A DNA stretch of 38,038 bases from Opitutia bacterium (GCA_002686835.1 NYYP01000029.1:1-38038); one strand, 5' to 3'; numbered from the stretch's first letter, positions 1 to 38,038 are shown. A program made the numbers and translations. The notes: generated from the sequence alone by a model not told the origin.

Positions 1-163
1 CGTAGTTCGGATCGTAGTTTGGATCCGTACTTCCATCATCTGCATAGTTTGGATCAGTACCGTCGTAGTTCGGATCGTAGTTTGGATCCGTACTTCCATC
101 ATCTACATAATTTGGATCAATATCGTCGTAGTTCGGATCGTAGTTTGGATAAGTATTTCCATC
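1..163 (-). repeat. 63-bp tandem repeat coding for Asp-Pro-Asn-Tyr-rich tail
   Basis: Bases 1-63 and 64-126 are near-identical copies differing at a few positions. A third partial copy at 127-163 matches the first with three mismatches. The period is a multiple of three, so each copy adds 21 residues to the giant FecR-domain protein, built from D-P-N-Y tetrapeptides and D-D-G-S-T. The array continues past the left edge, so the copy number is not known. Asp-rich repeats of this kind could bind divalent cations, but that is inference. Confidence 0.85.
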
Positions 164-3100
164 CAAAGATTCTTCGCTTGCGAGCTCAGGATCGGAAGTG
201 TCGTAATCTGGGTATGTAGAATCATAATTCGGGTCGCTTGGGTCCGTAGGATCGGCCTGAGCAGTTGTCCCTCCAACCCTGCGATCATCGGTTGATCCAT
301 CATATTCGGGAACTGTAAAGGATCCGTCTTCACCAGGATCAATTATCTCATCACCGTCTGCAGGAGCATAATCATCATGTGACTGACCTAAAAAGGATAA
401 TTCCTCGAATACTGCCATAGATTCAGAGAAGAAACTGCTGGCCATGGCTACCTCTGCCGAAACAATCAAATTGGGGTCAATTGAGCCTGTAAAAGAGTGA
501 TCCAAGAGGAAGGTCAGGGTTTGCAAATCGGGACTCGCATGCAAATCATCCCCTCCAGGAGGCTGGGAATCGGGATTCTCTGCGATTGGACCTTCAGACA
601 AGTCGGTTATAACCCGCTTAAGCTCTTCGCTCGACAAACCAAGGGCAAATAGCTCTTCTGCCAAAGGAACAGGGATTTCAACAACCGCAACATCAGACGC
701 ATGAAGGTCTCCGAGGAAGCGGGCCGCTTTTTTCTGATTTTCGGTAAGAAGTAATCGACCTTCTTCGTCCCTGGCAGTTGATTCATTACCAATTACGAAC
801 TCCAACCAAGACGGATCTGTGTCAAATATTTCAAGGGAACTAAATCCTGGAATCCCAACCAATTCTCCCACCTCCTTAAATGCGTAAAGTGCATCCAAGT
901 CGGTAATATTTTTAAAGAAGATATGCATTAATTGCTCGTCATAAACAAAAATCTCTTTCTCCTCAGTCTGTTCCTGACCATTCCCATCCAATTCAGGATT
1001 GCCGTTATCATCCAATTTAGGAATTACGACAGTTTCAAGACCACCAAATTCATTTGCGAAATCATTGACATCGTCAAGTTTGTCAAGGTTGGCGAAAACC
1101 AAGTCCAGGAATTCAGGATTATCCTTAAATTTTGATGCAGTCGCAGAAATTTCCGCTGCGATCTCTTTATTATCCTCGAAGATTTGATGGTATTTTTGAT
1201 CATATTCGTTGATAAGCTTAACAAATCCCGTATCAGCCATGGTACCTTCGGGATCAGTAAAGAGCGGTTGGATAGTGCTACCGCTTTGCTTCAGATCATT
1301 TAAAACATCCAGGAATGCATCTGCTTTGTCCGCAAATTGGAAAATCACCTCAATTCGAGAAGGCTCATATTTGAATTCTTCATAAAGTTTTGTGAGTGAA
1401 CTCGCTTGGCTTGGGTTGGCAAAAATAATGTCACGATGGGTGGGGTTGGTTGTAACTAAACTTCTAATGTCACGAAGCACTGTATCTCTTTTAACTCCCT
1501 CAAAGCGGTTCACAATGGAAAGCAAATCTTCCGACTTATCCAAATTATTAAAAAGGAAGTTTAATTGCCCCTTTTCTTCAACGAGTCCTTCAACATTTCT
1601 GTCTAAGCGATTTGTTAAGTCATCTAAAACTTCGAGCTTATCCACATTCTCAAAAACAGCATTTAACTTTTTCGGAGAAGAGAATAACTTTTCAGTGAGC
1701 GATCGATAATGAGAAAGATTTGCAGACTTAGTAGCATCATCTACATCTGCATTATTCAAATGGTCATAGATTTGATTTAATTTTACTTCATCAAACTTAA
1801 GTTTATCCGATATTGCCACAAGGTCATCAAGAGAACCAATGTTGGCAAATGCAATTTCGACTTTGTTTTGATCCTCCCCGATCACTTTGTTTAACTCCAA
1901 AAGATTATCAAGTTGATCTGAATTTTGAAGAAATTCATTACGCAAATCATCTTTTTTGGCAATTTCTTCAGGAGAATCAGTTTCCAATATTTTAATAGCT
2001 GGGCTATCTAAGATGAAAAGAACATCCCCTGCCCTGTCCGGTTCTACTGCAAAACTGGTGTAATCCTGAGCCCCTTCAGATGCTGTATCAGAAACACCGA
2101 GTTTCTTGGTTGCTGCAGAAATAGCAACACCAGTAGCCAAACCAGTATCCGGATCAAGAATTTCACTAAAGGAGTAAACACCCGCAACCGCGTCGGCAGA
2201 ACCCGTAAGGGTATTTACCTGCTCTGCCGTGAGTTGGTAAACATTTCCACCTTCGGCATCATTAATGTTTTGAACGCCAGCTAAATATTGCTCATCCAGA
2301 TCACCAAGGCTGGTAACTGTATCGATTTGGACAGTTTGCTGATTTGATGAATCGACAGAATAAAATTCCTCAAAGTTCAGGCTGAGGTCTTCAAATCGTT
2401 GGCCTTGCAATGTACCCAACGCCCCCGAAGCAATCACTTCGTCAAAGTCAAAGTCGTCTCCTCCACTGCTCAAACTATCAAAAATTCCACCTTCTGATCC
2501 TGAATCTTCACTTTCAAGAAGAACAGCTACCTGGGCTGCTTGTTCAGCATTATCTAAGACAGCATTTAGGGCTGTTATACTTTTTTTCTTCGATTCGGCA
2601 AATGATGTAATTCCATCGGGTATGCTGATTTCTAAACTTTCCAAAGAGGAGAGGATTGCGTCAACTTCATCAATAGTTTCTGCAAAATCTAAATCTTCCT
2701 GAGCTTGCGATATAGCATCTTGGGCTTCCTGGGAAAGACCATCATCAACCACAACAACTTCTGCAACTGCAGCGGTTGAAGCTGCAACTTCGGCCATAAC
2801 TTCGATACTGGCAAAGGCGAGTGCCGCATTTATCTCTTCTTTGACTGGAAATACAATCATCCAATGATCCACGGCAGAATTTGTGATACCGGGATCATAA
2901 TCAACCAGTAACTCACGAACTTTATCTTCAGTCTTGGCTCTAAAGATTTTAGTTTTGAGATCAGAATCGGTTATTGCATCAGGAAGGTTATCAGAAAGTA
3001 GAGTTTGTAATTCACTTATGCTTTCCTTGGTCTGGGCAGCTTCACGAAATTCTGTCGATACAGATGCCTGCTCTGCCCTAGCCGCAACTGCTTTTGCCTC

Positions 3101-6100
3101 CTGCTTCTTAGTATCCATTTGTTTAGCAACACTAATAATACTGAGGTTTTTCTTTCGACTAGTTACAAAGTTTGAAATTGTCTCAGGGACTTCTTCGCCA
3201 TCATCCAAGATGAGTTTATAGGCATTAAGTGCCTCATCTACTTGAGCAAGGGAAGTAGCAGTGCGAAGATCTTCAGTGAACTGCTCTTCCGCCAATCTCC
3301 GTTGTTCTGCTGCTAACCTGACAGCTTCGATTTCTGCCTGTATTGCCGCTTGCTCCTCAGCCGAGGCACTGGCCAATTGTTGCTCCAGAGCTTGTGCAGC
3401 AGCTTCTGCAGCAGCGGCTTCCTCGGCGGCTTTATCTTCAGCAGCCTTTTTAATGGCTTCCTCTTCCCTGATGGTATTAGCCATCGCAACCGCCTGGTCT
3501 GCGTTACGTAAGAGAGCAGCTTTAGTCTCGGCATCTGCTCCCTCGGCAGCTTCAAGAACTGTAGCAACAGATTCTGCATTAGCGGCATTGGCAGCAACTG
3601 TTTCCATTACTTCTTTTTTAGCCGCTTTCTTAGCTGCTTCAACTTGAGCTGCGATATCCTCTAAATTGGCCAGGATCGCTTCCAATTCAGTAATTGTTTG
3701 AGAAGCAGTTATTGCTTCAGCCTGCTCTGGAGCTAATTCAATGGCTTTTTTCTTGGCCGCATCCAACTCAACTGCATCTGCTGCTTGCTTTGCTTTTAAA
3801 AGTGAATCTGCCTCATTCGCATTTTCAAGGAATTGGGTGACATCCACTCCTTCATCTGCTGCAGATGATACAACTTCACTAAGTTCCGTTGCCTTCTCTG
3901 CATTATCCAAAACATTCGTAAGCAAGGTTGCAGCACCACCGTCTGCGCCACCAGACTCGACAGCTTTATCAACCAGAACTTTCAAGTCATCTGCTTTATC
4001 AGCATTATTCAAAATGGAATCCAGATCGGAACCACCACCGTTGTCTTGAACACTTTTTGCCACTTCAACAACCGTATCAATCTTTTCAAAAACATTCTTG
4101 GAATTTATCTCCTCAATTCGATTATCGATAAGATTTTGAAGGAGACTCAAACTTTCACCGGAAAATTCTTCCCCGTCCACATTACCACTTGATCTCCATC
4201 CATTTAGGGTAGCCTTGTCCTCTGCAGCAAGTATCAATTCTTCAACCTCAAAGGAAACAAAGGCTCCGGCAGCCTCCGCCTCAGCGGCTTGCTTTTCGGC
4301 AGCGACTTTTTTGGCATCACTCGATTTAACCACATTAAACAACACATTCAATTTTGCGGTATCCTGAACAGCCTCTCCTTCACCATCACCTCCGCCAGTA
4401 GAGGAAGACTCAACGACCTCAGCGAGTTTTTCGGCCTGATCGGGATTTTTAAGCAATGCCGTAAGAGTGGATGAATCACCCGAGGAAAGCGATTGAGCAG
4501 CATCAACAACCTTTTTTAAGTCTTCGGCTTTGTCTGCGTTTTTAAGAAGACTTCCAAGGTCCGCCTTATTTTCGGCAGCAGCATCTGCTTCAGCTTTGGC
4601 TGCAAGTGCGGCAGCATCTGCTTCGGCTTTGGCTGCTGCTGCTGCTGCTTGCTTGGCAGCCCGTTCAGATTCATCCGCAGTGAGAATATCTTTCTGGGCA
4701 TTTGCCAGCGTGGTGAGATCTAAGCCAGTAATATATTCTGCAAGGTGTGCTTCATTGAAAGCTGAAATTAATGCATCTATATCTGCAGTCGTTTCAGCAT
4801 TTTCTATGGCCTCGAGTTTAGCTTGATAATCTGCTGTGGCTGCTTGTTTTGCGGCAGCCGCAGCCTCGATTTCAGCATTTTTATCGACCATTTCCTTCAA
4901 CGCAGTGGCCTGGTCTGCATTTTCAATCATGTTATCAAAGCCGGTATCAGCAGCCTTGGCTTCAGCTTCGGCCTTGGCACGCTCTGCAGCGGCAGCTTTG
5001 GCCTGAGCACGTGCTTCTGCTTCGGCCTTAGCCGCGGCAGCCGCGGCAAGTTTTGCTTCCCTCTCAGATTCAGAAGCACTTAGTATTTCTTTTTGCGCAT
5101 CGGCCAATGTGGTAAGATCTAAACCATCTCTGTTTGCTTCGGAGTGAGTATCATTAAAAGCAGCGACTAAAGCATCTATATCAGTAATTGATTCGGCAGC
5201 TTCAATCTCAGCAAGCTTTGCCTGATAGTCGGTGGAAGCAAGTTTCTTGGCTTCAGCCACAGCTGCTTCAGCCGCTGCTTGTTCCTCAACTTCAATCGAG
5301 GCTACCGCTAAGTCAGATACAGTTTCTAAATTGCCGAACACATTTTCTTTTTGGGCAGCAGATGCCTCAGCTTTGATTGCCACTCTGCGAGCTTCGGCGT
5401 TGGCAGATAAATCCAACCCATCCGATGTAAGTGTGGCAACAATTTCTGCATCATGTGCATTTGTAAATTCAGTAACCAAGGCATCAACACTGGCAGAATC
5501 AGCTGCTGCCTTAATTGCTTGAAGTTTTTCAGAGTAATCATCAGTTGCGGCCTTTTTCTTGGTAGCTAGCTCTTCAGCTAGGCGTTTCTCTTCAGCTGCT
5601 AACCTGGCAGCATCTAACTCAGCTTGAATTTGGGCTTGTTGCTCGACTGAAGCTGAGGCAAGTTGTTCCTCAAGTAAGCGGGCAGCTTCTGCAGCTGCAG
5701 CTGCTTCCTCTGCTGCTTTTTGTGCTGCTGCTTCTTCCGCAGCTTTTTTGGCCGCAGCTTCCGCAGCTGCTTGGGCGGCAGCCTCTTCTGCAGCCTTTTT
5801 ATCCTGTTCTGCTTTGTCTACACTCTTGACAACTTTAAATACGCCCAAAACCTTTTTCTCAGCCTGTTCGGAATCAGTCTCTTTCGTGGTTTCCGCAGAG
5901 GCAACCACTTGGGCAACTTCGTCGGCCTTTTCGGCGGTACGAAACATTGCAGTCATGGTGTCTTTACCGTCCTGTGTGACTTCATCGTTTCCATCGGAGT
6001 TTCTGCGACCGGAAGTAAAGGCATCTTTAGCCACATCAATCACTTTCTTCAGGTTGCTCGCCTTGTCAGGATTACTAAAAACAGCGTCCATGTTTTCTGC

Positions 6101-7306
6101 ATTCTTCGCCCCGATATCGTTGGCATCTCCAAGTACAGCTAGGAGATCTCCAGACTGATCAGAACTTTCGGCAAAAGCGGAGATTTTCGTGGAATCCTTT
6201 AAACCCAAGGCTTCCGATTCTTCCGTAACATCGACCACATTTCCAAAATTGGAAACAAGATCGCTTACAAAAGTGGTTTCATCCTTATCCGATTCACTGC
6301 TCCTTCTGCCCGCCCGCCGCTCTGCTTTTTTCTGATCCAGCATTTCAGCAGCAGTTCCAGCAACTTCAACATAGGTATCTGCCTTGGCTGCATCTTCGGG
6401 GTTTTCCAAATCAAGTATGCCTGCTTTCTCAAGAGCTACTGCTTCCGTACCATTTTCATCATCCCCAACTCCTTTGGCAGAGGCTTGCCTTTCATCGTCG
6501 GACTCATTCAATTCATCTTCTTCAGGTGCCTCATCTTCCGGATTTGATTCAGGCGTATCTGCGGGAGGAGGACCTTCTGTAGCTTTACCCGTGGCTGCAC
6601 TTGCCTGGTCCACCTCTGCCTGAATCGCTTTCATCACTGCCGCAGGCACTCTGCCAATTTTTATGGGAAGTGTCATTCCGGATGCACTAATTCCGGATGC
6701 AAGACTCTGACCAGGTCCCAGCATGGTGGGTCGACCTCCTCCTTTGGGCATGTAAGAAATCTGCCCTTTTAGCATTTGGGTGGTTTGGTTAATTGTTCCA
6801 TCTGGTAGTTGAACAACCTTCATCCGGGGGATTGTTCCTCTAATACCAGCAGTGCCCACCGGAGAATCGATGTTAAAACTGGATTCTTTTTTCAGTTTTT
6901 TGACATCAACAACCATATCCCCCAGGTTTAAATCAATAACCGTTTCAGAGGGACTCGGTTCGTCTGCTCTGGCAGACAATTTACCAACTGCTTTAGGATC
7001 AAACTTTTGTTGAGCAAATTTTTTGATGTTTAATACAGAATCTTCTTTAAGCGTAGTGATGGTACCAGATGAAAAAAGTAAAACAACTTTTGAACCTTTT
7101 CCCGTCTCCACAGTATGTCCATCAAAAATCATGCCACCCACCTTTACTCGGTCGGCGGACAAAAGAGTACCGGATTCATTATTTTTAACAGAAACCTGCC
7201 CCTCCATGCTAGCAATGATGATCGCACCTTTCGAATCAACTGCAATTGCATGAAAAGTGAGAAGATTTGAAAGTAAGAAAATGAAGAAAAGGTGGAAGTG
7301 TCTCAT
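1..7306 (-). CDS. Giant exported FecR-domain, Ala-rich repeat protein (C-terminus beyond window)
   Basis: Reading the complement triplet by triplet from the ATG at 7304-7306 gives 2435 codons with no stop, still open at the left edge. Residues 1-22 form a signal peptide (hydrophobic core, A-I-A before V23). Residues about 24-160 look like a FecR domain: G-x-V start, 'VETGKGSKVVLLFSSGT', 'LNLGDMVVDV' and a closing 'GTAGIRGT' at 153-158. An acidic linker with Pro and Glu follows (about 235-290). The body is helical: an Ala/Glu/Lys coiled coil at about 493-577, three tandem 100-130-residue units, and about 18 copies of a degenerate F-x-N-x-D-K-A-x-x-L motif. The tail from about residue 2306 is Asp/Asn/Pro/Tyr-rich. 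The protein is probably surface-exposed or periplasmic. FecR domains outside iron signalling are common in PVC exported proteins. It follows the oligosaccharyltransferase gene by 72 bases, so cotranscription is plausible. The start has no clear Shine-Dalgarno. The function is unknown. Confidence 0.85.
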   Translation of the reverse strand, partial: MRHFHLFFIFLLSNLLTFHAIAVDSKGAIIIASMEGQVSVKNNESGTLLSADRVKVGGMIFDGHTVETGKGSKVVLLFSSGTITTLKEDSVLNIKKFAQQKFDPKAVGKLSARADEPSPSETVIDLNLGDMVVDVKKLKKESSFNIDSPVGTAGIRGTIPRMKVVQLPDGTINQTTQMLKGQISYMPKGGGRPTMLGPGQSLASGISASGMTLPIKIGRVPAAVMKAIQAEVDQASAATGKATEGPPPADTPESNPEDEAPEEDELNESDDERQASAKGVGDDENGTEAVALEKAGILDLENPEDAAKADTYVEVAGTAAEMLDQKKAERRAGRRSSESDKDETTFVSDLVSNFGNVVDVTEESEALGLKDSTKISAFAESSDQSGDLLAVLGDANDIGAKNAENMDAVFSNPDKASNLKKVIDVAKDAFTSGRRNSDGNDEVTQDGKDTMTAMFRTAEKADEVAQVVASAETTKETDSEQAEKKVLGVFKVVKSVDKAEQDKKAAEEAAAQAAAEAAAKKAAEEAAAQKAAEEAAAAAEAARLLEEQLASASVEQQAQIQAELDAARLAAEEKRLAEELATKKKAATDDYSEKLQAIKAAADSASVDALVTEFTNAHDAEIVATLTSDGLDLSANAEARRVAIKAEASAAQKENVFGNLETVSDLAVASIEVEEQAAAEAAVAEAKKLASTDYQAKLAEIEAAESITDIDALVAAFNDTHSEANRDGLDLTTLADAQKEILSASESEREAKLAAAAAAKAEAEARAQAKAAAAERAKAEAEAKAADTGFDNMIENADQATALKEMVDKNAEIEAAAAAKQAATADYQAKLEAIENAETTADIDALISAFNEAHLAEYITGLDLTTLANAQKDILTADESERAAKQAAAAAAKAEADAAALAAKAEADAAAENKADLGSLLKNADKAEDLKKVVDAAQSLSSGDSSTLTALLKNPDQAEKLAEVVESSSTGGGDGEGEAVQDTAKLNVLFNVVKSSDAKKVAAEKQAAEAEAAGAFVSFEVEELILAAEDKATLNGWRSSGNVDGEEFSGESLSLLQNLIDNRIEEINSKNVFEKIDTVVEVAKSVQDNGGGSDLDSILNNADKADDLKVLVDKAVESGGADGGAATLLTNVLDNAEKATELSEVVSSAADEGVDVTQFLENANEADSLLKAKQAADAVELDAAKKKAIELAPEQAEAITASQTITELEAILANLEDIAAQVEAAKKAAKKEVMETVAANAANAESVATVLEAAEGADAETKAALLRNADQAVAMANTIREEEAIKKAAEDKAAEEAAAAEAAAQALEQQLASASAEEQAAIQAEIEAVRLAAEQRRLAEEQFTEDLRTATSLAQVDEALNAYKLILDDGEEVPETISNFVTSRKKNLSIISVAKQMDTKKQEAKAVAARAEQASVSTEFREAAQTKESISELQTLLSDNLPDAITDSDLKTKIFRAKTEDKVRELLVDYDPGITNSAVDHWMIVFPVKEEINAALAFASIEVMAEVAASTAAVAEVVVVDDGLSQEAQDAISQAQEDLDFAETIDEVDAILSSLESLEISIPDGITSFAESKKKSITALNAVLDNAEQAAQVAVLLESEDSGSEGGIFDSLSSGGDDFDFDEVIASGALGTLQGQRFEDLSLNFEEFYSVDSSNQQTVQIDTVTSLGDLDEQYLAGVQNINDAEGGNVYQLTAEQVNTLTGSADAVAGVYSFSEILDPDTGLATGVAISAATKKLGVSDTASEGAQDYTSFAVEPDRAGDVLFILDSPAIKILETDSPEEIAKKDDLRNEFLQNSDQLDNLLELNKVIGEDQNKVEIAFANIGSLDDLVAISDKLKFDEVKLNQIYDHLNNADVDDATKSANLSHYRSLTEKLFSSPKKLNAVFENVDKLEVLDDLTNRLDRNVEGLVEEKGQLNFLFNNLDKSEDLLSIVNRFEGVKRDTVLRDIRSLVTTNPTHRDIIFANPSQASSLTKLYEEFKYEPSRIEVIFQFADKADAFLDVLNDLKQSGSTIQPLFTDPEGTMADTGFVKLINEYDQKYHQIFEDNKEIAAEISATASKFKDNPEFLDLVFANLDKLDDVNDFANEFGGLETVVIPKLDDNGNPELDGNGQEQTEEKEIFVYDEQLMHIFFKNITDLDALYAFKEVGELVGIPGFSSLEIFDTDPSWLEFVIGNESTARDEEGRLLLTENQKKAARFLGDLHASDVAVVEIPVPLAEELFALGLSSEELKRVITDLSEGPIAENPDSQPPGGDDLHASPDLQTLTFLLDHSFTGSIDPNLIVSAEVAMASSFFSESMAVFEELSFLGQSHDDYAPADGDEIIDPGEDGSFTVPEYDGSTDDRRVGGTTAQADPTDPSDPNYDSTYPDYDTSDPELASEESLDGNTYPNYDPNYDDIDPNYVDDGSTDPNYDPNYDGTDPNYADDGSTDPNYDPNY
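915..6085 (-). repeat. Dispersed ~20-residue 'F-x-N-x-D-K-A-x-x-L' protein repeats
   Basis: Within the giant protein, about 18 segments share the pattern hydrophobic-(F/L)-x-N-(A/P/L)-(D/E)-(K/Q)-(A/L)-x-x-L-x-x-hydrophobic. Examples are AVFSNPDKASNL (near 6071), SLLKNADKAEDL (near 4546), SILNNADKADDL (near 4005), AVFENVDKLEVL (near 1661), FLFNNLDKSEDL (near 1551) and LVFANLDKLDDV (near 1091). They are separate in the Ala-rich half and densest between 900 and 1950. I do not recognise this as a named repeat family. The spacing suggests two-helix units, possibly a solenoid. Confidence 0.65.
4650..5542 (-). repeat. Three tandem ~100-130-residue helical units in the giant protein
   Basis: Three successive units begin near 5542, 5230 and 4831. 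Each carries D-Y-x-x-K-L-x-x-I, then D-(I/V)-D-A-L-(V/I)-x-x-F-(N/T)-x-x-H, then G-L-D-L-(T/S). The second and third are closest to each other, sharing 'DYQAKL' and 'GLDLTTLA', and each is followed by an Ala/Lys/Glu stretch. The pattern indicates internal duplication. Confidence 0.7.
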
Positions 7307-7378
7307 GATGACAAAAGAGGAATATTAGATAGGATGTCTAAGTAACTTAGCGAATTCAGCCAAAATGATACAAGGAAA

Positions 7379-10300
7379 TTATTTTTTCCTAAATTTGTAC
7401 ACTTTTCCCCAAGCATTCGAAAAAACTTTTTCAAAATATTGATTGTCTAAATCCTCCATAAAATAACCCTGTACAAGCAGGCTATTAAACGCTTCGTCAT
7501 CCATAAAAAACCATGCTTGTCCGATTTGGTATCCCATCCCGGGTATTTTGACAACATCACCAGAATTCAGGTTAGCATTTTCACTCATGGAATTGTACGA
7601 AGCGATTGCAGGAACTTCCAATCGGTGGATTTTTGCAACCTCGCTCAACATTTTCACGCCATCCTGAACCACATAATCCCGATCCCCACTAAAATAGGGA
7701 ATGCTGGTTTGAATAAGATGAAACCTGGCACCCTCTTTTTTCATGGATGGACTATCAATTAATTTCGCAGTTCTGGGGTCGTGCAATTTACGGTGGAAAG
7801 AAAAAGGTATAGGTGTTGGTGAGTTAGGCAAAGTAGCGAGATTTTGCGATAAATCTGCCTCAATCTTATACCCCCCGCGCATATTCAGTATAATTTTAGA
7901 CCCTTTACTAGTAACCCAGTCTGCCTGAGTGAAAAAAGGCTGCTTTCTGGGATCAGCACCTTTTGAAAAGTGCGGATGTGCATAAACTTTTTCATCGAAC
8001 CGAGAAAGGAGATACCTTCTTGCAAATGAGGAACGAAAAGTATCAGCAGATACGATAATCAATTCGTTAAGATGAGGTACATGGACCAGCCTTCTACCTA
8101 CGGTTGGATCGTATTTCATTGCTATTCGCAAACCATCAACCATCAAAGAGTCGATTGATTTTGCAGGCCCACCCTGGGGATCAACCTCAAAGACCTGCCC
8201 ATAGGATATCATGCCTTTCTGCACCCCATCGACCAAGAGGTCTCCCCGTTGATTTAATCGATAACCACCATCGAAAACATAAGATGCCCCCTCTCTTCTT
8301 CCACCTCGAAGTATTAACATGGGTGGCTCTTTAATGGAAGAAGAGTTGGCCCCTTCATTGCCCGCAAAATAAAGGTTTCTTGAACTAAAACTCAAAATTG
8401 TCGGGAAAATACGAAGAATCTCATAAGGTAGAAAAAGAAATGTATCACGAGTTTTCTGGGGTATGGGATAATCTTCATGCCCTACATCATGCAACAAACC
8501 TTGATAAAAAAGCTGCTCAGAAGTGCCATCTTTGAATAAGGCTTGCACTGCAGTAGAAAAATCTCTCGATCCTTCCTCCTGCAATTGATTCTGAAGGTTT
8601 ACATATGTCTCTGTCTTAAGACGTGCAAGATTGTAAGCTTTCGCTGCTGAGGTGGACCGAAGAATTTCGGAACTAAGAAAATTATCCACCGTTTGATGTG
8701 CAGGAGATGTAAAAGTACGGGTATTCCCATAATACCAACACCCAGACCCGTAATCCCACCAAGTTACAACAAAATCGCCAGGTTCTGATGCCTGGTTTAA
8801 TTCTTCGAGCACTTCCATTGTCTTGATTGGATAGACGACATGAGAATGATAATTGGCCGCATGCTGTAAGTTTGGGGATGCAAACCATAGAACAAGTAGT
8901 CCAACTATTCCCCATGTTCCCCAACGTGCCTTGCTTTTAAAGGCTTCTTCATTCATTCGCTTTTTAGCCATGAGTCGAAGAGCCCCCCAACTTAGAACAA
9001 AAAGTAAAAAAACCAGACCAATCGCCGCGTAATTTCCTACATGGACAGTGAATCTTAAACCCACATTTCCCTGGAAACAATTGTAGGCAATCGCCATAAA
9101 CGGAACAGTTATACAAAATTCCCAATGCCTGATTATAAGTAATCCCAGACCAATCAAACCAAGAATAGACGCGGGAACTACCAATCCGGCATTTTTCAAA
9201 CCCTCGGGCATGCAACGTGGGCACGAGCAGGTTGGAGTATCCGCAAGAATACGGTTCCGGACAACTTCATGTGGTATCTGACTGGCTTCCCGTATGGTGG
9301 TTTTTACATCCAAGAACTTCAGTGCTTCAGCCTCGACAGCCATGGTAGCACCCGTTTTTCCCACCACGGAATAACTTTGTAACTTGCCTGTTATTTTGAA
9401 CCATGTTCCTGAAAAGGGGCCAATGTTTGTAAAAGGTGCTACCCCTATAACCAGCAACAAAAGAAAGATGACTGAAATTGCAGGCAGAGCTTTTGAGTGG
9501 GAGAATTTTCCGATGATGTTTTGGCACTTTACCGCAAATGGAAAAAAGGAAGCGATAATTAAAAAAACAAGTGGCAGGAGGCCAAAGAAAAATTTCTCCG
9601 GAGAATGTTCAATAACTCTACCCGAAGACCAACTTTCCACAAATAATACCCACGATAAAATAACAATCGTAGAAAAGGTAAATGGACTACTTAAGCTGGT
9701 AAGTAACTTCTCGAGATTCTTGTCCGTACGATCTGCCAAGGAGTCCAAAATACACAAGCCTACTTGGTACCCAATAAAACCAAGGCACAAGGTACAGGTT
9801 ACAGCCTGTATCGAACCATAAAAAAAGCGACCAAGGAAAAGAGAAAGGGCAGCAGCTAACAAGTATTTAACAGATTTTTTACGAGAAGCAGCCAACAAAA
9901 AAAACACCGAAAAAGCGGGTAATGTAATCGCAAAAATATCAGTATCATAATAACCGGCCAAAGTACGATTATAATAGCTATGGGTAATACCCGCCAAGCA
10001 GGCAGCTCCAACACCCCATAATGTACATCCATATAACCGTCCGATTAAAATCAGAGGTATGCAGACCAAACCAGCAACATATACGGGCAGCCATAAAAGC
10101 AGATGTTCAATAGAAAGCTCAGGAAAAAGTTTGATTAACCAATAAGGGAGAGCCGTAATCATCCCGTTTTGATAAACGCCAGGAAGCAAATCATTATTTT
10201 GATGCATACCCAGTGCCGCTTTTTGGACAATACTTCCAAAATAAAAACTGTCATGGGTATTGGGTAATGCCACTCCATCCTTGACCATATTAGGCCGAAG

Positions 10301-10495
10301 GAAAACGGTCTCTCCCTGATCATTAAGATAATTTGCCTGGGCATAATCAATCCATTCCAACCTGACCCAAAAGCTCAAAAGATAAGCCAATATTATGAAA
10401 CCAAAGACAGCAGTCTTCGGGATCCGGTCATGGGGTAATTCGATCAGATTCTTACCAAAGCCACGGCTAGATATTGCAGATTCAAGAAAGCTCAT
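7379..10495 (-). CDS. pglB: STT3/PglB-type oligosaccharyltransferase
   Basis: This 1038-residue membrane enzyme is predicted to transfer a lipid-linked glycan to Asn of exported proteins at the periplasmic face. About 12-13 membrane segments fill the first ~540 residues, and a periplasmic domain of ~500 residues follows. Catalytic landmarks of the STT3/AglB/PglB family are visible: D82 in 'NTHDSFYFG' (first acidic motif), 'YYNRTLAGYYDTD' with D184 (second), E403 in 'TIREASQ' (external loop 5) and WWDYG at 579-583. 'VGLRFTVHVGNYA' resembles the PglB segment after loop 5. The protein is longer than Campylobacter PglB (about 710), mainly in the C-terminal domain. C423, C425 and C428 form an unusual C-x-C-x-x-C after loop 5. 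It lies 49 bases after the MotB-like gene and 72 bases before the giant FecR gene, all on one strand. No glycan-assembly genes are in view. The family call is strong; the symbol is by analogy. Confidence 0.88.
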   Translation of the reverse strand: MSFLESAISSRGFGKNLIELPHDRIPKTAVFGFIILAYLLSFWVRLEWIDYAQANYLNDQGETVFLRPNMVKDGVALPNTHDSFYFGSIVQKAALGMHQNNDLLPGVYQNGMITALPYWLIKLFPELSIEHLLLWLPVYVAGLVCIPLILIGRLYGCTLWGVGAACLAGITHSYYNRTLAGYYDTDIFAITLPAFSVFFLLAASRKKSVKYLLAAALSLFLGRFFYGSIQAVTCTLCLGFIGYQVGLCILDSLADRTDKNLEKLLTSLSSPFTFSTIVILSWVLFVESWSSGRVIEHSPEKFFFGLLPLVFLIIASFFPFAVKCQNIIGKFSHSKALPAISVIFLLLLVIGVAPFTNIGPFSGTWFKITGKLQSYSVVGKTGATMAVEAEALKFLDVKTTIREASQIPHEVVRNRILADTPTCSCPRCMPEGLKNAGLVVPASILGLIGLGLLIIRHWEFCITVPFMAIAYNCFQGNVGLRFTVHVGNYAAIGLVFLLFVLSWGALRLMAKKRMNEEAFKSKARWGTWGIVGLLVLWFASPNLQHAANYHSHVVYPIKTMEVLEELNQASEPGDFVVTWWDYGSGCWYYGNTRTFTSPAHQTVDNFLSSEILRSTSAAKAYNLARLKTETYVNLQNQLQEEGSRDFSTAVQALFKDGTSEQLFYQGLLHDVGHEDYPIPQKTRDTFLFLPYEILRIFPTILSFSSRNLYFAGNEGANSSSIKEPPMLILRGGRREGASYVFDGGYRLNQRGDLLVDGVQKGMISYGQVFEVDPQGGPAKSIDSLMVDGLRIAMKYDPTVGRRLVHVPHLNELIIVSADTFRSSFARRYLLSRFDEKVYAHPHFSKGADPRKQPFFTQADWVTSKGSKIILNMRGGYKIEADLSQNLATLPNSPTPIPFSFHRKLHDPRTAKLIDSPSMKKEGARFHLIQTSIPYFSGDRDYVVQDGVKMLSEVAKIHRLEVPAIASYNSMSENANLNSGDVVKIPGMGYQIGQAWFFMDDEAFNSLLVQGYFMEDLDNQYFEKVFSNAWGKVYKFRKK

Positions 10496-10544
10496 GAAAT
10501 TGCAATCTTAGCTTAGCAAGTATGATTGGTAAAGAAACTAGATA

Positions 10545-12161
10545 TCAGTACTTGAACTTCTTGTTCAATCCAGAAAGATTTCTGCTTAGGTCATGGAGTA
10601 AGGCATTGGTTTTGTCCGCCTGAAAGGAACTACCAAGCAAAGTTCTGGAACCACCATGGATACGACTACCCAAGTTCTTAACATGAAAGGCATAGTCTCC
10701 ATTTACCATTATACCAAGCAACTCTGCTTTTTGAGAAAAGACCAAGTCTCCTTTACCAGGATTGAAAGCTCCAGTAAGAAAAGCAAAGTGCTTCTCATCC
10801 ACTTCAATGTATCTGCCATCTTTTTCATCCCGCAAACATTTGGTCTGACCGAACCGACCGTCTTTAACATCCACGACCACAGCATCGTCGAACAAAAAAG
10901 GATTCTCCGGAGCATTGAAAAGTTCAATTCCGGTTTTGGCGAGCTCTTGAGGATTCGCATAGAGTGGGACGATGATGATTCTCGGATCATCCATAAAGGC
11001 AATCTCCTTGACCTGAAGTGGTTCCTTGAATTTTGGCCCGGTGATTTGGCCGGTTACTGAGACTAATTTTCGCGGATTAAACTCAACCCGAAAAGGACTG
11101 TCTTTTGCATGCACTAAAGCGTAGACAAAATTTCCATCAACCATGAGAATAGTATCAACAGAAAATTTATCATCCCTGTTTGTTTGAAAAATTCCAGATT
11201 TGTGGGTGTAAATGAGATCTAAAGAGACCTTGTTTTGTTCATAACGGGTAAAAATTTCATTAACCGAACGAGTCTGTCTTTCGTTTAATTTCCGGAAATT
11301 CTCTTTTTGTACTTCCACCGATTCCTGAACATCTTTTTCTACCTTGGACACACCTTCCTTCACCGAACTAACATCATCTGATACTGTGGAGATTTTCTCA
11401 CCAACACCTACCAGCCCTTCCCCAACTGATTTTAGATCTTTACCCACGCCGTCCAACCCTTTGTTTAGGCTATCAATCTTTTGATCTATCTTTGCGGTAG
11501 ATGCAATGAGCTCGTCTGATCTTTTCTTTTCTTCAATTAACAACGCTTTTGCTTCAGCAGCAGCTAGTTCCTGAGCTTTTGCACGCTCTACCGAAGCTGC
11601 CAATTCCAAACGGGCAGCCTCTGCCTCTTTTTCTTTCTTTGATTTTAATTCCGCAAGTTCTTCCGATTGCTTCTTGGCTTGCTCTAAATTTTTAGCCAAC
11701 AGTTCCAGTTCCTTTTTGGACGCAGCATTGCTTTGCAGAAGTTCTTCCCTCTTTCTCTCAATCTCCTTGCGTTGTGATTCCAGTTTCTGGGCCTCTTTCT
11801 TTGCCAGATCGAGGGCCTCCTTATTGCCTTCAATCACTGCATCCTTGGATGCAATTTCCTGCTCTTTCTGCTCAAGTTCTTTCTGACGCTGGGCAATCTC
11901 TGCTTCAAGTTTGAGCTTCTGTTCAACAAGATCATCCTTATCACTGCTCAAGTTTTCCAGTAATGTTTCATTGGTCGCCTCCAATTCAGCAACCACATCG
12001 TCATAATTCTCTCCATCCGAAATTCTTTCGACAACTTCTTTGGAGACTACTTTTTGATCATCCTGAGCGATCACTGCATCCTTGGGCACATCAAAGCGTG
12101 CCAGGGCAAGAATGCTAAGGAGCAGGAAGTCGCAGACTACGAGCAGCAAGCTGCGGTTCAT
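10545..12161 (-). CDS. MotB/TolR-like single-anchor protein with long coiled coil and C-terminal beta domain
   Basis: This protein has 538 residues. It opens with one hydrophobic segment, 'SLLLVVCDFLLLSILALARFD', in which D11 sits inside the membrane span, as the proton-path Asp does in MotB, TolR and ExbD. Residues about 50-230 are a charged heptad coiled coil rich in Glu, Lys and Ala. Residues 230-290 repeat 'V-G-x-G-L-x-x-V' and 'S-x-V-x-x-x-V-S-K-V', another helical stalk. Residues about 315-538 form a mixed beta domain whose 'GKGDLVFSQKAELLGIMV' recalls the trypsin-like G-x-S-G-x-P region but lacks the catalytic Ser, so it may be a degenerate protease fold (weak inference). The start ATG overlaps the stop of the upstream TolQ/MotA-like gene as ATGA, which indicates translational coupling and a two-subunit complex. 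The exact function is unknown. Confidence 0.6.
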   Translation of the reverse strand: MNRSLLLVVCDFLLLSILALARFDVPKDAVIAQDDQKVVSKEVVERISDGENYDDVVAELEATNETLLENLSSDKDDLVEQKLKLEAEIAQRQKELEQKEQEIASKDAVIEGNKEALDLAKKEAQKLESQRKEIERKREELLQSNAASKKELELLAKNLEQAKKQSEELAELKSKKEKEAEAARLELAASVERAKAQELAAAEAKALLIEEKKRSDELIASTAKIDQKIDSLNKGLDGVGKDLKSVGEGLVGVGEKISTVSDDVSSVKEGVSKVEKDVQESVEVQKENFRKLNERQTRSVNEIFTRYEQNKVSLDLIYTHKSGIFQTNRDDKFSVDTILMVDGNFVYALVHAKDSPFRVEFNPRKLVSVTGQITGPKFKEPLQVKEIAFMDDPRIIIVPLYANPQELAKTGIELFNAPENPFLFDDAVVVDVKDGRFGQTKCLRDEKDGRYIEVDEKHFAFLTGAFNPGKGDLVFSQKAELLGIMVNGDYAFHVKNLGSRIHGGSRTLLGSSFQADKTNALLHDLSRNLSGLNKKFKY

Positions 12162-14434
12162 GCCCCTTTTTCTTCAGATTGCTTGACCAGCAAATGGTTG
12201 CGGTAAGGCCGAACGATTACAATCTTCAGAGCCGCAACAAACAAGATACCAAACAAAGTTGAGGTGTATGCTCCAATAAGAGCATCTTGTTTGACATCCA
12301 ACACAAGCAATAAAATGAGTGAAAGTACGGTGCCTCCAAGACCAACATAGAGACCAAGATCAAACAGGTTCTCTTCGTTGTCGAGCAGACCGAGTTTGAG
12401 TCCCGCTTTCAACTCTTCGTTTTTGATTTGCGAAACGCGTGAAATACAAATCATGAAAATCACGATTTGAACAAGCAGAAACACTCCTGCCACGATCGCG
12501 GTTACGATGGTTAGATTTTGATCCGCCATAGACTCCTCATTGGCGTAGGCGAGCAGATTCGCAAGCGCAAAATCAAACCCGGCTACGGACACCTGTCCCC
12601 TTGGTGTTTGCAAAAGCGAAGGCTCAAGAGCCAATACACTTAGCAAAGCAAACAAGGTAGATGCCGATAACCTGCGTGTCCAACGAAGAGAATAATGACT
12701 CTGGGAACGCTGGAAGCTAGGTTTCGGCAGTGTTTTTGAAATAAATAAAAGTAAACAAAAGAAGGAAGAGATGAGTAATAAAATTTTCAAGCTTATCGAA
12801 AGATCTCGGTGCTTGTGCGAAAGATCAGTCAGTACACCGCCACCAAACAAAGGAAACATCGGTTTAGCCAGATTTACCGCAAATCCATCCTGGTGAACCG
12901 GTTTATTTCGATCTAAAAGATGATCGAGGGCACCTTTCCCATAAGTCATAGCTAATTTAAGATCATCAAGGGCCCTTTCCACAGCATCCTCGTCGCCATC
13001 CTTCTCAAACACAGGATAGTCACTTACAAATCTTAGTATGCCAGAAGGATTGCCAGAAAGTAAGGTAGCTGAATAAATGATTTGTAAATTATGCTCAAAT
13101 TCCGACTGAACCACCTTTTTCTCCTCGATCATCTCGAGGATTTGATCCCTTGACTCTTCTCTTTTGTCCATAGGCAGAAAACCAACCTTGCGGTTGGCTT
13201 CTTTAATTTTACCAATCGATGAGGAAAGTGGTCGGTTTAGCATACGAATCAAGGCAGCAAGATCGAAAACACCCTGAAGGTTTGGACAGCTTTGGGTAAG
13301 TTCAGCCATTTGAATAAGATTCATTTTTCGGGCTAATTGATGGGCAGACCAATAAAAGGAACGAATTCGTTCCTTCGAACCATGATCCCCATCCAGGGCC
13401 TTTTGGGATAATCGCCCAATTTCGAAAGCCGTATCCGCAGAATAGTAATCTTTCTCGATCGACATCGCTGTACCTACCATCATTGGCACCAGAATTGGGT
13501 ATGGTAACCAACGACCATGACTTTCCATCTTTCCTGCAGAATTAATAATTCCCCCGATAATCACGGCATATCCTCCATCGTTGGTACGCCCAAGTTTCAA
13601 CATTACTGCACGATCCGCCAGATCAGCAAAGTCAAGTCCACTTGTCAGAGAAAAATTACCATCAATTTTATTGATTTCGGTCTCGGTTCCCTCTTTACGA
13701 ACATCAAACCACTCGGCACTTCCCGAAAACTCGGCTAATTGAACCTTGGCCTCCGCTAAGCACAAATCCCGAACCTGTGCGTCTGTTACATTGCCCTCAA
13801 ACGCTTCTGGACCGCGCAAGCCCACGGAGAGTAAAACCTTGCGACCAGAGAAAAAAGGATAATTCGTCAACTTAGCAACCTTGACCCCTGGAAATGCATA
13901 AACCAGGGGTTCATTCATTAATTTGGTCCAGAAAAAACCCGGTCTACCATCCACAGGAATCGAACGCAGGAGTGCCTGTACATTATCGTTTGAACTTTTA
14001 TCCCTTAAGCGGTCCCAAAGATCACCCCGGGATGTCGCACGATTATAGACAAAAAAGGCCTGATAACGACCACGATCCAAATTATATTTATCCAAGCCTC
14101 CAAAATATTCATTGAAGGTAAGCATATCAAAGATGCTACCACCTCCAGATATTGATAGTTCAGGATGTGCCTGATTCTTCGCTTCGATAGCCTCGGCAAA
14201 TTCCTGTCGCTTAGAAACAGATGCCAAGGGAAGCAACATCTCAGCCGGTCCCACATTATTTTGACGTAATTGTCGAAGCATTTCCTCATCAACTGTCTTG
14301 GTGTTTTCTCCAATATCAGCCAAAGTACGCTCTGAAACGGATGCAAAATAAACAGGTGCTCCCAAGCCGAGAATTCCAAGAATTACCGCCAATGGAAGAA
14401 AGGTTACCCCGCCAATCCTGAACTTATTTTCCAT
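12158..14434 (-). CDS. TolQ/MotA-like multi-pass membrane protein with large periplasmic domain
   Basis: This protein has 758 residues. An N-terminal anchor (12-31) is followed by a soluble region of ~510 residues with no family I recognise. Five further spans lie at about 549-567, 591-606, 642-665, 693-712 and 719-741. The last two, 'YVGLGGTVLSLILLL' and 'AYTSTLFGILFVAAL', resemble the paired channel helices of ExbB/TolQ/MotA ('GLLGTV' and 'A-x-x-T-T-x-x-G-L'). The partner gene downstream, joined by ATGA, has a MotB/TolR-like anchor, which supports an ion-driven stator pair. The start is supported by AAGGAG on the minus strand (14445-14450), ten bases before ATG. Three extended N-glycosylation sequons are present (N215, N260, N640). 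It is the first gene of the minus-strand cluster that includes the oligosaccharyltransferase. The motor assignment is inference from short motifs plus gene pairing. Confidence 0.55.
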   Translation of the reverse strand: MENKFRIGGVTFLPLAVILGILGLGAPVYFASVSERTLADIGENTKTVDEEMLRQLRQNNVGPAEMLLPLASVSKRQEFAEAIEAKNQAHPELSISGGGSIFDMLTFNEYFGGLDKYNLDRGRYQAFFVYNRATSRGDLWDRLRDKSSNDNVQALLRSIPVDGRPGFFWTKLMNEPLVYAFPGVKVAKLTNYPFFSGRKVLLSVGLRGPEAFEGNVTDAQVRDLCLAEAKVQLAEFSGSAEWFDVRKEGTETEINKIDGNFSLTSGLDFADLADRAVMLKLGRTNDGGYAVIIGGIINSAGKMESHGRWLPYPILVPMMVGTAMSIEKDYYSADTAFEIGRLSQKALDGDHGSKERIRSFYWSAHQLARKMNLIQMAELTQSCPNLQGVFDLAALIRMLNRPLSSSIGKIKEANRKVGFLPMDKREESRDQILEMIEEKKVVQSEFEHNLQIIYSATLLSGNPSGILRFVSDYPVFEKDGDEDAVERALDDLKLAMTYGKGALDHLLDRNKPVHQDGFAVNLAKPMFPLFGGGVLTDLSHKHRDLSISLKILLLISSFFCLLLFISKTLPKPSFQRSQSHYSLRWTRRLSASTLFALLSVLALEPSLLQTPRGQVSVAGFDFALANLLAYANEESMADQNLTIVTAIVAGVFLLVQIVIFMICISRVSQIKNEELKAGLKLGLLDNEENLFDLGLYVGLGGTVLSLILLLVLDVKQDALIGAYTSTLFGILFVAALKIVIVRPYRNHLLVKQSEEKGA

Positions 14435-14444
14435 GCTGCTGAAA

Positions 14445-14450
14445 CTCCTT
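14445..14450 (-). promoter_or_regulatory. Ribosome binding site of the TolQ/MotA-like gene
   Basis: The minus strand reads AAGGAG here, ten bases before the ATG at 14432-14434. It is one of the few clear Shine-Dalgarno sequences in a window where most starts lack one, and it fixes this start codon. Confidence 0.7.
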
Positions 14451-14521
14451 TATTTCGAATTCATCGATCCAATGCAATTGCAATTTAAATTTATCCCCAT
14501 TTAGTCCATTAAATATTCAAG

Positions 14522-15094
14522 ATGAGTTTACAAATTCGATATTTCGGCGACCCAATACTTAAAGAAATGGGTCAAAAAGTTGAAACTTTTGATGAGCAAT
14601 TATCCAAGCTTTCATCTGATATGCTTGATCTGATGCACCGCTCCGAAGGGATTGGTCTAGCTGCCCAGCAAGTAGGTATTGCTCTACAATTTTGTGTGAT
14701 GGAGGTTCCCGAACACCCCGACTATCCCATTACCTGCATATTAGACGATAAACCACTTACCCCATCTTTGATCATGCCAATTTCAATGGCTAACCCCATT
14801 GTTTCCGCTTTACCGAGTGATGAATATTACTACGAGGAAGGATGCTTATCTTTCCCGGGAATTAATGCAGATGTTGCTCGACCCGAGCGAATCCGTGTGA
14901 CTTACCAAGATTTAGATGGAATTGAGCACACACTTGAGTGTGATGGACTGCTTGCCAGGTGCATTCAACACGAAGTCGATCATTTAAACGGTATACTCTT
15001 TATCGACCGCATGGAAAAAAGGACATATGCTGAGATTAAAAAAGAGGTGCAGGTACTGAAGAAGCAAACGATTGGGGAGAAAAAAAGTAAATAA
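14522..15094 (+). CDS. def: Peptide deformylase
   Basis: This 190-residue protein removes the N-terminal formyl group from nascent proteins in the cytoplasm. All three family motifs are present: GIGLAAQQVG (43-52, G-x-G-L-A-A-x-Q), EGCLSFPG with metal ligand C108, and QHEVDH with ligands H150 and H154 and catalytic E151. The length fits the family. There is a modest insertion between motifs one and two (about 64-85, 'PDYPITCILDDKPLT'). It is transcribed divergently from the minus-strand cluster and followed after 26 bases by a Fur-family gene, a probable two-gene operon. Confidence 0.95.
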   Translation: MSLQIRYFGDPILKEMGQKVETFDEQLSKLSSDMLDLMHRSEGIGLAAQQVGIALQFCVMEVPEHPDYPITCILDDKPLTPSLIMPISMANPIVSALPSDEYYYEEGCLSFPGINADVARPERIRVTYQDLDGIEHTLECDGLLARCIQHEVDHLNGILFIDRMEKRTYAEIKKEVQVLKKQTIGEKKSK

Positions 15095-15120
15095 CCTGGT
15101 TATTTTCACCCTTCCAGCTT

Positions 15121-15492
15121 ATGAAAAGAAACACCAAGCAGGGAGAAGTAATCTTAACTGTAATAAAATCTGCTGGTCGCCCTCTAACTCCTCTGGAAGT
15201 ACACGAGTTGGCGGTAAAAAAAGTTTCCCGGCTTGGAATTGCCACTACCTATCGGCACCTAAAATCACTTACCGAATCAAATCAAGTTGTTGGGGTAGAT
15301 TATCCCGGGCAACCCCCTCGTTATGAATGGGCGGATGGCAAAGACAAAGTACATTTCGCCTGCCGATCCTGTGATAAGCTTTTTGCCCTCGAAGATACGA
15401 CGGGAGATGCTCCTCCGGCTGAAGCGCCTGAAGGGTTTAGGGTACAGGGATTTGAGGTAATGCTTTACGGAATCTGTCCTGAGTGTGGGTAA
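15121..15492 (+). CDS. Fur-family metal-responsive repressor
   Basis: This 123-residue protein has a winged-helix half, with 'GRPLTPLEVHELA' and the recognition helix 'LGIATTYRHLKSL' matching the Fur/Zur/PerR signature. A short dimerisation half carries 'VHFACRSC' (C81, C84) and the terminal 'GICPEC' (C119, C122), the four-Cys structural zinc site. Its end meets the convergent TonB-dependent receptor gene, whose upstream region holds a Fur-box-like palindrome at 17333-17356, so the receptor is the obvious candidate target. Whether it senses iron, zinc, manganese or peroxide cannot be read from the sequence alone. Confidence 0.88.
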   Translation: MKRNTKQGEVILTVIKSAGRPLTPLEVHELAVKKVSRLGIATTYRHLKSLTESNQVVGVDYPGQPPRYEWADGKDKVHFACRSCDKLFALEDTTGDAPPAEAPEGFRVQGFEVMLYGICPECG

Positions 15493-15502
15493 ATTTGAAA
15501 TT

Positions 15503-17326
15503 TTAAAAACTATAGTTTAGTCCTGCATGAAAGGCTCTGCCTAAGGCAGGGTATCCATGAACTTCGGAATACTTTTTATCAAATAAATTTTCGACTCTTG
15601 CACTAATTCCAACACCATTTTCAAATTCAAAAGAGGAGAATAGCCTCGCTACTGTATAATCGTCTGCATCTACAATTTTAAACCAAGGGGCAGAAGCTTG
15701 ATTAAAGTCCTTTTCCTTAGTTCTATATTTCGAAATGAACTCAGTACCAATCATGAATACTTCCTTTTCGTAAATTAACGAAATTGACCCAAAAAGTTCA
15801 GGTCTTCGGTCTAGAAATCCCTCACCCGAATCTTTGTTTTTAGAGTTCAACATAGTGATTGATGAGTTAATCCGTAAATAATCATTCAGGTAATTCCTTG
15901 ATGATATTTCAAAACCATTGGTACTGGTTTTGTTTATATTTTGAGGAGTCGTATCAATGAGGTTTTCATAATCTGTGTAAAAATATGTTAAACTCCAATA
16001 ATTCTTTTCTGTAGAGTTGTAATTAATTCCAACCTCATAATTCTTGGATTCTTCAGCTAATAAATTTGGGTTTCCTGGATACCATGGTCCAAATCCGTAG
16101 AGATCCAATGCCGTTGGTGGAGAATATCCTATTGAGTGTTTTATGAAGGTTGTAATGTAATCGCTGATAGATGAATTGAATTTTATGTCATAAGTTAAAG
16201 GGCTGTCGAAATCTGAGTAGTCATCATACCTTACGTTTCCACTTACTTCATTGTTTTCACTCAATTTTACATAAAACCCAATCGATGCACTTTTCTGCTC
16301 CCAGCTATTTCCTTCCTGCCATGGTAGTGCCCAAGGAGAAAGACCATCTTCTTCAAATTTGGTTTTTGAAAAGTCGGTGCCAATTGTAAGCAAGAAATTG
16401 TCAGTCAACTGATTTTCAATGATCAGGTTAACAGACTGTTCATCCGTTAAAGATTGCGTCTTATCTGATACATCACGTTGTCCAAGCAAATCATCCTTGC
16501 TTATTGAGTAAGTAAAACTAGCCCTTAAACCATCGTCAGAGTATTTAATTTGAGGAGAGATCAAGTAATGTTCTGTCTCTTGAAAATTGTCAAAATCTTC
16601 GCTGTAAGTTGTACCAATGCTACCAAAGTCACTACGATAACCAATCCCAAGAAGGTTTAGATAAAGGTTATCACTTATTTGTTTTTCGACAAGAAATGAT
16701 GCGGACAAATTATCAAAATCAGAATTAGGTCGATCATTTTTTGTTTCAAACGAGGAAAAACCAAAACTCCCAGACAAACTACCTTCCTTAAAACTGGTAT
16801 TATAATTCGAATTTAATGTATCAAACGAACCGGCCTTTAAACCAACTTGAGATTCATGACCATCTACGGAAGGTAGTGAACTGCGCATGTACACGGTTCC
16901 ACCCATTGCATTAGCACCATGCAAACTTGAAGACGCACCACGAAGGACTTCAACGCTTGAACTATTTAAAATAGAGAGTTCCCCTAAATTGTAAGTTCCA
17001 GAAAATCCGCCATTTAGTCTTCTCCCTTCATAAATAAAAGTAACATGATTGCTTTCACCTCCGCGACTGAAGAGCGAAGTTTGTGAACCCATTTGCCCCG
17101 ATCTTACAACTGCCATTCCTGGCACCGAACGTAAAGCATCAGACAAATTATAAATCTGCCTTTGCTCAAGATCATCACCGGAGATTCTAGACACCCATGG
17201 GGATGCTTCACTAAGCGGTTGGGGACTCCTGCTTTCAACCACTACCATCGGGTCTAGCTCAGCATTCCCCAATAAAGCGGATCCAGCTAACCAATGGTAC
17301 CCCAGAAATTTACACAATCTATGCAT
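15503..17326 (-). CDS. TonB-dependent outer-membrane receptor
   Basis: This 607-residue receptor has a signal peptide at about 1-22, a TonB-box-like 'DPMVVVES' (25-32) and a plug domain with 'NLSDALRSVPGMAV', 'SLFSRGGESNHV', 'LNSSSVEVLRGASSSLHG' and 'ANAMGGTVYM'. A beta-barrel follows, ending 'LGRAFHAGLNYSF' with terminal Phe. The plug and size resemble BtuB-type and small siderophore receptors. It would import a metal chelate or cobalamin using the TonB-ExbB-ExbD motor. A 24-bp palindrome beginning 7 bases upstream of the ATG suggests Fur-type repression. It is convergent with the Fur-family gene and divergent from the YceI-like gene. The substrate is not determinable here. Confidence 0.93.
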   Translation of the reverse strand: MHRLCKFLGYHWLAGSALLGNAELDPMVVVESRSPQPLSEASPWVSRISGDDLEQRQIYNLSDALRSVPGMAVVRSGQMGSQTSLFSRGGESNHVTFIYEGRRLNGGFSGTYNLGELSILNSSSVEVLRGASSSLHGANAMGGTVYMRSSLPSVDGHESQVGLKAGSFDTLNSNYNTSFKEGSLSGSFGFSSFETKNDRPNSDFDNLSASFLVEKQISDNLYLNLLGIGYRSDFGSIGTTYSEDFDNFQETEHYLISPQIKYSDDGLRASFTYSISKDDLLGQRDVSDKTQSLTDEQSVNLIIENQLTDNFLLTIGTDFSKTKFEEDGLSPWALPWQEGNSWEQKSASIGFYVKLSENNEVSGNVRYDDYSDFDSPLTYDIKFNSSISDYITTFIKHSIGYSPPTALDLYGFGPWYPGNPNLLAEESKNYEVGINYNSTEKNYWSLTYFYTDYENLIDTTPQNINKTSTNGFEISSRNYLNDYLRINSSITMLNSKNKDSGEGFLDRRPELFGSISLIYEKEVFMIGTEFISKYRTKEKDFNQASAPWFKIVDADDYTVARLFSSFEFENGVGISARVENLFDKKYSEVHGYPALGRAFHAGLNYSF

Positions 17327-17332
17327 GTAAAT

Positions 17333-17356
17333 TTATTGATAATTGATTATCAATAA
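17333..17356. promoter_or_regulatory. Fur-box-like palindrome (11-2-11 inverted repeat)
   Basis: The arms TTATTGATAAT (17333-17343) and ATTATCAATAA (17346-17356) are perfect reverse complements around a TG centre. The core GATAAT/ATTATC matches the hexamers of the classical Fur box. The site begins 7 bases upstream of the receptor start on the minus strand, where it would cover the -10 region or ribosome site, and it also lies upstream of the divergent YceI gene. Confidence 0.75.
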
Positions 17357-17459
17357 GAGGCAACCGAAAATTAGATACCCACCAATTTATTATCGATTCA
17401 AGCATGGTTGATCGATTTACACATTCGACTTATGTTTGATCTGAGCTTACATGAATTGA

Positions 17460-18119
17460 ATGACCCATCGGCAAAGACTCTTTAGTGCCCTCCTTGTAGT
17501 GGTAACCTATGTTCAGAGTCTTCCCGCCATGGAGTTTGATTTCCAACCACTTTCTTCGCTTTGCCGAATAGAAGTTAATCTATCTACAGGGTTTGGGAAA
17601 AGAAGTATTAGTGGAACATTTGGCAGACTTTCCGGTTTCTTCCACTTTTTTCCGGAAAAGCCAGAATCTTCCAATGGTAAAATTGTTCTGGCATCTCGAT
17701 CCTTACGATTTGGACATCCGAAGGTTGACTATGACACTCACGCACCTGATTGGCTAAACTCGGCCGAATTTCCTGAGATATCTTTTCATTGCAATAGCCT
17801 TAAGGATTTCTCCTGGCATGGAACAGAACTAAGAGCAGAAGCTGATGGGGTCTTATCGATAAAAGGAATTCAAAAGTCTATCTCTATACCTTTGTCGATT
17901 CGTTATCTCAGGGGAGAAAGACGGAAGTACGAAGGATACCCAGGCGATCTTCTTAAAATCCAAGGACTTCTCAGCATATCCCGATCTCAGTTCGGGATTG
18001 CATCAGGTGATTTTCTTAGTTCGGTTATGGAAAATGTGGAAATTGAGGTATCAGTAATTGGTGCATCACAGAAAGTCAGACCTCTTCTGCATTCCCGGTT
18101 ATTTCTAAAAAATCCTTAA
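17460..18119 (+). CDS. YceI-like periplasmic lipocalin-fold protein
   Basis: This 219-residue protein has a signal peptide (about 1-23, hydrophobic 'LFSALLVVVTYVQSLPA'). The body has YceI-family features: 'SGTFGRLSG', 'DTHAPDWLNSAEFPEISFHC' (the family's D-x-H-x-x-x-W-L-x-A-x-x-x-P pattern), 'ADGVLSIKGIQKSISIPL' and 'FGIASGDFL'. YceI proteins are beta-barrel binders of isoprenoid-type lipids, and the precise role varies. The gene is divergent from the TonB-dependent receptor and shares the intergenic palindrome, so joint metal control is possible. There is an extended sequon at N40 (E-V-N-L-S). Confidence 0.85.
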   Translation: MTHRQRLFSALLVVVTYVQSLPAMEFDFQPLSSLCRIEVNLSTGFGKRSISGTFGRLSGFFHFFPEKPESSNGKIVLASRSLRFGHPKVDYDTHAPDWLNSAEFPEISFHCNSLKDFSWHGTELRAEADGVLSIKGIQKSISIPLSIRYLRGERRKYEGYPGDLLKIQGLLSISRSQFGIASGDFLSSVMENVEIEVSVIGASQKVRPLLHSRLFLKNP

Positions 18120-18150
18120 TCAGGTTTATCTTTGTTGGGTGAAAAGAAAA

Positions 18151-18861
18151 TTAGTCATCCCCTCCCCCAGCAAAACTCATTAAAACTTGGAGAATATAGA
18201 AAAATAGCAGGGCGACGGAAGAAAAGAGTGCAAGAGAAGCAGCTACATGCTGGTTTGGGGAGTAGTGGTGCAAAATATTGGAGGTAGTGTAAAGGACAGA
18301 ACCCGCAGCAAAAAGAACCATTACCGATGCGAAAATCAAACCCAGTGAAAATCCGAAAATCATACTGCAGACAATAAATCCAAGAGCAACAAAACCACCG
18401 ATTGAAAGAATGCCTCTCATGAAGGAGAAATCTTTGCGGGTAATAAATACAGTAGCTGTTATTCCACCGACCAGCAAAAGAGTCATCAGACCAGCAGTTG
18501 GAATAAGACCGGAACCTCCAAACATGGTCGCTACAAATAACAAAGGAAGAAAGACAATGGCCTCTGCTATGACAAATAAACCTAGCCCAAGGTACTGCAT
18601 TTGTTCGGAATTTTCAGAGCGGGCAAGTTTATCCGCCATGTATCCCACAGCCATGAAAAGGCCCAAAACGATCAACCAACTAAACCCACTGGTCATACTC
18701 ATGGCCAATTTTGCGGCGAAAGGAGCGTTAACCAAATAATACTCTAATCCAATAAACGCAAATAATGCACCCGCTAGGTGGGCATAAGTGCGTCGTATGA
18801 AGGCCGCACGATCAGCGGCAGGGCTTTGGGCAGCGGATAAAGTAAATACTTGTTCTTTCAT
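18151..18861 (-). CDS. BI-1/YccA family (Bax inhibitor-1-like) membrane protein
   Basis: This 236-residue protein has seven predicted membrane segments. It begins with a soluble 'SPAADRAAFIRRTYAHLAGALFAFIGLEYYL', typical of the family start, and ends with 'LALFSSVALLFFYILQVLMSFAGGGDD', where the final acidic residues match the conserved C-terminal Asp pair. Bacterial members (YccA, YbhL, BsYetJ) are proton-sensitive cation leak channels or FtsH modulators. It is convergent with the YceI gene and divergent from the M3 peptidase gene. The role in this organism is not determined. Confidence 0.9.
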   Translation of the reverse strand: MKEQVFTLSAAQSPAADRAAFIRRTYAHLAGALFAFIGLEYYLVNAPFAAKLAMSMTSGFSWLIVLGLFMAVGYMADKLARSENSEQMQYLGLGLFVIAEAIVFLPLLFVATMFGGSGLIPTAGLMTLLLVGGITATVFITRKDFSFMRGILSIGGFVALGFIVCSMIFGFSLGLIFASVMVLFAAGSVLYTTSNILHHYSPNQHVAASLALFSSVALLFFYILQVLMSFAGGGDD

Positions 18862-18929
18862 AATTTATGTTAGTTGAATCCTCAGAGTATAGAGTATTTC
18901 TCATTTCTACAAGCAGATGTGATTGTAAT

Positions 18930-18954
18930 AATCTAAAGAGAGTTGCTTTAGATT
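18930..18954. promoter_or_regulatory. 9-bp inverted repeat between divergent genes
   Basis: AATCTAAAG (18930-18938) and CTTTAGATT (18946-18954) are perfect reverse complements with a 7-base spacer. The site lies between the divergent BI-1 and M3 peptidase genes. There is no T-run, so an operator is more likely than a terminator. The role is unproven. Confidence 0.45.
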
Positions 18955-19020
18955 GCTTTGATCCGCTCGTCCTTTAGTTTGTCCAAATTTCCACAATCTC
19001 AAGTCAGCCAATTTTAAATC

Positions 19021-21138
19021 ATGTCAGAACATCCCTTTTTAGATCGCGAGGATCATCCAACCTGGTCAAAACTTTCCCCCGATCGAATCAAGCCTGAAAT
19101 TACGATTGCTTTGGAACGATCAGAGCAAAACCTATCCACTATCCGCAAACTTGAACCCGGAGAGCATACCTTCGCCAACACAATAAAAGCTCTGGAACAA
19201 GCGACTCTCGATCTCAATCATGCGTGGGGGTTGGTTTCTCACTTGGATTCTGTCTGTAATTCCAAAGAGCTCAGGAGTGCTCATAATGAAATGCTTCCCA
19301 AGGTATCTGCCTTTTGGGCCAATATTTCTTTGGACCCAAAACTTTGGATGGCTGTTCTTTCATTTTCGGAATCCGAGGAAGCCAAAACCTTGGCTCCTAT
19401 TGATAAAAGATTGCTCGACGAAACATTGGCAGACTTTCGCGATGAAGGTGCAGATTTACCGACCGAAAAAAAGGTGCGTTTAGAAAAATTGTCCTCCGAA
19501 CTTGCTCAGACAACTCAGAAGTTTTCTGAACAGGTATTGGATGCGACCAACGCCTGGCAACTTGTGGTCCGGAGTGAAACAAAGCTTAAAGGCCTCCCAG
19601 AGACAGCTAAGGATGCAGCACGTTTAACCGCCATCGAAAAACTTGGGCAAGAAGAAGGGAAAAATGCCTGGGTGTTTACCTTGCAAGCCCCTTCCCTCAC
19701 ACCGGCCCTGCAGTATTTAGACGATAATGAATTGCGCAGGGAAATATGGGTTGCCAGTGACGAACTGGGCTGTAGTGATCCATACGACAATCAAAAACTC
19801 GTTTCTGAAATTCTTAGATTAAGGCAGGAAAAAGCAGAACTTCTTGGCAAGCCAGATTTTTCGGAAGTTGCACTATCGCGCAGAATGGCAAAATGCGGAA
19901 AAAATGCGGATGATTTCATATCCGATCTCCACCAAAAAACTCTTCCTTTTTTTACGAATGAAAATAAGGAACTGGAAGCGTTTAAGGCAGAAAAGACCGG
20001 CAGCGATTTTGGCCTCCTTCAGCCTTGGGAAGTTGGCTATTGGGCAGAAAAGCTCAAAAAAGAACGCTACGATTTCGATGACGAAGACCTACGTCCATAT
20101 TTCCCCATTCAATCAGTGCTCGATGGAATGTTTAACTTGGTCACAAGAGTTTTTGGGCTAAAAATTCTTGAACGACCCACCGTTTTCGAAGGCAAGAGTT
20201 GTCAGCAAATTGATTCTTCTGAACAACCGGTGGAAGTATGGCACCCGGATGTCCACTTTTATGATCTTTTCGACTCATCCAGCAATAGATTACTTGGTTC
20301 ATTCTATGCAGACTGGCATCCACGATCGAGCAAACGGGCGGGTGCATGGATGAACTACTTAAAGACTGCAGAGCCTGATGAAAGGGGAGAACGATCGCCA
20401 CACCTTGGCCTGATCTGCGGAAATCTGACCGCCCCTACCCCAAACAAAGCAGCATTGCTTACGCATTACGAAGTGGAAACTATTTTTCATGAATTTGGGC
20501 ATCTGCTGCACCATCTTTGTGGAGAAGTACCGCACCGAAGTCTTAACGGGGTAAATGTCGCCTGGGACTTCGTTGAACTTCCTTCCCAAATTATGGAAAA
20601 TTGGTGCTGGGAAAGGGAAAGCTTGGATTTGTTTGCCAGACATCACGAAACCAATGAACCCATTCCGGAAGATCTTTTCACCAAAATGATAAGGGCTAAA
20701 AACTTTATGGCTGGAAATGCGATGATGAGACAACTTGCTTTTTCCAAGCTCGACTTGGTTTTACACCGCTCACTAGCAAAAGATCCACCTGAAGATATCG
20801 AAGAGTCATTGCAGGAACTATTACAAGAATATTTCCCGAAGCGTAAGACCAGACCACATACAATCGCAATGCGCTTCAGTCATTTATTTGGTAATCCTAT
20901 GGGTTATGCGACCGCCTACTACTCATACAAGTGGGCAGAGGTCTTGGATGCCGATGCATTTACCCGCTTCAGGAAGGAAGGTATCATGAACTCAGATACG
21001 GGCCATGCATTTCGGGATTGTATTCTCAGTAAAGGAAATTCCCGACCGGCAGACGAATTATTCCAAGATTTTATGGGTCGTCCACCAGATTCAAATGCCC
21101 TGCTCATCCGCAGTGGACTCGCCAAGGCGAACAACTAA
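19021..21138 (+). CDS. prlC: M3-family oligopeptidase (oligopeptidase A-like)
   Basis: This 705-residue cytoplasmic zinc metallopeptidase degrades short peptides, including cleaved signal peptides. The zinc motif H490-E-F-G-H494 lies in 'TIFHEFGHLLHHL', and the third ligand is E519 in 'FVELPSQIMENW', matching the M3 pattern E-x-P-S-Q-x-x-E. Length, the N-terminal helical region and the late 'YYSYKWAEVLDADAF' all fit oligopeptidase A/PrlC rather than the shorter PepF. It starts a plus-strand run with the next three genes (15 bases to the next). The specific symbol is less certain than the family. Confidence 0.92.
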   Translation: MSEHPFLDREDHPTWSKLSPDRIKPEITIALERSEQNLSTIRKLEPGEHTFANTIKALEQATLDLNHAWGLVSHLDSVCNSKELRSAHNEMLPKVSAFWANISLDPKLWMAVLSFSESEEAKTLAPIDKRLLDETLADFRDEGADLPTEKKVRLEKLSSELAQTTQKFSEQVLDATNAWQLVVRSETKLKGLPETAKDAARLTAIEKLGQEEGKNAWVFTLQAPSLTPALQYLDDNELRREIWVASDELGCSDPYDNQKLVSEILRLRQEKAELLGKPDFSEVALSRRMAKCGKNADDFISDLHQKTLPFFTNENKELEAFKAEKTGSDFGLLQPWEVGYWAEKLKKERYDFDDEDLRPYFPIQSVLDGMFNLVTRVFGLKILERPTVFEGKSCQQIDSSEQPVEVWHPDVHFYDLFDSSSNRLLGSFYADWHPRSSKRAGAWMNYLKTAEPDERGERSPHLGLICGNLTAPTPNKAALLTHYEVETIFHEFGHLLHHLCGEVPHRSLNGVNVAWDFVELPSQIMENWCWERESLDLFARHHETNEPIPEDLFTKMIRAKNFMAGNAMMRQLAFSKLDLVLHRSLAKDPPEDIEESLQELLQEYFPKRKTRPHTIAMRFSHLFGNPMGYATAYYSYKWAEVLDADAFTRFRKEGIMNSDTGHAFRDCILSKGNSRPADELFQDFMGRPPDSNALLIRSGLAKANN

Positions 21139-21153
21139 TCCGCTTTCTGCTCT

Positions 21154-21558
21154 ATGTCAACCAAACCACAAGTTCTCGCATGGATCACCTGTGATAGTGT
21201 CTATGTTGATCCAGCCACTGGCAAACATACCTTACTCGGAATCTTTTCGAGCCTACGAGCCAAGGAATTCCCGGTCGTTCATCCACGAATGGTCTGGTTT
21301 CTTTCCTTTTCCGACCTGACGACGGGTAAGCACCAACTAAAAATGACCATTGGTTTGCCCATGGCAGAAGAGGAACCACGTACCATTATAAACCGAGAAT
21401 TTGAATCTCCAGGACCACAGCACCGGATCAACCTGATCAATGACATACATCGTCTAAAATTTGAGGAACCTGGAAATTACTCCATTCTTATCGAAATTGA
21501 CGATCAAGTTGTGCTGGCAAGCACTTTTCCGATCATTGCTGTAAACATGCCCTCCTAG
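21154..21558 (+). CDS. Small conserved protein, DUF6941-like
   Basis: This 134-residue soluble protein has no signal peptide or membrane span. The pattern is 'VDPATGKHTLLGIFSSLRAKEFPVVHPRMVWFL', then 'TTGKHQLKM', then a beta-rich end 'FEEPGNYSILIEIDD'. This resembles the DUF6941 group of small beta-sandwich proteins, which I recall without being able to check. No function is known. It begins 15 bases after the oligopeptidase stop, so it is probably cotranscribed. Confidence 0.7.
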   Translation: MSTKPQVLAWITCDSVYVDPATGKHTLLGIFSSLRAKEFPVVHPRMVWFLSFSDLTTGKHQLKMTIGLPMAEEEPRTIINREFESPGPQHRINLINDIHRLKFEEPGNYSILIEIDDQVVLASTFPIIAVNMPS

Positions 21559-21620
21559 GCAGAAAATTGCGTGAGCTTGTCCCTTGCATCGATCCATCCA
21601 AAAATATATTTCTTTACTTT

Positions 21621-22562
21621 ATGCCTGATTTAATCGCATCTGATTCTGCCGAATCTGCACCCCTCTTGGTGGTTGGTTCGGTTGCTTTTGATAATGTCAT
21701 CACACCCCAAGCGGAAAAGGAAAGAATTCTTGGTGGGGCGGCTTCTTACTGTTCCTTTGCTGCTAGTTATTATTCCCCTGTACGAATGGTAGGAGTGGTC
21801 GGAAATGATTTCGGCGAGTCGGACATGGATCGGCTACGGGCCCGGGGAATCGACCTGGAAGGAGTGCAGCGGGATGAGTCAGGCCCTACTTTTTTCTGGA
21901 AAGGGAAGTACCATGAAAACTTCAACCGTCGGGACACCCTAGATATTCGCCTAAATGTTTTTGAAAATTTCCGGCCTGATCTGCCCCAGTCCTATATCGA
22001 TTCCGAATTTGTTCTTCTAGGCAATATCCATCCAGCCCTTCAATCCCATGTGCTCGATCAATTATCTGGAAATTCCTTTGTCCTTGCCGATACCATCGAT
22101 CTCTGGATTGAGACCGAGCGGGAGGCCTTGCTTTCTTTGATTAAAAAAGTCAGCCTTTTTGTAATTAATGATTCTGAGGCCGAGGAATTGACTGGTGAAA
22201 CCAATGTTATTCTAGCAGGGAATAAACTTCGTCAAATGGGGCCAGGCAGTGTGATTGTCAAAAAAGGGGAACATGGGGCGGTCCTATTTCATGAAGATGG
22301 AATGTTCGCTCTACCAGCCTATCCCGTTACTCAACTCCACGACCCTACCGGTGCGGGTGATTCGTTTGCCGGTGCATTGATTGGTCGCTTGGCATCCCGT
22401 AATAGTTCCGACTTCTCCGCAATCAAGGAAGCCATGCTTTATGCCACCTGCACCGCCAGTTTGACGGTTGAAGCATTTGGGTGCGACCGTTTGGAATCGG
22501 CTGGAAAAGCTGTTATCGAGGAGAGGGTTGAATCCCTCAAGCAACTCATTTCCTTTACCTGA
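21621..22562 (+). CDS. PfkB/ribokinase-family sugar kinase
   Basis: This protein has 313 residues from the ATG at 21621. An in-frame TTG at 21567 would add 18 residues, but the protein aligns naturally from '[12 protein letters not shown]'. The PfkB fold is shown by '[14 protein letters not shown]' (substrate loop), 'VGVVGNDFG', '[12 protein letters not shown]', '[13 protein letters not shown]' and the catalytic anion-hole motif '[12 protein letters not shown]'. It would phosphorylate a sugar or nucleoside with ATP in the cytoplasm. Residues for a specific substrate are not evident, so no symbol is given. The end overlaps possible early starts of the next gene. Confidence 0.87.
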
Positions 22563-22602
22563 AAAGAATAAGGATTGCTGGATTTCACCTCAACCTTCAC
22601 CT

Positions 22603-24855
22603 TTGCCTGCCCATTTGCTTGGGACCATTATCTTAAGCTTTTTTCTTGCGTGTTCCAGCGAGGATGTTGCTTCTCACAAACAAACCATTCCTACTCATTC
22701 CTCTATGCGTTCTGAATTGCCAAGCCCTGAGGAAATTGCCGGGTTGCCAAATGATGGGGGACCTGAGTTTAACCGATTAATTTTTGAAAGTAGCCCCTAT
22801 TTACTCCAGCACGCCCGTAATCCAATCGATTGGCGAGCGTGGGGGGAGGAAGCTTTGCACTTGGCAAAAGTTGAGAACAAACCGATCTTTCTTTCCATCG
22901 GATATACCACCTGTCACTGGTGCCATGTAATGGAACGAGAATCCTTCGAAGACCCCGAGGTCGCACGGTTACTCAATGAAAATTATGTCTGTATTAAAGT
23001 GGACCGTGAGGAAAGGCCTGACCTCGACAATGTTTACATGTCAGTCACTCAAATGATGACTGGGCGGGGCGGATGGCCCATGACCGTGATTATGTCACCC
23101 CAGAAAATTCCTTTTTTTGCTGGGACCTACTTTCCTAAAGCCTCCATGCTCCAACTTCTCCCTCACTTTTCACAAATATGGAAGGAAGAACCTAAAAAAG
23201 TGGATAAAATTGGACATGCAATCATCGATAACCTGAAGAAAGCTCAGGCAACACAGCCCGGAGGCGATCTCAACGCCACCCATCTGGACCGATGCTTTGA
23301 ATCTTTATCTGTCGCATATGATCCCGTGCACGGTGGATTCGGACAGGAGCCAAAATTTCCCACTCCCCATGCCCTGTCATTCTTGCTCCGTTATTACCAA
23401 AGAACTGGCGAAGAAAGGGCTCTCACTATGGTTACCCATACCCTCCGAAAAATTCGTTTGAGCGGTACATACGATCAGATTGGATGGGGTATCCACCGCT
23501 ACTCAACCGATAGTGAATGGCTACTGCCCCACTTTGAAAAAATGCTCTACGATCAGGCACTGTTCTCCATCGCCTGTTTGGAAACATTTCAGATCACTAA
23601 AAATTCTTTTTTTCAACAGGCTTGCGAGGACACACTGGCGTATGTTGACCGCGAGTTATCCTCGCCCGCAGGGGGCTTTTACTCAGCAGAAGATGCTGAC
23701 AGTGAGGGAGAAGAAGGAAAGTTTTATTTATGGAACGTCGATGAGATTGTCACAGTTTTGGGAGAGAAGGATGCAAATCTTTTCATCCAAGTATACCAGT
23801 GTGAAACTCAGGGAAATTATTTTGACGAATCCACTCGTGAAAAAACCGGATCAAATATCCCCCACCTTACTCAGACTTTTTCTGAATCTGCCCAATCGGA
23901 CGGTCAGGATTCCAGGGAATTATCTGCTCGAATGGAAAAAATTCGGGCCCAACTATTTGAATACAGGGAAAAAAGGGTGCATCCCCAACTTGATGACAAG
24001 GTATTGACGGATTGGAACGGACTAATGATCTCTGCATTCGCCCGTGCGGCACAGGCATTTGATGACCAAAGGTACAGTGACCGGGCCAAACAAGCAGCAG
24101 ATTTCTGCCTCACCGAACTTCGCCAAGCAGATGGCAGATTACTAAAGCGATGGAGGTTAGGAAAAGCCGGCCTTCCTGCTCACCTGGAGGACTATGCCTT
24201 CTTTGCCCAGGGACTGCTTGATCTATACGAAACAGTGCACGATCCAGAATATCTTAAACAAGCCAAAAAACTCATTGATATGACCCGGGATCTTTTTGAA
24301 GACAGGGAGAGTGGTGGCTTTTTCCTGACTGCCAGGGATGGGGAAAAACTTTTGACGCGACCCAAGGAAATTTACGATGGTGCGATTCCCTCCGGTAACT
24401 CAATCATGGCACTGAACCTTGCCCGCATTTGGAAGATGACTGGCGATGAGCAATACAAACAGTGTTTAAACCTATGCTTTTCTGCCTTTTCCGGTTTTTT
24501 AACAACTAACCCATCAGGAGCGGAAAACTTTCTTCACGCCCTTGCTTTTATACTTCACCCTCCCCATGAAATCCTCATTCATGGAGACAGGGAAAATGTG
24601 CTCACCCATTCCATACTCAAAGAGGTTAAAGAGCACTTTCTCCCCTTTAAAACACTCCTTCATTTATCAAACTCCGGGCAAAACCCTAACCTTCTCAAAA
24701 TGGCTCCATATCTTTCCGCATATTCATCTGTCCAAAAGCCGACTTTTTTTCTTTGCCAGGATTATCAATGCGAACAACCAAGAACAGACCTGTCTGAGAT
24801 TAAGCAGGTTTTGGAAAAATTAAAAGAAGCCGGTAAAAAAGGTCCCGCTGAATAG
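22603..24855 (+). CDS. DUF255 thioredoxin-fold protein (YyaL/SSP411 family), probable lipoprotein
   Basis: Residues about 70-200 are a thioredoxin-like DUF255 domain with '[13 protein letters not shown]', the C104-H-W-C107-H active-site-like motif, '[14 protein letters not shown]', '[11 protein letters not shown]' and 'FAGTYFPK'. The rest is an (alpha/alpha)6 glycosidase-like barrel ('[13 protein letters not shown]', '[12 protein letters not shown]', '[11 protein letters not shown]', '[14 protein letters not shown]'). Relatives include bacterial YyaL and human SPATA20; the reaction is unknown. An in-frame hydrophobic stretch ending 'FFLAC-SSE' is a lipobox, so I take the TTG at 22603 as start (750 residues). 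Other options are TTG 22528, TTG 22468 (overlapping the kinase gene) and ATG 22705, which would drop the lipobox. It is convergent with the ArsR-methyltransferase gene, 8 bases apart. Confidence 0.88.
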
Positions 24856-24863
24856 GCCCAGTG

Positions 24864-25790
24864 TTAGGCTTTTTCGGCCGTAGCCAGCAGAGTCTCAAAA
24901 AAAGGTTTTTTCTTTTCCTTTGCCACAATCTCCACTTTAGCTCCACGAAATCCAGCATCACCAATCATTCGGTATAGTTCATTCTGCCCAAATCCCATCC
25001 AGTGATCCCCATATAATTCACGGGCTTTTTCAAACTGGTGCTTTTTTAAATCTATTACAATTAATTGTCCACCCGGCTTGAGGACACGAAATGCTTCAGC
25101 CAATGCAACTTCTGGTTTCTGAGCGTGGTGCAAAGATTGACTCATTAGAGCAAGGTCCACGCTTTTGGAAGAGAGGGGGACTTTTTCTAAATCTCCATAT
25201 TTATATTCCAAATTGGACAATCCTTTTCTCTTGGCTAAATCGGTTCCTAACCGGACCATACTCTTGGAACTGTCCACACAAATTACTTTCTTCGCCCGTT
25301 CAGCAAGAAGTTGAGAAATCATGCCCTCTCCGGCCCCTAAGTCGACGATAGTAATGGGCGGAACCAAGCGGAAAAGAAAATGCCCGATAGCCTCCCAAGT
25401 TCTGCCAGGAACATAATTTTTGCCCAACCGTTCTGCGACCTCATCAAAATACCGCTCAGATTCCCGCCTTCTACGGTCTACAATGCGGGCAAGGGCTGAC
25501 TGGTCACTTTCCCAAAACTCCTCGTCCGATTCCTCTGATAAGGCCATGCGTATAAAACCGTAGTTCGAGCATACCTCATCCCGCAAAGCGTAATAGGTAC
25601 GCTTTCCGTCCTTTCGATCGGAAACCAGGTTATTTCTCCTCAACAAACCAAGATGTGAGGAAATCCGGGACTGGCCCATTTCCAAGATTTCCTGCAATTC
25701 CGCCACGGATAATTCCTCCTGCCCAAGCAGGCGCAACATGCGCAGCCGAGTGGAATCAGAGAGTACCTGCAGAACCTCGGTAATTTTCAT
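24864..25790 (-). CDS. ArsR-type regulator fused to SAM-dependent methyltransferase
   Basis: This protein has 308 residues. Residues 1-80 form an ArsR winged helix ('LSDSTRLRMLRLLGQEELSVAELQ', recognition helix 'GQSRISSHLGLLRRNNLV', wing 'DGKRTYYAL'). Residues about 140-290 form a class I methyltransferase with motif I VDLGAGEG (149-156), 'VICVDSSKSM', 'LALMSQSLHHAQ' and 'LKPGGQLIVIDL'. Fusions of this type are known in several phyla and are thought to sense S-adenosylmethionine or act in methylation. The target is unknown here. The ArsR metal-site Cys (C-x-C in helix 3) is absent, so metal sensing is unlikely. An imperfect inverted repeat starts directly upstream of the ATG, which suggests autoregulation. 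Confidence 0.88.
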   Translation of the reverse strand: MKITEVLQVLSDSTRLRMLRLLGQEELSVAELQEILEMGQSRISSHLGLLRRNNLVSDRKDGKRTYYALRDEVCSNYGFIRMALSEESDEEFWESDQSALARIVDRRRRESERYFDEVAERLGKNYVPGRTWEAIGHFLFRLVPPITIVDLGAGEGMISQLLAERAKKVICVDSSKSMVRLGTDLAKRKGLSNLEYKYGDLEKVPLSSKSVDLALMSQSLHHAQKPEVALAEAFRVLKPGGQLIVIDLKKHQFEKARELYGDHWMGFGQNELYRMIGDAGFRGAKVEIVAKEKKKPFFETLLATAEKA

Positions 25791-25818
25791 TATCTGAGGT
25801 TGTAAAGTCCCTCGGATA
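25791..25818. promoter_or_regulatory. Inverted repeat abutting the ArsR-methyltransferase start
   Basis: TATCTGAGG (25791-25799) and CCTCGGATA (25810-25818) pair at eight of nine positions across a ten-base spacer. The first arm touches the start codon of the regulator gene. This position and symmetry fit an autoregulatory operator, but no binding evidence exists. Confidence 0.4.
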
Positions 25819-25924
25819 TTACCGCAATGGCAATCCCATTATACGAGATGAAAAAGAAGGTAAAGCAAAGCAACAGCTTAGAGGAAATAACTATACCAAC
25901 CTGCCTGCCAGATTAGCAACGAGC

Positions 25925-27811
25925 CTATTGCTTATCCACCCAGCGACTTAGTCCCTCAATAACAAGAGATTGCTGATTTCCTTCTATATCAATTTGTACT
26001 TCCTCGCCCGATTTCTTGCCAAGCATACTTTGGCCCAATGGGGTAAGGTAAGATAGGATATTATTTTCAGGATCGCTATCCCAAGCACCTAATATGGTGT
26101 ATTTAAATGTCTCACCTGATCCGAGATCTTTGAGATCTACGATCGATCCAATCCCGGCAGTGTCTTGCGGTGCATCAGTAAAATCAGTGGCTTGGGCACG
26201 CATCAAGTCAGCCTGCAGTTCGGCTTGCCGGGCGAGCAAGACTTTTTGGTCATCCTTGGCCATGTGATATTCAGCATTTTCCTTGAGATCTCCAAGTTCG
26301 CGGGCCGCTTCAATCGCTTGCGAATTCGCCGGAATTTTTTCCTTTGTAATCTCATCGAGGTCGGCAAGTTTCCGATCATAACTCTCTTTGGATACGATCA
26401 GGGTTTCATCTATTGCACCACCAGATGAAGGAGTGGAATCAGAACTTTCTTCTCTATCCAACATTGATTGGATTTTTGGGAATTTCTTAATAAACCTGGC
26501 AAGCAACGAACGTTTTGTGAGGTCTTCGAATCCTGGGTTAAGCATAAGTGCCTGAGCCAGATCCTTTGCATTTTCCTCAGTGCCCTTACCCAGAATGTCG
26601 GCAACTAATTCCCGGTCGTCTGATAAGACTTCTGCCAAGGGTATCCTACGGCTGGTTGCATTTTTAAGGGACTCATAATCAATGGCAGAAAAAACTGCAG
26701 TAAGTAATCGAGGATTAATCATTTCTCCGATTAAGTCCTGAAATTTTGCAAGCCTGCGAAATTTTAACATCCACAGCAAAACAGGTGCTTTGAGGTTTTG
26801 TTCGTCCAACCATGAATTGAGCGAAGAAATTAAGAGTTTTGACTCTTCCCGATCGATTAAGAAATGGGCACATTCACCCGAAAATTTAACCGCTGTATGC
26901 TGCAACAAATTCAGTACAATATTTTTCCAGTCATCCGGGTAGGTTCGGGCAACAAGATCGAGAAATCTTGAATGGAATTTTGCCGGCATCAAATCTGCGA
27001 GAGCGGGCAAATCATCTTCACACTCCTTGAGGATGGATGCTGATGTGGGTTCCAACTTTTCAACATCTTCTTCCACATCACGGGCGAGGTTGTTGCGCAC
27101 CCAGATACCGTACAAACGATCGGCCTGACTGAGGTTTTTTGCCTCCATTATGGCAATGGTGAGGTCATGGAGAACTTGGGGGAGATCGGCTTTTAGATCT
27201 TCTTTTTCTGAAGCTAAATCAAACAGTCTTTCTGCTAATACAATTTTTTCATAAGATCGTTTTTCCTCAAAGAAGTCCTGCAAAATTTCCTGTTCAGGCT
27301 TAACCGGTTCATCCCTAAGTACATAGGGTTCATTCTTCTTATTTGGAACTGCAATACGCGGATCCTTGATGAGTACCTTCTTGGTTGCTGTCCACCAACG
27401 TTTTGCCTTTGCAGCACCGAACATGTAACCAAGAATTCTTTCAATATCACGGGTGTTCATGCACCCATCATTCCCCTGCTCCAAAATCTTGATGATTAAC
27501 TCAGCGGGCTCTTTTTTGGCAATTTTTTCAATTTCCTCGGTATTTTTGCGATGTTGAGCGAGAATATGATTTTCGGAAAGAAGATCCAATTTATCGATAC
27601 AAAATACCGGATCCATTGCATGACTGGTGCGCTCATCGTCCTCAAAATCGATAAGAATCATACCACGATCGTCATCAAATCCTGAGATAATCCCGAATCC
27701 CCAACTACGATGAATGCAGTATGTTCCTGGATTCATAGATTCTAGGATTGGGCGTGAGGACTCGAGGGATGGATCTTTCTCGACCAAGCGATCGATAACT
27801 TCAGTATTCAT
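25925..27811 (-). CDS. greA: Long GreA-domain transcription elongation factor
   Basis: This protein has 628 residues, whereas ordinary GreA has about 160. Residues about 469-628 are a complete GreA: a coiled-coil hairpin 'ESYDRKLADLDEI' to 'RQAELQADLMRAQ' with the acidic tip 'GDLKENAEYH' (D and E that coordinate Mg in RNA polymerase), then the FKBP-like part 'GIGSIVDLKDLGSGETFKYTILG' and 'SPLG-like' 'TPLGQSMLGKKSGEEV'. The N-terminal part starts with a small Tudor/CarD-like beta segment, 'GTYCIHRSWGFGIISGFDDD', and continues as a helical region of about 400 residues. Chlamydial GreA proteins are similarly long, which supports PVC ancestry. It should rescue backtracked RNA polymerase. The role of the extension is unknown. 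Confidence 0.88.
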   Translation of the reverse strand: MNTEVIDRLVEKDPSLESSRPILESMNPGTYCIHRSWGFGIISGFDDDRGMILIDFEDDERTSHAMDPVFCIDKLDLLSENHILAQHRKNTEEIEKIAKKEPAELIIKILEQGNDGCMNTRDIERILGYMFGAAKAKRWWTATKKVLIKDPRIAVPNKKNEPYVLRDEPVKPEQEILQDFFEEKRSYEKIVLAERLFDLASEKEDLKADLPQVLHDLTIAIMEAKNLSQADRLYGIWVRNNLARDVEEDVEKLEPTSASILKECEDDLPALADLMPAKFHSRFLDLVARTYPDDWKNIVLNLLQHTAVKFSGECAHFLIDREESKLLISSLNSWLDEQNLKAPVLLWMLKFRRLAKFQDLIGEMINPRLLTAVFSAIDYESLKNATSRRIPLAEVLSDDRELVADILGKGTEENAKDLAQALMLNPGFEDLTKRSLLARFIKKFPKIQSMLDREESSDSTPSSGGAIDETLIVSKESYDRKLADLDEITKEKIPANSQAIEAARELGDLKENAEYHMAKDDQKVLLARQAELQADLMRAQATDFTDAPQDTAGIGSIVDLKDLGSGETFKYTILGAWDSDPENNILSYLTPLGQSMLGKKSGEEVQIDIEGNQQSLVIEGLSRWVDKQ

Positions 27812-27824
27812 TAAGGCTAGTTTG

Positions 27825-27848
27825 TAAGTTCAGTTTTCTAAGTTCAGT
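27825..27848. repeat. Direct repeat upstream of the GreA-domain gene
   Basis: TAAGTTCAGT occurs at 27825-27834 and again at 27839-27848, a 14-base period, within the 85-base gap upstream of the minus-strand greA start. It could be a regulator site or chance in a short AT-rich region. Confidence 0.4.
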
Positions 27849-27896
27849 CCCGTCAATCATTATCAATCATGCAAAAAATGGCGAGTGAAAAGAAGT

Positions 27897-29231
27897 CTAG
27901 TGAGCAGATCGCAAACTTCTGCTTCCGGCAGATTGCGTAACCGAAAATAAAACAACCGCAGGAAAAACTAACCAAATTGCACCAACTAAGTATGCAATTG
28001 ATGACCCGTAGGTAAAATAAATCATCCCCGCAGAAAGGGGTCCAATGGATCGGGCAATCGAACCACAGGAACGGAAGATTCCCAAATTTATTCCCTGCTC
28101 AGAGTCTTTCGAACTCAGTGATGTTAGGGCTGTCAAGGTAGGACTGATCAGGGCAACCCCTGATGACATCAATACAAGTCCTGGATAAAACCAAAAATAA
28201 GATTGAGCATAAGAAATTACCAAAAATGCAACAACTCCGATTACAATTCCCAAATGTGCCATATTTCGCTCTCCCATCCGGCCAACAAAGCGCCTGACCA
28301 CAAAGCCTTGAACCAAAATCAGGGTACCCCCGATCAGTAAAAACATCTCCCCCAAATCTTTGGGTGAAAATGAGAATCTTTCCACAGCAAGAAATGTCAG
28401 AGTGAATTCCATACCAGAAAAGGAAACCATGTAGAGTAGGTAAGTCATGCAAGTCCGACGGGCATCTGGACTAGTCACCTCTCCTATCTTGCAAACCGCA
28501 GGCAGAAAAGATGTCGATTGACTTCTCTTTTCGTTGGCAAGGGTTTCAGTAAATCCAACTGACAACCATAGCAGGTTGATTAATGCCAGTCCAAAACTGA
28601 TAGTGGCCGCTGCAGAAAATTTATGCATCCCAAAAAAAACAAGTTCTGAATTCGACCAGTCCCACTGAGAAGCAATCCCACCCAACGCTGGACCCAGAAC
28701 AAATCCAAGTCCAAAAGCTATACCCACAAAAGCCATGCCTTTTGACCTTTTCTCCCGGGTGGTTACATCGGCAATTGCCGCCGTTGCCACCGAGATATTA
28801 CCTCCTGCCATACCACCGATGACACGGGAAAGTAAAAGTAACCAGAAATCCCCCGCCATGATCCATAGAAAATAACCGATTGCAGTCCCGGTAAGGGTGA
28901 TCAGTAAAATTGGTTTCCGTCCATACCGATCAGAAAGACCACCCCAAATTGGTGCAAAGAAAAATTGAAGGGCGGCATAAAGAGAGCCGAGCACTCCGCC
29001 AAATATGACGGTTTCCAGTCGGAAACTGGGATTACCCAACAAGGAATCATAACCAAATTCTCTAACCCAAATGACAAATTTCGACAGTATTCCCCCCTCC
29101 ATGCTTTCCTCCAAAAAGAGATAATGATCCAGCATATCCGGAAACAGGGGAAAGATAATCGAGAACCCGACCATATCCAAAAAAATGGTCAGAAACACGA
29201 TCCCAAAAACAGACCGCTTTGAATTATTCAC
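27897..29231 (-). CDS. MFS transporter, TetA-like
   Basis: This 444-residue protein has twelve predicted membrane segments. MFS motif A is present in loop 2-3 as 'GGLSDRYGRKPILL', and 'GMAFVGIAFGLGFVLGPALGG' resembles the antiporter motif C. The N-terminal 'FLDMVGFSIIFPLFP' is typical of TetA/drug:H+ antiporter subfamilies. An extended loop between spans 1 and 2 ('EESMEGGILSKFVIWVREFG') is seen in some PVC homologues, as far as I recall. The substrate is unknown. The start overlaps the end of coaD by 8 bases on the same strand, indicating cotranscription with no obvious functional link. Confidence 0.9.
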   Translation of the reverse strand: MNNSKRSVFGIVFLTIFLDMVGFSIIFPLFPDMLDHYLFLEESMEGGILSKFVIWVREFGYDSLLGNPSFRLETVIFGGVLGSLYAALQFFFAPIWGGLSDRYGRKPILLITLTGTAIGYFLWIMAGDFWLLLLSRVIGGMAGGNISVATAAIADVTTREKRSKGMAFVGIAFGLGFVLGPALGGIASQWDWSNSELVFFGMHKFSAAATISFGLALINLLWLSVGFTETLANEKRSQSTSFLPAVCKIGEVTSPDARRTCMTYLLYMVSFSGMEFTLTFLAVERFSFSPKDLGEMFLLIGGTLILVQGFVVRRFVGRMGERNMAHLGIVIGVVAFLVISYAQSYFWFYPGLVLMSSGVALISPTLTALTSLSSKDSEQGINLGIFRSCGSIARSIGPLSAGMIYFTYGSSIAYLVGAIWLVFPAVVLFSVTQSAGSRSLRSAH

Positions 29232-29715
29232 CGGTTACCCCCGATCTCTCCTTAAGGGCCAATCGAACATTCTCAGGAACCAAACCGGTTTCTTGTTCCC
29301 CATATCGGTGCACCTGTTTGATCAGTTGTGAACTGGTAAAGAAATACTTCTGACTGGGCATAAGAAAAATTGTTTCCAAACTGGCATCGAGGTGCCTGTT
29401 CATCTGAGCCATCTGAAACTCATACTCAAAATCAGATATCACCCGCAAACCTCTCACAAGAACCGATGCTCCCTTGCTGCGGGCATATTCAACTAATAAA
29501 CCATCAAATAATTCCACTGAAACATTGGAAAAAGAATCTAAATTTTCCTGCACCATGGTAACCCTTTCCTCGGGGGAAAACATGGTACTTTTGGCCGAAT
29601 TCCCTGAAGCAACCGCCACAATTACCCGATCAAACAGACGAGATGCACGAAGCAAGACATCCAAATGTCCATGGGTTACGGGATCAAAAGTGCCAGGGTA
29701 CAATGCAATAGCCAT
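29224..29715 (-). CDS. coaD: Pantetheine-phosphate adenylyltransferase
   Basis: This 163-residue protein catalyses the fourth step of coenzyme A synthesis, 4'-phosphopantetheine plus ATP to dephospho-CoA. The nucleotidyltransferase motif is 'YPGTFDPVTHGHLD' (T/H-x-G-H type). 'VRGLRVISDFEYEFQMAQMN' and the late 'FFTSSQLIKQVHRYG' are diagnostic for CoaD. Length matches the family. It is the first gene of a minus-strand pair with the MFS transporter and is divergent from pgsA. Confidence 0.96.
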   Translation of the reverse strand: MAIALYPGTFDPVTHGHLDVLLRASRLFDRVIVAVASGNSAKSTMFSPEERVTMVQENLDSFSNVSVELFDGLLVEYARSKGASVLVRGLRVISDFEYEFQMAQMNRHLDASLETIFLMPSQKYFFTSSQLIKQVHRYGEQETGLVPENVRLALKERSGVTGE

Positions 29716-29817
29716 TATTTCTTTTCTATCGATTATCCCTCCACAAGTCCATAACCAAGGAAACTTTTGCTTGTGATTGCAAACATTCCAGTAAGGCTCT
29801 AGAGAGCACAGTCTGTA

Positions 29818-30435
29818 ATGAATTTACCAAATCTTCTCACCTTATCCAGAATCCCGCTGATGGTCATCGTGGTTGCTTTGCTCCATCCATGGGATGGAGA
29901 ACCAATCCCATGGGCTTCAACGGTAGCCTTGGTCATGTTTTTATTCGGTGCATTGACTGACTGGCTGGACGGCTGGTTGGCCAGGCGGTTAGGCCAAGTT
30001 TCTGATTTTGGAAAATTTATGGACGCATTGGTAGACAAAATTTTCACCATGGGTACTTTTGTCAGTCTGCTCGCCTTGGGCATAGTTGGCATCTGGGCTT
30101 TATTTCCCATTTTATTAATTCTATCACGGGAATTCCTTATCACGGGACTCAGATTAGTGGCCGCAGCTCAGGGAATGACCTTAGCCGCAGAAAAGGTAGG
30201 GAAAGTAAAAACGGTAATGCAAATTGCATCGATCAGTTTATATCTTTTAAATGTTGCTATTATGCATGATCTTTCCCGGATAAAAATATCCGAAGGCTTA
30301 GTCAACTGGACTGAAATTATCGGACAGGCTGCTCAGCTAACTCTCATTCTTGCCTGCCTGTTGACAGTTTATTCTGGTCTTAATTATTTAGTTAAATACT
30401 GGAGTGTTTTTACCACGAGTAACTCCCAGGATTAA
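29818..30435 (+). CDS. pgsA: CDP-diacylglycerol-glycerol-3-phosphate 3-phosphatidyltransferase
   Basis: This 205-residue membrane protein makes phosphatidylglycerophosphate. The CDP-alcohol phosphotransferase signature D-x-x-D-G-x-x-A-R is seen in 'DWLDGWLARRLGQVSDFGKFMDALVDK', with the terminal G-x-x-x-D-x-x-x-D. The N-terminal 'MNLPNLLTLSRIPLMV' is typical of PgsA. The next gene encodes PgpA three bases downstream, so two consecutive steps of phosphatidylglycerol synthesis are encoded together. Confidence 0.94.
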   Translation: MNLPNLLTLSRIPLMVIVVALLHPWDGEPIPWASTVALVMFLFGALTDWLDGWLARRLGQVSDFGKFMDALVDKIFTMGTFVSLLALGIVGIWALFPILLILSREFLITGLRLVAAAQGMTLAAEKVGKVKTVMQIASISLYLLNVAIMHDLSRIKISEGLVNWTEIIGQAAQLTLILACLLTVYSGLNYLVKYWSVFTTSNSQD

Positions 30436-30438
30436 TAG

Positions 30439-30936
30439 ATGAACAACCTAGTTCTTTTTCTTGCCACTCTCGGCCCGATTGGCACAAAACTGCCTGCCCC
30501 AGGAACAATGGGTTCTTTGTTTGGCACTCTGCTTTTTGCTTTCTTCACTGTGGGTCTAGGTTGGTCCGTCCATATGATTGCGGTTGGTTTTATCCCTCTT
30601 TTTCTTCTTGGTATTCCCTTGTGTACCAAAGCAGAAATTTTGCTCGAGCAAAACGACCCCGGAGAAGTTATATGGGACGAGTTTGCGGTCATACCATTTA
30701 TTTTTCTCCCCCTTTCTCCCCTTTTTGAAAATGCCGGCTACGAGGAGACCTACATTTGGCTATTGGTTGGATTTGTTCTTTTCCGTTTTTTTGATGTGCT
30801 CAAGCCATGGATTATTCGGTCTGCCCAAAAGTTTCCCCGCGGACTGGGAATCATGCTAGACGATCTCCTTGCCGCACTTGCTTCCTCCTTAGTCTTATGG
30901 GCAGCCAAAACTTTTTCTTTGTCTTTTCTCCCTTGA
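30439..30936 (+). CDS. pgpA: Phosphatidylglycerophosphatase A
   Basis: This 165-residue membrane protein dephosphorylates phosphatidylglycerophosphate to phosphatidylglycerol. Family motifs are 'GPIGTKLPAPGTMGSLFG' at the N-terminus, 'DPGEVIWDEFAV' and 'FRFFDVLKPWIIRSAQKFPRGLGIMLDD', with Asp/Glu residues for the metal. AGGA lies a few bases before the ATG. It lies three bases after pgsA and eighteen before the HPr gene. Confidence 0.94.
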   Translation: MNNLVLFLATLGPIGTKLPAPGTMGSLFGTLLFAFFTVGLGWSVHMIAVGFIPLFLLGIPLCTKAEILLEQNDPGEVIWDEFAVIPFIFLPLSPLFENAGYEETYIWLLVGFVLFRFFDVLKPWIIRSAQKFPRGLGIMLDDLLAALASSLVLWAAKTFSLSFLP

Positions 30937-30954
30937 ACGATCTAAATCGGTTAT

Positions 30955-31248
30955 GTGAGCGATAATTCTTCAGGCGATGTGCATTCTTTTACTCTCGAAG
31001 TGAGTAATAAAATGGGTGTGCATGCCAGACCCGCAGCCATGATTGTGCGGGTTGCCTCAGAATTTTCTGGTGAAGTTTGGGTGACTAAAAAAGATGGTGA
31101 CCGGGTAAATGCAAAAAGCATTATGGGAATTATGATGCTGGCTGCTGCCCGTGGGTCTGAGCTTACTTTTGAATGTTCTCATTCTGAGGCTTCGGAACTG
31201 GAAAAACAAATGTCTGATCTTTTTGCGTCCAAATTTCAGGACGAGTAA
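30955..31248 (+). CDS. ptsH: HPr phosphocarrier protein
   Basis: This 97-residue protein starts at GTG 30955. The ATG two bases earlier is followed by an immediate stop. The phosphorylated His is H23 in 'MGVHARPAAMIV', and 'NAKSIMGIMMLAAARG' holds the Ser equivalent to Ser46, the HPr-kinase site. It accepts phosphate from enzyme I, which is encoded by the convergent gene 28 bases away. No sugar-specific EII gene is in the window. Cotranscription with pgsA-pgpA looks likely from the spacing. Confidence 0.94.
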   Translation: MSDNSSGDVHSFTLEVSNKMGVHARPAAMIVRVASEFSGEVWVTKKDGDRVNAKSIMGIMMLAAARGSELTFECSHSEASELEKQMSDLFASKFQDE

Positions 31249-31276
31249 GCTTCCTTACTTTACAGAAGCCCGGTTT

Positions 31277-33052
31277 TTATCTTGGTACCGATGCCTCGGA
31301 TATCCGATCCTCGTAAAAGTTTTTGATCAACTCCTTTACTTCAGAAGGACGTTGCTTGGATTCTGCATCCAGGGTAATTTTTTCTACATCATCCTGAGAA
31401 AACCGACGGGCAAAAAATTTCATTTCAGAAACCATTGCGGCAGATGCACTAAATGAATCAAAACCCAAACCGATCAAGAGGGGAAGAAAATGGGGGTCCC
31501 CCGCAATTTCTCCGCACACTGTAACCGGAATTCCCTTGGCACTAGCAACCTTGGCCACTTGCTTAAGGGAGCGCAGGACCGCAGGGTGATGAGGCTCATA
31601 AAGAAATGCAATTTCGTTATTAACCCGGTCAACAGCCAGTAAGTATTGAACTAAATCATTTGTTCCAACACTAAAAAAATCAGACTCCTCAGCGAGCAAA
31701 TCACAAATTGCGACCGCAGCGGGTGTTTCTATCATACACCCTATCTTGATTGCCGGATCATATGTTTCTCCACGACGCGATAATTCTTCCTTTGCCTCCG
31801 CAATCAGTTCTTTTGCACGAACTACCTCTCCAATACCAGAGATCATAGGCAATAAAATGCGCACATTTCCATGTGCACTTGCTCGCAGGATTGCCCGTAA
31901 TTGATCTAAAAAAACATTAGGATTACTCAGGCAATAACGAATTGCACGAAATCCCATAAATGGATTGGCCTCTTTCTGTTGGTTCCAACCGTTTAAAATC
32001 TTATCTCCTCCCAGATCCAAGGTACGGATGGTCAATGTTTGATCACCCGAGGACTTTACCATCTTTAAATATTCTTGGTACTGGTAGTCCTCGGAAGGAA
32101 GGGAATTAGTTCGTAAAAAGAGCGATTCCGTGCGGTACAGACCAACCCCCAGGCATCCTAACTTCAAGGCCTTACTGACTTCTTCGGGCGTGTCAGCATT
32201 GGCCCAGATGTCTAGCTTCTTCCCGTCCAAAGTTTGGGCAGGCAAGCTGGATTCCTCACCCACGAGATTGAGAAGTTTACGCCTTTGAACATCGACTTTA
32301 CCATAGCGAAACAAAGTGGTCTCACTCGGATTAATGATCGTAACTCCCTCAAATCCATCGATCAATAATTCGTCTCCATCGCATAATTTGTCGGTCAGGC
32401 TACGCAATCCCACCACTGCAGGTACCCCGCTTGCGCGTGCCATAATTACTGCATGACTTGTTTGGCCCCCCAAATCGGTCGCAATCCCGAGGATTTTCGA
32501 ACGATCCAATGCCGCGGTATCCGAGGGAGTAAGATCTTCTGAAACCAAAACCTTGGGCTCATCCAGAAATGCTGTGCCTGATGCAGTGGTGCCGGAAAGA
32601 CAACGTTGCAACCTACGGGAAATGTCCCGTAGATCGACTGCCCGTTCCCGTAGGTATTTATCCTCCAACTGATCGAAAAAAGCGAGGTATTTCTCAGTCA
32701 CCCGATGTACACATTTTTCCACATTTTGCCCGGATTCTTTGATCTCTTTTTTTACATCTTCTATTAAAGCTCTATCCTCCAATACCAGCATATGAGCATC
32801 GAATATCCCTGCTTCTTTCTCACCCAGATTTTTAGCTACATCCTCACGAATTTCGCGAATTTCAGACTTGGTCATTTCCAGAGCTTCAAGAAACCTCTTA
32901 ATCTCTTCCTCTTGGTCTGATTCGCTTACTTCGTAGGTTGCAACTTGTACTTCGTCATGGAGAAAGCGAAATACGCAACCATGTGCAATTCCCGGAGATG
33001 CGGGAATCCCAAAAAGCATAAGTTCTGATTTTTCAGTTTTTTCCTGAATCAT
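31277..33052 (-). CDS. ptsI: PTS enzyme I (phosphoenolpyruvate-protein phosphotransferase)
   Basis: This 591-residue cytoplasmic protein transfers phosphate from phosphoenolpyruvate to HPr. The N-terminal domain starts 'FGIPASPGIAHG'. The phosphorylated His is H200 in 'LGGQTSHAVIMARASGVPAVVG'. The C-terminal PEP-binding barrel shows 'GVGLYRTESLFL', 'RTLDLGGDK', 'FMGFRAIRYCL', 'FFSVGTNDLVQYLLAVDR' and the catalytic Cys in 'VCGEIAGDP'. Length is close to the usual 570-580. It is convergent with ptsH and 84 bases downstream of ispE on the same strand. Confidence 0.96.
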   Translation of the reverse strand: MIQEKTEKSELMLFGIPASPGIAHGCVFRFLHDEVQVATYEVSESDQEEEIKRFLEALEMTKSEIREIREDVAKNLGEKEAGIFDAHMLVLEDRALIEDVKKEIKESGQNVEKCVHRVTEKYLAFFDQLEDKYLRERAVDLRDISRRLQRCLSGTTASGTAFLDEPKVLVSEDLTPSDTAALDRSKILGIATDLGGQTSHAVIMARASGVPAVVGLRSLTDKLCDGDELLIDGFEGVTIINPSETTLFRYGKVDVQRRKLLNLVGEESSLPAQTLDGKKLDIWANADTPEEVSKALKLGCLGVGLYRTESLFLRTNSLPSEDYQYQEYLKMVKSSGDQTLTIRTLDLGGDKILNGWNQQKEANPFMGFRAIRYCLSNPNVFLDQLRAILRASAHGNVRILLPMISGIGEVVRAKELIAEAKEELSRRGETYDPAIKIGCMIETPAAVAICDLLAEESDFFSVGTNDLVQYLLAVDRVNNEIAFLYEPHHPAVLRSLKQVAKVASAKGIPVTVCGEIAGDPHFLPLLIGLGFDSFSASAAMVSEMKFFARRFSQDDVEKITLDAESKQRPSEVKELIKNFYEDRISEASVPR

Positions 33053-33136
33053 GAGTGAATTTTTTTAACCAACAGTTGATAATGCCCTAATTTCGCTTTC
33101 AGGGAAAACAAAATCTTCGTAACTCAATTAGATAAA

Positions 33137-34051
33137 TTAATGAATGATTTCTGTAAACTTGACCCAAGAATCGTCTCCCCATGCTTGATAGATGAGACTT
33201 TCCAAAGCAGCGACTCGTTCAAATTCATCTGGAATCAATACAAAACAACAACTCCCACTTCCAGACATCTGGGGAGCCAGTCCGAAAGTTTTTTTAATCT
33301 TTTCAAAGATGGCAGAGAAGTACCTGTGCTTGTAAAATACCGCACTTTCCAAATCATTATGTAAAAATTCTGTTATGGATATTTTTTGCTTTTCCCACAT
33401 CCCTAAGCGGGTATGCACCCATTCAACGGAAGAGAATTCATTGGTTTGCGACAATCTCTGAAACACATCCGGAGTCGAAAGCCCAATATTTGGGCGAAAC
33501 AACAAGACTTTTTGGCCAATTAAATTATGAGCGGCACTATGATTGATAGTGCGAACCATTTCCCCCCTACCCTCTGCCATACACAATCCATTCTCTAAAA
33601 AGCTTGGACAATCCGAACCAATTTCAGCCGCCATTTTAATAATTTCTTTTCTGGAAAGTTTTTCATCCCCGAGCTCGTTCATTGCCAGAAGAGCAGACAC
33701 TGCATCCGAACTACCACCGCCCAATCCCGACATAGGCGGAAGCTGCTTATGTAAAATAAGATCAACCCCCCAATCCTCTCCTCTTTTAAGAAGCCATTTT
33801 TTCACTGCGATGCAGGCTAAATTATTTTCTGTTTCGAGATCTTTATATTCCGGGCATTTTATCTTTATACCCCTCTCCCCGTTCTTCCTCCGAATTTCTA
33901 AGCTGTCTGCTATGGAAAGTTTTCCCAAAACGCTACAAAGTTCATGGTATCCATCATCCCGTTTACCCATTACCGCCAAAAAAAGGTTAATTTTTGCGGG
34001 TGCAAAAACTTTCACCATACCAGCAGATCTCTCTGAAATTCTTTCAACCAT
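33137..34051 (-). CDS. ispE: 4-diphosphocytidyl-2-C-methyl-D-erythritol kinase
   Basis: This 304-residue GHMP kinase phosphorylates CDP-methylerythritol in the MEP isoprenoid pathway. Motifs are 'APAKINLFLAVMGKRDDGYHEL' near the start, the ATP loop 'PPMSGLGGGSSDAVSALLA', and 'APQMSGSGSCCFVL' at the end. An internal ATG (34016-34018, 'MVKVFAPAKINL') would give the more usual N-terminus, so the first 11 residues are doubtful. ispD and ispF lie close by on the other strand. Confidence 0.95.
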   Translation of the reverse strand: MVERISERSAGMVKVFAPAKINLFLAVMGKRDDGYHELCSVLGKLSIADSLEIRRKNGERGIKIKCPEYKDLETENNLACIAVKKWLLKRGEDWGVDLILHKQLPPMSGLGGGSSDAVSALLAMNELGDEKLSRKEIIKMAAEIGSDCPSFLENGLCMAEGRGEMVRTINHSAAHNLIGQKVLLFRPNIGLSTPDVFQRLSQTNEFSSVEWVHTRLGMWEKQKISITEFLHNDLESAVFYKHRYFSAIFEKIKKTFGLAPQMSGSGSCCFVLIPDEFERVAALESLIYQAWGDDSWVKFTEIIH

Positions 34052-34129
34052 TGAAGATCAGTTAAGAATACTCAGCAAAATAAAGAGGGGCGATACAAGA
34101 ATTGAATTGGCTCAAAAATCTACTCGGGC

Positions 34130-34846
34130 ATGATGGTAGACAAAATGAGCGACTCGTCCCCGGATATTATTCTCGCCCTCGATTTGGAAAATCGTGAGCA
34201 AATCAATCAAGTTCTCCAGAAAACTGGTGATCGTTTAAATTGGGTAAAGGTTGGTCTCCAAAGCTTTCTTCGCGAAGGCAAGGCATTAGTCCATGAATTA
34301 GCTGATTCTGGCAAAAATATCTTTCTTGATTTAAAATTGCATGACATTCCAAATACTATGGCAAAAGCACTGGAAAGTCTTTCAGAACTTCCTGTAGGTA
34401 TGATTACGCTCCATGCCGGAGCCGGTCCGGAAGCTCTTGCCCGGTGTTCCCAATTCGCTCGGGAAAATATTCCCAATGTCACCCTGCTTGGAGTAACTGT
34501 ATTAACATCGACCAATCAACAAGGATTGGAGGCAGTTGGGGTTAAGGACCCGATCGAGGATCAGGTTTTACGCCTGGCCCAGTTGGCGGTGGACCAAGGA
34601 ATTGGTGGCATTGTTTGTTCCCCTCTCGAACTGCCGCGACTTCGCCAAGCTCTTCCCTCGTCAATAACTCTGGTAACTCCGGGCATTAGACCGGCCAATG
34701 CTGATACTGGTGATCAAAAACGGATAATGACTCCCAGACAGGCAAAACTGGCAGGAGCAAACTATCTTGTCATTGGTCGGCCTATCCTCGCCGCCACCGA
34801 TCCTAAAATGGCCCTCGATTCGATCCTTGAAGAACTTTCAGATTAA
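34130..34846 (+). CDS. pyrF: Orotidine 5'-phosphate decarboxylase
   Basis: This 238-residue protein carries out the last step of UMP synthesis. The catalytic Asp/Lys array is in 'IFLDLKLHDIPNTMAKA', preceded by 'WVKVGLQSFLREG'. The closing phosphate loop is 'TPGIRPANADTGDQKRIMTPRQA' and then 'YLVIGRPI'. Two ATGs at the start (34130, 34133) and another at 34145 leave the exact start open. It heads a tight plus-strand group with ispD and ispF. Confidence 0.95.
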   Translation: MMVDKMSDSSPDIILALDLENREQINQVLQKTGDRLNWVKVGLQSFLREGKALVHELADSGKNIFLDLKLHDIPNTMAKALESLSELPVGMITLHAGAGPEALARCSQFARENIPNVTLLGVTVLTSTNQQGLEAVGVKDPIEDQVLRLAQLAVDQGIGGIVCSPLELPRLRQALPSSITLVTPGIRPANADTGDQKRIMTPRQAKLAGANYLVIGRPILAATDPKMALDSILEELSD

Positions 34847-34852
34847 TTGATC

Positions 34853-35572
34853 ATGGTTGGTGCACTGCTATTAGCCGCTGGTAGTGGAACCCGAATGCAG
34901 GGAGAAGTGGAAGATAAACTCCTGCACCCGATTGGCCATTCCAATGCTTTTATGCTCTCCTGTGATGCTTTTTTTCAGGCCCCAAAAATAGACAGTCTGG
35001 TAATCGTTCACAAAGACAAATCACAGCTCGCCAAATTAAAGAAATATATAAATATCGTCCTGTCCAATCTCTGCGATATTAAGGACTATGACTTACATTT
35101 TGTTGTTGGAGGAGCACAGAGGCAAGACTCTGTGTTGGCAGGAATTCAGGCATTCCCCGAATATATCTCTCATGTATTAGTGCATGATTGTGCCCGGCCA
35201 TTTATTCGTTCACATACGATTTCTCAAATCGTAAATGAAATTACCAAAGATCGAGCAGTTGCAATAGCAAGACCCCTTCGTGACACTTTACGCGTATGTA
35301 CTGAAGCTCACAAACAACCTCTTTCCCCCTCGAAAACCCGAACAATCGATCGTGCAAATCATTGGTTGATGGAAACCCCGCAGGGTGCCCCTATCAAATG
35401 GCTAAGGCAAGGCCTGGAAAAGGCGAGGCGTGAAGAATTTACAATTACTGATGATATGGCTGCCATCGAACTTCTGGGGCATCCTGTGGGGATGCTCGAA
35501 CCGGATTATCCCAATCCCAAAATTACCACTCCGGAAGATTTTTCTTACGCCGAATTTCTCTTAAAATCATGA
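34853..35572 (+). CDS. ispD: 2-C-methyl-D-erythritol 4-phosphate cytidylyltransferase
   Basis: The protein has 239 residues from the ATG at 34853. A TTG two codons earlier is also in frame. The CTP-binding loop is 'ALLLAAGSGTRMQGEVEDKLLHPIG'. Further family marks are 'VVGGAQRQDSVLAGI', 'VLVHDCARPFI' and 'ETPQGAP', with the late 'ITDDMAAIELLGHPVGM'. It forms CDP-methylerythritol, the substrate of IspE. It starts six bases after the pyrF stop and overlaps ispF by ATGA. Confidence 0.95.
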   Translation: MVGALLLAAGSGTRMQGEVEDKLLHPIGHSNAFMLSCDAFFQAPKIDSLVIVHKDKSQLAKLKKYINIVLSNLCDIKDYDLHFVVGGAQRQDSVLAGIQAFPEYISHVLVHDCARPFIRSHTISQIVNEITKDRAVAIARPLRDTLRVCTEAHKQPLSPSKTRTIDRANHWLMETPQGAPIKWLRQGLEKARREEFTITDDMAAIELLGHPVGMLEPDYPNPKITTPEDFSYAEFLLKS

Positions 35573-36057
35573 ACACACCCACGATACGCATTGGCCATGG
35601 GTTTGATCTTCACCAATTGGTGGAAGACAGAAAGTTAATCTTGGGCGGGGTCGAAATCCCCCACCATTTGGGACTGTTAGGTCATTCCGATGCCGACTGT
35701 TTAATGCATGCTCTTGCCGACGCCATGCTCGGTGCCCTTGCCCTGCCTGACATTGGTCATCATTTCCCGGATACTGATCCCTCCAATCTGGGAATCGACT
35801 CTTCCATCATACTGTCAAAAGTCGTAAGCATGATCCAAGAAAAAGGTTATTTCCCAGGGAATGTAGATCTTACCATCATTGCACAACGTCCAAAATTGGA
35901 AGACTATTTGCCCGCTATTCGTACCAACCTTTCATCTATTTTAGGAATAGGCAAAAATTGTATCGGTTTAAAAGCAACCACCCATGAACACATTGGATCC
36001 CTTGGACGGGAGGAAGGTATCGCCACACACGCCGTGTGTTTGCTTTTTAAAAAATAA
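35569..36057 (+). CDS. ispF: 2-C-methyl-D-erythritol 2,4-cyclodiphosphate synthase
   Basis: This 162-residue protein has zinc ligands in 'GHGFDLHQL' (D-x-H) and the partner His in 'GLLGHSDADCLMHALADAMLGAL'. 'DIGHHFPDTDP' and 'IGLKATTHEHIGSLGREEGI' complete the signature. It cyclises the IspE product. Its ATG overlaps the ispD stop by four bases, which suggests translational coupling, and the order ispD-ispF is the one that is often fused in other bacteria. Confidence 0.97.
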   Translation: MNTPTIRIGHGFDLHQLVEDRKLILGGVEIPHHLGLLGHSDADCLMHALADAMLGALALPDIGHHFPDTDPSNLGIDSSIILSKVVSMIQEKGYFPGNVDLTIIAQRPKLEDYLPAIRTNLSSILGIGKNCIGLKATTHEHIGSLGREEGIATHAVCLLFKK

Positions 36058-36096
36058 AGTGGCTCGGGGATCAATACTTACACCCCCAGGAGGATG

Positions 36097-36513
36097 TTAA
36101 GCGGATACTAACTGATCAGAAAAAAAACGTTCTATCTCGACCTGGGCATTTTCTGGACTGTCCGAAGCATGAACTACATTGCGCATACGGTCAGTCCCTA
36201 AATCTCCACGAATAGTACCTTTGGGTGCAGTGGTCGAATCGGTGGGACCGAGAAGGTCACGCACTCCCTGAACCACATTTTCTCCCTCTAAGATCATCGC
36301 AAGTACAGGACGGGAACTCATAAATCCCGCAATTTCAGGGAAGAAGGGTAAGTGGGCAACATGAGCATAATGTTCACGAAGTAAACCATCATTCAATTGA
36401 ATCATTCGAGTGGCTACTATTGAATAATTCTTTTCTTCAAAGCGTGAAATAACTTTCCCGGCCACTTGTTTTTCCAAGCAGTCGGGTTTGAGAAGTATTA
36501 ATGTTCTTTCCAT
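36097..36513 (-). CDS. ndk: Nucleoside diphosphate kinase
   Basis: This 138-residue protein balances nucleoside triphosphate pools. It starts 'MERTLILLKPDCLEK'. The phosphorylated His is H115 in 'RNVVHASDSPENA', and 'GPTDSTTAPKGTIRGDLG' is the conserved nucleotide loop. Length fits the family. It is convergent with ispF, with 39 bases between stops, and downstream of the clpC terminator on the same strand, so it has its own promoter. Confidence 0.97.
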   Translation of the reverse strand: MERTLILLKPDCLEKQVAGKVISRFEEKNYSIVATRMIQLNDGLLREHYAHVAHLPFFPEIAGFMSSRPVLAMILEGENVVQGVRDLLGPTDSTTAPKGTIRGDLGTDRMRNVVHASDSPENAQVEIERFFSDQLVSA

Positions 36514-36551
36514 TTTGGGATATAATTCCGCCCTATAATAAGCAGAATAAT

Positions 36552-36578
36552 AAAAAAGGCGAGGCGATTACACCCCGC
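36552..36578 (-). terminator. Intrinsic terminator of clpC
   Basis: On the minus strand the RNA reads GCGGGGUG-UAAU-CGCCUCGC (36578 to 36559), an eight-pair stem with two G-U wobbles and a four-base loop. A C and six U residues (36552-36557) follow directly. It lies 30 bases after the clpC stop codon. This is the clearest terminator in the window. Confidence 0.85.
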
Positions 36579-36607
36579 ACACAAGAAAGTTGAAGATGAC
36601 GAAATTA

Positions 36608-38038
36608 TTAGGAGTCTTTATTCTCTTCCTCCTCCTCAGGAGAGGAAACGCCGACTTTCTTCTTCCCTTTCTTAGGCTGTTCAAAACGCAACCCAATTTG
36701 CTCATCCTCGTGAAGGAGCACCTTGATAGGCACAGATTTGCGCAAATCTCCGGAAAGCAAAGCCTCGGCTAAATTATCCTCCAGATATTTTTCAACTGCC
36801 CGGCGTAAAGGTCGGGCACCCAGCTTATTGTCATATCCATGATCGATAAGAAAGTCTTTCGCTTCCTGGGAAACTTCAAGTTTCAATTTGCGTTCTTTCA
36901 AACGCTCAGAAACTTTTTCCAATTCTAGATCGACTATGGACCCCATTTGTTCCTTGAGCAGTTGGCGGAAAATAACAATCTCGGTCAGACGGTTGAGGAA
37001 TTCGGGCTTAAACACCTTCTTTGCCTCATCCATAATTTTGTCTTTGGTTTTTTCAAAATCCTGTTCCGCATCACCAATTGAAAACCCAAGCGATGTATTA
37101 CGTTGTAGTATTTCTGCCCCCACATTGGAGGTCATGATGAGAATGGTATTTCGGAAATCGACTTTTCGCCCCAGGCTGTCAGTCAATCGACCGTCTTCAA
37201 GAATTTGCAAAAGGATTTGAGCAATATCGGGATGGGCTTTTTCTATCTCATCGAAAAGAATGACTGAATAAGGCTTTCTACGAATAGCCTCGGTTAACTG
37301 ACCACCCTCATCGTGCCCAACATACCCTGGAGGAGAACCAATCATACGGGAAACCGCATGTTTTTCCATATACTCGGACATATCGATTTGTATCAAAGAT
37401 TCTTGGTCCCCGAATATTCGTTCGGATAGAACCTTGGCCAAATGAGTTTTCCCCACTCCGGTGGGCCCAAGAAACATAAAGGACCCGATAGGTCTTTTCG
37501 GGTCTTTCAGGTCGGCTCGTGAACGGCGCAAGGCTTTGGCCACAACCTGAGTGGCAAAATCCTGACCCACCACCTGTTCACGCAGTTCCTCTTCTAATTT
37601 GAGCAATTTCTTGCTCTCTTTCGATTCCATGCGGTTGAGGGGAATGCCCGTCCAGTCTGCAACCACCTGAAGCATATCATCCTCGTTTACTTCGGCCCTG
37701 TTTTGCTCCCGGTTTTTCTTCCAGCTTTCAAGGACACGTTCGCGCTTGGCACGAAGTTTCTTTTCCTTGTCTCTTGCTTCTGCTGCATCTTCAAAATTTT
37801 GGTCAGATATAGCACTTTCTTTGAGTGCACAGACTTCTTTGATCTCATCCGACAGGTCTTCAATTTCCTGAGGACGCTTCATTGACTCCATGCGGGAACG
37901 TGCCCCAGCCTCATCGATTGCATCAATGGCTTTGTCAGGCAGAAACTTGCCTGTAACATAACGATCGGTCAATTTGGCCGCAGCCTCCAAGGCTTTGTCT
38001 GTGTAAGTAACATTGTGGTGATCCTCATATTTCGACCG
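36608..38038 (-). CDS. clpC: ClpC-type AAA+ chaperone ATPase, C-terminal part (start beyond window)
   Basis: The frame is open through the right edge; the last codons before the edge read 'RSKYEDHHNVTYTDKAL', matching the end of the first ATPase domain. About 477 residues are present. In order, they are the tail of AAA-1 ('LTDRYVTGKFLPDKAIDAIDEAGA'), a UVR/M-domain coiled coil ('EIKEVCALKESAISDQNFEDAAEARD'), AAA-2 with Walker A 'GPTGVGKTH', pore loop 'GSPPGYVGHDEGGQL', Walker B 'VILFDEIEKAH' and sensor 'TSNVGAE', and the D2 small domain 'GARPLRRAVEKYLEDNLAEALL'. The UVR region marks ClpC rather than ClpB. It unfolds substrates for ClpP. An intrinsic terminator follows. Confidence 0.95.
   Translation of the reverse strand, partial: RSKYEDHHNVTYTDKALEAAAKLTDRYVTGKFLPDKAIDAIDEAGARSRMESMKRPQEIEDLSDEIKEVCALKESAISDQNFEDAAEARDKEKKLRAKRERVLESWKKNREQNRAEVNEDDMLQVVADWTGIPLNRMESKESKKLLKLEEELREQVVGQDFATQVVAKALRRSRADLKDPKRPIGSFMFLGPTGVGKTHLAKVLSERIFGDQESLIQIDMSEYMEKHAVSRMIGSPPGYVGHDEGGQLTEAIRRKPYSVILFDEIEKAHPDIAQILLQILEDGRLTDSLGRKVDFRNTILIMTSNVGAEILQRNTSLGFSIGDAEQDFEKTKDKIMDEAKKVFKPEFLNRLTEIVIFRQLLKEQMGSIVDLELEKVSERLKERKLKLEVSQEAKDFLIDHGYDNKLGARPLRRAVEKYLEDNLAEALLSGDLRKSVPIKVLLHEDEQIGLRFEQPKKGKKKVGVSSPEEEEENKDS

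Follow-up and report, generated by a model that had tools for sequence, protein, structure and literature searches.

In MotAB, the ion is picked up halfway through the membrane by an aspartate of the dimer (PMC9389320). In ZorAB and MotAB alike, this key Asp lies packed against a ring of Ser/Thr residues on the pentamer (PMC11890865). In 2025, a survey of MotA homologues by iterative searches starting from E. coli MotA reported ‘extraordinarily large periplasmic domains’ among non-flagellar A subunits (PMC12505986). One published classification of these motors defines membership by homology to MotA.

We analysed a 38,038-nucleotide stretch of Opitutia bacterium DNA (NYYP01000029.1; the window), which carries a pair of genes, A and B, on its minus strand; all features listed below lie on that strand. 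A encodes a protein of 758 residues (14434-12158) and B one of 538 (12161-10545), and the two ORFs share a 4-base overlap (ATGA), in agreement with the positions, lengths and coupling given in an initial annotation of this DNA. A is a membrane protein with six transmembrane (TM) spans and both termini inside, a candidate MotA-like wheel subunit, and B is a single-span protein and candidate MotB-like axle subunit. The host genome is Opitutales-like, 2.16 Mb in size, and has one copy of A. The annotation did not recognise this architecture; no Pfam, NCBIfam or PADLOC family fits it, and a text search of open papers found no description of an A–B pair.

The conserved core of protein A

Hydropathy and the positive-inside rule gave the following order for A: TM1 (residues 10-30; 14345-14407), a periplasmic domain of ~510 residues that TM1 anchors (residues 31-545; 12800-14344), TM2 (residues 547-565; 12740-12796), a basic cytoplasmic stretch (six Lys and Arg, no Asp or Glu), TM3 (residues 589-607; 12614-12670), a periplasmic loop, TM4 (residues 641-664; 12443-12514), a short cytoplasmic loop of ~27 residues (665-690), TM5 (residues 691-713; 12296-12364), TM6 (residues 717-741; 12212-12286) and a basic C-terminus. 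By the positive-inside rule, the topology of the last four spans equals that of MotA, TM3 to TM6 being the counterparts of MotA TM1 to TM4. Unlike MotA and PomA, A has no large cytoplasmic domain linking core spans two and three. It also differs from ExbB and TolQ, which have three spans. The two channel-like C-terminal helices of the initial annotation correspond to the TM5-TM6 hairpin, but A has six spans, and it is the last four that form the conserved core (residues 575-758; 12161-12712), the sole part common to all homologues.

The periplasmic domain belongs to no known family. Relatives of A in the Opitutales are mostly ~550-600 aa long, while in several families of other orders the homologues are ~180 aa and consist of the last four spans alone. 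Since the core is family-wide and the large domain is limited to some lineages, the core, and not the periplasmic domain, defines the family. The ~510 extra residues remarked on previously are thus present and periplasmic, but lineage-specific and without a place in the conserved unit. Large periplasmic domains have already been described in MotA homologues (PMC12505986), so that the size of A alone is not new.

Close relatives of A and B were found on 19 contigs of Opitutales and Verrucomicrobia, the only groups recovered by a contig scan with a close-family query. In 14 close relatives, residues 1-26 of B did not vary, nor did most of A residues 609-750, which places the features of the pair beyond chance. 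The full A profile matched 117 of 388 Verrucomicrobiota genomes. A profile of the core (A7) found exactly one copy per genome in 116 of 384 genomes, representing 56 of 193 genera; all of these matches had E <= 1e-31, with an empty gap from there to the 1e-3 cut-off. The pair is therefore kept in about a third of the Verrucomicrobiota genomes sampled. No relative was found in IMG/VR or on plasmids, and a mobile element was discarded as an explanation. The single A copy sits beside canonical MotA_ExbB paralogues: there are 5-12 of these in most Opitutales relatives and five, plus one MotA_N match, in the window's own genome. A7 never matched these paralogues in the same genomes.

Among 126 A cores, the TM4 Gln (Q656 in the window) was invariant (126/126) and the Asp at the cytoplasmic end of TM5 (D692) was present in 125. 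TM5, which in the window reads Y696-x-G698-L-x-G701-T702, carried the motif YxG[LIM]xx[TS] in all 126, and TM6 (A722-Y723-x-S725-T726-x-x-G729) carried A-Y-x-[ST]-[TN]-x-x-G-[IL] in 123; the invariant core motifs can be written G-x-x-G-[T/S] and A-Y-x-S-[T/N]-x-x-G. Conserved Ser/Thr residues in these last two spans occupy alignment columns 184 (T/S, 126/126), 207 (S/T, 123/126) and 208 (T/N, 126/126) and, by analogy with the known motors, would be candidate partners facing residue D11 of B. The TM6 pattern matches the A-x-x-x-T-x-x-G of E. coli MotA (AMVGTFLGIL) and ExbB (ALLATAIGLV), with [IL] following the glycine as in MotAB and PomAB, and the G-L-x-G-T-V that opens TM5 is shared with the penultimate span of ExbB and TolQ.

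A low-confidence AlphaFold2 model of A residues 575-758, built on 17 very similar sequences (a nearly invariant alignment), had a pLDDT of 62 and a pTM of 0.48. It showed four spans, of which TM5 and TM6 were long helices. When this model was compared with 350,542 PDB chains by Foldseek, PomA and MotA filled ranks 1-8, as weak matches (E-values of 0.02-0.13, TM-scores of about 0.3 and a global rmsd of about 25 Å), and reappeared at ranks 10, 11, 12, 14, 17, 22 and 25; ExbB came 30th and ZorAB 39th. MotA and PomA are represented in the PDB by ten distinct sequences in about 85 chains, and this scarcity makes the ranking specific.

Sequence profiles did not recover this relationship. Pfam MotA_ExbB (PF01618) was silent on A and on 15 short homologues even at E 10, yet it recognises the 5-12 paralogues that most of those genomes contain. 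NCBIfam gave no family match for A or B, and hmmsearch against PDB sequences revealed no homology of A or B to MotA/TolQ/ExbB or MotB/ExbD. The B span alone found no MotB, ExbD or ZorB chain in the PDB. Alignment of A with ExbB and MotA by hhalign gave probabilities of 0.5-11%, near those of reversed controls; in some of the forward comparisons, such as those with MotA, the best alignment lay on the expected TM3-TM4 hairpin, with scores not clearly above the controls, and a column-permutation test on A did not pick out the motif. The profile check that had been suggested in support of a motor assignment, against MotA/TolQ/ExbB and MotB/ExbD, was therefore negative by Pfam, hhalign and hmmsearch. 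Because every sequence-profile test failed, we have kept A out of PF01618. The proposed resemblance to motor subunits holds for pairing, D11, topology, the Ser/Thr motifs and the top, weak, structural matches to MotA and PomA, but not for profile homology. We conclude that A is probably a remote relative of the MotA-type wheel and would work like one.

Protein B: the D11 span, coiled coil and C-terminal head

B adjoined A on its downstream side in 124 of 126 loci, and at 57 of these the genes overlapped by 4 bases; at the other two loci, B was encoded elsewhere in the same genome. As annotated, B opens with a single span, N-terminus inside (residues 4-22; 12096-12152), which bears D11 (codon at 12129-12131), a candidate ion-binding residue. 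Position 11 was Asp in all 124 adjacent partners (61 distinct N-termini), a count made with this position excluded from the search score. The proposed survey of D11 and of gene adjacency across Verrucomicrobiota thus bore out both. Position 12 was Phe in 121 partners and Val in three, and position 10 was Cys in 114 and Ile, Met, Val or Leu in ten. Apart from D11, no acidic residue within the membrane was seen to be conserved in the A–B pair. B shares with MotB, TolR and ExbD an N-terminal single span, an invariant Asp and a gene beside that of the wheel, and its C-D-F parallels the A-D-F of MotB.

Beyond the span, residues 40-300 (11262-12044) form a predicted periplasmic coiled coil, whose heptad periodicity peaks at 3.50 residues and clearly exceeds the 99% shuffle level. 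Weak matches of B to SMC, TolA and filament proteins were attributed to coiled-coil composition and set aside. The C-terminal domain (residues 305-538; 10548-11249) was beta-rich in the predicted model, and Pfam gave no match for the window's B or for seven diverse B proteins. B is accordingly, as had been proposed, a long coiled coil followed by a beta domain, with no OmpA or ExbD domain; it differs in this from MotB and PomB, with their OmpA-type peptidoglycan-binding domain, and from the partners of ExbB and TolQ, with their ExbD-type domain. Homology between the C-terminal domains of the two deepest groups of B was evident from hhalign (probability 95.5, E 1.5e-8).

A low-confidence model of B residues 283-538 (pLDDT 53) had Deg1 as its best Foldseek match (E 3.1e-4, probability 1.00), and nearly all of the 50 matches listed for it were HtrA/Deg proteases, pointing to a trypsin-like fold. 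Comparison of the head with HtrA families by hhalign was not significant, though the best alignment kept the register of the catalytic motifs: the B segment G-D-x-V-F-x-x-x-G-E-L-L-G-I aligned with the GNSGGP...GxLVGI region of HtrA. A conserved segment, D-P-R-h-h-h-h-h-P, was assigned by eye to the position of the strand that bears the catalytic Asp. The Ser-bearing GNSGG was missing from all B proteins inspected, which have PGKGD-LVF and equivalents instead. Because this motif is missing, the B head, judging from its sequence, probably has a protease fold that is inactive and serves for binding. It further differs from HtrA/Deg proteins in having no PDZ domain and in being carried on a coiled-coil stalk.

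Gene neighbourhood and alternative readings

An STT3/PglB-type oligosaccharyltransferase gene lies 50 bp downstream of B on the same strand (10495-7379), and the order A-B-STT3 was found in all close relatives with enough sequence, though only in the window's own group. It is very improbable that A and B serve as accessory subunits of this neighbouring enzyme: the shared strand and the order kept in close relatives favour such cooperation, but no STT3 gene was seen beside A–B in any other lineage inspected, so that a role in oligosaccharide transfer cannot be the general function of the pair. Elsewhere, a divergent peptide deformylase gene adjoins A–B in several Opitutales families, and in part of another clade A–B is followed by genes for a Ser/Thr kinase with an FGE-sulfatase domain and an ABC-F ATPase. 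Each of these four neighbours is confined to some lineages, and none was retained as an obligate partner. As no third gene is constant beside A–B, the unit is probably self-contained. PADLOC profiles for ZorA and ZorB gave nothing for A and coiled-coil noise alone for B, and Zorya and other defence systems were discarded for want of a PADLOC match. A–B shares with ZorAB the logic of an Asp/Ser-Thr ion site and of a motor diverged from MotAB, but a long cytoplasmic tail on ZorA and a peptidoglycan-binding domain in ZorB (PMC11890865) set the two systems apart, and A–B is single-copy and conserved, with no defence genes seen alongside.

Two further readings concern the nature of D11. B might be a lipoprotein, residues 1-10 being a signal that ends at Cys10 and D11 an Asp at +2 for inner-membrane retention, unrelated to ions. 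The frequent Cys10, with hydrophobic residues before it and Asp after it, fits this reading, but the residue preceding the Cys is Ile, Val, Met, Leu or Thr, and not Gly, Ala or Ser, and the hydrophobic stretch runs ten residues beyond D11. We rejected it, as having very little chance of being right, because Cys10 varies while D11 does not. The main rival, which we regard as unlikely but still to be taken seriously, is a static membrane scaffold or sensor in which D11 is an assembly residue that docks the B span into A and no ions flow. The coiled coil and pseudo-HtrA head would then sense the state of the envelope, like DegS-like anchored HtrA proteins, and pass the signal on to partners, for instance the kinase encoded after A–B in some lineages. 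The HtrA-type head, the presence of that kinase in one clade and the lack of significant sequence-level homology to motors are consistent with a sensor. The kinase is, however, present in only part of that clade, MotA and PomA lead the structural matches of the A core, and conservation is focused on D11 and on the Ser/Thr/Gly residues of TM5 and TM6, which correspond to the ion path of known motors.

A candidate ion-driven motor

We therefore favour, as reasonably likely, the reading that A and B together make up a membrane motor driven by ions, of the same kind as MotAB, ExbBD and ZorAB, and that their family is absent from all libraries searched. For its stoichiometry, ion flow, motion and client, we infer the following by analogy. 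The last four spans of A would form the wheel, expected in five copies, and the N-terminal span of B would form a dimeric axle within the A ring. D11 would bind H+ or Na+ against T702, S725 and T726 of A TM5 and TM6, and ion loading at D11 would make one subunit ring turn in steps relative to the other. The parallel coiled coil of B would carry torque or pull through the periplasm to the inactive HtrA-like head, which may grip a client in the envelope or outer membrane. In lineages that have it, the large periplasmic domain of A may anchor the wheel or gate the complex.

To our knowledge, only a few kinds of rotary or ratchet motor driven by ions have been described. The chances appear about even that A–B is a separate, ancient branch of 5:2-type motors, spread through the phylum and missed by all libraries searched, with its output delivered by a dead HtrA head on a coiled-coil shaft. 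If true, ion-motive force would here be put to work in the envelope, through a dead HtrA head, in a way that has not been described so far. The ~180-aa A homologues and their B proteins would offer a minimal, expressible wheel-axle system for testing. A motor family that is invisible to the profiles used here, strictly paired and single-copy in about a third of the sampled genomes would broaden the known envelope functions powered by ion gradients.

Genes flanking A and B in the window

The candidate MotA-like gene A has as its divergent neighbour a peptide deformylase gene (14522-15094, + strand), and this arrangement was found again in several Opitutales families. On the other side, the candidate MotB-like gene B lies directly upstream of a gene for an STT3/PglB-type oligosaccharyltransferase (7379-10495, - strand; PF21436 and PF02516; WWDYG motif), a neighbour relation kept only in the close group, the window's own near relatives. 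The STT3 gene is itself adjoined by a giant ORF (1-7306, - strand) of at least 2435 aa, which extends beyond the window and carries a FecR domain close to its N-terminus.

Elsewhere in the window, Pfam revealed GreA/GreB transcription factor domains in a 628-aa protein (25925-27811, - strand); these are confined to its last ~155 residues, and there were no Pfam matches in the first ~470.

Exceptional A-B loci

At one locus on a MAG contig (L014:5998-9807), a frame change splits each of A and B, which are intact in relatives. The split is probably a sequencing error, because the adjoining STT3 frame is likewise broken. Two genomes retain both genes in non-adjacent positions, on different contigs in G337 (locus L033) and ~70 kb apart in G343 (L040).

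A kinase and ABC-F neighbourhood

In part of one distant clade (loci L126:7908-15151, L119, L131 and L136), a Ser/Thr kinase gene comes next after A-B, and an ABC-F ATPase gene after that. The kinase has one transmembrane span, together with PEGA-like and FGE-sulfatase domains.
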